A stretch of DNA of 56,796 nt from Nautiliales bacterium (GTDB lineage Bacteria; Campylobacterota; Campylobacteria; Campylobacterales; JAADDX01). Location: NCBI GenBank assembly GCA_030826765.1, contig JAUUDM010000022.1:1-56796 (forward strand), in the 5' to 3' direction. The notes under the pieces were generated by a model that saw only the letters and a list, made by a program, of their open reading frames with translations, was not told the origin of the DNA and ran no database searches. Positions 1-56,796 of the stretch are shown in pieces. The position numbers and the translations under genes are program-made. The stretch's first letter is position 1. Every line of letters starts with the position of its first letter.

Positions 1-1
1 T

Positions 2-91
2 GACCTAAAACACTCAACAATAGCACAAATTTTAGACATTTCGAAAAATGGAAAAGTGTGGAAATCAGAGATTTTAAGCACACTTTTTTAA
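2..91 (+). CDS. C-terminal end of an unidentified protein (partial)
   Basis: An open frame runs from the left edge of the window and stops with TAA at 89-91, giving about 29 residues ending in KSEILSTLF. The segment HSTIAQILDISKNGKVW has the look of a helix-turn-helix piece, but it is too short to assign. A hairpin with a T-run overlaps its stop codon, which supports this frame as a real gene end. The function is unknown. Confidence 0.35.
   Translation, partial: DLKHSTIAQILDISKNGKVWKSEILSTLF
52..89 (+). terminator. Hairpin overlapping the stop of the left-edge gene
   Basis: AAAAGTGTG at 52-60 pairs with CACACTTTT at 79-87, with an inner GAAATC/GATTT pairing and a following run of T. The structure looks like a Rho-independent terminator placed across the end of the partial reading frame. 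Confidence 0.45.
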
Positions 92-172
92 TCAATTTTT
101 CTACATTAAAATTTATGGTTGTCTCGTTTATTTAGTCAGTATCTTATAATTTAATGTTAAGGAGAATAAAAA

Positions 173-517
173 ATGATAAAAATGTATGGAATACCAACTT
201 GTGGAAGTGTAAGAAAAGCAAAAAAATATTTTAACGAAAAAGGAATAGAATTTGAATTCGTTGATTTCAAAAAAACTCCAGTAAGTTGTGAAAAAATAGA
301 TGAATGGCTTAAGCAAGTAACAATCGATAAGCTTTTTAATAATCGTGGGACAAAATATAGGACTCTAAAACTAAAAGAACTTAATTTAGATGATGAAGGT
401 AAAAGAGAGTGGCTTTGCAAAGAAAATTTACTCATCAAAAGACCAGTAATTGAATACGATGGAAAAATTATCGTAGCTTTTGATGAAGAGGAGTATGATA
501 AAATTTTTAAAAGTTAA
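173..517 (+). CDS. ArsC/Spx/YffB-family thioredoxin-fold reductase
   Basis: This 114-residue protein has the compact thioredoxin-like fold of the ArsC/Spx superfamily. It has a single active-site-type cysteine early in the chain (IPTCGSVRKAKKYF, residue 11), the helix typical of YffB-type proteins, and a C-terminal KRPVIEYDGK segment matching the family's RPV motif. The family includes glutaredoxin-dependent arsenate reductases, the regulator Spx and YffB proteins of uncertain function, and the sequence does not decide between them. The start has AAGGAG 8 nt upstream. Its stop codon overlaps the stop of the convergent arsenate reductase. Confidence 0.8.
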   Translation: MIKMYGIPTCGSVRKAKKYFNEKGIEFEFVDFKKTPVSCEKIDEWLKQVTIDKLFNNRGTKYRTLKLKELNLDDEGKREWLCKENLLIKRPVIEYDGKIIVAFDEEEYDKIFKS

Positions 518-918
518 TTACTTTTAAAAAACTCTTCTATTTTAGGAAGAAGTTCTTCTTCTATTTCTTTATAAGTTTTTTCAAACTCTGCATACTCTTT
601 CCCGTCTGGATCCTCAAATCCCACGTGAATTTTTGGAGTTGGCTTTGGAAAAATAGGACAAGTCTCTTTTGCATTATCACAAACAGTTACAACTAAATCA
701 AAATCCTCATCAATAACATCATTTAAATGTTTAGAGTAATACTCATCCTTCCAGATTCCATTTGCCTCTAAAACTTTTTTAGCATTAGGATTAACTTTTC
801 CTGATGGTGCTACTCCTGCACTTTTTGCCTCAACTCCTTCAAGTTTTGCATTTACTAATGCCTCACCAATAATACTTCTACAACTATTCCCTGTACACAT
901 AATCAAAACTTTTTTCAT
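514..918 (-). CDS. arsC: Arsenate reductase ArsC, LMW-phosphatase type
   Basis: The 134-residue protein belongs to the low-molecular-weight tyrosine phosphatase fold. The P-loop is CTGNSCRS at residues 8-15. Cys80 and Cys87 lie in VCDNAKETCP, the extra redox pair that marks thioredoxin-coupled arsenate reductases rather than phosphatases. It would reduce arsenate to arsenite in the cytoplasm with electrons from thioredoxin; trxA and trxB are about 32 kb away in this window. No arsenite pump or ArsR regulator is adjacent, so the gene stands alone. Length is normal for the family. Confidence 0.88.
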   Translation of the reverse strand: MKKVLIMCTGNSCRSIIGEALVNAKLEGVEAKSAGVAPSGKVNPNAKKVLEANGIWKDEYYSKHLNDVIDEDFDLVVTVCDNAKETCPIFPKPTPKIHVGFEDPDGKEYAEFEKTYKEIEEELLPKIEEFFKSN

Positions 919-956
919 TTTATTCCTTTCTAAAATAATTATTTATTATAACATAA

Positions 957-2969
957 TCAAATTTTAAACCCAGCTTCATTCAAAAACTGGCTTGGCTCAA
1001 ATTCCAATTTTTTAATCAAATCTCTTTTTGCCATAGATAAATATAAAATATTCTTCGCTCTTGTAACCGCTACATAAAAAAGTCTTCTCTCTTCTTCAAC
1101 TCCACCAGCACTGCTTGCCAGTTTTGTATTTGGAAATCTTCCTTGCATCAAATCTACTATATAAACTTCTTTAAATTCTAACCCTTTGCTCGCGTGAACA
1201 CTAAGGAGATTAACTCCTGCCCCTTCTGTAAATTCGCTACTTCCAAGCACCATTGCATTTAAAAATCTTTCTAAAGAATTATAGTTTCTCAGTAAATTTC
1301 TAAGAAGTTTTACTCTATTTAATATTTTAACTCTTGCTTTTTCAAATCTATCTTTATCCAATTTTCCCGTTTTATCTTTTGATCTGGTTATGGCTAAATT
1401 ATCTACGATATGAATAAATATTTTACTATTTAATGTCTCTTCAAAAATTGAACTTGGATTTTTAAAATGAGAAATATGTTTAAGATATTTATAAAAATTA
1501 TATAAAAATTCTCCACCCTCTTTTGTAAGTTTTGGATGTTTTAAGATTGGATTTTTTAAGAAATTTTCTTCAAAATTTAACTCTTTGAATTTCAAAACAC
1601 TTCCTAAAATCATAAAATCATCAAAAAGTCCAAGTTGAACTGATTTTTTATTTTTAGTAAATACTTTTTGAGTGATATCTGGATCTAAAAATCCTTTTTT
1701 AGCATTTCCGTGTCCTAAAATTTTAAGTGCTTCATAAATATCATTCGCAATAGCACTTCCCACACCTTTGGCATATTCAAAAATATGAATAAAACTCATT
1801 ATATCTTTTGGATTATGTAAAAATGTAAGGATATCAAGTGTTACTTTCACTTCTTTTGTATCAAAGAATCCTACCCCACCTTTTCTTCTCGTTGGGATTG
1901 CTAGTTCTCTTAGATAAATTTCTATTCCATCGGCACTTGAATTATTTCTAAATAAAACGGCTATTTCATCTTTTTGAGTATTTGAAAGTGATATTTTATT
2001 TGCAATATCTTTATATTGTTTTATCGTATCTTCATAAACTAAAAGTTTTGGATTAATTCCACTTTTCCCACGAACAACTTCAAGCTGTTTAGGATAAATC
2101 CTTGGGTTATATTTGATAACTCTATTTGCTAAATCCAAAATTTCAGCATAACTTCTATAATTTTTTGTAAGTGTAAATACATTTGCATCCGAATATCTTT
2201 CATCAAAAGTAGAAATAATAGAAATATCCGCCCCATTAAAAGCATAAATAGACTGGTCATAATCTCCCACACAAAAAAGACTCCCATTCTCAACTGCATT
2301 TATAAACTCATTTTGAAGTGGATTTGTATCTTGATATTCATCAACTAAAACTTCTTTGAAACTGTTTTCACATCCATTTTTAAGTTCATTTATCATCATC
2401 AAAAGCAAAGAATTAAAATCAACTAAATTATAAGCCTTTTTCATCTCTTCATACTCTTCAAAAATACCTTCATAAATAGTACAAAAACCCTCTTGAACTG
2501 GATTTTTATTACTCAGCCACTCCGTAAAATCAGGAGCATTTGCATTTAAAAAAAGAGAATAAATATCAAACAGATAACTACTTTGATACGGATCACCTTC
2601 AATCTGATGAAAACTTCTTTTGTCATAAATTGATTTAAAAAGTATTTTTAAATCTCTTGTAGATTTTAGAGTAATATTTTTATTTAGTCTTTTAAGCCAC
2701 CTATAACTAACTGCGTGAAAAGTTCCTGCTTCTATTTTGTTTGCATCTTTAAAAAAATTGCTAACCCGATTTTTCATCTCTAATGAAGCTTTATTTGTAA
2801 AAGTAAGAAGTAAAATTTCTTCTGGTTTTATTCCTGATTTAAGTAAATGAGCAATTCTTCCAACAATTGTAGATGTTTTTCCAGTCCCTGCTGAAGCTAT
2901 AATAAGATTATAGCCCATATCTGCAGTTGCTGATTTTAATTGATTTTCATTTAAAGAAGTAAGAGGCAA
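957..2969 (-). CDS. UvrD/Rep-family DNA helicase
   Basis: A 670-residue superfamily 1A helicase. Visible motifs are the P-loop ASAGTGKTST near residue 26, DEExx-type motif II written DEYQDTN, motif III GDYDQSIYAFNGA, motif V LLSVHASKGLEFKEV and motif VI VAVTRAKNILYLS. It translocates 3'-5' on single-stranded DNA and is likely used in repair or replication restart. It is a little shorter than UvrD or PcrA (about 720 residues), closer to Rep. The start is TTG, with AAGGA 5-6 nt upstream and no ATG in frame before residue 18. The 5' end overlaps the relic of a mcrC gene. Confidence 0.9.
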   Translation of the reverse strand: MPLTSLNENQLKSATADMGYNLIIASAGTGKTSTIVGRIAHLLKSGIKPEEILLLTFTNKASLEMKNRVSNFFKDANKIEAGTFHAVSYRWLKRLNKNITLKSTRDLKILFKSIYDKRSFHQIEGDPYQSSYLFDIYSLFLNANAPDFTEWLSNKNPVQEGFCTIYEGIFEEYEEMKKAYNLVDFNSLLLMMINELKNGCENSFKEVLVDEYQDTNPLQNEFINAVENGSLFCVGDYDQSIYAFNGADISIISTFDERYSDANVFTLTKNYRSYAEILDLANRVIKYNPRIYPKQLEVVRGKSGINPKLLVYEDTIKQYKDIANKISLSNTQKDEIAVLFRNNSSADGIEIYLRELAIPTRRKGGVGFFDTKEVKVTLDILTFLHNPKDIMSFIHIFEYAKGVGSAIANDIYEALKILGHGNAKKGFLDPDITQKVFTKNKKSVQLGLFDDFMILGSVLKFKELNFEENFLKNPILKHPKLTKEGGEFLYNFYKYLKHISHFKNPSSIFEETLNSKIFIHIVDNLAITRSKDKTGKLDKDRFEKARVKILNRVKLLRNLLRNYNSLERFLNAMVLGSSEFTEGAGVNLLSVHASKGLEFKEVYIVDLMQGRFPNTKLASSAGGVEEERRLFYVAVTRAKNILYLSMAKRDLIKKLEFEPSQFLNEAGFKI

Positions 2970-3193
2970 TTATTTCCTTTTTTAAGGGAATTATATCAAT
3001 TTTTTTTATATTGTTAAAATTTTCCTTTCCACTAAAATCACATTTTTTATCAATTTTTGGATAAATAAATAACAATTTAGCTTCTTCATTATCTAATAAG
3101 CTAATTTTTTTCTAATTTCTTTAACTCTTCCATATAAAGATAATTGTTGATAATCATCTTTAAATCTGGCTTAATTAAAAAATCGAATAAGAC
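2947..3193 (-). pseudogene. Decayed C-terminus of a McrC-like restriction subunit
   Basis: No open frame longer than about 45 codons remains, but three minus-strand pieces in different frames line up like the end of McrC. First comes VLFDFLIKPDLK (near 3193-3158), then DDYQQLSLYGRVKEIRKK (3158-3093), then NEEAKLLFIYPKID with a FNNIKKIDIIPL tail (3093-2947). McrC C-termini typically show a D-x-K-Y catalytic strand, a D-x-YQ-x(3)-YG helix and an L-IYP strand in this order. At least two frameshifts lie in A-rich runs and the catalytic strand is altered, so it is dead. No mcrB is visible here. Sequence 3194-3290 shows nothing I can assign. Confidence 0.5.
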
Positions 3194-3290
3194 AATAAAA
3201 AATCAACAAAATGATGAATCTGTAAAATCAAAAAACAACATAAATAAATTCATAAAATGTCATAAGCAATCAAATAACGAAAGATAAAAC

Positions 3291-4859
3291 TTATCTTTCT
3301 AAAATTTTCAAAAACTCATCTCTATTTCTATATCCAACAATTTTTTGTTTTAACTCTCCATTTTCAAAAATTAAAATCGTAGGAGGTCCAGATATTTCAA
3401 ATTTTTTTGTAATTTTATCTTTGGAATTTGTAATATCTATTTGAATTAATTTATAATTTTTAAACTCTTGCAAAACTTTTTTATTTTTAAAAGTAGTTTC
3501 TTCATACTCTTTACAAGCCACACACCATTTTGCCGTAAAATCAACTATTACTTTTTTATTACTTTTAACTATTTTTTGTAATTCATTTAAAGAATCCACT
3601 TTTTGCCAAAGTTGTTGTTTTTGAATTTGATATTGTGGTGGATTTATAACTTTAAAAATCAAACCACTTCCAACTACTAATAAAATAAATGCAATTGTTT
3701 TTAAAATTGTATCTTTATAGTTTTCAATTTTTGTAAATGGATTTAGATATAAGCCAACTCCAATTAATAAAATAGCCCATAAAATAATGATAATATTTTC
3801 AGAGAAAATTCTATCTAAAAACCAAATAGCCACTCCAAGCATAATAACACCAAAAATTTTATTTACCATTATCATCCACTTGCCGGCTCTTGGAATAAGT
3901 TTATTTGCTCCAAGTCCCATAATAAGTAGTGGAAGTCCCATTCCTATACTCATTATAAAAAGTGCCACTCCACCTAAGAGAGCATTTCCAGTATGTGAAA
4001 TATAAATCAAAGCTCCAGCCAAGGGTGGTGCCACACAAGGTCCTACAATTAATGCAGATAAAAATCCCATAATTGCAACACCTAAAAGTCCACCTTTTTT
4101 ACCAGCTTCATCACTTTTTTTAGTAAGTTTTGTCTGAATTGATGCAGGAAGTCCTATTTCAAAAAATCCAAACATACTAAGTGCTAGCAAAATAAAAACC
4201 AAACTAAATGTGATAATTACATATGGATTTTGAAAAAGTGCCTGAATATTTGCTCCAAAAATTCCAGCTAAAACTCCAGCTATTGTATAAGTTACACTCA
4301 TACTTAAAACATAAATAACTGAAACTAAAAAGCTACTTTTATGAGCAGTTTTAACTAAAAGCCCTGAGAGAATAGGAATCATAGGAAAAATACAAGGAGT
4401 TAAACTAAGTAATACTCCAAAAACAAAAAAGCTTACTAAAATTTTCAATAAAGAGGCATTTTTTAATAAATTTGTAACTTTATTTTCTTGAGTTTCACTT
4501 TTTGGTAAAGTTTTTAAATGATAAATTTTTGTTTGTGGTGCATAGCAAACTGTAGCCCCACACCCTTCATATTTTACTTTTATTTCTGAATTTTTAGCAG
4601 GAATAAAAATTTTAAATTCTTTAAAATAAGCATCATCTCCAAACATATCTTTTTGTGCCGTTGGTAATTTTAATTTAACTAACTTATCATTTACAAAAAC
4701 TTGAAATTTATTTTTATAAATATGCACACCTTTTGCCATTTTAAGGTCAAATTCTACTCCATTTTTTTGCGGAATAAAACTTGGCTTAAATGCTTCATCT
4801 ATGCTTAAAGGTTTAGCAAAAGCAAAAATTAAAAGAAAAAAAATTAAAAGTTTTTTCAT
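3291..4859 (-). CDS. dsbD: Thiol:disulfide interchange protein DsbD
   Basis: DsbD carries electrons from cytoplasmic thioredoxin across the inner membrane to periplasmic thiol proteins, including apocytochromes c. All three parts are present in 522 residues. After a signal peptide (about 1-16) there is an alpha domain with Cys100 and Cys105 (GCGATVCY). An eight-helix membrane domain follows with the paired motifs SLTPCIFPM (Cys156) and GPCVAPP. A C-terminal thioredoxin domain carries WCVAC (Cys446/Cys449). Its ATG overlaps the stop of the upstream thioredoxin-like gene (ATGA), so the two are translationally coupled. It probably keeps heme-attachment cysteines reduced for the many multiheme cytochromes encoded nearby. 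Confidence 0.92.
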   Translation of the reverse strand: MKKLLIFFLLIFAFAKPLSIDEAFKPSFIPQKNGVEFDLKMAKGVHIYKNKFQVFVNDKLVKLKLPTAQKDMFGDDAYFKEFKIFIPAKNSEIKVKYEGCGATVCYAPQTKIYHLKTLPKSETQENKVTNLLKNASLLKILVSFFVFGVLLSLTPCIFPMIPILSGLLVKTAHKSSFLVSVIYVLSMSVTYTIAGVLAGIFGANIQALFQNPYVIITFSLVFILLALSMFGFFEIGLPASIQTKLTKKSDEAGKKGGLLGVAIMGFLSALIVGPCVAPPLAGALIYISHTGNALLGGVALFIMSIGMGLPLLIMGLGANKLIPRAGKWMIMVNKIFGVIMLGVAIWFLDRIFSENIIIILWAILLIGVGLYLNPFTKIENYKDTILKTIAFILLVVGSGLIFKVINPPQYQIQKQQLWQKVDSLNELQKIVKSNKKVIVDFTAKWCVACKEYEETTFKNKKVLQEFKNYKLIQIDITNSKDKITKKFEISGPPTILIFENGELKQKIVGYRNRDEFLKILER

Positions 4860-5266
4860 TTAACTCTCAAAAAGTTTATAAACTCTTCTGGATTACTTAT
4901 CCAACTTCTTTGAATTCCAACTTGATTTTTAATTAATTTTCCATTTTTAATAATTAAAAGTGTTGGAGTACTTCCTTTGAAATATTGTCTAACTTCTGCT
5001 GGAGGTACTTGTTCATCTACAATATATAAAAGATTTACAAAATGTTTATTCATATATTTTGCTACTTTTTCATTTGTATAAATATTATTTGATATCCATT
5101 TACAAGGCGGACAATGACTAAGTGCAAAATCTACAAAAATAGGTTTTCCTGTCTGTTCTGAAATCATTTTAGCTTGATTATAAGTCATAGCCCAATCAAC
5201 TTTTCCACTCCAATCTGTTGCAAATGCACTCATAAGAAACATAAAAATAACTAATAACTTTTTCAT
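4856..5266 (-). CDS. Periplasmic thioredoxin-like protein
   Basis: A 136-residue thioredoxin-fold protein with a signal peptide (about residues 1-16) and the active site CPPC at 52-55. The cis-proline strand is STPTLLIIKNG. Coupling to dsbD by an ATGA overlap suggests that it is a periplasmic dithiol partner of DsbD, comparable in role to CcmG, TlpA or SoxW-type reductants, though it is not a close match to any one of these by eye. CPPC is unlike the WCGPC of the cytoplasmic TrxA in this window. Confidence 0.8.
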   Translation of the reverse strand: MKKLLVIFMFLMSAFATDWSGKVDWAMTYNQAKMISEQTGKPIFVDFALSHCPPCKWISNNIYTNEKVAKYMNKHFVNLLYIVDEQVPPAEVRQYFKGSTPTLLIIKNGKLIKNQVGIQRSWISNPEEFINFLRVK

Positions 5267-5286
5267 CTAAATCCTTTTTTTCGAAA

Positions 5287-6195
5287 TTATAACAAACTTA
5301 ACAAAAACTCTACAAACTCATCACTATCATTTAAACATTTTGCCACTCTATAATCTTCTATTCCTAAATTCTCAGCAATTTCTCGATACTCGATATCAAG
5401 TTCAAACTCCGTTTCAGAGTTATCAATAGTAAAGGCAATAGGATAAATTATTACTTTTTTATCAACAACTTTAAGTTTATCATCTAAATATGGTCGTATC
5501 CACTCCATCGGTCCTAATCTTGATTGATATGCTAAATGCACATTTTTAAAGTTTAGATTCTCTTTTTGTAGCATTTTTTTTAAAATTTCCACATTTTTTT
5601 CGATATGGCTTTGATAAACATCACCTTTTTCAATTATCTTCTTTGGAAGTCCGTGAGCTGAAAAAATAAGCTCAAACTCTTCTGCTTTATCATTTTTTAG
5701 AGTCTCTTTTATTCTATCTATAATTAATTTATTATATTTTTCACTCTCAAAATATGGCTCAATTACTTTAATTTTACTTTCTAAATCATACTTTTTTGCT
5801 TCATTCATCAAATCTTCTACTGATGATTTTGTAGTAGTTTGTGAATAGTGCGGATACAAAGGCACTGCGATTATTTCATCATAATGAGTCAATTTCGGCA
5901 CCACTTCACTTGCAAAAGGAGGAGTATATCTCATTATTTGATAAGTATCATATTTTTCAGACAACTTCTCAACCAAACTCTCTGTATAAGCAACAATTGG
6001 AGATTTTCCACCTAATAATTTATAATTACTTTTTGATTCTTCTTTTCTGTTTTTTGTAATATACCAAGATACAAATTTACGAATCAAAATAGGTGCAGGA
6101 ATAATATATTTATCTAAAAACATATTTTTCAAAAACACCTCAACCTCATCTAAATTTCTTGGTCCTCCCATATTGAGTAAAACAATAGCTTTCAT
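5287..6195 (-). CDS. hemH: Ferrochelatase HemH
   Basis: HemH inserts ferrous iron into protoporphyrin IX, the last step of heme synthesis. The N-terminus KAIVLLNMGGPRNLDEVEVF, the FSAHGLPKKIIEKGD active-site segment and the RLGPMEWIRPYLDDKL block are all family hallmarks. The length (about 302 residues) is usual. A TTG six nt further upstream is possible, but the ATG at 6195 shares its A with the TAA of the upstream aldehyde dehydrogenase (TAATG), so I prefer it. Other heme genes lie in the hemA-E-B-C-N operon at 10.9-16.4 kb. Confidence 0.93.
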   Translation of the reverse strand: MKAIVLLNMGGPRNLDEVEVFLKNMFLDKYIIPAPILIRKFVSWYITKNRKEESKSNYKLLGGKSPIVAYTESLVEKLSEKYDTYQIMRYTPPFASEVVPKLTHYDEIIAVPLYPHYSQTTTKSSVEDLMNEAKKYDLESKIKVIEPYFESEKYNKLIIDRIKETLKNDKAEEFELIFSAHGLPKKIIEKGDVYQSHIEKNVEILKKMLQKENLNFKNVHLAYQSRLGPMEWIRPYLDDKLKVVDKKVIIYPIAFTIDNSETEFELDIEYREIAENLGIEDYRVAKCLNDSDEFVEFLLSLL

Positions 6196-7610
6196 TAGCA
6201 AATTACCACAGATTTAATTTCTGTCATCTCTTCAAGAGCATATTTTGGACCCTCTTTTCCAATTCCACTAAGTTTATAACCTCCATACGGCTGAATGTCA
6301 AATCTTAAAGTCGGAATATCATTAATTACCACTCCCCCACACTCAAAATCTTCAATCGCTCTTTTCATTAAATCAATTCTATTTGTAAAAATAGAAAATT
6401 GAAGACCATAAGGAGAATTATTCATCTTTTGCATTGCTTCTTCATATGAATTAACTTTTACTAAACTAACAATCGGTGCAAAAACCTCTTCGCAAATTAC
6501 ATTCATATCATCAGTTACATCTTTTAAAATAGTTGGAGCAAATATATTACCCTCTTTTACTTCATTTCCGGCAACTACCTTTGCACCTTCACTAATTGCA
6601 CTCTCTACCCACGATTTCGCTCTTTTGACACTATCTCCATTTATAAGTGGCCCCATAAAAGTATCCTCTTCAAACGGATTTCCAACTTTTAGTTTTTTAC
6701 TTTCATTTGCTAACTTCTCAGCAAATTCATCATAAATTTTAGAATCAACATAAATTCTTTGCAAACTTATACAAACTTGTCCAGAGTTCGCAAAAGCACC
6801 AATCGCACATCTTGCGGCTGCTTTATCCAAATCTGCCGTGCTTTCAACAAAAGTAGCTGCATTTCCACCAAGTTCAAGGGCTACTTTTTTAATTCCTGCA
6901 CTTTGAGTAATTATCTTTCCAACCATAACACTTCCTGTAAAAGATACTATTCTTGGAATAGGACTTGTAACTAATGCACTTCCAACCTCAGCATCTCCAT
7001 AAACTACACTCAAAGCATTAGGCACGGCATATTCACTCTCTATAAAAAGTTTAGCAAATGCATAACTAACCATCGGTGCCTCTGGTGTAGGTTTCAAAAC
7101 TACACTGTTTCCTGCACCAAGGGCTGGAGCAACTTTGTGTGCTACTAAATTAAGTGGAAAATTAAAAGGAGTAATCGCTACCACAACCCCTGCTGGTACT
7201 CTTTTATAAAACGCTTGGGTTTTAAATCCGCTTTCAGTTGCATCAGTACTAAAAGTTTCACCATTTAAATTAATGAGTTCACTTGCAACTAACTCAATAT
7301 TTTCTATACATCTTTGTACTTCTACTCTTGATTGAGATATTGGTTTTGCAACCTCTTTTGTGATTAATTCAGCAAAATATTCTTGTTTTTCTTTTAATTT
7401 TTTTGCTACATCTTTAAGCCATTCAATTCGTTGAGATAATTTTGACTTTTTAGTTTCTTTAAAAGCCTCTTTTGCAATTTCCAAAGCCTTTTTAGCATCA
7501 TTTTCATCACACTTTACATATTTACTTACAACTTTCCCGTCATACGGCGAAACTACATCTATCAATTCTCCATCAAATTCATTACTTCCTAAAAATTTTT
7601 TAGCTATCAT
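6195..7610 (-). CDS. NAD(P)-dependent aldehyde dehydrogenase
   Basis: A 471-residue member of the aldehyde dehydrogenase superfamily. The catalytic set is intact: Asn150 in TPFNFPLN, Glu246 in ALELGGN and the nucleophile Cys280 in SGQVCISLQR. The SGQVCISLQR context resembles the archaeal lactaldehyde dehydrogenase and non-phosphorylating glyceraldehyde-3-phosphate dehydrogenase branch, so a small hydroxyaldehyde or sugar aldehyde is a reasonable guess. The real substrate cannot be read from sequence. It is cotranscribed with hemH by a TAATG overlap, with no obvious functional link. AAGGAAG lies just before the ATG. Confidence 0.88.
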   Translation of the reverse strand: MIAKKFLGSNEFDGELIDVVSPYDGKVVSKYVKCDENDAKKALEIAKEAFKETKKSKLSQRIEWLKDVAKKLKEKQEYFAELITKEVAKPISQSRVEVQRCIENIELVASELINLNGETFSTDATESGFKTQAFYKRVPAGVVVAITPFNFPLNLVAHKVAPALGAGNSVVLKPTPEAPMVSYAFAKLFIESEYAVPNALSVVYGDAEVGSALVTSPIPRIVSFTGSVMVGKIITQSAGIKKVALELGGNAATFVESTADLDKAAARCAIGAFANSGQVCISLQRIYVDSKIYDEFAEKLANESKKLKVGNPFEEDTFMGPLINGDSVKRAKSWVESAISEGAKVVAGNEVKEGNIFAPTILKDVTDDMNVICEEVFAPIVSLVKVNSYEEAMQKMNNSPYGLQFSIFTNRIDLMKRAIEDFECGGVVINDIPTLRFDIQPYGGYKLSGIGKEGPKYALEEMTEIKSVVIC

Positions 7611-7698
7611 AAATACTTCCTTTTTATAAAATTATTACAATTATAATAAAATTTCCTCTTTTTTTGATAAAATAAGCAAAAAATTTAAGGAAAAGTAT

Positions 7699-8613
7699 AT
7701 GAATGAAGCAAAATATATTTGGATGAATGGAGAATTTGTAAATTGGGCTGATGCAAAAGTTCATATTTTAACTCATACTCTACATTATGGAAATGGTGTT
7801 TTTGAAGGAACAAGAGCTTATCAAACTGATAAAGGATTAGCTATTTTTAGATTAGAGGACCATACAAAAAGACTTTTAAACTCTGCAAAAATAGTAAAAC
7901 TTGATGTTAAATATTCACAAAAAGAATTAGAAGATGCTCAAATTGAACTTCTTAGAAAAAATGAATTCAAAGGAAATGTTTATTTAAGACCTTTAATCTA
8001 TATTGGATATGGAAAAATGGGACTTTATCATATCGGTGCTCCAGTTGATACTGCAATTGCAGCTTGGGAATGGGGAGCGTATTTAGGAGATGAAGGACTT
8101 GAAAAAGGAATTAGAGTAAAAGTATCTTCTATCACAAGAAATCCAGTAACTTCTACTTTTGGAAAAGCAAAAGCAGCAGCTAATTATTTAAATAGCCAAA
8201 TGGCAAAATTTGAAGCAATGGAAGCTGGATATGAAGAAGCTTTATTACTTGATAGTGAAGGATTTATAGCTGAAGGAAGTGGAGAATGTTTCTTTATCGT
8301 AAGAGATGGAAAGTTAATTACTCCTCCAAATGATAATTCACTTGAATCAATTACACAAGCTACTGTTTTAGAGCTTGCAAAAGATTTAGGAATAGAAGTT
8401 GAAAGAAGAAGAATTACAAGAGATGAAGCTTACATAGCTGATGAAGCATTTTTCACTGGAACTGCAGCTGAAATTACTCCTGTAAATGAAATTGATGCAA
8501 GAATTATAGGAAATGGTGCAAGAGGACCTATAACAGAAAAAATCCAATCTGCATATTTTGATGTAGTTTATGGAAGAAATGAAAAATATAACAAATATTT
8601 AACATATATTTAA
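7699..8613 (+). CDS. ilvE: Branched-chain amino acid aminotransferase IlvE
   Basis: A 304-residue class IV PLP aminotransferase that makes valine, leucine and isoleucine from their 2-oxo acids using glutamate. The PLP lysine is Lys158 in KAKAAANYLNSQ, and the EALLLDSEGFIAEGSGECFF block is the standard cofactor-binding segment. The N-terminal HTLHYGNGVFEGTRAY motif distinguishes IlvE from D-amino acid transaminases. AAGGAAAAG precedes the ATG. It heads a four-gene plus-strand operon with the SPFH protein, hisIE and a small membrane protein. Confidence 0.93.
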   Translation: MNEAKYIWMNGEFVNWADAKVHILTHTLHYGNGVFEGTRAYQTDKGLAIFRLEDHTKRLLNSAKIVKLDVKYSQKELEDAQIELLRKNEFKGNVYLRPLIYIGYGKMGLYHIGAPVDTAIAAWEWGAYLGDEGLEKGIRVKVSSITRNPVTSTFGKAKAAANYLNSQMAKFEAMEAGYEEALLLDSEGFIAEGSGECFFIVRDGKLITPPNDNSLESITQATVLELAKDLGIEVERRRITRDEAYIADEAFFTGTAAEITPVNEIDARIIGNGARGPITEKIQSAYFDVVYGRNEKYNKYLTYI

Positions 8614-8621
8614 GGAAAAAC

Positions 8622-9683
8622 ATGGCAACAAATTACAACGACTATTTTAAAAAAAACAACGACAACAATTCAAACAACAGTGGTGGGAATAATTTTACTC
8701 CACCTGAATTACCAAACTTTTTAAATAAACCAATAGTTTGGATAATAGGTATTTTAATAATTTTGGCAATATTTGCAAAACCTTTTGTAGTTATCAACCA
8801 AGGTGAAGTTGGTATTTTATCAACTACTGGTAAATTTGACCCTAAACCTCTTGGGGCTGGAATGCATTTTTATATTCCAATACTCCAAAAAGTATATGTT
8901 GTTGATACAAAAATGCATATTATAAACTATAAACAAATGGCAGAAGCAGGAAGTATGGAAGATACAAGAGGCGGAATTAAACTTTATCCGGCAATTGGAG
9001 TTTTAGATGCAAGAGGACTTCCTGTTACAATTGAACTTACAGTTGGTTATAGACTTAATCCAAAAACAGCATCTCAAACTATTGCAACATATGGATTTAA
9101 CTGGGAAGATAAAATAATAAATCCACTTGTTAGAGATGTTGTTAGAAATATTATAGGTAGATTTCCAGCGGAAGAATTACCAGTAAAAAGAAATCAAATT
9201 GCAACTTTAATCAACTCAACAATGCAAGAAAAACTTGCTAAATTACAATATAACCCTGTAATATTAGAATCAGTTCAACTTAGACAAATTATTTTACCAA
9301 ACAAAATAAAAGATCAAATCTTAGCTGTTCAAGTAGCAAAACAACAAGCACAAAGAGTTCAATATGAAGTCTTAAGAGCTAAACAAGAAGCACAAAAAAG
9401 AGCAGAACTTGCAAAAGGTGTGGCTGAAGCTAAAAAAATCCAAGCACAAGGACAAGCTGATGCGATCACTATTCAAGCAAATGCCGAGGCAAAAGCTAAT
9501 AAATTAATTTCAGAAAGTTTAACGCCTAAATTACTTAAACTTAAACAAATTGAAGTTCAAGGTAAATTTAACGAAGCACTTAAAACTAATAAAGATGCTA
9601 AAATTTTCTTAACACCTGGTGGAGTTGTTCCAAATTTATGGATAGATGCTAAAGATAAACAAAAAGCGAGTAATTTAAAATGA
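8622..9683 (+). CDS. Prohibitin-like SPFH/Band 7 membrane protein
   Basis: 353 residues. The N-terminal cytoplasmic stretch is rich in Asn and Gly, followed by one membrane helix at about 38-56. A Band 7 domain ([17 protein letters not shown] onward) leads into a long Ala/Gln/Glu/Lys coiled coil (about 235-310, [19 protein letters not shown]). This is the layout of bacterial prohibitins and HflK/HflC, which form large membrane rings around FtsH or organise membrane domains. No hflK partner is adjacent, so a homo-oligomeric prohibitin is the better reading. It lies 8 bp after ilvE, and its stop overlaps hisIE (ATGA). Confidence 0.85.
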
Positions 9684-10351
9684 GTGAAATCAAAATAGAA
9701 TGGGAAAAAAGTGGGGGTTTAATCCCTGCTGTTATTCAAGATTTCGAAACAAATGAAGTTTTAATGCTTGGATATATGAATGAAGAAGCGTTAAAATTGA
9801 CTCAAGAAACTGGACTTGTTCACTACTATTCAAGAAGTAAACAAAGAATCTGGAAAAAAGGTGAAACAAGCGGACACACACAGGAAGTTAAAGAGATGTT
9901 AATTGACTGTGATAATGATACACTCTTAATTAAAGTAAAACAAAATGGAGTAGCTTGTCATACTGGTAGAATTTCATGCTTTTTTACAAACTTAGATAAA
10001 GGTGAAATAGTAAGTAAAGTTGAAGTTGAACCTAAATATAACTTTATGGATACTCTTTATCATACTTTACTTGAGAGAAAATCTGCTGATCCTAAAAGCA
10101 GTTATGTTGCAAGTTTGTATCACAAAGGTGAAAATTCTATTCTTAAAAAAGTAGTAGAAGAAGCTGGTGAATTATGCTTTGCTGTCAAAGATGATGATAA
10201 AGATGAAATAATTTATGAAGCAGCTGATTTACTATTCCATTCAATGGTTGCCTTAGCTTATAAAAATATACACCCAGAAGCCATACTTAATGAGCTTAAA
10301 AGAAGAGAAGGTATAAGCGGTATAGAAGAAAAAAACAGTAGGAAAAAATAA
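9680..10351 (+). CDS. hisI: Bifunctional phosphoribosyl-AMP cyclohydrolase / phosphoribosyl-ATP pyrophosphatase
   Basis: HisIE fuses steps 2 and 3 of histidine synthesis. Residues 1-115 are the HisI cyclohydrolase with [13 protein letters not shown], the [16 protein letters not shown] motif and metal-binding Asp/Cys residues in [11 protein letters not shown] and [11 protein letters not shown]. Residues from about 125 are the HisE pyrophosphatase with [16 protein letters not shown] and [12 protein letters not shown]. At 223 residues it is full length for the fusion. It starts within the stop of the SPFH gene and ends in a TAATG overlap with the next gene. Other his genes are not in the window. 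Confidence 0.94.
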
Positions 10352-10899
10352 TGCATTTACCTTATTTTTCGATATTAGACTGGTTAGCAGTAGGATTTTT
10401 TGTAATACTTTTTATTGCTCTTAGTCTTCTCTCTGCTCAAGCAAAAAAATCAAGTATTATAATAAGTGGTATTTTTGCTTCTTTTTTAGTTTCTACATTT
10501 GGAGGAGTTTTAAGTATAGTAATACTTGAGAAATATACGAAACATGCATATTTATCAAAAGTTAAAGAAAGAAGAATTCTTTTTAATGAAACAATGTTTA
10601 TAGGTGGATTTATTGTAAACAATGGAAGATTTCCATTAAACTACTGTAAACTTGAAGTAAAACTGATAAATAACGATAGAAACAAATATTCCAAAGGAAG
10701 TTTTTTTAAAAGTGGAGGATTTGAAATTTTTGGTGGAAAAGATAAAAAACAAGCAAAACCTCAAACAATTGATAAAATTAAATATTTTACTTTTAAACCA
10801 CCTCTAAAGCCTAATTTTTCTGAACCTTTTAGTATTACTTTAAAATATCCTGGATATTTTAAACATACTCAAATTATTAAAAAACTTTATTGTCATTAA
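10351..10899 (+). CDS. Conserved small membrane protein (DUF2393-like)
   Basis: A 182-residue protein with two N-terminal membrane helices (about 10-28 and 36-58) followed by a soluble, probably periplasmic, beta-rich domain (ERRILFNETMFIGGFIVNNGRFPLNYCKLEV). The layout and wording resemble the Campylobacterota proteins grouped as DUF2393, of unknown function. This match is from memory and is not certain. It is coupled to hisIE by TAATG and is the last gene before a convergent hairpin terminator. Confidence 0.65.
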   Translation: MHLPYFSILDWLAVGFFVILFIALSLLSAQAKKSSIIISGIFASFLVSTFGGVLSIVILEKYTKHAYLSKVKERRILFNETMFIGGFIVNNGRFPLNYCKLEVKLINNDRNKYSKGSFFKSGGFEIFGGKDKKQAKPQTIDKIKYFTFKPPLKPNFSEPFSITLKYPGYFKHTQIIKKLYCH

Positions 10900-10906
10900 A
10901 AATTAT

Positions 10907-10932
10907 CTAAGAAATTCTTTCGAATTTCTTAG
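10907..10932. terminator. Bidirectional terminator between convergent operons
   Basis: CTAAGAAATTC at 10907-10917 and GAATTTCTTAG at 10922-10932 are perfect 11-bp inverted repeats around a TTTC loop. The right arm overlaps the last codons of hemN (stop at 10929). The hairpin sits between the ilvE operon and the heme operon and can serve both strands. Confidence 0.7.
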
Positions 10933-12284
10933 ACTGTTTTACTAAATGCCTTTTGATTTTGCATTTTTTTGAAATATTCATCAAATGGTAAAACTATATT
11001 TCTAATAAGCATAGCACCTGTTTTATTTACTTCAATTTTTTCAGGAGTAATAGTAGCAAGTCCTGCATCTACAAATTCTTGCAATTCTTCTACTTCATTT
11101 TTAAATTTTTCAAAAAAGTTAATTCCAGTATCTTTTTCAAATCTTTTAATATCAAGTGAGAAGTTTGCCATCATCTCCATTATAATTCTTTTTCTTATTT
11201 TATCTTCTTCATTTAAGATAATTCCTCTAAAAGTAGCAAGATGTCCTTCATCTATAGCCTTTTCATAATTTTTAAGGTCTTTATAGTTTTGAATATAAGC
11301 ATCTTCCGTTTCACCAATACTTGTAAGCCCTATTCCAATCAAATCAGCACCACCTTTTGTAGTGTATCCTTGGAAGTTTCTATGAAGTTCCCCTTTTTCT
11401 AATGCTTTGAAAAGTTCGTCCGTTGGCTTAGCAAAATGGTCCATTCCAACCATTTTATAACCATTATTTTCAAAGAAATCAATTGTATATTTTAAAATTT
11501 TTAGTTTTTCACTTGGATGAGGCAGAGTTGTTTCATCAATTTTTCTCATTGACTTTTTCATCCACGGAACGTGTGCATAATTAAATACAGCCAATCTATC
11601 AGGATTTAGAGTCAAAACTGTATCAAGTGTATGTTTGAAAGTTTCTAACGTTTGAAACGGAAGTCCATAAATTAAATCAATATTTATAGAATTAATTCCA
11701 TATTTTCTTGCCATATCTACTACACTTTTTGTAAGTTCGTAACTTTGCACTCTATTTACTGCTTTTTGAGTAGCTTCATTAAAATCTTGTACACCAAAAC
11801 TAATTCTATTAATTCCACCATCAACTAAAACTTTTAATTGTTCTTCTGTTAAAAATCTTGGGTCAATTTCAATAGAATTTTCTGCATCTTTAGCAAAATT
11901 AGGGAAATACTCTTTTATCATATTAAGTACTTCTTTTAACTGCTCAGCACTTAAAAATGTAGGAGTTCCACCACCAAAATGAAGTTGAATTACTTCTCTG
12001 TTTGTATCAAGATATTTTTTTAATATTTCAAGTTCTTTTCTAAGATACTTCAAATATTTTACTTTTTTATCTTCTTTACTTGTATAAATTACGCTACAAC
12101 CACAAAAATAACAAGCACTTTTACAAAAAGGAATATGAAAATATAAACTTAAAGGTTTAGTGCTATTTTGATAAAAAGGTATAATTTCTTCAGGAGTTAA
12201 ATCCCTAAACTCCACAGCCGTAGGATATGATGTATATCTTGGAGCTGGACGAGAATATTTAGCAAATTTTTCAAAATCTATCAT
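10929..12284 (-). CDS. hemN: Oxygen-independent coproporphyrinogen III oxidase HemN
   Basis: A radical SAM enzyme of 451 residues that decarboxylates coproporphyrinogen III to protoporphyrinogen IX without oxygen, as fits an anaerobe. The Fe-S motif is CKSACYFC at residues 54-61 (CxxxCxxC), with the extra Cys63 of true HemN. The N-terminal YSRPAPRYTSYPTA segment, seen in HemN and absent from HemW, supports the assignment. It is last in the ccsBA-hemA-E-B-C-N operon, 2 bp after hemC. Confidence 0.95.
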   Translation of the reverse strand: MIDFEKFAKYSRPAPRYTSYPTAVEFRDLTPEEIIPFYQNSTKPLSLYFHIPFCKSACYFCGCSVIYTSKEDKKVKYLKYLRKELEILKKYLDTNREVIQLHFGGGTPTFLSAEQLKEVLNMIKEYFPNFAKDAENSIEIDPRFLTEEQLKVLVDGGINRISFGVQDFNEATQKAVNRVQSYELTKSVVDMARKYGINSINIDLIYGLPFQTLETFKHTLDTVLTLNPDRLAVFNYAHVPWMKKSMRKIDETTLPHPSEKLKILKYTIDFFENNGYKMVGMDHFAKPTDELFKALEKGELHRNFQGYTTKGGADLIGIGLTSIGETEDAYIQNYKDLKNYEKAIDEGHLATFRGIILNEEDKIRKRIIMEMMANFSLDIKRFEKDTGINFFEKFKNEVEELQEFVDAGLATITPEKIEVNKTGAMLIRNIVLPFDEYFKKMQNQKAFSKTV

Positions 12285-12286
12285 TT

Positions 12287-13171
12287 TTAGTCCTTAAATT
12301 CTTGTGCGAATCTAACACCTAATCCATCAAATTCATCACTTACTATCTCTTTTCTCACTAATTCGCCATTAGCTTTTTCAAGAATCGCTTTTACTTTTAT
12401 ACTTCCGTCTTCTTGGAATTTTGCTTTGATTCCAACCGGTGCGTGACATCCTAAATTAAGTTCTCTTACGAACTCTCTCTCAATTGTTGTGCAGATTCTT
12501 GTTTTTTTATCATCAAGTTTAGAAACTAATTCAATAATTTCAGGGTCTTTATTTGTTTCAATTCCTAATGCACCTTGAGCCATAGCTGGAATCATAATAT
12601 CTGTATCAATTGCAGTTGCATATTTTACACTATTTAAAAGCCCTAGTCTTTTAAGACCTGCTTTTGCTAAAATAATAGCATCATATTGACCCTCTTTTAG
12701 TTTTCTAATTCTTGTATCAACATTTCCTCTTAAATCTTTTATTACTAAATTTGGATTAAAAGCTTTTAATTGCATAGCTCTTCTTATAGAACTTGTTCCA
12801 ATAACTGTCCCATCAGGTAAATCTGCTAAAGTTTCATATTTTTCACTTAATAAAGTATCTCTCACATCTTCTCTTTTTGTGATTGCAGTAAGAGAAAAAT
12901 GTTCCTCATCAAATTCAACTGCAAAATCTTTAAGTGAATGAACAGCAATTTGAGCATTTCCGTTTAATAATTCATCTTCAACTTCTTTAATAAAAAGTCC
13001 TTTTCCCCCAATATTTGCCAAAGGCTTATCTAAAATTTTATCACCTTTTGTAACTACTATTTTTAAGTGAATATCTAAACTTGGATCAATTTTTAAAAGT
13101 TCACTTTTTATATGTTCACTTTGCCATAATGCTAATTTACTTCCTCTTGTTGCTATAACTATTTTTTTCAT
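12287..13171 (-). CDS. hemC: Porphobilinogen deaminase HemC
   Basis: HemC joins four porphobilinogen units into hydroxymethylbilane. In 294 residues the dipyrromethane cofactor cysteine is Cys242 (LNLGCHAPVG), and the catalytic aspartate lies in HSLKDF near residue 82. The TSSIRRAMQLKAFNP and LRGNVDTRIRKL blocks bind the growing chain. Its ATG overlaps the stop of hemB by one base. The usual next enzyme, HemD, is not in this cluster. Confidence 0.95.
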   Translation of the reverse strand: MKKIVIATRGSKLALWQSEHIKSELLKIDPSLDIHLKIVVTKGDKILDKPLANIGGKGLFIKEVEDELLNGNAQIAVHSLKDFAVEFDEEHFSLTAITKREDVRDTLLSEKYETLADLPDGTVIGTSSIRRAMQLKAFNPNLVIKDLRGNVDTRIRKLKEGQYDAIILAKAGLKRLGLLNSVKYATAIDTDIMIPAMAQGALGIETNKDPEIIELVSKLDDKKTRICTTIEREFVRELNLGCHAPVGIKAKFQEDGSIKVKAILEKANGELVRKEIVSDEFDGLGVRFAQEFKD

Positions 13172-14157
13172 TATTTTCCTTTTACTAATTTTGCGAAATC
13201 TTTTGAGTGATATGAAATAATCATATCTGCCCCTGCTCTTTTGAATGAAACTAAAATTTCAACCATCATATCATTATAATCTACCCAACCATTTTGTGCT
13301 GCTGCTCTAACCATTGAATATTCACCACTTACATTATAAACACAAAGAGGTAATTTTGTAGCATCTTTTACTTCTCTAATTATATCCATAAAACTTAGAG
13401 CTGGTTTTATCATTAGAATATCTGCACCCTCATTCATATCAGCAATACTTTCTCTCACTGCTTCATTTCTATTTGCATAATCCATTTGATAAGTTTTTCT
13501 GTTTTTAGGAATATTTTCATTTGCACTTGGTGCTGATTCTGCCGCATCTCTAAATGGGCCATAAAAACTTGATGCAAATTTTGTAGAATAAGCCATAATT
13601 GGAATATGTTTAAAACCATTTTCATCAAGAGCTTTTCTTAAAGTTGTAATAATATTATCCATCATTCCACTTGGTGCAATCACATCTGCCCCAGCTTTTG
13701 CGTGAATAATAGCCTGTTTTGCACTTATTTCAAGAGTTGAGTCATTATCCACAGTTTTTAATTTTGGATTGATTATTCCACAATGTCCGTGATCAGTATA
13801 TTCACAAAAACATAAATCTGTAATAACTAAAATTTCATCACCAAATCTTTCTTTGATTTTTCTTACACTTCTTGCAATTAATCCATTTTCATCAAGAGCA
13901 TCACTTCCACAACTATCTTTAAGTTTTGGAATACCAAAAAGTAAAACAGCTTTAATTCCTAATTCAATTAATTCTGCAACCTCATCAAGAAAACTATCTT
14001 CTCCAAATTGAAAAATACCAGGCATTGAAGAAACTTCGTTTTTACCTTTCATATCTTCTTTGATAAAAAGTGGCATAATTAAATCATCAATTGTAATGTG
14101 AGTTTCTCTCACTAAATCCCTCATATTTCTTTTTAATCGTAATCTTCTAAAATCCAT
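13171..14157 (-). CDS. hemB: Delta-aminolevulinic acid dehydratase HemB
   Basis: HemB condenses two 5-aminolevulinate molecules to porphobilinogen. The 328-residue chain has the cysteine-type zinc site (Cys116, Cys118 and Cys126 in DLCFCEYTDHGHC), Schiff-base lysines Lys193 (YSTKFASSFYGPFRDA) and Lys251 (MIKPALSFMDII), and the RLKRN(M)R N-terminus. Members with the Asp-rich magnesium site lack these cysteines, so this one should be zinc dependent. It lies between hemE and hemC in the operon. Confidence 0.95.
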   Translation of the reverse strand: MDFRRLRLKRNMRDLVRETHITIDDLIMPLFIKEDMKGKNEVSSMPGIFQFGEDSFLDEVAELIELGIKAVLLFGIPKLKDSCGSDALDENGLIARSVRKIKERFGDEILVITDLCFCEYTDHGHCGIINPKLKTVDNDSTLEISAKQAIIHAKAGADVIAPSGMMDNIITTLRKALDENGFKHIPIMAYSTKFASSFYGPFRDAAESAPSANENIPKNRKTYQMDYANRNEAVRESIADMNEGADILMIKPALSFMDIIREVKDATKLPLCVYNVSGEYSMVRAAAQNGWVDYNDMMVEILVSFKRAGADMIISYHSKDFAKLVKGK

Positions 14158-14168
14158 TTTTTTCCCTT

Positions 14169-15188
14169 TTATTTTTTAGTAATTTCTTTTACTAAATCTA
14201 CAAAATATTTTACATTTTCCCAAGGAGTATCAGGTAAAATTCCGTGCCCTAAATTAAAAATATGTTTACTATTTTTCATAACATTTGCAATTTTCTCTGC
14301 ACCCTCTTTTGTTGCTTCTTTGCTATAAAGACGACAAGGTTCCATATTTCCTTGGATTACTTTTTTATTATTTACAATTTTATTTGCATATTCAATAGGA
14401 GTATTCCAATCCACTCCAATTACATCAAAATTACCTTCAAGCATATCTTCAAGATAAAGTCCAGTCCCTTTACTAAATAAAATTACAGGAATATTTGGAT
14501 ACTCTTTTTTGATTTTATCTGCAATTTTTAACATATAATTCCAACTAAATTCAAAAAATTTCTCTTTTTCTAAAGCACCACCCCAACTATCAAAAACCAT
14601 AACGGCATTCGCACCAGCTTTTATTTGATTTTTTAAATATTTAATAGTTTGATTTGTATTCACTTCTAAAAGTGCGTGAAGAGTTTTCTCATCAGAATAA
14701 ACCATTTTTTTAATTTTTGAATATTGTTTACTTCCTCTTCCTTCTACCATATAAGTAGCAATCGTCCAAGGACTTCCAGCAAAACCTATTAGAGCTTTAT
14801 CATCAGATAATTGTTCTCTAATTTTTTTCACACCTTCATAAACATAACTTAGTTTTTCACTTCCATCGCCTAATTTTTCAACATCACTAATACTTGAAAT
14901 AGTTTCATCAAAAATAGGTCCAACTCCAGCTTCAAATCTCAAAGGAAGCCCCATTTCCATTGGTAAATTTAAAATATCACTAAATAAAATTGCCGCATCA
15001 ACACCAAATTTATCCACTGGCATTATAGTCGCTTTAGCCACAACATCAGGATTTTTTGTCATTGCAATAAAACTTCCAACTTCTTTTCTAAGAGCTCTAT
15101 ATTCAGGAATACATCTTCCAGCTTGTCTCATCATCCATACAGGTGTTCTTTCGGTTTCTTTTCCTAAACACGCATCTATAAAAATCAT
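14169..15188 (-). CDS. hemE: Uroporphyrinogen decarboxylase HemE
   Basis: HemE removes four carboxyl groups from uroporphyrinogen III. The signature PVWMMRQAGRCIPEYR near residue 16, the LFSDILNLPMEMGL substrate aspartate segment and the GFAGSPWTIATYMVEG block are all present in 339 residues. The start codon overlaps the end of hemA by four bases (ATGA), implying coupled translation. Confidence 0.95.
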   Translation of the reverse strand: MIFIDACLGKETERTPVWMMRQAGRCIPEYRALRKEVGSFIAMTKNPDVVAKATIMPVDKFGVDAAILFSDILNLPMEMGLPLRFEAGVGPIFDETISSISDVEKLGDGSEKLSYVYEGVKKIREQLSDDKALIGFAGSPWTIATYMVEGRGSKQYSKIKKMVYSDEKTLHALLEVNTNQTIKYLKNQIKAGANAVMVFDSWGGALEKEKFFEFSWNYMLKIADKIKKEYPNIPVILFSKGTGLYLEDMLEGNFDVIGVDWNTPIEYANKIVNNKKVIQGNMEPCRLYSKEATKEGAEKIANVMKNSKHIFNLGHGILPDTPWENVKYFVDLVKEITKK

Positions 15189-16441
15189 TTCTTATCCTTT
15201 TTTACTATAAAATTATAATCACATTTATTACTATCAACTAAATTATCATCGATTTTAAATAGTTTTTTAATACTTGAAAGTAAAACATCAATTTGAGGTT
15301 CATTAGCATTTTCTTTTAAAGTTAATGTTGGATTATGTAAAAATCTTTTAAAAGCAGTATAAACTATTTTTTCAACTTCTTTTTCATCTTCTTTTTTTAT
15401 AAAATGTTTTTTGATTGCATTTTGTATAACATCTTTACCAATTAATTCTGCTTTTTTTCTCAACATTTTAATCATAGGAGTAACTTCACTCTCTTGAATA
15501 AATTTAAGATAATTTTGAATCTCTTCTTCTATAATTTTTTCTGCTTTTTGAAGTTCTTTTTCCCTTTGTCTGATATTTTCTTCACTAATATCTTTCAAAT
15601 CATCTACTCTAAAAACATTTATATTTTCATTTTCAATATTACAGATATCACTTGGAATAGCTAAATCAAACCAATATCTTTGAAATTCTTTATCTTCAAT
15701 CATATCTTGTTTGATAATAGGTTCTTTACTTGAAGTAGCTGTAAAAAGAAGTCTATAATTATTGATAAATTTAGGTAATTTATCAATAGAATGAATATCT
15801 ACATTAACATGTTCTATCTCTTCTTTTAACTCAGCTGCGTTTTCATAAGTTCTATTAACTAAAATAATATTAACACCAGCTTTTTCTAAATGTTTACAAA
15901 TAATTCTACTTGTATCCCCTGCCCCTACTACAACCGCACTATAACCACCTAAATCACCTAATACTTCTTTGGCTTTTTTAACTGCTATACTTGCTACAGA
16001 TACAGGATTACTTGAGAGATTTGTTTCATTTCTAACTCTTTTTGCACATTTAAAGCCGTGATGCATAACACGAGATAGATTTTTTTTCACAGCACCTTCT
16101 TCATATGCACTCATAAATGCTTCTTTATATTGACCAGTAATTTGAGTTTCACCCACAACCATAGAATCAATAGAAGATAAAACTTTGAAAATATGTCTTA
16201 TTGCATCTACTCCTTCATAAATAAAAGCTTTGCTTGGATCAACTCCAGTCAATTGAGTGATTTTTTCTAAAATCGGATTTTTTAAATTACTAAAAGTTGC
16301 TAATTCTATTCTATTACAAGTAGCAACTATTATAACTTCCCCATATTTTTTAAACTCATCATAATGATTTACTAAAACTGATAGTTTTCCTCTAGTTTCT
16401 ACATCACTATTTTTATAATTGAAACTAATTATTCTATACAT
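15185..16441 (-). CDS. hemA: Glutamyl-tRNA reductase HemA
   Basis: HemA reduces glutamyl-tRNA to glutamate-1-semialdehyde, the committed step of C5-pathway heme synthesis. In 418 residues the catalytic Cys42 is in the TCNRIEL signature. MVVGETQITGQYKEA and the NADPH-binding VVVGAGDTSRIICKHL follow, then a helical dimerisation region. The partner HemL is not in the window. It follows ccsBA closely and its 3' end overlaps hemE. Confidence 0.95.
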   Translation of the reverse strand: MYRIISFNYKNSDVETRGKLSVLVNHYDEFKKYGEVIIVATCNRIELATFSNLKNPILEKITQLTGVDPSKAFIYEGVDAIRHIFKVLSSIDSMVVGETQITGQYKEAFMSAYEEGAVKKNLSRVMHHGFKCAKRVRNETNLSSNPVSVASIAVKKAKEVLGDLGGYSAVVVGAGDTSRIICKHLEKAGVNIILVNRTYENAAELKEEIEHVNVDIHSIDKLPKFINNYRLLFTATSSKEPIIKQDMIEDKEFQRYWFDLAIPSDICNIENENINVFRVDDLKDISEENIRQREKELQKAEKIIEEEIQNYLKFIQESEVTPMIKMLRKKAELIGKDVIQNAIKKHFIKKEDEKEVEKIVYTAFKRFLHNPTLTLKENANEPQIDVLLSSIKKLFKIDDNLVDSNKCDYNFIVKKDKK

Positions 16442-16453
16442 ACGATCATCCTT

Positions 16454-18835
16454 TTACCCCTTTTTATGTGTCATAGACATAATAAGCGTTGCTACTACGA
16501 CTGTAAACCAAACTCCTAATCCATCTTTTAAAACTACAAACCAAGTTGCATCACCTTGCCCTCTTCCATATGCATGAAGACCTTGTGCTATATAAAAGTT
16601 TACTCCAAAATATGTCATTAAAATAAAGAAGAAACTTAAAAATGCTAAAAGTGAAAATATAAATTCTCCCCTCATTTTTGGAATAAATTTAGTATGAATT
16701 ATAATTGCATAAGCAATAATACTAATAAGTGACCAAGTCTCTTTTGGATCCCAAGACCAATATCTACCCCAAGATTCATTTGCCCAAACACCACCTAAAA
16801 ATGTTCCAACTGTTAGCATAGCAAGCCCAATATAAAGAGATAAATAGATAATATTATTTATCTCTTTTATTTGAAATTCTAAATCAAATTTATTTTTAAA
16901 TGCGAATAAAATTAAGTTTAAAAGCCCTAGCATTCCACCAACTGCTAAGAAACCGTAACTTGAAGTAATTACGGCTACATGAATTAATAACCAATACGAT
17001 TTTAAAACAGGTACCATATTTGTGATTTGTGGATCAATATTATTTAAATGAGCAACCATCATAAACATACCTGCCATAAATAGCCCAGCGCCAAGAGCTA
17101 ACATACTTCTTTTAAAGAACATTAAAGAAGCAAAAGCAGAACCCCAAGCAATAAATATAATAGATTCATATGCATTACTCCAAGGAGCATGTCCTGAAAT
17201 ATACCATCTTAAAAACATATTTGCAGTATGCAATATAAGTGCTAACCACCCAAAAGTTATAAATGCAATTTCAGTTTTTTTAAGTTTTTGTTTTTTAAAT
17301 ACTTCAAAAAATCCAATTAAAATAGCAATTAAACCTAAAGTCGAATAAATACCAATAAGTGCAGGGAAAATTTGAAGATGATTATATTTTATCTCCATTT
17401 TTACTCTTTCTTCTGAAGGAAGAATATCTGGAGTATACATTTTTTGAATTTCATATATTTTATGATGGGCTTCTTTTACCTTGTTTAAGTCAAATATAGC
17501 CAAACCATTTGCTAAATTTTTAAACACATTAAAATAGTATCTTGCTGTAATTGGGTCTAATTTTTTAAGTTCAGATATGTTATACCATTTATTATTATTC
17601 TGTTTTGAATTTGCTGTAGGAAATAAAGAAAATGCTTTACCTGAATAAATCATAAAAGCAACATAAATTCTTTCATTAAGTTTTAACCATTCTCTTTGTA
17701 TTTGAGTTCTATCTTTATCTGGAGTTTGCATAGCCAAATTTATCTGTTTCATATATTTAATTTGTCCCATATCATCAAAAAATTGATTATAAGAAGCATA
17801 TTTTCCTTTTATTCCAAGCTCTTTTCTTACACTTGGCATTCCTACATAAATCATAGGAAATTTTTCAAAAATTTCAGGATGAGACACCATTCCAGCTACT
17901 ATTTGATTATAATCCATTCCATATAATTTTGCTGTTTTTGAAATTTTATGAATAAAATCAACATTCAAACTATCAAGTGGTTTCACTCTTCCGTTATATT
18001 GAACTAAAATAGTAGCAAACTCACTTGTTACTGCTTTTGAATTTTTAGCATATTCATCTATACTCATAGCATTCACATTCACTTGTAATAAACCAATTAA
18101 TAGTAAAATAGCAAAAAGTCCACTTTCTCTTAATTTTCTTGCTGTTTTAGCAAATGTACTTTTTTTATAAAAGATACTAAATATAAATCCTAAAGCTATC
18201 ATTAAATAACCTAAATATGTAACCCACATTCCTGGGTCTTTTCCTACTAAGAAGATACTTCCTTTTTCATCTGGGTCATAAGCCATTTGATAAATTCTAA
18301 ATCCTTTATATTTTAAAATATGATTCATATAAATATGATATTTAAATTTTTTATTTCCATCTATAACAGTTACAAAGCTATCATAACTACTTGCCTGTTT
18401 AGTTCCTGGATATTTATGCATAACAAACTTATCAAGTCTTATTTTGAATCCCATATCAAGCATACCAACATCAGCCGGATTTGCTTTGTTTTGAAGCATA
18501 ACTACACTACTTGTTTCACCATTTCTAAGGTGTAAAACTCCACCTTTTCCAAAATATCTCGTAATTCCAGCACCTAATAAAATAACAATTAAAGATAAAT
18601 GCAAGAAAAATATAGGAAGTTTTTTGTAAGTTTTGTATTTATACATAACTCCACATAAATTAATAGCCAAAAGCCACATAATAGCTTCAAACCAACCCCT
18701 ACCATATACATAAAGCCATGCATCACTATCAATTGAGAAACCAAGAGTTGCATAAATTTGCGCTATCATAAAAATGAGAGCTAGAACAACTGTTGTTTGT
18801 AATGAAAAAAACATACTAAGAAGTATTTTAAGCAT
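16454..18835 (-). CDS. ccsBA: Fused cytochrome c synthase CcsBA (ResB-ResC)
   Basis: This 793-residue membrane protein moves heme to the periplasm and attaches it to CxxCH motifs (system II cytochrome c biogenesis). The N-terminal ResB part has several helices (about 10-95), a periplasmic domain with LHLRNGETSSVVML, and a further helix near 205-225. After a signal-like helix near 238 and a large periplasmic stretch, the C-terminal CcsA part carries the WWD heme motif as WANESWGRYWSWDPKETW, with conserved histidines in HAPWSNAYES and HVAVITSSYG. The single-chain form is typical of Campylobacterota. It heads the heme operon and lies directly beyond the NrfH-like gene terminator. Confidence 0.93.
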   Translation of the reverse strand: MLKILLSMFFSLQTTVVLALIFMIAQIYATLGFSIDSDAWLYVYGRGWFEAIMWLLAINLCGVMYKYKTYKKLPIFFLHLSLIVILLGAGITRYFGKGGVLHLRNGETSSVVMLQNKANPADVGMLDMGFKIRLDKFVMHKYPGTKQASSYDSFVTVIDGNKKFKYHIYMNHILKYKGFRIYQMAYDPDEKGSIFLVGKDPGMWVTYLGYLMIALGFIFSIFYKKSTFAKTARKLRESGLFAILLLIGLLQVNVNAMSIDEYAKNSKAVTSEFATILVQYNGRVKPLDSLNVDFIHKISKTAKLYGMDYNQIVAGMVSHPEIFEKFPMIYVGMPSVRKELGIKGKYASYNQFFDDMGQIKYMKQINLAMQTPDKDRTQIQREWLKLNERIYVAFMIYSGKAFSLFPTANSKQNNNKWYNISELKKLDPITARYYFNVFKNLANGLAIFDLNKVKEAHHKIYEIQKMYTPDILPSEERVKMEIKYNHLQIFPALIGIYSTLGLIAILIGFFEVFKKQKLKKTEIAFITFGWLALILHTANMFLRWYISGHAPWSNAYESIIFIAWGSAFASLMFFKRSMLALGAGLFMAGMFMMVAHLNNIDPQITNMVPVLKSYWLLIHVAVITSSYGFLAVGGMLGLLNLILFAFKNKFDLEFQIKEINNIIYLSLYIGLAMLTVGTFLGGVWANESWGRYWSWDPKETWSLISIIAYAIIIHTKFIPKMRGEFIFSLLAFLSFFFILMTYFGVNFYIAQGLHAYGRGQGDATWFVVLKDGLGVWFTVVVATLIMSMTHKKG

Positions 18836-18888
18836 ATAATCCCTTTTGAATTTAATTTAAAAAAGATTATATCAAAATATTATTTAAA

Positions 18889-18912
18889 AAACATTGATAA
18901 GTATCAATGTTT
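18889..18912 (-). terminator. Terminator after the NrfH-like cytochrome gene
   Basis: AAACATTGATA and TATCAATGTTT form a perfect 11-bp inverted repeat around two bases. Read on the minus strand it is followed by further T residues. It lies between the stop of the tetraheme cytochrome gene and ccsBA, separating the two transcription units. Confidence 0.65.
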
Positions 18913-18932
18913 AGGGAAAAAAAGAGAAAGTA

Positions 18933-19493
18933 TTACTTTTCTTCTTTTTGTTTTTTAAGAGCGTCAACAAGTCCTGGGTGAGCAAAGTTTGGCATATTAA
19001 TATCATTATGACATCTTACACAACTAACATCTTTTCCAGCTTTGTTATCTTTCCAATACTCAGTATGAGCAAATCTACTTGCTTCACTCATTCCATAAGC
19101 AGTTTTTGGATCTTCTACTTTAGCATGACAATGTAAACATCCACTATCATAAGTATAATGTTCCATTTCATGAATATTTTCTTTGAAATCAACTTTTTTA
19201 ATAATTCCAACTTCTGCAAGAGCATCTCTTGTTCCTGAAATTCCTTTTGCAACTAAATATCCTGCTAAACTTTCATGAGGTAAATGACAATCAGTACAAT
19301 GATGTACTTTAAATCCATGTGGATTATTTCCACCATGAACACTAATTTCAAAACTTTTTCCCATAGGTTCCATTGTATGACAACTTATACAAAATTTATC
19401 TTGTCCTGTTATATCTACCATAACTGCTGCAGCATATGCTATACCTAAACCAACAACGGCACCACCAACCCATGCCCATAATTTTGTACTCAT
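18933..19493 (-). CDS. NapC/NrfH-type membrane tetraheme cytochrome c
   Basis: A 186-residue quinol-dehydrogenase cytochrome with an N-terminal membrane anchor (about 8-28) and four CxxCH sites at Cys35, Cys66, Cys119 and Cys158. The family takes electrons from menaquinol and hands them to a periplasmic multiheme partner. NrfA is absent here and an octaheme Hao lies 2.5 kb away, so the likely partner is Hao, as described for hao-associated NrfH-like proteins in other Campylobacterota. Upstream there is a promoter with tandem CACTT repeats matching the hao promoter, and a terminator follows the gene. Confidence 0.88.
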   Translation of the reverse strand: MSTKLWAWVGGAVVGLGIAYAAAVMVDITGQDKFCISCHTMEPMGKSFEISVHGGNNPHGFKVHHCTDCHLPHESLAGYLVAKGISGTRDALAEVGIIKKVDFKENIHEMEHYTYDSGCLHCHAKVEDPKTAYGMSEASRFAHTEYWKDNKAGKDVSCVRCHNDINMPNFAHPGLVDALKKQKEEK

Positions 19494-19522
19494 TACAAAA
19501 TCCTTTAATTAAAATATACGGA

Positions 19523-19552
19523 ATTCTATATTAAAAAAGTGTCTTTTAAGTG
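19523..19552 (-). promoter_or_regulatory. Putative OmpR-type operator and -10 box of the NrfH-like gene
   Basis: On the minus strand CACTT occurs at 19552-19548 and again at 19541-19537, an 11-bp period. TAGAATTC starts at 19528, 13 bp after the second repeat begins. The same elements with identical spacings lie upstream of hao. The first repeat overlaps the last codons of the histidine kinase gene. Tandem repeats at 10-11 bp in the -35 region are typical activator sites for OmpR-family regulators, and that reading is inference. Confidence 0.5.
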
Positions 19553-21093
19553 CTTTTTGGAAGTATTATTTTAAAAACTGCACCTATTTTAGAATTTTCA
19601 ACTAAAAGCTTTGCATCAAAATGTTTTGTGATAATAATTTTACTCATATAAAGACCTATTCCTGTTCCTTGTGACTGAAATTTAGTTGTAAAATATGGTT
19701 CAAAAATCTTATCTTTTATTTTTTCATCTATACCACCAGCATTATCCTCAATTGAGATGATATTTTCATCTAAACTAATTATTATTTCTTTATCTAAAAT
19801 ATTTCTTTCATTTAAAACATCAATAGCATTATTTAAAATATTTAAAATTACTTGAGAAAACTCCGTTTTATATCCATAAAGTTCCATATCAAAATTATAT
19901 TTTTTTACTATTTTTATATTTTTTAATCTTCCTTCAATAAGTTTCAAAGCATCATTTATCACATCTTTTACATAAAAATTTTGCTTTTTTTTATCTTTTT
20001 TAAAAAATCCTGTAAAATCATCAATTGTATTTGACATATAATTTATCTGCTCGTTTACTTTTTCATAAAACTTTTGCATATACTTATCATCTAATTTTTG
20101 AAATTCATAAGCTCTATTTAAATTTTGCACTAAAAGTGAAATTCTTGTAATTGGATGTCTCCATTGATGGGCAATATTTCCAAGCATTTCTCCAAGTGAA
20201 GCAAGTTTACTTTGATGCATAAGCATTTGTTCTTTTTCTCTATTTTTTTCAATTTCTTCATTTACTCTTTCATCTAATAATTTATAAAATTCATATAATG
20301 GTTTAGAAAAAAAGAAACCAAAAGGAATAGACAATAATAAAGCAACTAAAAACATTGTAATTGCCAAATCTCTTGCTATAAGTTTTTGTTTATGTAAAAA
20401 CTTTTTATTTTGCATAAAAATAAGTTTATATTTTCCTAATTTATCTACATAAATATCATTTGTAATAAATTTTTTATTTTCATTTATCATTTTTGTAGCC
20501 AAATCAGAAGAAAACATATCAAAAACTGTTTTTGATTTTATAAAATTACTATATAAAATTTTTCCATTTTTATCTATAAATAAAATTCTAAATTTATCAT
20601 TTGGTAAAGATTTTAAAAATCCTTCTAATGAAGTCTGAATAATAAGTGAATTAGTGTTTTTAGTAGTAATTTTAGTAAATAAAGATAATTTATTTTTTTT
20701 TATAAATTTTCCATAATTACAATAAATTTTTTTATCTTTTTTACAAAAAAAATTCAATTTTTTACTTTCGTAAACTATACTTTTAAAATCATCATTTGAA
20801 ATAAGTAAAGTTTTGAAAATAATAGATAAAATAGAGCTATTTGGAGTAAAATTTTTTAAAATTGTTCCATTTGTAACTGCTTCAAGAGCATTACGAGATG
20901 ATAATTCTTTTTGATGAAAATTATATTCTATATTTTTAGCTGATAATAATACATTTGATTTAAATTCATTTTGTGAAAATTTTGTAAAATAAACCATTCC
21001 TATAGCAAGAATAATTAAAATTATAACAAAAGCAAATAAAGCAAATGCAAAAGTAATTTCTAATCTATAATTATTTTTCAATCTTATATCCAC
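19546..21093 (-). CDS. Membrane sensor histidine kinase
   Basis: 515 residues. A membrane helix at about 14-36, a periplasmic sensor domain of about 200 residues and a second helix at about 242-263 are followed by a coiled coil. The HisKA box has phospho-acceptor His309 (GNIAHQWRHP, the wording common in Campylobacterota), and an HATPase domain carries NNAIDVL, DNAGGI and GTGIGLYMSK. The sensor region matches no domain I can name; it contains two cysteines (117 and 125). The start is GTG preceded by AAGAGG, overlapping the response regulator gene by 23 bp. The signal is probably a nitrogen oxide or redox cue related to Hao respiration, which is inferred from position only. Confidence 0.88.
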   Translation of the reverse strand: MDIRLKNNYRLEITFAFALFAFVIILIILAIGMVYFTKFSQNEFKSNVLLSAKNIEYNFHQKELSSRNALEAVTNGTILKNFTPNSSILSIIFKTLLISNDDFKSIVYESKKLNFFCKKDKKIYCNYGKFIKKNKLSLFTKITTKNTNSLIIQTSLEGFLKSLPNDKFRILFIDKNGKILYSNFIKSKTVFDMFSSDLATKMINENKKFITNDIYVDKLGKYKLIFMQNKKFLHKQKLIARDLAITMFLVALLLSIPFGFFFSKPLYEFYKLLDERVNEEIEKNREKEQMLMHQSKLASLGEMLGNIAHQWRHPITRISLLVQNLNRAYEFQKLDDKYMQKFYEKVNEQINYMSNTIDDFTGFFKKDKKKQNFYVKDVINDALKLIEGRLKNIKIVKKYNFDMELYGYKTEFSQVILNILNNAIDVLNERNILDKEIIISLDENIISIEDNAGGIDEKIKDKIFEPYFTTKFQSQGTGIGLYMSKIIITKHFDAKLLVENSKIGAVFKIILPKST

Positions 21094-21712
21094 TACCTCT
21101 TACATTTTTAATAAAGTTTATTTCAAGTTTTGAGCGAAGTTTTTTTATTTGAGTTCTTAATGTATTATCACAAACTGCTTTATCTTCCCAAATATAATCT
21201 TTTATTGTTTCAGTATCCACAATTTGTCCTATATTTTGAAAAAGTAGCTCCAAAATATATTTTTCATTATTAGTAAGTTCAACTTCTTTACCTTTATAAA
21301 AAAGTTTTAATTTTTTTAAATCAAATTTATAATCATCATTTACTTTTATACAATTAGTACTTTTAAAAATAAGTTTTTTTATACGAAGTTCAAGTTCTTT
21401 AAGTTCAAAAGGTTTTTTAATATAATCAGCTGCTCCTAAATTAAAAGCCTCTTCTAAATGGTCCACATCAGAATACGCTGTTATAAAAATAACTGGCACA
21501 TCAGAATATCTTTTAAGTTCTTTATAAAGTTCAAAACCACTCATCCCATCCATATTTACATCAAATAAAAACACATCATAATGAGAAGGATAGATATTTT
21601 CCAAAGCCTTTTTAGGATTAGAAAAATAATCTACTTTATTACCTGCTAGTTCAAAATAATCTTTTATTGACTCTCCAATAAATTCATCATCTTCAACAAC
21701 AAGTATCTTCAA
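21071..21712 (-). CDS. OmpR/PhoB-family response regulator
   Basis: 213 residues: a receiver domain (acidic VVEDDE at 5-10, phospho-acceptor Asp51 in LFDVNMDG, conserved Lys in YIKKPF), then a winged-helix DNA-binding domain with ELTNNEKYILELL, the recognition helix region DNTLRTQIKKLRSKL and the wing GSGYKIEK. It sits directly after the small cytochrome gene and overlaps the kinase gene, forming a standard pair. It is the only DNA-binding regulator in the window, and the tandem CACTT sites before hao and the NrfH-like gene are its best candidate targets. Confidence 0.92.
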   Translation of the reverse strand: MKILVVEDDEFIGESIKDYFELAGNKVDYFSNPKKALENIYPSHYDVFLFDVNMDGMSGFELYKELKRYSDVPVIFITAYSDVDHLEEAFNLGAADYIKKPFELKELELRIKKLIFKSTNCIKVNDDYKFDLKKLKLFYKGKEVELTNNEKYILELLFQNIGQIVDTETIKDYIWEDKAVCDNTLRTQIKKLRSKLEINFIKNVRGSGYKIEK

Positions 21713-21949
21713 TTATTTTGTCCCATATTCTTTAGCTACTTTTTTTATCTCTTCATCACTCATACTTTTTGCCATAGCAGGCATTGTCATTCCAGCTTTT
21801 TTACCATTCTTAAAATCTATCATCATTTCAGTAATTTCTTCTGGTGTAAATTTATCTAATTTTACTTGATAACTTCCATTATGACACATTGCACAATTTG
21901 CTGCAAATAATCCTGATACAATTAAACTAAATAAAACTATTTTTTTCAT
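21713..21949 (-). CDS. Small periplasmic monoheme cytochrome c
   Basis: A 78-residue class I-like cytochrome c with a signal peptide (about 1-16), one CAMCH heme site and a methionine-rich MTMPAMAKSMSDEEI segment that would give the sixth ligand. It is first in an operon with the response regulator and sensor kinase, with essentially no spacer to the regulator gene, and is divergent from hao. It could carry electrons to or from Hao or report redox state to the kinase. Both are guesses from position. Confidence 0.88.
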   Translation of the reverse strand: MKKIVLFSLIVSGLFAANCAMCHNGSYQVKLDKFTPEEITEMMIDFKNGKKAGMTMPAMAKSMSDEEIKKVAKEYGTK

Positions 21950-21973
21950 TGATAAACCTTTATTTTTTTGAGA

Positions 21974-21979
21974 ATTATA
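21974..21979 (-). promoter_or_regulatory. Extended -10 element of the cytochrome/two-component operon
   Basis: TGCTATAAT on the minus strand is an extended -10 sequence 25 bp before the ATG of the small cytochrome gene. No clear -35 is seen, which is usual for Campylobacterota. The operator upstream of hao lies about 30 bp further out in the same divergent region. Confidence 0.45.
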
Positions 21980-22009
21980 GCAATATTTTATTTAAAAAAT
22001 ATATTTTGG

Positions 22010-22039
22010 CACTTTTAAAACACTTTTTTTTCTTACAAT
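22010..22039 (+). promoter_or_regulatory. Putative OmpR-type operator and -10 box of hao
   Basis: CACTT at 22010 and 22021 are tandem repeats with an 11-bp period, followed by TACAATTC starting at 22034, 13 bp after the second repeat begins. The matching set before the NrfH-like gene has the same three spacings. The repeats cover the place of a -35 box, which is otherwise absent, so activator dependence is likely. The site lies in the region shared with the divergent operon that encodes the response regulator. Confidence 0.52.
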
Positions 22040-22071
22040 TCTACCTATAAAACTTAACAAAGGAGTTCGCG

Positions 22072-23574
22072 ATGAAAAAAATCGTAACAGCTGGTTTAGG
22101 ATTAGCAGTTTTAACTACAGCTTCAATGGCTGCAAGTTTAAATGACAATCCAAACTATAAAAAACTTAAAAACTTCCATCCAAAAGTTAAATCTGAAACT
22201 TGTCTTATGTGTCACAAAGGAACAGATGCAGGAATAGTTGCAGATTGGCAACATTCTAAACATGCAAAAGCAGGAGTTGGATGTGTAGAATGCCACGTTG
22301 TTCCAAAAGATTATCCAACAGCACTTAAATCTCACCCAATCAAAGGTAGTAATTGGACAGTTGCAGTTGCAGTATCAAGTTTAACTTGTGCTAAATGTCA
22401 CTCAAAAGAAGTAACTGAATATATGAATTCAGGTCACTCAAGAGGTGGTGCTCAATGGCTCGCAGCAAATGGAAGCAAACATGGTTACTTAATGAGTAAA
22501 CTTGCTTATAATTACGAAGGTATGAGAGGTAATTCTAAAGGAATTAATGGAACAGATGGTAAACATATGAATGCTGGAATCAGAAAAGAATTCCAAGCTA
22601 ACCAAAATACTCCAAGAATATCTGATTTATCAGTAGCTAATATCTGTATACAATGTCATGGTGGTATTGTTAAACTTGATAAAAATGGTAAACCTGATGC
22701 TGCTACATGGCCAAATGATGGTATAGGAGCATTATATCCAGATGGTGGTGTTTCTAACTGTACTTCTTGTCACTCAAGACATAAATTTAGTGCAGCAGAA
22801 GCTAGACAACCAGGTGCATGTACAAACTGTCACTTAGGACCTGACCATCCAGATAAAGAAGTATTTGAATCAAGTGTTCACGGACATATTTTTGATACAA
22901 ATGAAGAAGATTATGACTTCTCAACTGGTGCTCAAAAACCAGGAAAAACTGTAAGAGCTGGAACATGTTTCACATGTCATATGAGTGGAATCAATGGATT
23001 ACATGCAACTCACAATGTTTCTGAAAGATTAAAATGGAACTTATGGGCTCCTAAATCATTCGAAAGAACAAAAGGTGCAGAAACTGCTGGTTGGGCTTGG
23101 TATAAAAATAGAAAAATACTAAGAGGTAACCCAAAAGCTGGTAATCCTCAAGGACCAGAAGCTGCAAGAAGTGAAATGAAACAAGTATGTGCTACTTGTC
23201 ACGAAGCAACATTCACAAACAACTACTTCCAAAGAGTAGATGCTCAAGTCACTCTATATAATCAATATAGAACTATGGCAGAAAAAATGATGAAAGAATT
23301 AAAAGCTAAAGGGTTAATCAAAGCTGATGTATGGTCTGATCCATTCTTCAAACTTGATTATTATTTATGGCATCACGAAGGTAGAAGAATGAGACATGGT
23401 GCTGCAATGGGAAGTCCTGATTATGCTCACTGGCATGGTGTATTCCAAGTAATGCAAGATATCAGAGAAATGAAAGATATTTACGATTACAGAATGAAAA
23501 TGTATAAAAAATATGGAAGTGCAAAAAAAGCATTAGAAAATGAAGTTCCAATGCCTGTAGTTACTCACGAATAA
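22072..23574 (+). CDS. hao: Octaheme hydroxylamine oxidoreductase-type cytochrome c (Hao)
   Basis: A 500-residue secreted protein (signal peptide about 1-20) with eight CxxCH heme sites at Cys44, 71, 106, 192, 230, 250, 299 and 373. The Hao-type C-terminal helices include HHEGRRMRHGAAMGSPDYAHWHG. Octaheme Hao proteins of ammonia oxidisers oxidise hydroxylamine. The Campylobacterota type is thought to work reductively on nitrite or hydroxylamine during nitrate ammonification with a NrfH-like partner, which fits the tetraheme cytochrome gene nearby. Whether the tyrosine that cross-links the P460 heme is conserved needs an alignment. The start has AAGGAG upstream. Confidence 0.93.
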   Translation: MKKIVTAGLGLAVLTTASMAASLNDNPNYKKLKNFHPKVKSETCLMCHKGTDAGIVADWQHSKHAKAGVGCVECHVVPKDYPTALKSHPIKGSNWTVAVAVSSLTCAKCHSKEVTEYMNSGHSRGGAQWLAANGSKHGYLMSKLAYNYEGMRGNSKGINGTDGKHMNAGIRKEFQANQNTPRISDLSVANICIQCHGGIVKLDKNGKPDAATWPNDGIGALYPDGGVSNCTSCHSRHKFSAAEARQPGACTNCHLGPDHPDKEVFESSVHGHIFDTNEEDYDFSTGAQKPGKTVRAGTCFTCHMSGINGLHATHNVSERLKWNLWAPKSFERTKGAETAGWAWYKNRKILRGNPKAGNPQGPEAARSEMKQVCATCHEATFTNNYFQRVDAQVTLYNQYRTMAEKMMKELKAKGLIKADVWSDPFFKLDYYLWHHEGRRMRHGAAMGSPDYAHWHGVFQVMQDIREMKDIYDYRMKMYKKYGSAKKALENEVPMPVVTHE

Positions 23575-23585
23575 AATTTCTTCTT

Positions 23586-23601
23586 TCCCCTTTTATGGGG
23601 A
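23586..23601 (+). terminator. Short GC hairpin after hao
   Basis: TCCCC and GGGGA flank TTTTAT, 12 bp beyond the hao stop. The stem is only 5 bp and lacks a clear T-run, but it is the one GC-rich block in an AT-rich gap, so it may be the hao terminator. Confidence 0.35.
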
Positions 23602-23660
23602 CTAATCTTATATTTCTAAAATTCATAAATTTTTCGATATAATTAAAAAAAAGGCTCAAT

Positions 23661-24488
23661 ATGAAAAAATTAATGCTGATTCCAGCAATAGCACTTATTA
23701 GTGGATGTATGCAAACGACTCCTCAAAAAACTCACTCATTTGATAATGAATTTAAAATATTAAATAAATATAATATCTCTAAAAATAGATTACATAAAAT
23801 AAATGATAATTATCTATTTTTTATTACAAATCAAAATGGGACGGTTATATATAAACTTGACAAAAATTTAAAAGTTATTATGAGTAAAAAAGTTCCTATT
23901 ATGATAAACCCTACAAGATTAAAAATAACAAATAATAAAATATATTTACTTGGATATTCAATAAATGATAAAAAACCTATTTTGTTGACTTTTGATAAAG
24001 ATGGTAATTTATTAAATAAAAAAATTTATGGTAAAAAATTTAATACTCCAAGAGATTTTATAATTGATAAAACTCCAATTGTAGCAATTAATTCTTATGG
24101 AAAAACAACTTCAACAGATATAGATATTTATAAAAACAATAAAAAATACTCATTTGCTTCACCTCTTGGGGAAGAAGTAAATTTTATTAGAAAATTTAAT
24201 AACGGATATTTAATTTTAGGAAATATTTCACAAGATAATCAAAATGCTCTAATTATTTATACAGATAAGAATTTCAAAACTAAATGGTCATTAGATATTA
24301 ATTATGGTGTAGATGAAGATGTAAAAAATGTAAAAATAGAAACTAATAAAATAATAGTTACAATTCATTCTCAGAATTATAAAGGAATGGAAAGTGATTA
24401 TACGATAATAATAGATAAAGATGGAAAAATCATATCAAAAAGCCAAGATTACAAAATAAAAGATTTACCGCTTAAATTTCACGGTTAA
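23661..24488 (+). CDS. Putative lipoprotein, possible beta-propeller
   Basis: 275 residues with a lipoprotein signal peptide (ALISGC, Cys16). The rest is built of repeated short strands with patterns like KLDKNLKVIM, TFDKDGNLLNKK and IIDKDGKIISKS. Such aspartate-glycine turns recur in beta-propeller proteins, suggesting a propeller-like fold. I do not recognise a family. It lies between hao and a PpiC-type foldase on the same strand. Confidence 0.65.
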   Translation: MKKLMLIPAIALISGCMQTTPQKTHSFDNEFKILNKYNISKNRLHKINDNYLFFITNQNGTVIYKLDKNLKVIMSKKVPIMINPTRLKITNNKIYLLGYSINDKKPILLTFDKDGNLLNKKIYGKKFNTPRDFIIDKTPIVAINSYGKTTSTDIDIYKNNKKYSFASPLGEEVNFIRKFNNGYLILGNISQDNQNALIIYTDKNFKTKWSLDINYGVDEDVKNVKIETNKIIVTIHSQNYKGMESDYTIIIDKDGKIISKSQDYKIKDLPLKFHG

Positions 24489-24524
24489 ATTTATGCTATA
24501 ATATAAAAAATTTAAAGGATTTAA

Positions 24525-25391
24525 ATGAAAAAGATTTTAGTTTCAAGTATGGTAGCTTTATCAGCATTTGCATTTTCTGGAATGCATGGAAATATGCCTA
24601 CGACAAAAATACACAATATGGCACCTATGAAAGGACTTACAGATAATACTGTAGTTGCAGAGGTTTATGGTAAAAAAGTAACTGTAAAAGAAGTAAATGA
24701 TTATATGCAAGGTATGACAAAAGATTTTAGAATCAAACTTCAAGACTTACCAGCACAACATGTAAATGAATTTGTAAAAAAATATGTAGATACATTAACT
24801 TTTTATCCAAAAGCAAAAAGTATTACAAAAACTCCACAATATAGAGAATTAATGAAAAAAATTGCTGTTGATTTATGGATAACACAACAATTTAAAAAAG
24901 TAAAAGTAACAGATAAAGAAGCAAAAGAATTTTACGAAAAAAATAAAAATATATACTTCAAAACAGCACCTGAACTTAAAGCTAGACATATTGTAGTAAA
25001 AGACGAAAAAACTGCTAAAAAAATTATTTCTATTTTAGAAAAAACTCCAAAAAGTCAAATTGAAAAAGAATTTGCCAAACTTGCAAAACAATATTCAATA
25101 GGACCAAGTAAAATTGATGGTGGAGAACTTGGATATTTCAAACCAAACACAATGGTAAAAGAATTTTCTGATGCAGCTATGAAATTACATAAAGGTGAAT
25201 TTACAAAAACACCAGTTAAAACAAGATTTGGTTATCATGTAATATTACTTGAAGACAAAAAAAGTGATGTTTACACTCCATTTGCAAAAGTTAAACAATC
25301 AATCATAGCTTATTTAAAAGAAGCTAAATTAAATAAAGAACTTGATAATATTTCAAAAGAAGCTAAAGTTAAATATTTTATAAATAAATAA
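24525..25391 (+). CDS. Periplasmic PpiC-type peptidyl-prolyl isomerase
   Basis: 288 residues: a signal peptide (about 1-17), an N-terminal helical chaperone domain and a parvulin domain with ELKARHIVVKDEKTA, KQYSIGPSKIDGGELGYFKPNTMV and KTRFGYHVILLEDKK. This arrangement matches SurA/PrsA-like foldases and the Campylobacter PEB4 (Cbf2) type, which help outer-membrane proteins fold. A clear terminator follows. Confidence 0.88.
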   Translation: MKKILVSSMVALSAFAFSGMHGNMPTTKIHNMAPMKGLTDNTVVAEVYGKKVTVKEVNDYMQGMTKDFRIKLQDLPAQHVNEFVKKYVDTLTFYPKAKSITKTPQYRELMKKIAVDLWITQQFKKVKVTDKEAKEFYEKNKNIYFKTAPELKARHIVVKDEKTAKKIISILEKTPKSQIEKEFAKLAKQYSIGPSKIDGGELGYFKPNTMVKEFSDAAMKLHKGEFTKTPVKTRFGYHVILLEDKKSDVYTPFAKVKQSIIAYLKEAKLNKELDNISKEAKVKYFINK

Positions 25392-25394
25392 TCA

Positions 25395-25420
25395 AAATAG
25401 AGTTTTTCTCTATTTTTTTT
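25395..25420 (+). terminator. Rho-independent terminator after the PpiC gene
   Basis: AAATAGAG and CTCTATTT pair around TTTTT, followed by a T-run ending at 25420, directly after the stop codon. Confidence 0.7.
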
Positions 25421-25466
25421 AACAATAAATAAAAATTACTATAAATAATTTCTCAATTATCCATTT

Positions 25467-27506
25467 TCAATTATAAATTATAATTTCCACTTCTACACTT
25501 TTAAATCTTGCTGTTTTTACTTTCTCATCAGCTTCATCCCCAAAAATATAATTTAAATTGTTTTTTGCAAAATGAAAAGTTGTATATAAAGTAAATGGTT
25601 TTACTCTTTTTGTATATTTTATTTTAAGTGGATTAGTTTGACCATACTTACTTTTTAAACTTACACTATCCCCTAATTTATGAATAGGATTCACCAATAA
25701 AACATCATCATCATATCTTTTAAGAAGTTTAGCTGATTGTTTAGTTTGAGAAGAATTATTATAATGATATAAATTTCTTCCAGTTGTTAAATAAAATCTG
25801 TTTTTACTTTCTATTAAATTTTTAATTTGTTCTCTAATTTCATATTTATGATAATGAAAATACCCTTTTCCATCTTCAGTTGAAAACTTTTCTAAATGTA
25901 AAACAGGGCTATCACTTCCATCTTCAAAAATTGGCCATTGAAGTGGTTTTTCTTTTAATCTTTCATAAGTAGCACCCCTAAAACGACTTACTTCTTTTAC
26001 TAAATCATCAAAAATTTCTTTTGTATTAGTATAGTGAAAATTATTTGTAATTCTATTTTCTATCGCTTGTAAAACTTCCCAATCATCGGGTAAATCACTA
26101 TTTATAAGAGGAGTTGAAAGATGAAGTCTTCTTTCAGCATTTACATAAACTCCAAATTTTTCATAACTACTTTTCACACCAAAAACTATATCACTTTTTT
26201 TAGCAACATCATTCATAAACAAATCAATCGTTACTAAAAGTTCTAAATTTTTAATAGCATTATGAATTTTATTTTGATTTGTATGAATATGAGTCATATC
26301 TTCACCCATACAAAATAGTGCTTTAAAATCACCTTTTAACATCTCATCAACCATATCAGGAGTCATAAGTCCAATTTCATCAGGCTTTTTATAATCAGGT
26401 AAATAATAAGGTAAACATCCAACATCACAACAACCTTGAACATTGTTTTGCCCTCTAAGTGGCATAACTCCAGCACCGATTTTCCCAATATTTCCCGTCA
26501 TCATTGCTAAATTACTAATAGCATTTACAGCTTCAGTCCCATCAAGATGTTCTGTAATTCCAAGTCCCCATAAAAATAGTGTTTTTTTAGTAGCAATTAA
26601 TTTTGCTATCTCTTCAATTTGAGTTTTTACAGCTTCATATCCAGTAATTTTTTCAAATGTAGTCTTATCAAATTCATCATTTAAAATATTATCTTTATAT
26701 TTATCAAACCATTTACATCTTTCTTTTATAAAATCTTCATTTTCTAAACTATTTTCTATTATCTCTTTTGAAAGTGCATTTAAAAATAGTAAATTTGCTT
26801 CAAATGGTAAAATCACACTAATATCTGCAATTTTCATCAAATCAATTTCTCTTACATCAATTACAACTACTTTTACACCTCTTTTTTTTGCTTTTATAAT
26901 TCTGTTTGCAACTATTGGATGTGCTTGTGTGGTATTGCTTCCTATTACAAAAAGTACTTCACTTTCAAAAATATCATCATAAGAGTTACTACTTGCACCC
27001 TCTCCTATACTCATCATTAACCCACTAAGACTTGGAGAATGACAAACTCTTGCACAATTATCTACATTTGGAGATTTTAAACTCTCACGAATAAATTTTT
27101 GAAAAATCCAAGCATTTTCCAGACTTGTTCTAGCCCCTCCCATTCCACCAGTTGAATGTCTCCCATATTTTTTAATTATCTCTTTTAATTTCCAAGCGGT
27201 AATATCTATAGCTAAATTAAATGGAGCTTCATAAAATTTTTCATCAAATTCCAGTAAATTAGCAATTCTTATTTGTAGTTCAAATGGCATAAATTCAGCA
27301 TTTTTTTTGATAAATTCATAACTAATTAAATTTTTTGTAAGTCTATTTTCACTCTGAGCAAAATCAAATCCATAGCTACCTTTTATACATAATTCACCAC
27401 TACTTGAAAGGCCATCTTTTACCGGCTTTATTTTTGTAATTTTATTATTTTCTACCTCAGCATCAATTTCACAACCAACACCACAATAAGCACAAACAGA
27501 CTGCAT
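25467..27506 (-). CDS. Formate dehydrogenase-like molybdopterin oxidoreductase
   Basis: About 680 residues, closest in pattern to the soluble catalytic subunit FdhF/FdhA. Cys6, Cys9, Cys13 and Cys41 bind one 4Fe-4S cluster. CARVCHSPSLSGLMMSIGEGA matches the FdhH segment that carries the Mo/W ligand, with Cys156 in place of selenocysteine. GNIGKIGAGVMPLRGQNNVQGCCDVG is the family's cofactor loop. There is no Tat signal, so it is cytoplasmic. No beta or gamma subunit or chaperone gene is adjacent, so its electron partner is unknown. The second ATG (27506) sits better behind AGGAG than the first at 27509. Confidence 0.87.
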   Translation of the reverse strand: MQSVCAYCGVGCEIDAEVENNKITKIKPVKDGLSSSGELCIKGSYGFDFAQSENRLTKNLISYEFIKKNAEFMPFELQIRIANLLEFDEKFYEAPFNLAIDITAWKLKEIIKKYGRHSTGGMGGARTSLENAWIFQKFIRESLKSPNVDNCARVCHSPSLSGLMMSIGEGASSNSYDDIFESEVLFVIGSNTTQAHPIVANRIIKAKKRGVKVVVIDVREIDLMKIADISVILPFEANLLFLNALSKEIIENSLENEDFIKERCKWFDKYKDNILNDEFDKTTFEKITGYEAVKTQIEEIAKLIATKKTLFLWGLGITEHLDGTEAVNAISNLAMMTGNIGKIGAGVMPLRGQNNVQGCCDVGCLPYYLPDYKKPDEIGLMTPDMVDEMLKGDFKALFCMGEDMTHIHTNQNKIHNAIKNLELLVTIDLFMNDVAKKSDIVFGVKSSYEKFGVYVNAERRLHLSTPLINSDLPDDWEVLQAIENRITNNFHYTNTKEIFDDLVKEVSRFRGATYERLKEKPLQWPIFEDGSDSPVLHLEKFSTEDGKGYFHYHKYEIREQIKNLIESKNRFYLTTGRNLYHYNNSSQTKQSAKLLKRYDDDVLLVNPIHKLGDSVSLKSKYGQTNPLKIKYTKRVKPFTLYTTFHFAKNNLNYIFGDEADEKVKTARFKSVEVEIIIYN

Positions 27507-27546
27507 CATTTCTCCTGTATAATTTTTTATAATATATTTTATAATA

Positions 27547-28260
27547 TCAAATTTTAGATGAATTTAATCTATTTAAAATAAAATCTTTTAAATTAGTTGG
27601 TAAAATGCTAACTATTTTCACAACCCAAGCAAAAATAAAAGGAAAATCATACTCCTTTTTATCTTTACTAATTGCATATTCTATTTTTTCTACTCCCTTT
27701 TCAAGCGGTAATAAAAAAGGCATCTTAAACTTATTTTTTGTCGTCATTTCACTTTCAATAAATCCTGGTTTTATATTTATTACTTTTATGTTGTATTTCG
27801 ATAATTGATTTCTAAGCCCTTCTGCATAAGAATTAATTGCTCTTTTGCTTGCACTATAAGCTAAACTTGTAGGACTACTCACATATCCAGCCAAAGATGA
27901 AATTAAAACTATTTTTCCTCTTTCATTCTCTTTCATTTGAGGTACAATATTTTCTAAAAGTGCATGAATTGAAATAAAATTCACATCAATTGTATTTTTA
28001 AACTCTTCAAAAGGCATAAAAGCAGTAGAATGAGGATAGCTTATTCCAGCATTTGCAATTACCATATCTATTTTGTTATTTTTTGTAATTTCTTTGACAA
28101 TACTTCTTAATTTATCAAAATCCGCTACATCACATTCATAACTATTTTCAAAATCTGCTTTTCTTCTACTTATTGCAAAAATTGTATGACCTTGGCTTTC
28201 ATATCTTTTCGCTAACTCTTTTCCTATTCCACTACTAGCCCCTGTAATTAAAATATTCAA
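27547..28260 (-). CDS. Short-chain dehydrogenase/reductase
   Basis: A 237-residue Rossmann-fold SDR. It has the TGASSGIG nucleotide motif at 6-13, NAGISYPHS, the catalytic serine in LISSLAGYVSSP, and YSASK as the active-site Tyr-Lys pair. IKPGFIESEM is the usual post-active-site loop. The substrate cannot be told. It follows the 2-hydroxyacid dehydrogenase gene by 2 bp in a radical SAM-dehydrogenase-SDR operon. Confidence 0.87.
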   Translation of the reverse strand: MNILITGASSGIGKELAKRYESQGHTIFAISRRKADFENSYECDVADFDKLRSIVKEITKNNKIDMVIANAGISYPHSTAFMPFEEFKNTIDVNFISIHALLENIVPQMKENERGKIVLISSLAGYVSSPTSLAYSASKRAINSYAEGLRNQLSKYNIKVINIKPGFIESEMTTKNKFKMPFLLPLEKGVEKIEYAISKDKKEYDFPFIFAWVVKIVSILPTNLKDFILNRLNSSKI

Positions 28261-28262
28261 AT

Positions 28263-29171
28263 TTACCCTTTTAAATTTTTAATATTTTGATAAGCTAATT
28301 CTACTAATTTTTCTCTAGCTTCCACACTTGCCCAAGCAATATGAGGAGTAAGTAAAATATTTTTTGATTTTAAAAGTGGGTTATTTTTTTCAATTGGCTC
28401 TTTTGTAAAAACATCAAATCCAGCAAAAAATCCTTTTTCATCAATAATTTCACTTAAATCTTTTTCATTTACAATTCCACCTCTTCCAAGGTTTAATAAA
28501 ATTGCACCTTTTTTAATTAAATTTAAATTATTTTTATTAAGTAAATTTTGAGTATTTTCATTTAAAGGAGCGTGAATAGAGATAATATCACTATTTTTTA
28601 GAAGCGCATTTAGTTCTACTTGTTTATAATCTGAATTACTATTTTTTCCACTTGTAGAATAATAGCTTACTTCACATCCAAAAGCCATAGCAATCTCGGC
28701 TACTTTTTTACCAATTGCACCAAGCCCTATAATCCCCCACTTTTTACCATTTAACTCATTCCAATTAATTATATGAGTAAAAATATCTGAATCACTATAT
28801 TCATTATTCACATAATCATTAAAATATCTAACTTTATTCATAATTTCCAAAACAAAAGCAAAAGTAACTTGTGCTACAGCATTCGTAGAATATCCTGCTA
28901 CATTTTTAACAATAATTCCTTTTTGCTTAGCATACTCTAAATCCACATTATTCATACCAGTAGCCATTATTTGAATAATTTTTATTTTACTTTTATCCAT
29001 TATTTCTTTGTCAATTACAACTTTATTTGTAAAAACAATATCAGCATTTTTTATTCTATCTAATGTTTCTTCTTTTTTAGTAGTTTCATAAATTTTTACT
29101 TCACCAAATTCACTAAATTTAGATAAATCAACATCCCCAAGAGTTTTAGCATCTAAAAAAACTAATTTCAT
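28263..29171 (-). CDS. D-2-hydroxyacid dehydrogenase (NAD-dependent)
   Basis: 302 residues of the glycerate/lactate dehydrogenase family. The NAD loop is GIIGLGAIGKKVAEIA, LNLGRGGIVNEKDL carries the substrate-side region, and TPHIAWAS holds the catalytic histidine. It resembles the hydroxypyruvate or glycerate dehydrogenase branch more than SerA, as it lacks an ACT domain. Its start overlaps the end of the radical SAM gene by four bases. Confidence 0.88.
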   Translation of the reverse strand: MKLVFLDAKTLGDVDLSKFSEFGEVKIYETTKKEETLDRIKNADIVFTNKVVIDKEIMDKSKIKIIQIMATGMNNVDLEYAKQKGIIVKNVAGYSTNAVAQVTFAFVLEIMNKVRYFNDYVNNEYSDSDIFTHIINWNELNGKKWGIIGLGAIGKKVAEIAMAFGCEVSYYSTSGKNSNSDYKQVELNALLKNSDIISIHAPLNENTQNLLNKNNLNLIKKGAILLNLGRGGIVNEKDLSEIIDEKGFFAGFDVFTKEPIEKNNPLLKSKNILLTPHIAWASVEAREKLVELAYQNIKNLKG

Positions 29172-30112
29172 ACTTTTACTCCATTTTCTTTAAGTGCTTT
29201 TATTATATGACTCATTTGTTTGTTTTTATATTTACACCACTGGGGTGCTAAAAGTGTATCAATTCCAGCTGTCATTCTTTGAATAGAAATATTTTCAGGT
29301 AGATTTTTTATACTCCAAACTAAAATATCAATATAATCTTTTTCATTAATTGGAGTAAATTTACCTTCAAAATACTCTTTTGCAAGAAGTGTATTTTTTG
29401 TTACATACATTGGATGAAACTTAATACTATCAATATTTAAATTCATTGTATCATTAAATGTTTTTTCCCAATCTTTTCTACTTTCTCCAGGAAGACCATA
29501 AATTAAATGACCACATACATTTAAATCTAATTTTTTTGTTTTTGTAATCGTATCTATTACATTTTGAAAATTATGTCCTCTATTTATTCTTTTTAAAGAT
29601 TCATCATTACTTGTTTGTATTCCATATTCTATCCATACTTCAGTTTTTTTAGATAAATTAGCTAAATAATTCAGAGTTTCATCTGTAATAGAATCAGTTC
29701 TTGTACCTATACTAAGTCCTACAACATCATCAAAACCAAGTGCTATTTCATATAAAGCTTTTAAAGTTTCAAATGGTGCATAAGTATTTGTCCAACTTTG
29801 AAAATAGACTATAAATTTTTTAGCATTAAAACGTTTTTTTAGATAAGGCAAAGTATTTTCAAATTGCCATTTTAAACTCTCTATTTGTTTTTCTAAAAGT
29901 GGATTTTCTGTTGAATTTAAATTTAAAGTAAATCTCTCTTTTTGCTTAAGATTTGGAGAAAAACTTTCATTTTCACAAAAAACACAACCACCTCTTGCGG
30001 CAGTGCCATCGATATTTGGACAAGTAAATCCTGGAATTGAAATAGGAACTTTATAAACTGATGTATGAAATTTTTGTTTTAAATATTTTCCAAATGTATA
30101 TAATTTTTTCAT
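29168..30112 (-). CDS. Radical SAM protein, TIGR01212/YhcC type
   Basis: 314 residues. The N-terminal PNIDGTAARGGCVFCENESFSP segment carries the cluster cysteines in the spacing of this subfamily, followed by FIVYFQSWTNTYAP and VWIEYGIQTSNDESLKRINRGH, characteristic of YhcC/YtqA proteins. The family role in bacteria is poorly defined. It is first in a three-gene minus-strand operon. Confidence 0.85.
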   Translation of the reverse strand: MKKLYTFGKYLKQKFHTSVYKVPISIPGFTCPNIDGTAARGGCVFCENESFSPNLKQKERFTLNLNSTENPLLEKQIESLKWQFENTLPYLKKRFNAKKFIVYFQSWTNTYAPFETLKALYEIALGFDDVVGLSIGTRTDSITDETLNYLANLSKKTEVWIEYGIQTSNDESLKRINRGHNFQNVIDTITKTKKLDLNVCGHLIYGLPGESRKDWEKTFNDTMNLNIDSIKFHPMYVTKNTLLAKEYFEGKFTPINEKDYIDILVWSIKNLPENISIQRMTAGIDTLLAPQWCKYKNKQMSHIIKALKENGVKV

Positions 30113-30233
30113 TAACTGCCTTTTCTTAATAAGGTTTGTTATACCAAAAAAAGAGTAAAAATAAAAGATTTAAAGTTTAAAATCTTCTATTTACTTGTTT
30201 TAATGTGTAAATATAGGAATAATCGTAGAAATA

Positions 30234-31583
30234 TTACTCTTTTGGTTCAACTGGATAATCTAAATCAAAACAAGCAAAGCAGTAATCTTCTTTTTTATCT
30301 TTAATAGATTTCACCATTGATTCAATTGAAAGATAAGCTAAACTATCTGCTTCAATATATTCACAAATTTCATCAACGCTCATTCTTGATGCAATTAATT
30401 CATCAGGATTTGGAGTATCAACACCATAATAACAAGCACCTTTACTTGCAGGTGAAGCTATTCTCATATGAACCTCAGCAGCTCCGGCTTCTTTAAGCAT
30501 TCTTATTATTCTTTTTGAAGTAGTTCCTCTAACAATACTATCATCAATCACAACTAACTTTTTACCTGCAATTTTATGTTTAATTGGTGAAAGTTTCATT
30601 TTTACTTTTATATCTCTTACTTCTTGAGTTGGTTCAATAAAAGTTCTACCTACATAATGATTTCTCATAATTCCAAGCTCAAAAGGTATTCCACTCTCTT
30701 TAGAGTATCCAAGAGCTGAAGCAACTCCACTATCAGGAACAGGAACAACCATATCAGCATCTACTGGAAGTTCTTTTGCAAGTTCTCTACCCATTTCAAC
30801 TCTTGTTTCATATACATTTTTGCCAAACACATCACTGTCTGGTCTTGCAAAATAGATATATTCAAAAATACATTTTTTTGGTTTACTTTCAAAAAGTTGA
30901 ATCGATTTCATTTCACCATTTTCAAAAATCACCATTTCACCCGGTTTTACATCTCTTACATATTCAGCACCTACAAGCTCAAATGCACAAGTTTCACTCG
31001 CAATTATATAACCACCACTTGCAATTTTTCCTATACTTAAAGGTCTAAATCCATAAGGGTCACGAATAGCAAACATTTTTGTTCTACTTAGAATTATTAG
31101 TGAATAAGCACCTTCTATTTTTTTCACTGCATCAACAATTCTTTCTTGAAGAGTATTTTTTTCATAATCTTTCGCAATTAAATGAATGATATTTTCAGTA
31201 TCCATATTTGTTTGAAAAATCGCACCTCTTTTTATAAGTTCATTTCTCACAGGCATTTTATTTGTTAAGTTACCATTATGAACTATTGAAATTTCACCAA
31301 GTCCATATTTTGCATAAACAGGCTGAGCATCCAAAATAGAATCATCTCCAGCAGTTGAATATCTTGTATGACCTATTGCCATATCACCTTTTAAAACTGT
31401 TTGAAAATGCTCTTCTGTAAAAATTTCAGTTACTAAACCTCTATTTTTAATTGTATGAATTTTACCATTTTCGTTACTACTAATCCCTGCTGCTTCTTGA
31501 CCACGATGTTGCATAGAAAAAAGTGAATAAAAAGCTTTTTTTGCTGCATTTTGATTTTTATAAATTCCAACTACTGAACACAT
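30234..31583 (-). CDS. purF: Amidophosphoribosyltransferase PurF
   Basis: PurF makes phosphoribosylamine, the first step of purine synthesis. The mature N-terminal nucleophile is Cys2 (MCSVVGIY), GHTRYSTAG and HNGNLTN form the glutaminase site, and VVIDDSIVRGTTSKRI is the PRPP motif. Further cysteines, including CFAC close to the C-terminus, fit the 4Fe-4S-containing Bacillus type rather than the E. coli type. It lies 9 bp downstream of dapB. Confidence 0.95.
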   Translation of the reverse strand: MCSVVGIYKNQNAAKKAFYSLFSMQHRGQEAAGISSNENGKIHTIKNRGLVTEIFTEEHFQTVLKGDMAIGHTRYSTAGDDSILDAQPVYAKYGLGEISIVHNGNLTNKMPVRNELIKRGAIFQTNMDTENIIHLIAKDYEKNTLQERIVDAVKKIEGAYSLIILSRTKMFAIRDPYGFRPLSIGKIASGGYIIASETCAFELVGAEYVRDVKPGEMVIFENGEMKSIQLFESKPKKCIFEYIYFARPDSDVFGKNVYETRVEMGRELAKELPVDADMVVPVPDSGVASALGYSKESGIPFELGIMRNHYVGRTFIEPTQEVRDIKVKMKLSPIKHKIAGKKLVVIDDSIVRGTTSKRIIRMLKEAGAAEVHMRIASPASKGACYYGVDTPNPDELIASRMSVDEICEYIEADSLAYLSIESMVKSIKDKKEDYCFACFDLDYPVEPKE

Positions 31584-31592
31584 ATTTTTTCC

Positions 31593-32363
31593 TTATAAAC
31601 CTAAAGCATCATTTATGCTATAAAGACCTGCTTTTTGACTTGCTAACCAAGTAGCTACTTTTACAGCACCTTGTGCAAATGTTTCTCTACTTGTAGCAGT
31701 GTGATTAAACTCCAAAAACTCTCCATCATTATAAAATCCAACTGTATGTCTTCCGACAATATCACCACCTCTTAAAGCCATTACAGCAATTTCATCTTTT
31801 GTTCTTTCACCAATAATTCCATCTCTTCCTGAAACTCTAACTTTATTTAAATCTAAATTTCTGGCTTTCGCACAATGTTCAGCTAAAGTTAGAGCCGTTC
31901 CACTTGGAGCATCTTTTTTATATCTGTGGTGCATTTCAGTAATTTCAATATCAAAATCTCTTAAAATTGAGCTAACTTGTTCTACTACTTTATTTAAAAC
32001 AGCAATTCCTAAACTCATATTAGTTGCATATAAAACTGGCATTATTTCACTTGCTTTTATAATTAAATTTTTTTGATGATCATCAAGACCTGTTGTTGCA
32101 ATTACAAGTGCTTTATTCATTTTATTTTCAATAGCAGTTGTAACCATAGCTTCTGTCGCTACTGGTGCAGAAAAATCAATAACTACATCACAATTTTCTA
32201 AAAAAGTTTTCCAATCATTTGTAATAACTGTGTTTTGTGGGAAAACAACACCATTTGCACTACCTTCAAAAATAACACTTCCTAATTCTAAATTTTTCTC
32301 TTTTATAATTTTCATAAGTAATTGACCAACTCTTCCAGTTGCTCCAACAATTCCAAATTTCAT
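31593..32363 (-). CDS. dapB: 4-hydroxy-tetrahydrodipicolinate reductase DapB
   Basis: DapB acts in lysine and diaminopimelate synthesis. 256 residues with the nucleotide motif [21 protein letters not shown], and the catalytic signature [16 protein letters not shown], which contains the active-site histidine and lysine. It is between trxB and purF on the same strand. Confidence 0.94.
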
Positions 32364-32405
32364 AAATTTCTCCTCTCTCTTTTTAAATAAAATTATAACA
32401 CAATA

Positions 32406-33332
32406 TTAACTATTTTTAATTTCATCAACATACTTAACAGCTTGTAATGCTGCTACTGCACCATCAGCTGCTGCACAAACTACCTGTTTTGCCGCATCTT
32501 TTCGAATGTCACCTACCGCATAAAGTCCAGCAAGTGAAGTTTTCATATTCAAATCTACCATTACACTTCCATCATCACACATTTCACAAATAAATCCATC
32601 TTCATTTTTTAAAACTTCTGTGTTTTTACTGTTTCCAACAAATACAAAAACTCCTGGAACTTTTAAATCAATTTCTCTGTTTTCTTGAGAAATAATAATT
32701 CCATCTACAAACTGCTCTCCATAAACTTTTTTTACTTTTGAATTGTATAAAATTTCTATTTTATCATTTTCTAAAACTCTTTTAACTGTAGCTGGGCTTG
32801 CTCTAAATTTATCTCTTCTATGAATTAAATATACTTTACTTGCAATACCTGAAAGATATAAGGCCTCTTCAAGAGCTGTATCTCCTCCACCAACTACTGC
32901 AACTTCTTGATTTCTATAGAAAAATCCATCACAAACTGCACAAGTAGAGATTCCTTTTCCTATAAATTCTTCTTCATTTTCAAATCCAGCTCTTTTTGGA
33001 CTGGCCCCTGTTGCTACAATTACAGATAAACTCTGAATAGTTTTATCAAAAAGTTCTATTTCAAAATAATTTTCAACCTTTTTAATGCTTTTTACTTCAC
33101 TACTTTCGATTTTACATCCAAATTTCTCAGCCTGCTTAGGCCAACATTGCATAAGTTCTAATCCACTTTTAACATCACAAACCCCTGGATAATTTTCTAT
33201 TTCACTACTTAAAGTAATTTGTCCTCCTGGAGAAAGTTTTTCATAAATAGTCGTATCAATTCCCATTCTACTTGCATAAAGTCCAGCACTAAGTCCTGCA
33301 GGACCACCTCCAATAATTACTAAATCTTTCAT
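32406..33332 (-). CDS. trxB: Thioredoxin reductase TrxB
   Basis: A 308-residue flavoprotein that reduces thioredoxin with NADPH. FAD motif GGGPAGLSAG near the start, redox-active CAVC at 131-134, the NADPH motif VVGGGDTALEEAL, and the C-terminal FAD segment YAVGDIRKDAAKQVVCAAADGA. Its start overlaps the preceding hypothetical gene by four bases, placing it in one unit with trxA. Confidence 0.95.
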   Translation of the reverse strand: MKDLVIIGGGPAGLSAGLYASRMGIDTTIYEKLSPGGQITLSSEIENYPGVCDVKSGLELMQCWPKQAEKFGCKIESSEVKSIKKVENYFEIELFDKTIQSLSVIVATGASPKRAGFENEEEFIGKGISTCAVCDGFFYRNQEVAVVGGGDTALEEALYLSGIASKVYLIHRRDKFRASPATVKRVLENDKIEILYNSKVKKVYGEQFVDGIIISQENREIDLKVPGVFVFVGNSKNTEVLKNEDGFICEMCDDGSVMVDLNMKTSLAGLYAVGDIRKDAAKQVVCAAADGAVAALQAVKYVDEIKNS

Positions 33333-33772
33333 TCTATCACCTTTAAAGTAGAGTTTTGCTTAAATAAGTTTTTATTATATCTTTTAATTTCAAAATAAAC
33401 AGGAACCTTTTTTATATTAAATTTTCTAATAATAGAAATTATAGTATTAGTCCCAGCCCTTACAAAAATAACATTTTTTTTATTATTATAAACCAATTGA
33501 TACATATCTATAGCTATTATAGGATAATTTTTAGGAATTTTTGATAATAACGAGTCAATATTACTCATTTTTGAGCTAAAAACTAACATATAATAGTTAT
33601 TTTGTTTAGGAACAAAAATATCATTTTTTGTATAAAGAACAGTTTGATTAAAATTTATAAATTTAAATTTAGAAAAGCGATAATTATCATAGGCAAAAAA
33701 CCCTGCTACAAGCAAGGCACCTATGAAAGAAGAAAAAATGTAAAATAGAGATGATTTACCTCTATATAACAT
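33329..33772 (-). CDS. Membrane-anchored hypothetical protein between trxA and trxB
   Basis: 147 residues with one N-terminal membrane helix (about 9-28), the rest probably periplasmic. The soluble part reads like a small alpha/beta domain, and KKVPVYFEIKRYNK near the C-terminus recalls the cis-proline strand of thioredoxins, but there is no CxxC, so it could not be an ordinary redox thioredoxin. It begins 3 bp after trxA and overlaps trxB by four bases, so all three are made together. The function is unknown, and the thioredoxin-fold reading is a guess. Confidence 0.7.
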   Translation of the reverse strand: MLYRGKSSLFYIFSSFIGALLVAGFFAYDNYRFSKFKFINFNQTVLYTKNDIFVPKQNNYYMLVFSSKMSNIDSLLSKIPKNYPIIAIDMYQLVYNNKKNVIFVRAGTNTIISIIRKFNIKKVPVYFEIKRYNKNLFKQNSTLKVIE

Positions 33773-33775
33773 TAA

Positions 33776-34099
33776 TTAACCAAGTAATGCGTCAAGTTTA
33801 GCTGCATAATTAGCTTTTGGAGCTGCTCCAATCATTTGGTCAACTAATTCTCCATTTTTGAAAAATAATACTGTTGGAATACTTCTAATTCCGAATTGTC
33901 CAGCAACTTCTGGAGCTTCATCAGTATTTACTTTTGCAACTACTGCTTTTCCTTCATAATCTTCTGCTAATTCTTCGATTACAGGAGCAATCATTCTACA
34001 AGGTCCACACCAAGGAGCCCAGAAATCTACCATTACTACATTATTGTTTTTAATTGTTTCAGCAAAGTTTGCGTTATTTAATTCTACATATTTACCCAT
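33776..34099 (-). CDS. trxA: Thioredoxin TrxA
   Basis: A 107-residue cytoplasmic thioredoxin with the standard WCGPC site (Cys31, Cys34) and the RSIPTVLFFKNG cis-proline strand. It would be reduced by TrxB from the same operon and would serve the arsenate reductase, DsbD and ribonucleotide reductase. Confidence 0.96.
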   Translation of the reverse strand: MGKYVELNNANFAETIKNNNVVMVDFWAPWCGPCRMIAPVIEELAEDYEGKAVVAKVNTDEAPEVAGQFGIRSIPTVLFFKNGELVDQMIGAAPKANYAAKLDALLG

Positions 34100-34195
34100 T
34101 TTTAATCCTTTATTTTTTATTAATAATTATATCACAATAATTTCAATAAAAAAGAGTAATTTTGTTTAGTTTGAAAAAATGTTACAAAAAGTAAT

Positions 34196-34220
34196 ATAAA
34201 AGAGAAAAAATCTCTTTTAT
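34196..34220 (-). terminator. Terminator after the molybdoenzyme operon
   Basis: ATAAAAGAGA and TCTCTTTTAT form a perfect 10-bp stem with a five-base loop, immediately after the stop of the NrfD-like gene on the minus strand. Confidence 0.65.
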
Positions 34221-35471
34221 TTAGTGAGGTTGATTAGATACATCTAAAAGAGTATCAAGAAGTTTGAAAATTGCGATTCCAAGTCCAACACATCCAATGA
34301 TAATTAAAACTTCCATTGTATGTGGATTTTCATAAACAACTTTTTCAAGTTCAGCTACATTATATGTAGAAAATGCTTCTGGTCCCATTCCAAATCTATT
34401 TGTCATAGGTTCTGCATTTCCAGCATATACGAAAAGTTCTCTTGCACTAAATGTTCCAATAGCCATTAAAATTGCTGCTAAGAAATCTTGTTTTATAAAA
34501 AATAAAACTAATGGAAGAGCAAGTCCAACCACTACATAACCCCAAAACATTGTACTAAATGGAGCTTCATGTATTCCAGCTAATCCAGAAATAGTTTCAT
34601 AAAGCGCTACTAAAATAATTGTAACTATTCCAGCTTTTCTTAAAGTTACTTTTAACTCTTCATACCACTCTTTTTCTCTAAGAGCAAGCCCTGCATAAAT
34701 AAGAGCAAACGCTATACCACTTACCATACCTGTAAGTAAAAAATATAACCAAAGTGAAGGGAAATTAGTCCATAAATGTCTTGGTTCATTTAATTGGAAT
34801 AAAATTCCTTGGATATAAAATTCAGCAACATCAATACCTAAACCAATAACAACTAATGGTAATGCTAATTTTTTAGCTAATTCTCTTTTATTTGTCATTA
34901 AGAAATAAATTTCAACAAAAGTAAAAGGAATATAAATTGAATATAAAGGTAACATCATCCACATACCACTATGAGGTTGAGGATTTAAAATCATCCAATA
35001 AATATTAAGAGGATTTCCCCAGTCTGATGCGATTGAAGTCATACCACCAAGCGCTAATGCAATACCTAATGTCATTAAAGCAGCACTTGCTTTATGTGCA
35101 ATATGTAAATTAAAAAGTTCTGCTAATGCTGTTAAAAAAATAAGAGCAGATCCACCATACAGTAAATATGTATATTGTGCAACAAATATTCCCCATGGTT
35201 CAGTTCTTGGAATTTCTTCAATATGATGCATTCCAAAAATTTGCTCTTTCATAGCAAGTGCTAATTGTTTAGCATTATCAGCATCTACACCAATCATATC
35301 TTTTACATTTACAAAGTCATGACCAAATCTAAGTCCATAAATTTGAATCCAACCAATTAATCCAACTGCTAATAAAACATATGCAAAAAGCATAGTCTTA
35401 TTTAAAAACAACTCTCCAAAGCTTACAGACTTGAAATTAAGCCCACAACACTCTTTTACGCCTCTTTCCAT
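34221..35471 (-). CDS. nrfD: NrfD/PsrC-type membrane subunit
   Basis: 416 residues with about nine to ten membrane helices. Members anchor periplasmic molybdoenzymes and exchange electrons with the quinone pool without heme. NPLNIYWMILNPQPHSGMWMMLPLYS and ISGLAGIHEAPFSTMFWGYVVVGLALPL match the PsrC/TtrC-like branch. The ATG at 35471 lies inside the Fe-S subunit gene (16-bp overlap), but AAGGAG stands 6 nt before it, so this start is well supported. It is the last gene of the three-subunit operon. Confidence 0.88.
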   Translation of the reverse strand: MERGVKECCGLNFKSVSFGELFLNKTMLFAYVLLAVGLIGWIQIYGLRFGHDFVNVKDMIGVDADNAKQLALAMKEQIFGMHHIEEIPRTEPWGIFVAQYTYLLYGGSALIFLTALAELFNLHIAHKASAALMTLGIALALGGMTSIASDWGNPLNIYWMILNPQPHSGMWMMLPLYSIYIPFTFVEIYFLMTNKRELAKKLALPLVVIGLGIDVAEFYIQGILFQLNEPRHLWTNFPSLWLYFLLTGMVSGIAFALIYAGLALREKEWYEELKVTLRKAGIVTIILVALYETISGLAGIHEAPFSTMFWGYVVVGLALPLVLFFIKQDFLAAILMAIGTFSARELFVYAGNAEPMTNRFGMGPEAFSTYNVAELEKVVYENPHTMEVLIIIGCVGLGIAIFKLLDTLLDVSNQPH

Positions 35472-36127
35472 TCTGTTCTCCTTTTAGCAGTAGCTGCTTC
35501 ATATTTAGGAGCCATATCACTCCATTTGTGAATTTTAATACCTTCACCCATTGTTCTTTTTCTAAATTTTTCATCTTGTGGTACAAGATAGAATAGTTTA
35601 GGAAGTGTATCTTCACCTTCTTTTAGAACAAAAAATTCTCTACTTTCTAATGTTTTTCTAAGTAATGAATTTGGATCATCTAGATCACCAAAAGTTCTTA
35701 CTTTTGTAGGACAAGTTGCACTACATGCTGTTGTTCCAAACTCTTGAGTTCTTCCATCACAGAATGTACATTTATCTACTGCATGTCTTGTTTCATCTAC
35801 AAATCTTGCTTCATAAGGACAAGCTTCCATACAACCTTTACAGATTATACACATATCATAATCAACTTTTACAATTCCACCTTCTACAAAATGTGAAGCA
35901 CCTGTTGGACAAACTGTCACACAAGGAGCATCTACACAATGATTACATTGTGATGGATAAAAATTAACAAACATATCTGCTAATGTTTTACCACCTTCTA
36001 CTACACCTACCCAGATTCTTTGTTTATCTGCACCTAACATCACCTGATTTTCATCTTTACAAGCTACTTCGCAAGCTCTACAATCGATGCAGTTTTGATA
36101 TTCAAGTGCCATTGCATAATTTGCCAT
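35456..36127 (-). CDS. Four-cluster Fe-S electron-transfer subunit (PsrB-like)
   Basis: 223 residues with sixteen cysteines arranged for four 4Fe-4S clusters: CIDCRACEVAC near residue 13, CNHCVDAPCVTVC, CIICKGCMEAC and CTFCDG followed by ACSATC. It transfers electrons between the membrane NrfD-like protein and the catalytic subunit. There is no signal peptide, so export would be by co-transport with the Tat-tagged catalytic subunit. It starts 3 bp after that gene. Confidence 0.9.
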   Translation of the reverse strand: MANYAMALEYQNCIDCRACEVACKDENQVMLGADKQRIWVGVVEGGKTLADMFVNFYPSQCNHCVDAPCVTVCPTGASHFVEGGIVKVDYDMCIICKGCMEACPYEARFVDETRHAVDKCTFCDGRTQEFGTTACSATCPTKVRTFGDLDDPNSLLRKTLESREFFVLKEGEDTLPKLFYLVPQDEKFRKRTMGEGIKIHKWSDMAPKYEAATAKRRTEWKEA

Positions 36128-36130
36128 CTT

Positions 36131-38821
36131 TTACACCTTTTTAATTGTTATGATTGTTTCATTCATACTTGCTGAACCAATAATTGGATCAATACTATTA
36201 TCACATACTTCTGCTTGAGAAATACCATTGTTTTCACCAAGAGTTAACAGTTTTGATTTACTTCCAAAACCTGTTGCAATATATGCTGTATCTTTTCTAA
36301 TTCTTTTTGTAGGGAATACTTTTGCTTTTATTTCTTTCCCATCTTTATTAGTTAATATAACATCATCTTTGAACTTAAGTCCTTTTTTAGCAGCAACTTC
36401 ATCATTTATCCAAATATAGTTATAATTCATTAAATCAAGTAACAATGCATTATTTACACCTGCACTTTGAGTAAAATATGCATGTCTTCCTAACACTACT
36501 TTAAATTCACCTTCTTTTGGTTCTCTAAATAATGAATCTCTCCACATAGGAAATTTACCAAGTTTTTCCATTTTTCCTGTATTTGGATTTTTAAATGTTT
36601 TTCCTTCTAACTCATGTTGAGCTAATTTAATCCATTTTCCTTTTTTAGGTAAAATAGGAAAATCTTTTGGAAGTGTTGAATATTTTTCATAAATTCCATA
36701 AACTGCTTCATGTTTATCTGGAGTATCTTTTTTAAGAACTTTATATTTAGGATCAATCACACCATCTTTGATAGCACCTTCAATTCCTGGCCAATAAGCT
36801 CCATACTCTTCTGCTATTTTTGCAGCTTCTTCTCCATAAGTTTCTTTCATTACTCTTCTATTAAAATCAACTATACTTTCTTTAAATGCATTTGTAATTT
36901 TATAAGTTTCTATTTCTAAATCATCATTTGCATGAGTAATAATAGCTTTTACTAATTTTTCATCTTTAATATCTGCTTTTAATTTAGCTTCATTTACTTC
37001 AAAATCTTCAGTTAAATATTTAGAAATTTTGAAATCTTTTGGAAGTTTAGCTTCTAAATCATCTTCATCCCATGTATATTTGAATGTAGTATCAACCAAA
37101 GGTTTTTCAACTCTTTTAGCAAGATTACTACACATATAATAGATATTTTTACTATCATACATAGGTTCCATTGCTTTACTTCTCCAAACAATTGCAGGTT
37201 CACTTAATGCAAAACTTTTTACTAAAGAAGTTCTTTCTAAATATGAAACATCTGGTAAAATAACATCTGCATAGAATGCTGTATCATTTACGATAATATC
37301 ATTTACAACTACTAAATCAATTGATTTTAAAAATTCAGCCGTTTTATAATAATCTGGAACTGATTGCATTGGATTTTGTTTATAAATAAATATACTTCTT
37401 ACTGGATATTCACCCTCTTTCAATCCTTTATAATTTCCATCTTCATCTGGTCTTGGTCTTCCAGCTTTATTCCATCTTGTATTGATATCTAAAATATGGT
37501 CTCTAAATACTTGCCAACTTCCTTTTACAGGGTTAGCTAATGGATATTCTCCTTTTTCGATAGTAGCTATATCAATTCTTGGTCTTGCATTATCATAAAT
37601 AGGAAAATCTTCATATTCATATTTTTCTAACTTTAATCCTCTTCCAAGTAAAATACCACCTCTTACATTTACAGTACCATTGATTGAATTGAAAATTGCT
37701 TGAGCTCTTCTAAAATCATAATCTTGATAATACCAAGTTGATTTTCTACTTCTATAACAGTTTGCTGCACCTTTATATTTATTAGATGCCTCTGCAAATT
37801 CTTTTGCAAGTCTTTTAATAGTAGCAGCTGGAATATCAGTAATTTTTTCAGCCCATTCAGGAGTATAATTTTTCCCTTCACCAGTTGTAAAGAATTCAAT
37901 TAATTCTTCCATTCCTTTCACATTTTTAGCAATATATTCTGATTGATAAGGAAGTTTGTAATATTCATTATGAATAGTTTCATAAATCATTGCAAGCATA
38001 AATGCTAAATCAGTTCCTGGTTTTATATTGATATATTCATCTGCGTGAGTTGCAGTATTTGTATATCTTGGATCAATATATACAGTTTTCATTCCTCTTT
38101 CGTGAGTTCTTCTAAACATATCAAGAGTATCAGGAGTAACTATACCTTCAGCTCTATTTGCCCCTAAATTTAATTGATATTTAGTATGTCTAAAATCTCC
38201 ATTTCCCCAACTTCCAAAAGTCATTTTATTTGCTAAAAAAGATGGAGCAAAACAAGTTGAAAAGTGGTCAATAAAATTTGAACTACCAATACCATTGATT
38301 AAATTAGCAAATACAGGATCCCCCATATTACCAGTAGATGCACCAGCACCAAATGCTACTGTACTTCTATTATCTCTCTCTTCTTCAATAATTTTAGTTA
38401 ATTTATTAGCAATAAAGTCAAGAGCTTCATCCCAACTTACTTCTTTAAATTTACCACTACCTTTTTCCCCTACTCTAATCATAGGTTTTTTAATTCTATC
38501 AGGATCATAAGCAGCACCAAGTCCAGCATTTCCTCTTGCACACATAAAGTTTCTATTTTTTGTAAATAGAGGATTTGGATCTATTTTTGTTATTTTTCCA
38601 TTTACATTTCTTGCAACAATTCCACACATATTTACACACATACCACATACAGATGTAGTATATTTAGCATTTTTAATATCTTCTTCTTTTTGCTGTTTTA
38701 GATTCTTTGCATCATCATAGCTTCCAGCAAAAGCAGAAGTACTTGCTATACTAGCAGCTGCTGCAGCTGCTGCAGAACCTTTTATAAAGTTCCTTCTTTT
38801 TAAGTCTACTATTTTAGACAT
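36131..38821 (-). CDS. Tat-exported molybdopterin oxidoreductase (polysulfide/tetrathionate/arsenate reductase type)
   Basis: 896 residues. A twin-arginine signal (LKRRNFIKG then an alanine-rich stretch to about 32) is followed by a 4Fe-4S site (Cys59, Cys62, Cys66, Cys94) and a cysteine Mo/W ligand at 190 (HFSTCFAPSF). With PsrB- and PsrC-like subunits it forms a periplasmic, quinone-linked reductase. It is longer than Wolinella PsrA (about 765 residues) and nearer in size to sulfur, tetrathionate or arsenate reductases, so the substrate is open. In a Nautiliales-like vent organism sulfur or polysulfide is most likely. Confidence 0.85.
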   Translation of the reverse strand: MSKIVDLKRRNFIKGSAAAAAAASIASTSAFAGSYDDAKNLKQQKEEDIKNAKYTTSVCGMCVNMCGIVARNVNGKITKIDPNPLFTKNRNFMCARGNAGLGAAYDPDRIKKPMIRVGEKGSGKFKEVSWDEALDFIANKLTKIIEEERDNRSTVAFGAGASTGNMGDPVFANLINGIGSSNFIDHFSTCFAPSFLANKMTFGSWGNGDFRHTKYQLNLGANRAEGIVTPDTLDMFRRTHERGMKTVYIDPRYTNTATHADEYINIKPGTDLAFMLAMIYETIHNEYYKLPYQSEYIAKNVKGMEELIEFFTTGEGKNYTPEWAEKITDIPAATIKRLAKEFAEASNKYKGAANCYRSRKSTWYYQDYDFRRAQAIFNSINGTVNVRGGILLGRGLKLEKYEYEDFPIYDNARPRIDIATIEKGEYPLANPVKGSWQVFRDHILDINTRWNKAGRPRPDEDGNYKGLKEGEYPVRSIFIYKQNPMQSVPDYYKTAEFLKSIDLVVVNDIIVNDTAFYADVILPDVSYLERTSLVKSFALSEPAIVWRSKAMEPMYDSKNIYYMCSNLAKRVEKPLVDTTFKYTWDEDDLEAKLPKDFKISKYLTEDFEVNEAKLKADIKDEKLVKAIITHANDDLEIETYKITNAFKESIVDFNRRVMKETYGEEAAKIAEEYGAYWPGIEGAIKDGVIDPKYKVLKKDTPDKHEAVYGIYEKYSTLPKDFPILPKKGKWIKLAQHELEGKTFKNPNTGKMEKLGKFPMWRDSLFREPKEGEFKVVLGRHAYFTQSAGVNNALLLDLMNYNYIWINDEVAAKKGLKFKDDVILTNKDGKEIKAKVFPTKRIRKDTAYIATGFGSKSKLLTLGENNGISQAEVCDNSIDPIIGSASMNETIITIKKV

Positions 38822-38856
38822 AACACTTCTCCTTTTGTTTACTAAGTCATTGATTA

Positions 38857-38862
38857 ATTATA
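38857..38862 (-). promoter_or_regulatory. Extended -10 element of the molybdoenzyme operon
   Basis: TGTTATAAT on the minus strand, about 36 bp before the ATG of the catalytic subunit, is an extended -10 sequence. The upstream area is a run of T and A with no clear -35. AGGAGAAGTG precedes the ATG. Confidence 0.45.
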
Positions 38863-38956
38863 ACATAATAAAATTAAAAAAAGAGTAAAAAAGTATGGTT
38901 TTATGAAAGAAAAAGTTACAAATATGCACACTTTATAAAGAAATTTTGAAGAAGTT

Positions 38957-38989
38957 AAAAAAGCGAAAAAAGAGGGATTTGTCGCTTTT
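38957..38989 (-). terminator. Terminator after the outer-membrane barrel gene
   Basis: TCGCTTTT at 38982-38989 and AAAAGCGA at 38959-38966 form an 8-bp stem. Read on the minus strand it ends in a run of T. It separates the barrel gene from the molybdoenzyme operon, so the two are probably transcribed apart. Confidence 0.6.
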
Positions 38990-39005
38990 ATTTTATAGAA
39001 AAAAA

Positions 39006-40418
39006 TTAGAATTTATATCTAACATAAAGTCTTAAATCTTGTGCACTTGTTACATAATTTGAATTTGTTGCAGTAGGGTCTCCTGCATCTCCAAAAAATG
39101 CTTCACTTCCTGGATATTTATAATCTAAATAAGTATATCTAATTTGTGCCGAAAGATGTGGTATTATTTTATGAGTATAATATACATCATAAGCATTTCC
39201 TCTAACTGCAGCCATACTTCCTGCTAAAGTATCTTCTCCATAAGTAAAACTTCTCCAATATTTGCTTCCTTTTGCAAAACTAAGTCCAAATCTATCATCA
39301 TCAAATGCTGGCATATCAGCACCTACTAAAATACTTTGACCTGATTTACTACCATTTGAACCAAGCATTTTATAATCTTTTGGATTTGTTACTGAATATG
39401 CATAAGAAAAATATGCCGTAGTATCATCTAAGAAATCACTTATTCCATCTCCCACTCCAATAGCAGATAAAGTAATATCTTCTATAAAATCATCTCCAAC
39501 TGTTTGCATTTTACCTGTAGTTTTATTATATCCCGCTACATTAAATACCCACGCAGTTGAACTTTGAATAGCATATTGATCATCATTATAAGGCACGAAG
39601 AAAACACCAACTAAATCTGCATTATCTATACCATCTTGTTTTGTATAATCTTGACCATTTTGAGTCCATTTTCCATTTACATTTGAAGCACCTCTACCTG
39701 CACAAAATTTTAAAGTAGTTCCCCAGTCACTAAATTTATCTGAAAGTTTTGCAAAAACAGGAGCACCTATTCTGAAACTAAATCCATCAAATTCCATATT
39801 GATACTATGTGATAAAGGACTATTAGCTAAATCATCTTCTCTTAGATTAGCTGGAAAACCTTCTGTTGCAGGTCTTCTACCAGCACTAAACATTAAACCA
39901 TTATCAGGACCAAAGAAATAGTTGAAATATGCTTCTTTAACTCTTACAGTATCATCATCTGGAGTTTCATTTGTAACCCAATCATTATCTTGATTATTAG
40001 TATAATTTACACCAAAAACTTTATTTGCTGAAAGTTTTAAATTTGCTTTTAAATTATCACTTGGTTTATACATTGCAGAAAGAATAACTCTATTTGATAA
40101 AACTTGTCCTGCATGCTTATCACCATCTGTTGTTTTTTTCACAATATCATCATAACTTGTTCTTAAATCAAATCCCCAATATAAATGGTCATTTGCAGCA
40201 AATGGATTTACTTTATTTTTATTTACTACGATTTTTTTCTTATTCTTCTTGATTATTTTTTTATTCTTTTTAATCGCTTGTTGATTTTTTTTAATTATTG
40301 CTTGAAGTTGCTCTATTTGTTTTTGCAAATCATTTAACTTTTGTACTAATTCTTGATTAGTAGGTTGTGCTGCAAAAATCAATCCAACAGAAACTGCCGA
40401 TAATAAAATTTTTTTCAT
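39006..40418 (-). CDS. Outer-membrane beta-barrel protein with lysine-rich coiled coil (DUF3373-like porin)
   Basis: 470 residues: a signal peptide (about 1-16), a predicted coiled coil (about 20-48), then a run dominated by lysine and asparagine (about 43-72, repeats of IKKN), then a beta-barrel of about 395 residues ending in the aromatic YVRYKF that outer-membrane proteins use for insertion. The SAGRRPATEGFP and NMEFDGFSFRIG wording resembles DUF3373-type proteins of Campylobacterota. It could admit an anionic electron acceptor for the adjacent reductase, but that link is only positional. Confidence 0.75.
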   Translation of the reverse strand: MKKILLSAVSVGLIFAAQPTNQELVQKLNDLQKQIEQLQAIIKKNQQAIKKNKKIIKKNKKKIVVNKNKVNPFAANDHLYWGFDLRTSYDDIVKKTTDGDKHAGQVLSNRVILSAMYKPSDNLKANLKLSANKVFGVNYTNNQDNDWVTNETPDDDTVRVKEAYFNYFFGPDNGLMFSAGRRPATEGFPANLREDDLANSPLSHSINMEFDGFSFRIGAPVFAKLSDKFSDWGTTLKFCAGRGASNVNGKWTQNGQDYTKQDGIDNADLVGVFFVPYNDDQYAIQSSTAWVFNVAGYNKTTGKMQTVGDDFIEDITLSAIGVGDGISDFLDDTTAYFSYAYSVTNPKDYKMLGSNGSKSGQSILVGADMPAFDDDRFGLSFAKGSKYWRSFTYGEDTLAGSMAAVRGNAYDVYYTHKIIPHLSAQIRYTYLDYKYPGSEAFFGDAGDPTATNSNYVTSAQDLRLYVRYKF

Positions 40419-40444
40419 ATTACCTTCCTTTTTTTTTAATTCAA

Positions 40445-40473
40445 ATTATACATAAAAAATGGGTTTATTACAA
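40445..40473 (-). promoter_or_regulatory. Promoter of the outer-membrane barrel gene
   Basis: On the minus strand TTGTAA is followed after 17 bp by TATAAT, which also has an upstream TG (extended -10). The ATG is about 27 bp further on, after AAGGAAGG. This is a good vegetative promoter match and fits an abundant surface protein. Confidence 0.5.
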
Positions 40474-40558
40474 TTTAATTACAAAAAATTCATTTTTTAT
40501 TCATTTTTAATATATAAATATATGTTATACTTTCAATAAAAAGGGATTGATAAAAATA

Positions 40559-41296
40559 ATGGAAAAAGCATATAAATTATTAGCAGCACAAGAACATATA
40601 TCAGCTAATGCAGCAAAAAAATTAATTGATAGTGGAAAAGTATTTGCATTTGATAAAAAAGTAAAAATAGCAAGAGCTTTAATGAAAGAAAATACTACAT
40701 TTAAAATAATGCATACACAAAAACCTAAAAAGATTTATGAAGATGAAAATATCATCGTAATAAACAAGCCTCCTTATATCACAAGTGAAGAAATTTCAAA
40801 AATGTATTCAACTCCTCTTTTACACAGACTTGATAAAGATACAAGTGGAATTTTAATTTTAGTCAAAAATGAAAAATGGCAAAAAAAAGCTATCCAAGAA
40901 TTTAAAAATCAAAATGTATATAAAGAGTATCACGCTTGGGTTAGCAGAATTGTAAGTGAACCAATAGTTGTGGATATGCCTTTAAAAACTATAAAAAGCA
41001 AAAGTGGAGCATATTCAAAAATAGATAAATTTGGTAAAGAGGCTATTACTGAGATTGAACCGCTAATGGCATTTAACACAAAAAGTAAAGTAAAAGCAAT
41101 TATTCACACAGGAAGAACACATCAAATAAGAGCTCATTTAAGCTATATAAATCACCCTATTTTAGGCGATGAAAAATATGGTGGTAAAAAAGCAAATAGA
41201 GTTATGCTTCATCATTATAAATTTAAAATATTTGATTATGAATTTAGTGCAGATGAACCTAAAGATTTCACTGTTATGGAAGAATATAACGACTAA
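40559..41296 (+). CDS. RluA-family 23S rRNA pseudouridine synthase
   Basis: About 245 residues with the catalytic HRLDKDTSGILIL motif (nucleophile Asp) and the later RTHQIRAHLSYINHPILGDEKYG block. An S4-like N-terminal segment (ISANAAKKLIDSGKVFAFDKK) is present. The family modifies uridines in rRNA or tRNA; which site is unclear. A TTG at 40547 would extend the protein by four residues but leaves no room for the AAGGGA sequence, so the ATG is preferred. Confidence 0.88.
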   Translation: MEKAYKLLAAQEHISANAAKKLIDSGKVFAFDKKVKIARALMKENTTFKIMHTQKPKKIYEDENIIVINKPPYITSEEISKMYSTPLLHRLDKDTSGILILVKNEKWQKKAIQEFKNQNVYKEYHAWVSRIVSEPIVVDMPLKTIKSKSGAYSKIDKFGKEAITEIEPLMAFNTKSKVKAIIHTGRTHQIRAHLSYINHPILGDEKYGGKKANRVMLHHYKFKIFDYEFSADEPKDFTVMEEYND

Positions 41297-41309
41297 AAAT
41301 TATTTTTGT

Positions 41310-41315
41310 TATAAT
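41310..41315 (+). promoter_or_regulatory. -10 element upstream of ffh
   Basis: TATAAT in the short gap between the RluA-type gene and ffh, about 29 bp before the ffh start. It suggests that ffh has its own promoter. Confidence 0.4.
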
Positions 41316-41343
41316 TTTAAAAAAATTTCAATAAAGGAAATGG

Positions 41344-42696
41344 ATGTTTGATAATATTTCAAGTGGACTATCAAAAGTATTTAATAAATTAAGATTTCAA
41401 GATGATGAAAAGGCTCTAAAAAAAGCACTTGATGAACTTAAAAAAAATTTATTAAAAAGTGATGTTCATTTCAAAACTGTAAAAGAATTAATTACTAATG
41501 TAGAAAAAGAAACAAAAGAAAAAGGTATCGGAAAAGGTACCTTTATGAAAGCTATAGAAGATAATTTCACAAAACTTCTAACAGCCCCAGGAAATTATGG
41601 ATTTGTTTTTGCAAGCACTCCTCCAACTGTTGTTTTGATGGCTGGTCTTCAAGGAAGTGGTAAAACTACAACTACCGCAAAACTTACCAACTATTTAAAA
41701 GAGATGAAAAAGAAAAAAGTTTTAATGGTAGCAGCTGACTTACAAAGACTTGCAGCAGTAGAACAACTTAAACAATTAGCCGAGGCAAATAATTTAGACC
41801 TATTTTATGATGAAAATTCAAATAACCCTGTTGAAATTGCTAAAAAAGGTGTAGAATACGCAAAAGAAAAATTTTATGATGTTGTTTTAATAGATACAGC
41901 CGGAAGGCTTGCTATTGATGAAGAACTAATGGATGAATTAAAAAAGGTTAAAGAAGCAACTAATCCAAATGAAATTTTTTATGTAGCAGATTCTTTGACA
42001 GGTCAAGATGCGATAAGAACTGCTAAAAAATTTGATGATGATTTAGGAATTACAGGAGTAATTTTAACTAAATTTGATGGTGACAGTAAAGGTGGAGTTG
42101 CACTAAGTATAGCTCACCAAATAAATAAACCACTTAGATTTATAGGAACAGGTGAAAAAATTCCTGATTTAGAAGTTTTTATACCTGAAAGAATTACTTC
42201 AAGACTTATGGGTGCAGGAGACATCGAATCACTTGTAGAAAAAACAAATGCTATTATTGATGAAAAAGAAGCTAAAAAAATTAATAAAAAAATTAAAAAA
42301 GGTGAATTTAACTTCGAAGATTTTTTAAATCAGCTTGAAAGTATGAAAAAAATGGGAAGTATGAAAAATTTACTTGGAATGATCCCTGGAATGGGACAAT
42401 TTAGTAAAGCATTAAAAGAAATGGATTTAGAAAATTCAAGTGAAATCAAAAAAATTAAAGCAATGATTAGCTCAATGACACCAAAAGAGAGAAAAGAGCC
42501 AAGCCTTCTTCTTAAAGCTAACACAAGAAAAAGAAGAATTGCACAAGGTGCAGGGCTTAGCATACAAGAAACAAATAAAATATTAAAACAATTCCAAAAT
42601 GCTGCAAAAATGGCTAAAAAATTTGCAAATAAAAAAGGAATGCCAAACATAAATGACCTTATGAAACAAATGGGAAATATGAAATTCCCTCATTAG
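41344..42696 (+). CDS. ffh: Signal recognition particle GTPase Ffh
   Basis: Ffh targets ribosomes making membrane proteins to FtsY. In 450 residues the NG domain has the P-loop GLQGSGKTTTTAKL near residue 103, DTAGRL and TKFDGDSKGG. The methionine-rich M domain contains MIPGMGQFSKALKEM and the RNA-binding RKRRIAQGAG segment. The end is the usual basic and methionine-rich tail. It precedes the ribosomal operon, a common arrangement. Confidence 0.96.
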   Translation: MFDNISSGLSKVFNKLRFQDDEKALKKALDELKKNLLKSDVHFKTVKELITNVEKETKEKGIGKGTFMKAIEDNFTKLLTAPGNYGFVFASTPPTVVLMAGLQGSGKTTTTAKLTNYLKEMKKKKVLMVAADLQRLAAVEQLKQLAEANNLDLFYDENSNNPVEIAKKGVEYAKEKFYDVVLIDTAGRLAIDEELMDELKKVKEATNPNEIFYVADSLTGQDAIRTAKKFDDDLGITGVILTKFDGDSKGGVALSIAHQINKPLRFIGTGEKIPDLEVFIPERITSRLMGAGDIESLVEKTNAIIDEKEAKKINKKIKKGEFNFEDFLNQLESMKKMGSMKNLLGMIPGMGQFSKALKEMDLENSSEIKKIKAMISSMTPKERKEPSLLLKANTRKRRIAQGAGLSIQETNKILKQFQNAAKMAKKFANKKGMPNINDLMKQMGNMKFPH

Positions 42697-42698
42697 TA

Positions 42699-42727
42699 TT
42701 GACTTATTTTCAGTAAAAGTGTAAAAT
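42699..42727 (+). promoter_or_regulatory. Vegetative promoter of the rpsP operon
   Basis: TTGACT at 42699-42704 and TAAAAT at 42722-42727 are separated by 17 bp, close to the general sigma-70 consensus. The -35 box overlaps nothing coding, and the rpsP start is 40 bp beyond the -10. A strong -35 is unusual in Campylobacterota. Confidence 0.6.
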
Positions 42728-42766
42728 TTCACACTAAAAATTATAAAAACGATAAAAAGGATTTCA

Positions 42767-42994
42767 ATGACAACAATAAGATTAACAAGAATGGGTAGAA
42801 AAAAAAGACCATTTTATAGAATCGTAGTAACTGATAGCAGAAAAAGAAGAGATAGTGGATGGATAGAAAGTATTGGTTATTATAACCCTATGACTGAACC
42901 AGCAACTGTTAAAGTTGATGAAGAAAGACTTGCTTACTGGAAAAGCGTAGGTGCTCAAATGAGCGAAAAAGTTAAAAAAATTACAAGTAAATAA
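42767..42994 (+). CDS. rpsP: 30S ribosomal protein S16
   Basis: 75 residues beginning [20 protein letters not shown], the S16 signature, with [15 protein letters not shown] following. It is a structural protein of the small subunit. It heads the rpsP-khpA-rimM-trmD-rplS operon, and AAGGA precedes the start. Confidence 0.97.
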
Positions 42995-43236
42995 TGGTAG
43001 AATTTGTAAAGAAGTATATACAACTTCTAGCTTTTTATCCAGATGATGTTATTGTAAAGACAGCAAATGAAACTGATAATTTTACTGAAATTGTAATTTA
43101 TGCAAATAAAGTAGATACTGGTAGAATTATTGGTAAAAATGGTAATATGATAAAAGCTATAAAAACTTTAATAAGTGGATGTAAAGCAAAAGTAAATAAA
43201 AATTATAAAATTTCGGTTCATATAAATGAAAAATAA
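42994..43236 (+). CDS. khpA: KH-domain RNA-binding protein KhpA
   Basis: An 80-residue single KH domain with the GRIIGKNGNMIKAIKTL loop that binds RNA (GxxG present as IGKNG). KhpA usually works with KhpB as a global RNA chaperone. Its ATG shares a base with the rpsP stop, and it overlaps rimM by 11 bp. Confidence 0.92.
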   Translation: MVEFVKKYIQLLAFYPDDVIVKTANETDNFTEIVIYANKVDTGRIIGKNGNMIKAIKTLISGCKAKVNKNYKISVHINEK

Positions 43237-43747
43237 AATTCCTATTGCAAAAATTGGAAAAACTTATGGTGTCAAAGGATGGGTTAAAGTCCATTTTTTG
43301 ACAGATTTTCCTGAACAATTCAAAGCTGGAAAAACATTTGAAGCCGATAAAATAACTCTCACAATAGAAAATATCAATCGTAAAAATAATACTATAAAAT
43401 TTTTAGACTTCAATACACCAGAAGAAGCTAAAAAACTAACAAACCGTACTATTTATTCTGATGAAACTCAATCACATAATGATATTAAACTAAAAAAAGA
43501 TGAATATTTTTGGTTTGATATAATTGGCTCTGAAGTTTATGAAGAAGATAAATTACTCGGTATTGTTGAGGATATAAACAGAATCAATGATATTGATTAT
43601 ATTGTAGTAAAAGTTGATAAATCTATGCAAACAGATGGACAGCCTAAAAGATTTTTATTTGATTTCAAACGACATATAGTTGAAGTTGATACTAAAAATA
43701 AAAAACTAATAGTTCAAGATACTATTCCTATTCTAGAAGCGAGCTAA
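43226..43747 (+). CDS. rimM: Ribosome maturation factor RimM
   Basis: 173 residues with the N-terminal PIAKIGKTYGVKGWVKVHFLTDFPE RimM signature and a PRC-barrel C-terminal half (DEYFWFDIIGSEVYEEDKLLGIVEDI). It helps assemble the head of the 30S subunit with S19. It lies between khpA and trmD with overlapping ends. Confidence 0.94.
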   Translation: MKNKIPIAKIGKTYGVKGWVKVHFLTDFPEQFKAGKTFEADKITLTIENINRKNNTIKFLDFNTPEEAKKLTNRTIYSDETQSHNDIKLKKDEYFWFDIIGSEVYEEDKLLGIVEDINRINDIDYIVVKVDKSMQTDGQPKRFLFDFKRHIVEVDTKNKKLIVQDTIPILEAS

Positions 43748-44460
43748 TGAAATTTATTTTTGTAACTCTTTTTCCTAATCTCATCAAACCATACTTTGAA
43801 GATTCTATAATGAAAAGAGCAATAAATAAAAATCTTTTCAATATAGAATTTGTAGATTTTAGAGAATTTGCAAAAAATAAACATCAAAAAGTAGATGATA
43901 CACCTTTTGGCGGAGGTGCTGGAATGGTATTAGCCCCTCAGCCTCTAAGTGACTGCTTAAAACATCTTAAAACACAATATCCAAACTCCAAAACTATTTT
44001 TGTAACACCTGTTGCTAAAACTTTTAATCAAAATGATGCAAAAAGATTAAGTAATGAAAAAGTTATAATATTGGTAAATGGAAGATATGAAGGTTTTGAT
44101 GAAAGAATTATTGAAGAGTTTGCAGATGAAGTACTTAGTATTGGAGATTTTATCTTAAGTGGTGGAGAACTCGCGAGTATGGTAATAGCTGATAGTATTG
44201 CCAGAAATATAAATGAAGTTTTAGGTAATAAAAATAGTTTAGAAATAGAAAGTTTTGAAAATAATCTACTTGAAGCGCCAGCATTTACAAAGCCTAAATC
44301 TTACAAAAATATTAGAAATTCAGAAGTTATTTCAGAATTATTTAAGGGAAATCATAGTATAATAGCGTCCCTAAAAGAAAGTTTAGCTATTGCTAAAACA
44401 AAATATCATAGACCTGATATTTATAAAAAACTCAAAACAAGGAAAAAGTATGAGAAATAG
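43747..44460 (+). CDS. trmD: tRNA (guanine-N1)-methyltransferase TrmD
   Basis: 237 residues of the SPOUT fold. [16 protein letters not shown] binds tRNA and [17 protein letters not shown] is the knot region, and [16 protein letters not shown] completes the SAM site. It methylates G37 in tRNAs to stop frameshifting. Its start overlaps the rimM stop (TAATG), and its 3' end overlaps rplS by 11 bp. Confidence 0.96.
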
Positions 44461-44806
44461 ATATATTGATGCTTTCGAAGCCTCTCAAATAGCAAATAAA
44501 GAAATCCCTCAATTTAAAGCTGGTGATACTGTTAGAGTAGCCGTTGAAATTAAAGAAGGTGATAAAACAAGAATTCAAAATTTTGAAGGTGTTTGTATCG
44601 CACTTAGAGGACAAGGAACTGGAAAAACTTTTACAGTTAGAAAAATCGGTGCCAACAATATCGGTGTTGAAAGAATTTTTCCACTTTACAGTGATTCAAT
44701 CGAATCAATTACAGTTGTAAGAAGAGGTAAAGTAAGAAGAGCTAAACTTTACTACTTAAGAAGCAGAAAAGGTAAAGCTGCAAGAATTAAAGAACTTAGA
44801 AAATAA
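44450..44806 (+). CDS. rplS: 50S ribosomal protein L19
   Basis: 118 residues: [29 protein letters not shown] and the [25 protein letters not shown] core are characteristic of L19. A longer in-frame start exists inside trmD, but AAGGA 7 nt before the ATG at 44450 and the usual protein length fix the start here. The stop codon lies inside a terminator hairpin. Confidence 0.96.
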
Positions 44807-44815
44807 GTTCTTTTT
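44789..44815 (+). terminator. Terminator overlapping the rplS stop codon
   Basis: AAAGAACTTA (44789-44798) and TAAGTTCTTT (44804-44813) pair perfectly around GAAAA and run into further T. The right arm begins with the rplS stop codon, so the hairpin is part coding. Confidence 0.75.
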
Positions 44816-44853
44816 CCTCTTTTTAATCTACAAATAACAAATCTACAAAAAAA

Positions 44854-44883
44854 TTAATATTTTCCTAATTTTATCCGATATAA
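44854..44883 (+). promoter_or_regulatory. Possible flagellar (sigma-28) promoter before flaG
   Basis: CCGATATAA at 44875-44883 resembles the sigma-28 -10 element CCGATAT/GCCGATAA. A TTAA 17 bp upstream could be its weak -35. It lies 32 bp before flaG, a late flagellar gene, as expected for FliA control. Confidence 0.4.
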
Positions 44884-44914
44884 TAAACATATAAATATAA
44901 TAAAAGGATTTAAT

Positions 44915-45301
44915 ATGGACTTATTTTCAAATGTAGCATCCACTCATAAAGAGAGTTATACAAATAATATTCAAAAAGAAAATCAACATTTAGTAAAAAA
45001 GCCTGAAGAAACAAATAGTGCAAAAAATCTAAATGAACAAATAAAAGATGATGAAAAACATACAAAAGAAAAAATGACAAAAGAAAAACTCCAAGATTTA
45101 ACTCAAAAATTAAATAAAGAGATGGCTCCACTTAATCCAGATATAAAATTTAGCTTTAATGACAAAATAGATAGTTTAGTTGTTAATGTAGTTGATAAAA
45201 ATACCGATAAAGTAATTAGAAAAATCCCTTCAGATGAAGCATTAAAAATCATGGAAAAAATGAGAGAGTTAGTTGGAGCTCTTTTTGATAAAAAAGGATA
45301 A
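44915..45301 (+). CDS. flaG: Flagellar protein FlaG
   Basis: 128 residues. The N-terminal half is polar and probably disordered. The C-terminal half (from about residue 66) matches FlaG: LNKEMAPLNPDIKFSFNDKIDSLVVNVVDKNT and RKIPSDEALKIMEKMREL. FlaG affects filament length and sits next to fliD in many Campylobacterota. It is 3 bp from fliD. Confidence 0.9.
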   Translation: MDLFSNVASTHKESYTNNIQKENQHLVKKPEETNSAKNLNEQIKDDEKHTKEKMTKEKLQDLTQKLNKEMAPLNPDIKFSFNDKIDSLVVNVVDKNTDKVIRKIPSDEALKIMEKMRELVGALFDKKG

Positions 45302-45304
45302 AAT

Positions 45305-46996
45305 ATGGCATTTGGAGCATTGAGTAGCTTAGGAGCAGGAAGTGGTGTTTTGACATATGATGTTATTGATAAACTTAAAAAAGCTGATACAGCAACAATG
45401 GTTACACCATTTGAGACAAGAAAAACAAATGTTGAAAATCAACAAAAACAACTTTCAGCTCTTACAACACAAATAAATCTCTTTAAATCTTCAATTGCAG
45501 ATTTTAAAGATGGTGAAATTTTCCAAAAAAGACTTGCAAATGTAAGTGGAAATAGTGTAAGTGCTGATGTTACATCAGGTGTTTCTGTACAAAAAATATC
45601 TATGGATGTTACACAACTTGCACAAAATGATATCTATCAATCAAAAGGATTTGATAGTAAAGATAGTAAAATAAATAATACTGGTGATGATCAAACATTA
45701 AAATTTTCATATGCGGGGCAAGAGCATGATATTACTTTAAAAGATGGCGCAACACTAAGTGATTTAAGAGATAGTATAAATGATGCAAATATTGGAGTAA
45801 CTGCTTCTATCATAGATACTGGAAGTGATACTGATCCTTATAAACTAATTATCAAAGGTAGTAAAACAGGAAAAGATAATATTATAAAGTTAGATTATGG
45901 AAATATTGATGATTTAGGCTTTAACGTATATCAATCTAAACACTATAGTGCAGATACAGATAAGGTAAATAATTCTGGTGATACTCAAACTTTTAAAATT
46001 TCTGTAAATGGAACAGATTATTCTATGGATGTAGCTAATGATAAACAAGTAAAAGATTTTATAGATGATATAAATAATGGAAATTTAAAAGATAGTGATG
46101 GAAATTCTCTTACAGGTATAAGTGCTGAATATGATAATGGTTATATAAAATTACATTTACAAGATATTGGAGATATTTCTATTACTGATGATAATTTAAC
46201 AACTGCAATGAATGATGATAAAAACGATAATAGAGTCCAACAAGCACAAAACAGTATATTTAAATATAATGGAACAGAGGTTACAAGAGATAGTAATAAA
46301 ATTGATGATTTAGTAGTAGGCTTAACTATGAATTTAAACTCAACTGGAACTTCAACCATTGATATTTCACAAGATACAGATACAATAAAACAAACTATGC
46401 AAGATTTTGTAAGTGGCTATAATTCTATTGTCTCTAAAATTCAAGATTTAACTAAATATGATGAAGATACAAAAACAGCTGGAGTTTTTCAAAATGAAAG
46501 TGCAATTAGAAACATTCCTAGAGATTTACAAAATGCACTATTTTCAACTTTTTTATCAGATACTATTACTAAAACCGATAGAAATGGACAAGAGTATGAT
46601 CAAAAAATAAGCTTAAGTACAAGTGATTTTGGTTTTAGTATGAATAGGACAGGATTTTTAGATTTTGATTCATCAAAATTTGATGATATGCTAAAAAATA
46701 AACCAGAAAAAGTTGAAGAATTTTTTAGTGGAGATAATGGTGCTATGACTAAAATATTAAATACTATAGATAGCCTAACAAAAGGACCTAATGCAACATT
46801 AAATCTATTAAATACACAATATACAAATGAAGAAAAATCTTTTCAAGATACAATAGATGATGCAAAAAAAAGAATAGATACTAAATATCAAATAATGGCA
46901 GAGCAGTTTGCAAGTTATGATTCTATGATAAATAGTTATAATGTTCAATCACAAACAATCAAACAATCAATTGAAGCAATGATAAATGCTAAATAA
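45305..46996 (+). CDS. fliD: Flagellar filament cap protein FliD
   Basis: 563 residues. The N-terminus GSGVLTYDVIDKLKKADTATMVTPFETR and the C-terminal MAEQFASYDSMINSYNVQSQTIKQSIEAM form the conserved coiled-coil leg, while the middle (about 100-350) is the variable, Asp/Asn-rich head domain. FliD caps the filament and folds flagellin. It lies between flaG and fliS. Confidence 0.94.
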   Translation: MAFGALSSLGAGSGVLTYDVIDKLKKADTATMVTPFETRKTNVENQQKQLSALTTQINLFKSSIADFKDGEIFQKRLANVSGNSVSADVTSGVSVQKISMDVTQLAQNDIYQSKGFDSKDSKINNTGDDQTLKFSYAGQEHDITLKDGATLSDLRDSINDANIGVTASIIDTGSDTDPYKLIIKGSKTGKDNIIKLDYGNIDDLGFNVYQSKHYSADTDKVNNSGDTQTFKISVNGTDYSMDVANDKQVKDFIDDINNGNLKDSDGNSLTGISAEYDNGYIKLHLQDIGDISITDDNLTTAMNDDKNDNRVQQAQNSIFKYNGTEVTRDSNKIDDLVVGLTMNLNSTGTSTIDISQDTDTIKQTMQDFVSGYNSIVSKIQDLTKYDEDTKTAGVFQNESAIRNIPRDLQNALFSTFLSDTITKTDRNGQEYDQKISLSTSDFGFSMNRTGFLDFDSSKFDDMLKNKPEKVEEFFSGDNGAMTKILNTIDSLTKGPNATLNLLNTQYTNEEKSFQDTIDDAKKRIDTKYQIMAEQFASYDSMINSYNVQSQTIKQSIEAMINAK

Positions 46997-47014
46997 TAAA
47001 TAAAAGGATAAAAT

Positions 47015-47389
47015 ATGTATGCACAAGCGGTAAATAGTTATAATCAGAATAATATAAATATAGAAAGTCCAGAAAAATTAATAGAAATGTTATATGAAGG
47101 TGCTTTAAAATTTACATCTTTTGCTAAAAAAGCAATAGAAAAAGATGATGTTGAAAAAAAAGTTTATTGGATAAATAGAACAATAAATATATTCACAGAA
47201 TTGCTTATTTCACTTGATATTGAAAAAGGTGGAGATATAGCTCTATATTTAAATGGTTTATATGAACAACAAATTAAATTTTTAACTGAGGCGAATGTTG
47301 AGAATAATCCAGAAAAATTAGATATTGTAATAAATGTATTAAAAGGACTTCTTGAAGCATGGAAAGATACAACTCAAAAGAATGGATAA
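47015..47389 (+). CDS. fliS: Flagellin chaperone FliS
   Basis: 124 residues beginning YAQAVNSYNQNNINIESPEKLIEMLYEGALKF, a typical FliS N-terminus (Y-x-Q-x(4)-A/Y), all helical. FliS holds flagellin monomers before export. AAGGATAA stands before the ATG; the next small gene begins within its last codons. Confidence 0.94.
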   Translation: MYAQAVNSYNQNNINIESPEKLIEMLYEGALKFTSFAKKAIEKDDVEKKVYWINRTINIFTELLISLDIEKGGDIALYLNGLYEQQIKFLTEANVENNPEKLDIVINVLKGLLEAWKDTTQKNG

Positions 47390-47628
47390 ATAACTTAAAA
47401 ATCGCTATTATAAACAATGATTTATCTAAAATAGAGAAATATTCAAATAGAAAAATTCCTAAATTTTCTTCTATTGAAGAAGCAAAAGAAGCATTATCAT
47501 TTGTTGAAAAAGCTAAAAATATTTTACAACAAGAAAAAAATAAAATTAAACTACAAATGAATAGATTAAAACAATCAAATCAATATAATATTGTTTATAA
47601 TTCTTATATGAATGAATGGAAATGCTAG
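47359..47628 (+). CDS. Small helical protein downstream of fliS, FliT-like candidate
   Basis: 89 residues, starting within fliS (31-bp overlap). It is predicted to be mainly alpha-helical with a charged central coiled coil (about 40-72, KAKNILQQEKNKIKLQMNRLK). Position and size suggest a small export chaperone such as FliT, which often follows fliS, but the sequence gives no family motif. No other in-frame start is near the 5' end. Confidence 0.65.
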   Translation: MERYNSKEWINNLKIAIINNDLSKIEKYSNRKIPKFSSIEEAKEALSFVEKAKNILQQEKNKIKLQMNRLKQSNQYNIVYNSYMNEWKC

Positions 47629-47639
47629 AGACCGCTTCA

Positions 47640-47868
47640 TAGTTTGTTTTGATGATAATAATATTCTAAATTTATGCTCAATATGAACTATTGCATGAAT
47701 TAAAACTGCTTTTTTTATCTATTTCAAATCCTAGTCTTCTTAGAACTTTTAATAAGATTTTAATTGGGAAAAGTTATGAAAAAGCTCAAAAAAAAGCTTT
47801 GAGCTTTCAATTTTTTCTTCATAAAAAGAAATTTCTAAAATATTTTTAAGTGCTGTAAAAAATTCCAT
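47640..47868 (-). pseudogene. Decayed ferritin-like (DUF455-type) gene
   Basis: An ATG at 47868 overlaps the prs stop (TGATG) and opens a 39-codon frame, MEFFTALKNILEISFYEEKI, ending at 47749. Further on, KILLKVLRRLGFEIDKK and then, after a frameshift in an A7 run, AVLIHAIVHIEHK are found. The HAI-HIE wording is characteristic of the DUF455 ferritin-like family, whose Campylobacterota members begin with a similar helical lead. The middle of the gene has been lost and the rest is in several frames, so it is a relic. Confidence 0.5.
47781..47807. terminator. Hairpin between the flagellar genes and prs
   Basis: AAAGCTCAAA and TTTGAGCTTT form a perfect 10-bp stem around AAAAAGC, followed on the plus strand by CAATTTTTT. 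It lies within the DUF455-type relic between convergent units and could end transcription of both. Confidence 0.5.
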
Positions 47869-48800
47869 CACATATCAAAAAGTTTATTTACACTTTCGTT
47901 AAAATATACTCTTCTAATAACTTCTGCAAAAAGTTCACTTGTATCTAGAACAGTTATTTTTTCACACTCTTTAGCTAAAGGAATTGTATTTGCAATCACT
48001 AATTCATCAAGAGCAGAATCTTTAATTCTATCAAATGCAGGTCCACTTAACACACCATGAGTAGCACACGCCATTACAGAAGTTGCCCCTGCTTCTTTTA
48101 GTGCATTTGCACCATGAGTCATAGTTCCAGCAGTATCAATCATATCATCGATTAAAATTACATCTTTACCTTCAACATTACCGATAATATTCATAACTTC
48201 ACTATGATTTGCTTTTTCTCTTCTTTTATCGATAATTACCATATCAAGTCCAAGTTTCGCTGCAAAATATCTAGCTCTTGCCACTCCACCAACATCCGGA
48301 GAAGCTATTATTGGATTTGGTAATTTTTTACTTCTTATATGTTCTTGAAATAGAATACTTCCGTAAAGATTATCAACTGGAATATCAAAAAACCCTTGAA
48401 TTTGACCTGCATGTAAATCCATAGTTACAACTCTATCAATTCCTGCTTTTTCTATTAGATTAGCAACTAATTTAGCAGTAATTGGAACTCTTGGAGCTGC
48501 TTTTCTATCTTGTCTTGCATATCCAAAATAAGGAATAATAGCAGTTATTTTATTTGCACTTGCACGTCTAAGGGCATCTGTCATAATAAGTAGTTCCATT
48601 AAATTCGAATTTGCTGGAGCAGATGTAGGTTGCACTATAAATACATCTCTACCTCTTATACTTTCTTTTATTTGAACACTAATTTCACCATCACTAAATC
48701 TCTTAATATCGGCTTTTCCAACACTCATACCTAAATGATTTGCTATATCTTGCGTTAACTTAGGATTTGCTGTTCCTGAAAAAATCTTATAACCTCTCAT
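47868..48800 (-). CDS. prs: Ribose-phosphate pyrophosphokinase Prs
   Basis: Prs makes PRPP from ribose-5-phosphate and ATP, feeding purF and hisIE among others. In 310 residues the PYFGYARQDRK ATP region, DLHAGQIQGFFDIPVDNLY, and the PRPP-binding VILIDDMIDTAGTM are all present. RBS AAGGAA precedes the ATG. Confidence 0.96.
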   Translation of the reverse strand: MRGYKIFSGTANPKLTQDIANHLGMSVGKADIKRFSDGEISVQIKESIRGRDVFIVQPTSAPANSNLMELLIMTDALRRASANKITAIIPYFGYARQDRKAAPRVPITAKLVANLIEKAGIDRVVTMDLHAGQIQGFFDIPVDNLYGSILFQEHIRSKKLPNPIIASPDVGGVARARYFAAKLGLDMVIIDKRREKANHSEVMNIIGNVEGKDVILIDDMIDTAGTMTHGANALKEAGATSVMACATHGVLSGPAFDRIKDSALDELVIANTIPLAKECEKITVLDTSELFAEVIRRVYFNESVNKLFDM

Positions 48801-48841
48801 GATATTTCCTTGTAATCAATTTGTAATGAAATTATATCAAA

Positions 48842-50053
48842 TTAAATTCTTTTTGTTAGATAAAGTCCTATGCTAATCATAAAAATCGTAAATAAATATA
48901 AAGCATTATAACCTAAATATTTCAAAATAATTCCACCTATAATAGGGAAAAATAGCCCAATTGAAGTGATATTTGATTGTAGTGCGGTATAAATCGGTCT
49001 TTTATCTTCTGGCGCTATTTCAAAAATCAAATTCATTCCACTTATGCTAAATCCGTCCATCGCTAAACCAAACAAGAAAAATACAACTGCATACGAATAT
49101 GGATTATTAGCAAAAAAAGCTACTATAAAAGCAAAAATTACAAAAATGAAACTTAATTGCATCATCAATTTATAATTTTTTAGTTTTCTCCATATGAAAA
49201 AACTCCCTATGATACTACCAATCATTTGAATTGTGATAAATCCTCCAAGCATCCATCCAGTTAAACTAAATGAACTATTTGCTTTTAAAATAACAAAAGG
49301 ATAAGCAAAAAGAAAACTAAATCCCAAAAATATAACAATAATTTGATTTTGAAGTCTTTTATCTTCTTTTAAAATCACAATAGAATTTCGTAAAAATTTA
49401 AAAAATGAATCCTCTTTTTTTCTAATACTCTTTTTTTCTGGCTCTTCAATAGTTCCAAATGCCACAAAACCAATAGCCATCAAAAAACTACTTACCATAA
49501 ATAAATATGCATAATTAAGAGGTGCCTCAAAATGTTGCAATACATACCCAGCAACCCCACCACTTAAAATTGAACCAATTGCCGTAAAAATCTGACGATT
49601 TGCCATCGTTCTACCACGATAATCTTTTGAAAAAACTTTTGCTAAAATCTCTTTGAAATATATTGCACCAAATCCTGCGGTAAAACTAAATCCAAAAAGC
49701 CCTATTGCTATAAGCCATAAAGTTAAAGTTTTGTTGGAATCTCCTACAAAATAAATAGCAAGTCCAATCAAAAACCAACTAAACCACCTAAAAAAGAAAA
49801 CCATTCTCATATAAGGCATCACTTTTACATACTCTTGCGCATAAAATGCTGCAAAAAGTTGCACCATAATCGCCCCACCTTTTAGAAGTGAAGCAAATAC
49901 TCCTACCAAAACTACACTATTACTAAAATGATGCACGATAAGTGGTAAAATAGTAGAAGGTTCTGCCACCGTAACCGCTATAGCCAAAAAAAAGCCGTGC
50001 ATTATGTTTTTTATATTTGCTTTTGGGTCGTTTATTTTAAACATTTTTCTCAT
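48842..50053 (-). CDS. MFS-family membrane transporter
   Basis: 403 residues with about twelve hydrophobic segments. The conserved loop between helices 4 and 5 reads as FSKDYRGRTMANRQIFTAIGS, and a second-half loop EIAPEDKRPIYTALQS follows helix 10. The substrate cannot be told. A second ATG three codons later (50044) has a better upstream GAG, so the true start may be there. It precedes prs on the same strand by 41 bp. Confidence 0.82.
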   Translation of the reverse strand: MRKMFKINDPKANIKNIMHGFFLAIAVTVAEPSTILPLIVHHFSNSVVLVGVFASLLKGGAIMVQLFAAFYAQEYVKVMPYMRMVFFFRWFSWFLIGLAIYFVGDSNKTLTLWLIAIGLFGFSFTAGFGAIYFKEILAKVFSKDYRGRTMANRQIFTAIGSILSGGVAGYVLQHFEAPLNYAYLFMVSSFLMAIGFVAFGTIEEPEKKSIRKKEDSFFKFLRNSIVILKEDKRLQNQIIVIFLGFSFLFAYPFVILKANSSFSLTGWMLGGFITIQMIGSIIGSFFIWRKLKNYKLMMQLSFIFVIFAFIVAFFANNPYSYAVVFFLFGLAMDGFSISGMNLIFEIAPEDKRPIYTALQSNITSIGLFFPIIGGIILKYLGYNALYLFTIFMISIGLYLTKRI

Positions 50054-50115
50054 TTAAAAAACGAGATTATATCAAAATTTAGATATAATTATAAATAAAA
50101 ATTGGGAGTTGTCAT

Positions 50116-51054
50116 ATGCTAATTTTAGGTAGAAAATATAAATTCACTCCACTTGAATTAGAAGAATTAAATAAAAAATTTGATAATATAAATATTGTAA
50201 AATATAGAAATAGAGATGAAAACGAAGTATTAAAAGAGTTAGAAGGTATTCTACATAAAAATGATTTTGATTTATTAGTTTTAAACACAAAAGCAAAAGT
50301 CGGAAATGATATCATAAAATATTTAACTAAATTACAATTTGAAAAAAGAAATAAAAAAGTTAGAATTATTACAATTGAACATTTTTTAGAAGAGTTTTTA
50401 AATAAATGTTATATTCCAGATGAACATAATGATTTGAATTTTTTAGAAAATATCAAACCTTACTCAAAATGGCAATATATCCAAAAAAGAGCAATAGATT
50501 TTTTTGGAATATTTTGGTTATTTTTCTTTTCTTGGCCTGTAATGATTTATTCAGCTTATCGCATAAAGAAAGAGTCTCCTGATGGTCCCATTTTCTTTAA
50601 ACAAAAAAGAGTAGGGGTAAATGGTAAAGAGTTTGTTTGTGTTAAGTTTCGTAGTATGATACCAGATGCAGAAAAAGGAAAACCAAAATTTGCAAGTAAA
50701 GATGATCCTAGAGTATTCAGGTGGGGAGCAATTATGCGAAAATATAGATTTGATGAACTACCTCAAATGATAAATATCTTAAAAGGAGAAATGCATCTCA
50801 TTGGTCCAAGACCTGAGCGAAAATATTGGACAGATCAGTTTGAAAAACAAATTCCTTATTATGCAGAAAGACATTTAGTAAAACCAGGAATAACAGGATG
50901 GGCACAAGTAATGTATCCATATGGAGCAAATACTGAAGATGCTAAACAAAAACTGATGTATGATTTATATTATATTAAACACTGGAATATTGCACTCGAA
51001 CTTAAAATAATTTGGATGACAGCTATAACGGTTATTGGGAAAAAGGGGGTTTAA
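50116..51054 (+). CDS. Sugar-phosphate transferase initiating polysaccharide synthesis
   Basis: 312 residues. The C-terminal half is the bacterial sugar transferase domain: KRAIDFFGIFWLFFFSWPVMI membrane segment, PIFFKQKRVG, KFRSMIPDAEKGKP, RKYRFDELPQMINILKGEMHLIGPRPER and PGITGWAQV. It links a sugar-1-phosphate to undecaprenyl phosphate. Instead of the usual four N-terminal helices it has a soluble domain of about 115 residues that I cannot assign. GGGAGTT precedes the ATG. It faces the minus-strand polysaccharide genes across the insertion sequences. Confidence 0.88.
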   Translation: MLILGRKYKFTPLELEELNKKFDNINIVKYRNRDENEVLKELEGILHKNDFDLLVLNTKAKVGNDIIKYLTKLQFEKRNKKVRIITIEHFLEEFLNKCYIPDEHNDLNFLENIKPYSKWQYIQKRAIDFFGIFWLFFFSWPVMIYSAYRIKKESPDGPIFFKQKRVGVNGKEFVCVKFRSMIPDAEKGKPKFASKDDPRVFRWGAIMRKYRFDELPQMINILKGEMHLIGPRPERKYWTDQFEKQIPYYAERHLVKPGITGWAQVMYPYGANTEDAKQKLMYDLYYIKHWNIALELKIIWMTAITVIGKKGV

Positions 51055-51064
51055 CTCTGATACC

Positions 51065-51149
51065 AATACTAATTTTTATTGTCGTTTGATCCTACTCGCA
51101 AAAAAGTCCCATATTTTTTATTTACTAATACCAATTTTCATTAAGTCGT
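51065..51149. repeat. Pair of imperfect direct repeats
   Basis: AATACTAATTTTTATTGTCGT (51065-51085) is repeated as AATACCAATTTTCATTAAGTCGT (51127-51149), with two substitutions and a two-base insertion. The 196-bp gap between the sugar transferase gene and the IS256 remnant holds these repeats and no reading frame. Their role is unknown. Confidence 0.4.
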
Positions 51150-51211
51150 AACCTTTAAATTTTACAGATATTTGAAAAATAGGGTATTATTAAAATTTTA
51201 AAACAATTTTT

Positions 51212-51969
51212 GAGACTGTTCATAATTTCGTGTCAGCTGATTTAATTATATCATAAATTTAACTCTTTATCTAATCTACCTTCAAAGAAAATAGCTAGTT
51301 GAGAAAGAGTTAAGCTCCAATTTCTAATTGGCATAGTCCATTTTTTTTCAGCATTTTTAATACCCATATAGAGTAATTTCAGTAGTGAATTTTCATTTGG
51401 AAATCCTCCTTTTGTTTTAGTTAATTTTCTAAATTGTCTATGCACGGATTCAATAATATTTGTAGTATAAATTACTTTTCTTATATCTTCTGGATATTTA
51501 AAATAATTAGATAAATTATCCCATTTATTTCTCCATGATTTAATAATTATAGGATATTTATTTCCCCATTTTTCTTCAAGATTATCAAGTTCATTTTCAG
51601 CTTGTTCTTTATTTACAGCCTTATAAACCTTTTTTAGATCTTTCATAAACTCTTTTTGATTTTTACTAGCTACATATTTTAATGAATTTCTAATTTGATG
51701 AATAACACATAACTGAACTTCAGTCTTTGGAAATATTGAATTAATTGCTTCTGGAAAACCTTTAAGCCCATCTACACTTGCAATAAGGATATCTTTAACT
51801 CCTCTATTATTTAAATCAGTTAATACTTGTAACCAGAAATTTGCTCCTTCACTTTCTGAAAGATATAATCCTAAAATTTCTTTTTTTCCTTGTAGATTTA
51901 TTCCTAATATTGTATAAACAGCTTTACTTACATATATTCCATTTTCTTTTATTTTATAATGAATTATTA
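51212..51969 (-). mobile_element. Truncated IS256-family insertion sequence
   Basis: The piece runs from a likely terminal repeat (GAGACTGTTCATAATTTCGTG at 51212) through the 3' two thirds of an IS256-type transposase and stops at the IS3-family insertion at 51970. The sequence beyond the IS3 element does not continue the transposase, so the 5' third was lost before or during that event. Confidence 0.6.
51251..51969 (-). pseudogene. IS256-family transposase, 5'-truncated
   Basis: About 238 residues remain of roughly 400. HYKIKENGIYVSKAVYTILGI onward is a standard mutator-type transposase. The second catalytic aspartate is in SVDGLKGFPEAI and the glutamate in TNIIESVHRQFRKLTK. The first aspartate, normally just before HYK (LDAIHYK), is missing, so the enzyme should be inactive. 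The open frame extends to 51991, but its first residues come from the end of the neighbouring IS3 element. Confidence 0.85.
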
Positions 51970-53313
51970 TGTCCCCCTTTGTCAAGACCAATTTGTAATA
52001 AATTCTTATTCCCTTTCATTAAGCAATACTTTTTGATGAATTTATAGTCAAATTATTCAACCATTTATTATATACTTCATTTGGAGTTTTGTACTCTATT
52101 GCTGAATGAATTCTTTTTGTATTATAAAAATTGATATATTGGTTTATACCATCTCTTGCCTCCTTTATTGTATTATAACTTGTAGGATAAATATTTTCAT
52201 ATTTGATAGTCCTCCAAAATCTTTCAATAACAATATTGTCTATACTTCTACCTCTTGCATCCATAGATATTGAAATATTATGATTTTTTAGTATTTCAAT
52301 ATGTTCTTTGGCTGTATATTGGCTACCTTGGTCAGAATTAAATATTTTAGGTTTAGGATATTTGTTTAAAGCATCTTTTAAAACAGATGTTGTTAGATAA
52401 ACATCCATTGTATTGGATATTTTCCAAGAAAGAATCTTTTTAGTATGCCAATCAATAAGTACACATAAATATGCAAATCCTTTTTCAAGTTTTATATATG
52501 TTATATCTGAACTCCATACTTCATTTACTTTATCTATTTTTACTAAACCCTTTTCATTTTTATAATTTTTTAATAAATATGGATATTTATAATCTAATCT
52601 ATTAGCTATTGTTGTTTTTGGTTTAGGGTATAATGCACAAATACCAAGATATTCAAATGCTTTCTTTACAAGCTTTCTGCCTACATTAAGCCCTTTGTTC
52701 TTTAATTCTACAACAACTCTTCTTGTCCCATAATATGGATAATCTGTATGTATTCTATCAATTTCATTTAAAATATTCTTATCTTCTTCTGAGCTAAATG
52801 GTTCTACTACTTCATAATAATATGCTGTCTTTGATATATCCAGTAATTTTAATTTTTTATTTAGTGAAGGCTCTTTATCTGCTTGGACTTTACCTTCACT
52901 ATCAATTATCTCTTTTTTAATCGATAAGTCCAAGCTCTTTAGCTTTCCCACTGCCCAATCTTTCTCTACAATTACTTCTCCAAGTTTTTTTGCCATTGCA
53001 TCTTTTTCTTTTTTTAATTTATTTATCTCTTCTTTGTATTCTTTTACTACTGCACTTTTATCAAATGCCAACACTGAATTTTCCAAAAATTGTTTTTTCC
53101 ATTGTTGGACACTTCTTGGTAATAAATCATGTTTACTTGCTATTTCATTTAATGTCTTGTCTCCTTCTAAAAGTTCAATTACAACTTTAGCTTTAAACTC
53201 TGCACTAAAATTTCTTCTTTTTTTGCTCATATTATTCCTTTCTTTTATATCTCTTATTTTACTATATTTTGGAATAAATCTTTATTTAATTTTGGTTCTT
53301 TTTTCGAGGGACA
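51970..53313 (-). mobile_element. Complete IS3-family insertion sequence
   Basis: The 1344-bp element is bounded by imperfect inverted ends: TGTCCCCCTTTGTCAAGACC at the left and the complement of GGTTCTTTTTTCGAGGGACA at the right. TTA flanks both sides (51967-51969 and 53314-53316), fitting a 3-bp target duplication. It carries one transposase gene on the minus strand. It may be recent and still active. Confidence 0.75.
52019..53230 (-). CDS. IS3-family transposase in one reading frame
   Basis: 403 residues. The N-terminal helix-turn-helix (AEFKAKVVIELLEGDKTLNEIASKHDL and RSVQQWKKQF) and leucine zipper correspond to OrfA. The C-terminal rve integrase domain corresponds to OrfB: VWSSDITYIKLEKGFAYLCVLIDWHTKKI with the first Asp, FNSDQGSQYTA with the second, and NIVIERFWRTIKYE with Glu. 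IS3 members usually make this protein by a -1 ribosomal frameshift. Here OrfA and OrfB are joined in frame. All three catalytic residues are present. Confidence 0.9.
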   Translation of the reverse strand: MSKKRRNFSAEFKAKVVIELLEGDKTLNEIASKHDLLPRSVQQWKKQFLENSVLAFDKSAVVKEYKEEINKLKKEKDAMAKKLGEVIVEKDWAVGKLKSLDLSIKKEIIDSEGKVQADKEPSLNKKLKLLDISKTAYYYEVVEPFSSEEDKNILNEIDRIHTDYPYYGTRRVVVELKNKGLNVGRKLVKKAFEYLGICALYPKPKTTIANRLDYKYPYLLKNYKNEKGLVKIDKVNEVWSSDITYIKLEKGFAYLCVLIDWHTKKILSWKISNTMDVYLTTSVLKDALNKYPKPKIFNSDQGSQYTAKEHIEILKNHNISISMDARGRSIDNIVIERFWRTIKYENIYPTSYNTIKEARDGINQYINFYNTKRIHSAIEYKTPNEVYNKWLNNLTINSSKSIA

Positions 53314-53414
53314 TTATATCTTTAAGTGACTATTTTATTTGTTAGTTTTATCTCAGGAATGATAATTCACTTTAGTAAATTCACTATAACCAATCTTTCT
53401 ATATTTAAGCACTA

Positions 53415-54539
53415 TTATTCCTCACTTTGCTCATATATCAAAGCTACTGTTCTATCTGTACTGTAAGACTTAGAAAAATACCTTTCTATTATCAAACTCT
53501 TATCTGAGTTGTTTTGAGAAATATCATTATTCACTTCCTCCAAAAGACTCTCTTTAGTGCGAACCACTTTCGCAAATTCTTTAAAATAATAAGGTATTTC
53601 ATGTTCATCAAATTCATATAATATAGTTCGTCCTTGCAAGTGACCAACTAGAGCTATTAAAGAAGAATAATGTCCCAAATAGATACCAACATTTGGAATA
53701 TCATTATCAAGTAAAATCAAATTTTTGTTTTCATACAAAGTTCTATCCGATCTTGGATGTAGTTTGATATAAACTTTTTTATATTTGGCTATTTCTTCAA
53801 GATTTTTGACAAACAATTCCATTGACACTCTATCAAACCTACCATCTTCTACTAGTGTTTGAGCTATATAGCAAACTGCAGTTTTCTCAAATATTTTAGA
53901 TTTTATAGCATCTACCTTATTTAATTCATGGTAGCCTATGACTGTTTGCTGCTCAAAACTATACCCAAAAATATCATGATGATACTTCTTCCAATATTCA
54001 CCATATACAAATACATGATCTACATTTATTTGATTGGTAAAATCTATGGCATCCTTGTATATTTTTCCTTTGATAAAAGTATCTGTAAATTTTTTGAATA
54101 CTGTTATACCATTTTGAGATATGACTTTTGCAATCACTTGAGAATACATGAAATATTTTAAAGTTTTTAATATTTTTTTAAATAGATAAAAACTTTCTCT
54201 TTTCAAAAATGGCACATACATACCATGCTGTATCATCATAGTTTTAATTCCTAATTGTTTTGCAACTGACACATATGCTGTGTCACTTAGTCTCTGTGCA
54301 TTTACTATCAAAAGTTCAGGATTTAAATATAATAGGCTCTTTTTGATCTTATTGTATGTGATTGATTTATTTTGAATAACTTCACAATTTTTATCTTTAA
54401 AATAATCAAAGCCTTCTTCATCAAACTCATCATACAAAATGACAACAGTATTTTTGTTATTGGATATAAAAGAATCTATAATATCTCCTATGTACTTTTT
54501 TTGATTTAATAGATTAATGTCATAAAAAATTATTTTCAT
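53415..54539 (-). CDS. Putative surface-polysaccharide glycosyltransferase (GT-B-like)
   Basis: 374 residues. MMIQHGMYVPF, VYGEYWKKYH and YIKLHPRSDRTLY are the kind of motifs seen in capsule, polysialyl and CDP-glycerol-type transferases of the GT-B fold, where the QHG and K-x-HP segments bind the activated donor. No exact family is claimed. It is the last gene of the minus-strand glycan operon, and the IS3 element lies 101 bp beyond its stop. It starts 5 bp after the GT2 gene. Confidence 0.6.
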   Translation of the reverse strand: MKIIFYDINLLNQKKYIGDIIDSFISNNKNTVVILYDEFDEEGFDYFKDKNCEVIQNKSITYNKIKKSLLYLNPELLIVNAQRLSDTAYVSVAKQLGIKTMMIQHGMYVPFLKRESFYLFKKILKTLKYFMYSQVIAKVISQNGITVFKKFTDTFIKGKIYKDAIDFTNQINVDHVFVYGEYWKKYHHDIFGYSFEQQTVIGYHELNKVDAIKSKIFEKTAVCYIAQTLVEDGRFDRVSMELFVKNLEEIAKYKKVYIKLHPRSDRTLYENKNLILLDNDIPNVGIYLGHYSSLIALVGHLQGRTILYEFDEHEIPYYFKEFAKVVRTKESLLEEVNNDISQNNSDKSLIIERYFSKSYSTDRTVALIYEQSEE

Positions 54540-54544
54540 CTTAA

Positions 54545-55525
54545 CTATCCTAGTTTTTTACTAATATATTTAAATATATTAGAATTAAATTTTAAAATTA
54601 ATAGTGCTAATGCTTTCTTTTTATGTAGTATAGAGAGATTAAAAATATTTATATAACTAAAATACTGATTATTAACTTTATTTAAAAAAATTTCTAAATC
54701 CTGTTTCCAATTATCTGATTGTTTACAAATTTGCAATGAAGCAGATAAAACTACATGTAATAAATAATAATTAATATAAACAGATTTATATTTAGGAAAA
54801 AAATTCTTTGAATTAAAATCTTCTAAAATAAGATCTGCAACTTTTAATCTGTCATTAACTTTCCTCTCATTGTAACTATTCATGGAAGATGATGGAATCT
54901 GAACATAATAAAATAAAGGTTCATTTACAAAAACTATTTTATTTGATACGAGCATGAGTTTATAAATTGTTGCTACATCTTCATTTACAATAATATTTTT
55001 AGGAAATTGAATATTATTTTCAATAAATAAATCTCTTTTAAATAGTTTATTTTGACTTAATGAAGTTAAACTATTAGCTTCCAATATATTTTTAAAAGAT
55101 TGAATTCCAGTCATTGATGAGCTGTTGGATCTGTATACTTGCAATATTTGATCATTTTGATCGACTTTATAAAAATCAGATACTACTATATCAGCTTTTT
55201 CACTCAATGCTTTGGAGTACATTTTTTCTAGGTAAGTTGTGTCAAAATAGTCATCACTGTCCAAGAAACCTACATATATGCCTGTTGAATGTTTTATACC
55301 TGTATTTCGAGCTGCCCCTGGTCCTTGATTTATCTGCTCTACATATAGAAAACGCGCATCATTAATTATAAGCCTGTGAATCTCCTCTTTAGTTTTGTCG
55401 TTTGATCCATCATTGACAATTATCACCTCAAATTCTTTCAGCGTTTGTTTTTTTAGACTTTCTATCGGTACATGTATATGTTTTTCTGCATTATATGCAG
55501 GAATAATTATGCTTATTTTTTTCAT
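54545..55525 (-). CDS. Family 2 glycosyltransferase
   Basis: 326 residues of GT-A fold: SIIIPAYNAEKHIHVPIESLKKQT at the N-terminus, VNDGSNDKTKE, GPGAARNTGIKHSTG and the metal-binding FLDSDDYFD. It adds a sugar from a nucleotide donor to a growing glycan on the cytoplasmic face. Its start overlaps the upstream membrane polymerase gene by four bases. Confidence 0.9.
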   Translation of the reverse strand: MKKISIIIPAYNAEKHIHVPIESLKKQTLKEFEVIIVNDGSNDKTKEEIHRLIINDARFLYVEQINQGPGAARNTGIKHSTGIYVGFLDSDDYFDTTYLEKMYSKALSEKADIVVSDFYKVDQNDQILQVYRSNSSSMTGIQSFKNILEANSLTSLSQNKLFKRDLFIENNIQFPKNIIVNEDVATIYKLMLVSNKIVFVNEPLFYYVQIPSSSMNSYNERKVNDRLKVADLILEDFNSKNFFPKYKSVYINYYLLHVVLSASLQICKQSDNWKQDLEIFLNKVNNQYFSYINIFNLSILHKKKALALLILKFNSNIFKYISKKLG

Positions 55526-56682
55526 TTAATATTTTCCCTTTCGTTTATAAATATTTTTATTACTATTGCCAAGGCAACAAAAATTACATATCCACTATAA
55601 AGTGACCATCCTTTGCTAAAATTCAGAAATATATATAGAAACATCATAAAAGACATTAATGTATAGTAATAATTAATATTAAGATTATATATTTGTATGC
55701 TATAGAAAAATAATAAGATAAGCACTACTAACCCGAACAATCCATAGTTAAATAGCAATTCATACGGAAAAGACTCTAAAAAAATACTTCCTATATTGTA
55801 CGAACCATGGAAACCAAAGCCAAAAATACTAAAGTTATCAATCATATAGTTATATGCATCAGAATATAGTTTGTATCTCGGTTCCTCTTCTATATTTCCT
55901 TCCCATAGCCTCAAAATTTTAAATGCAAACCAAGTATTGATGTTATAATTTGTCACAAAATAATATAGAATAAAAAATATACTAGCCGATATTGCGATTA
56001 TTGTTGCTGTAAATCTCTTAAAATCGACTTTATTTCTATACTTTACAAACATTACTAGTACTAATAATATTGAGAACAATAATGATCCTCTAGACCCAGA
56101 AAAAAGATTAAGTAAAATAAAATAGCTTATTCCTATGAATAAAGCACTTTTGAAAAAAAATCCATCGCAGTTAAAAATTAAGCGATATGACAATAAAACA
56201 ATGCTTATTCCAATAGTAAAAGCATATGTTAAATAATTAAAAGAATCATTGTAATTTAGTAATCCAAACAGATTATAAAGAGTAAGAATAAACGATATTG
56301 TCAATATAATACTAATAAGCTTCTTAAAGTCATCAATCCCATTGAACATAATTAGAACAAAAACACTACCAAATATAAAATAATATGCCCTCATCAAATA
56401 CTGAAAACTGAGCGAATCAACTTGTTCTATTGAAAAAACAAAATAAAAATTAGTAATTAAAAAAATATAAGCAATATAATATAAATAATTTTTAGATTCA
56501 TTAGTTAAATATAGTTTATTGTTCGTAGTTACGATAAATATGAAGAGTAAACCTAGAATTGCAACAGCATTGACCAAAGATGAATCGACGTTGATAACCA
56601 ATTTAAATGAACCTGGGAATAAGATTATAAAAAATAATAAATTTTTTAAATAACTAATTACGTGTATTTTTTTTATTTTCAT
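55522..56682 (-). CDS. O-antigen polymerase/ligase-like membrane protein
   Basis: About 386 residues with ten or more hydrophobic segments and a FSGSRGSLLFSILL loop resembling the GSRG motif of the Wzy/WaaL O-antigen ligase family. It would polymerise or transfer glycan repeats in the periplasm. The first ATG at 56700 overlaps the upstream gene; the ATG at 56682 has AAGG 7 nt before it and is preferred. Wzy-type proteins vary widely, so the exact role is uncertain. Confidence 0.7.
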   Translation of the reverse strand: MKIKKIHVISYLKNLLFFIILFPGSFKLVINVDSSLVNAVAILGLLFIFIVTTNNKLYLTNESKNYLYYIAYIFLITNFYFVFSIEQVDSLSFQYLMRAYYFIFGSVFVLIMFNGIDDFKKLISIILTISFILTLYNLFGLLNYNDSFNYLTYAFTIGISIVLLSYRLIFNCDGFFFKSALFIGISYFILLNLFSGSRGSLLFSILLVLVMFVKYRNKVDFKRFTATIIAISASIFFILYYFVTNYNINTWFAFKILRLWEGNIEEEPRYKLYSDAYNYMIDNFSIFGFGFHGSYNIGSIFLESFPYELLFNYGLFGLVVLILLFFYSIQIYNLNINYYYTLMSFMMFLYIFLNFSKGWSLYSGYVIFVALAIVIKIFINERENIK

Positions 56683-56690
56683 AACTGACC

Positions 56691-56796
56691 TTACGCACAT
56701 TTAAATTTTTGCAACTCATCATATGCAATTCTATTAGCTTTTATAAGTAGTTTCATTCTTAAGGCAAAATGATTTAAATTATGCTTTATTTTTAAA
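56691..56796 (-). CDS. C-terminal end of an unidentified gene (partial)
   Basis: An open minus-strand frame enters from the right edge and ends with TAA at 56691, giving about 34 residues ending in IAYDELQKFKCA, just before the polymerase-like gene. It is probably part of the same polysaccharide operon. It is too short to identify. Confidence 0.4.
   Translation of the reverse strand, partial: LKIKHNLNHFALRMKLLIKANRIAYDELQKFKCA

Follow-up and report, generated by a model that had tools for sequence, protein, structure and literature searches.

Tandem-repeat sites at the hao and nrfH/cycB promoters of a Nautiliales bacterium as predicted operators of the two-component system encoded between them

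Genes and predicted operators of the locus

In our study, two tandem-repeat sites in the DNA of a Nautiliales bacterium were identified as predicted operators. A single two-component system of the OmpR/PhoB type, whose genes lie between the sites, would act on both and activate hao and cycB (and nap in the relatives). The probability of this reading was estimated at roughly 0.82; we infer its three parts, namely binding by the neighbouring regulator, the direction of control and the signal. A two-component regulon had been proposed in the earlier note, and it was supported by the conservation of the sites, the rarity of the composite motif, the co-occurrence of the motif and the recognition helix across families, and the published co-induction of haoA, cycB and napA (PMC3701875).

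The window, i.e., the whole stretch of 56,796 nucleotides that was analysed (contig JAUUDM010000022.1), contained the genes in the order ccsBA, nrfH/cycB, histidine kinase (HK), response regulator (RR) and cytochrome c, all on the minus strand, followed by hao on the plus strand. The features are listed below with their coordinates in the window.

18933..19493, minus strand: NrfH/NapC-family tetraheme quinol dehydrogenase (CycB, cM552 type); 4 CXXCH motifs; Pfam Cytochrom_NNT 4e-21
19523..19552, minus strand: predicted operator-promoter of the NrfH/CycB-like gene, CACTTAAAAGACACTTTTTTAATATAGAAT; half-sites 19552-19548 and 19541-19537; -10 TAGAAT 19528-19523
19546..21093, minus strand: sensor histidine kinase with HisKA and HATPase_c, two TM segments and a periplasmic sensor predicted to be dCache-like (about residues 36-240)
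21071..21712, minus strand: OmpR/PhoB-family response regulator, TTG start; Pfam matches to Response_reg (6.5e-28) and to Trans_reg_C (6.8e-17), each exceeding its cut-off
21713..21949, minus strand: small mono-heme cytochrome c of 78 aa, first gene of the cytc-RR-HK operon; Cytochrome_CBB3 2e-8
21974..21979, minus strand: TATAAT, putative -10 box in front of the divergent cytc-RR-HK operon, its function predicted from the sequence
22010..22039, plus strand: predicted hao operator-promoter, CACTTTTAAAACACTTTTTTTTCTTACAAT; half-sites CACTT 22010-22014 and 22021-22025; -10 TACAAT 22034-22039
22072..23574, plus strand: hao, octaheme cytochrome, Nautilia-type HaoA; 8 CXXCH motifs; 73-78% identical to the relatives

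The two sites were present on opposite strands, at 22010-22039 (plus) and 19552-19523 (minus), exactly as the earlier note had described. In both, the CACTT-N6-CACTT repeat had a period of 11 bp, and the -10-like box began 13 bp past the start of the second repeat. On the NrfH side, the repeat reached into the kinase gene and overlapped its stop codon (19546-19548). Comparison with the relatives gave the refined conserved form GCACTT-N5-RCAC-N10-TANAAT, in which the 11-bp direct repeat, also written GCACTTT-N4-RCAC, kept a constant gap of 8 bp to the TANAAT box; the repeat and the -10 box of the motif proposed earlier were conserved, but the TC after the -10 box was not. It had also been pointed out that neither site has another -35 box. 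No other was present, but its absence is uninformative as evidence, given that a conserved -35 box is missing from the sigma-70 promoters of Campylobacter (PMC4456614).

A BLAST search of the window returned no RR-like protein besides the response regulator, whose gene lies between the two sites, as had been claimed. This regulator contained the canonical receiver residues D8, D9, D51, T78 and K100 and the recognition helix CDNTLRTQIKKLRSKL; the kinase gene overlapped the regulator gene. A 76-aa cytochrome c likewise preceded the regulator in the sister genome (G001). The NrfH/CycB-like protein contained a NapC/NirT domain and scored under the NrfH equivalog cut-off. Hao and this protein have the make-up of a reverse-HURM pair, an octaheme Hao with a tetraheme NapC/NrfH-family partner (8 and 4 CXXCH motifs), and both were found to have orthologues in Nautilia profundicola by similarity and synteny. 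The HaoA of N. profundicola was reported to lack the cross-linking tyrosine of oxidative HAO (PMC3701875).

The hao repeat was located at about -58 to -43 relative to the putative TATAAT of the cytc-RR-HK operon, in reverse orientation; judged from this position, the single site in the window may serve both hao and the divergent operon. A site directly before the RR operon was not found in some relatives (e.g., locus L243), and therefore autoregulation is not general.

Frequency of the motif in the genome

The bare CACTT-N6-CACTT repeat was found at chance level in the 1.51-Mb genome, with 6 sites against 7 of the reversed control and about 3.5 expected. The exact composite CACTT-N6-CACTT-N8-TANAAT occurred only twice in the same genome, at the two sites of the earlier note, against an expected count of 0.017 under a first-order Markov model; an occurrence at chance frequency, which that note had named as grounds for giving up the proposal, was therefore not observed for the composite. 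With one mismatch allowed, 6 composites were found in the window genome and 1 in the control, and 100 matches against 31 in the control were found in 60 order-level genomes. The sites at C33:3293 and C37:96590 were located within genes. A one-mismatch site (G000:C22:65048, and likewise L011:11951) looked by eye like the stem of an intrinsic terminator (AAAAGTG...CACACTTTTTT) and was set aside.

Conservation upstream of hao and nrfH/cycB

Conservation was examined in the sister genome together with 21 genomes from the neighbouring family, N. profundicola AmH (G075) among them. The repeat was seen upstream of hao at a first look on eight contigs from relatives. In the full set, the start of hao was readable in 21 genomes of two related families, and the composite preceded the gene in every one of them (14 exact and 7 with one mismatch). 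The motif was conserved in every relative keeping the regulator, and the loss foreseen by the earlier note as a refutation was not observed. Upstream of nrfH/cycB it was present at 20/20 testable loci (8 exact, 5 with one and 7 with two mismatches), where the 8-bp gap and the TANAAT box were invariably kept; the nrfH site of G032 was observed separately, and that of G074 was outside the scoring. The shuffled consensus essentially never matched these promoters as well. Both promoters kept the site where hao and nrfH were located far apart (G047 and G075) or on separate contigs (G001).

The two sites could be a chance resemblance of two AT-rich promoters, in line with the chance frequency of the bare repeat. 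This explanation is refuted by the conservation: the spacing between the RCAC half-sites was 11 in 41/41 promoters, and the flanks had diverged. The fixed positions of the motif were 91-96% identical between promoters, compared with 37-40% in the 60 bp of upstream flank, and this difference is a footprint of selection. We regard a chance origin as extremely improbable. Many of the compared genomes are close relatives and the loci are thus not fully independent; the stronger argument for conservation is the distance between the window genome (G000) with G001 and the neighbouring family, over which hao is about 76% identical.

The repeat was absent from the hao homologues outside the clade (L014-L016 and L055-L058). 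In one genome (G060; L187/L189), the intact hao was directly followed by a second, split copy, which was preceded by a degenerate operator with 2 mismatches.

Proposed scope of the regulon and the napA promoters

No napA was found in the window genome, whose completeness is rated at 99.7%; the only matches were molybdopterin enzymes with 25-30% identity. In the relatives, the repeat was present upstream of napA in inverted orientation in 17/20 loci, and the distance from its start to the start codon was about 110-127 bp, or 139 bp at one locus. Judged from a conserved TATYAT box, it would be positioned at about -85 to -69. Four half-sites in 11-bp phase preceded napA in G074, and a forward site with a -10 box was found in front of napA in G077. 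Arrays of three and four repeats are bound by PhoP (PMC4832192). The napA of G074 (L231/L233) was matched as two pieces with a gap and may be interrupted.

As the repeats were also present upstream of napA in the relatives, the regulon of the family, as read from the promoters, appears to cover nap, hao and cycB and to be reduced to hao and cycB in the window genome, which retained both sites. The earlier note had proposed a regulon dedicated to Hao; this held for the window genome, without napA, but not for the relatives. The window genome kept Hao, CycB and the regulator without NapA, and nitrite must therefore come from outside or by another route.

It may also be supposed that the repeats are not operators but belong to the core promoter recognised by an alternative sigma factor, or to plain AT-rich promoters. 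The fixed distance between the repeat and the -10 box would fit this explanation; it is very unlikely, since the repeat was inverted and located upstream at napA, four half-sites were in phase in G074, the -10 box TANAAT is sigma-70-like and the composite was rare genome-wide.

Proposed link between the regulator and the motif

The kinase gene was located directly upstream of nrfH in 19/20 Nautiliaceae loci, and the regulator gene (69-77% identical) preceded it wherever the contig reached. Distant homologues of the regulator (46-54% identity) were found in G025, G028, G043 and G057, in or beside the operon for a 12-heme ExtM-like cytochrome, and the same repeat was present upstream of that operon in all four. 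The recognition helix NTLRTQxKKLR was common to the window regulator and these homologues (NTLRTTMKKLR in G025). No exact repeat was found around 20 control RR loci (36-44% identity, 287 kb in total), and the helices aligned among them differed. A plasmid-collection search with the regulator returned only generic homologues with less than 60% identity. At L131, L133, L134 and L135, in other Campylobacterota families, the repeat headed an operon of the ExtM-like 12-heme cytochrome, thioredoxin-like proteins and a related RR-HK pair.

As counter-evidence, the 100 one-mismatch matches in the 60 order-level genomes have to be considered, and clear CACTT repeats with -10 boxes were found in G007 and G012, where this regulator is absent, and some adjoined regulators with other helices; the motif alone therefore does not identify its binder. 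The genomes G012 and G007 contained clusters of CACTTTTTNNNCACTTTTT-type promoters (L137 and L139-L141), some near RR/HK genes with helices unlike that of the window regulator, and these clusters are probably other regulons with a similar half-site. Going by these sequences, several Campylobacterota regulators may have a CAC-N8-CAC core in common. Another OmpR-type regulator, e.g., a CosR/HP1043 homologue or a second two-component system, could accordingly bind the sites, with the neighbouring regulator present by synteny only. The related repeats near other regulators of Campylobacterota fit such a binder, and HP1043 too binds an 11-bp direct repeat (PMC5253667); HP1043, however, recognises TTTAAG-N5-TTTAAG, which is not conserved here, and the repeat tracked the helix NTLRTQxKKLR across distant operons and was absent around the 20 other regulators. 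Binding by such a regulator is quite unlikely.

Expression and proposed mechanism

In N. profundicola, haoA, cycB and napA were reported to be up 8.5-, 7.1- and 4.6-fold, respectively, under nitrate and sulfide compared with ammonium and polysulfide, a comparison in which nitrate is not the sole variable (PMC3701875). All three sites were present in this strain. The published locus tags are 0556 for napA and 0559 for cycB (PMC3701875), which leaves 0557 and 0558 for the regulator and the kinase and matches the synteny at L249; by this synteny, NAMH_0557 is the predicted regulator in N. profundicola.

We propose that the dCache-type kinase would sense a periplasmic cue of nitrate/nitrite respiration and phosphorylate the regulator, two molecules of which would then occupy the DNA from about -36 to -21 in head-to-tail arrangement. 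Direct repeats of 7+4 bp are known to be bound by tandem dimers of OmpR/PhoB regulators (PMC4832192). With TANAAT taken as the -10 box, the first half-site would replace the -35 box, similar to the way in which PhoB acts at pho boxes, and the second would lie in the spacer. The bound regulator would recruit sigma-70 polymerase, and Hao, the nitrite reductase that forms hydroxylamine, and its quinol dehydrogenase CycB would be switched on, as would nap in the relatives.

The same regulator could instead act as a repressor which keeps sigma-70 from the stretch between -36 and -21 until nitrate or nitrite releases it. The repeat does overlap the -35 region and the spacer, and derepression would fit the co-induction data equally well (PMC3701875). 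However, the napA repeat is located upstream (about -85 to -69), the usual place for activation, the promoters are devoid of another -35 element, and PceP, a Campylobacterota regulator with boxes over the -35 region, was reported to be an activator (PMC7755780). We consider repression unlikely and retain activation as the preferred reading.

Sensor domain of the kinase

A fold search with the whole kinase returned only the kinase core, and the sensor was therefore modelled alone. The model (18 orthologues; pLDDT 86, pTM 0.77) matched the dCache domains of TlpA, TlpC and Tlp3, and the sensor thus looks like a dCache type. Sensors of the NarX/NarQ type are four-helix bundles. A nitrate sensor of that type, with its P-box, was ruled out by the dCache-like model. 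The residues C117 and C125 were invariant in all 18 orthologues and were placed on neighbouring strands in the model, where they could form a possible disulfide or redox switch. Nitrite, hydroxylamine, nitrate and the redox state are candidates for the ligand; as the system persists where nap is missing, a Nap-dependent signal is disfavoured. Tentatively, and with considerable doubt, we suggest that the pair may sense periplasmic nitrite, hydroxylamine or NO from the Hao pathway through a dCache domain with the invariant cysteine pair. The regulator family might then run multiheme-cytochrome respiration across Campylobacterota (Hao here, the ExtM-like 12-heme cytochrome elsewhere) with one half-site code, replacing the -35 box at hao/cycB and being distal and inverted at nap.

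Comparison with known systems

The kind of regulator, the geometry of the repeat and its placement at -35 are known, and, going by the searched literature, the proposed regulon for hao/reverse-HURM is new. The DccR/DccS system of Campylobacter jejuni uses the direct repeat WTTCAC-N6-TTCACW, with an 11-bp period, near -35. This box and the window repeat have the CAC-N8-CAC core in common. In the late stationary phase, DccR/DccS controls a small set of proteins of the periplasm and the membrane (PMC9449129). It is not known to be linked to hao.

PhoB at the pho box and PhoP bind head to tail to tandem direct repeats (PMC4832192), which have the 11-bp period of the window repeats, and PhoB sites overlap the -35 region (PMC3348028), comparable to the repeat at hao/cycB. 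The window system differs from PhoB in its half-site (GCACTTT, not TGTCA), its targets (hao/cycB/nap) and its dCache-like sensor. The window regulator scored below the cut-offs of the PhoB equivalogs of NCBIfam (131 vs. 270 bits for Bacteroidetes PhoB and 101 vs. 296 bits for PhoB); its mode of action may resemble that of PhoB, but the protein itself is not PhoB.

PceP/PceS of Sulfurospirillum, also Campylobacterota, is an OmpR-type system with direct repeats over -35, which activates a respiratory gene cluster and in which one upstream site serves two divergent promoters (PMC7755780), like the proposed hao site; its repeat is CTATW-N17-CTATW, however, and it serves tetrachloroethene respiration. 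HP1043/CosR is an OmpR-type regulator with an 11-bp direct repeat at promoters (PMC5253667), like the window system, but it has a TTTAAG half-site and a degenerate receiver and is an essential orphan. The window regulator was not identified with it, having a canonical receiver, a partner kinase and GCACTTT repeats.

NssA/B/C of Wolinella, NarXL/NarQP and NrfR/NrfS of Desulfovibrio regulate nap/nrf in nitrate ammonification (PMC6682613, PMC12285233), and none was reported for Hao. NssA/B/C are single transcription regulators, unlike the window pair, and identity with Nss was ruled out on this ground. In the searched literature (N. profundicola, strain PV-1 and reviews, largely outside subscription journals), no regulator of hao/reverse-HURM was named and the tags NAMH_0557/0558 were absent.

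In reverse-HURM nitrate ammonification of vent Campylobacterota, toxic hydroxylamine is released and the genes respond to the nitrogen source; with the present system, a means of control would be known for the first time for the hydroxylamine-forming nitrite pathway of these heat-loving bacteria. With the kinase, the regulator, the half-site code and three target promoters named in a cultured strain, the question is directly testable, and the composite is a portable signature to find the regulon in metagenomes. The composite was also present upstream of a gene whose conserved 97-aa product (QILSFGEIxEPHE...) has no family assignment, located at L117:540-833 (G000), L122:5401-5697 (G032) and L127:5280-5570 (G047). 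It was forward in G032 and G047, and inverted and about 140 bp upstream in G000; this gene is a possible further member of the regulon.
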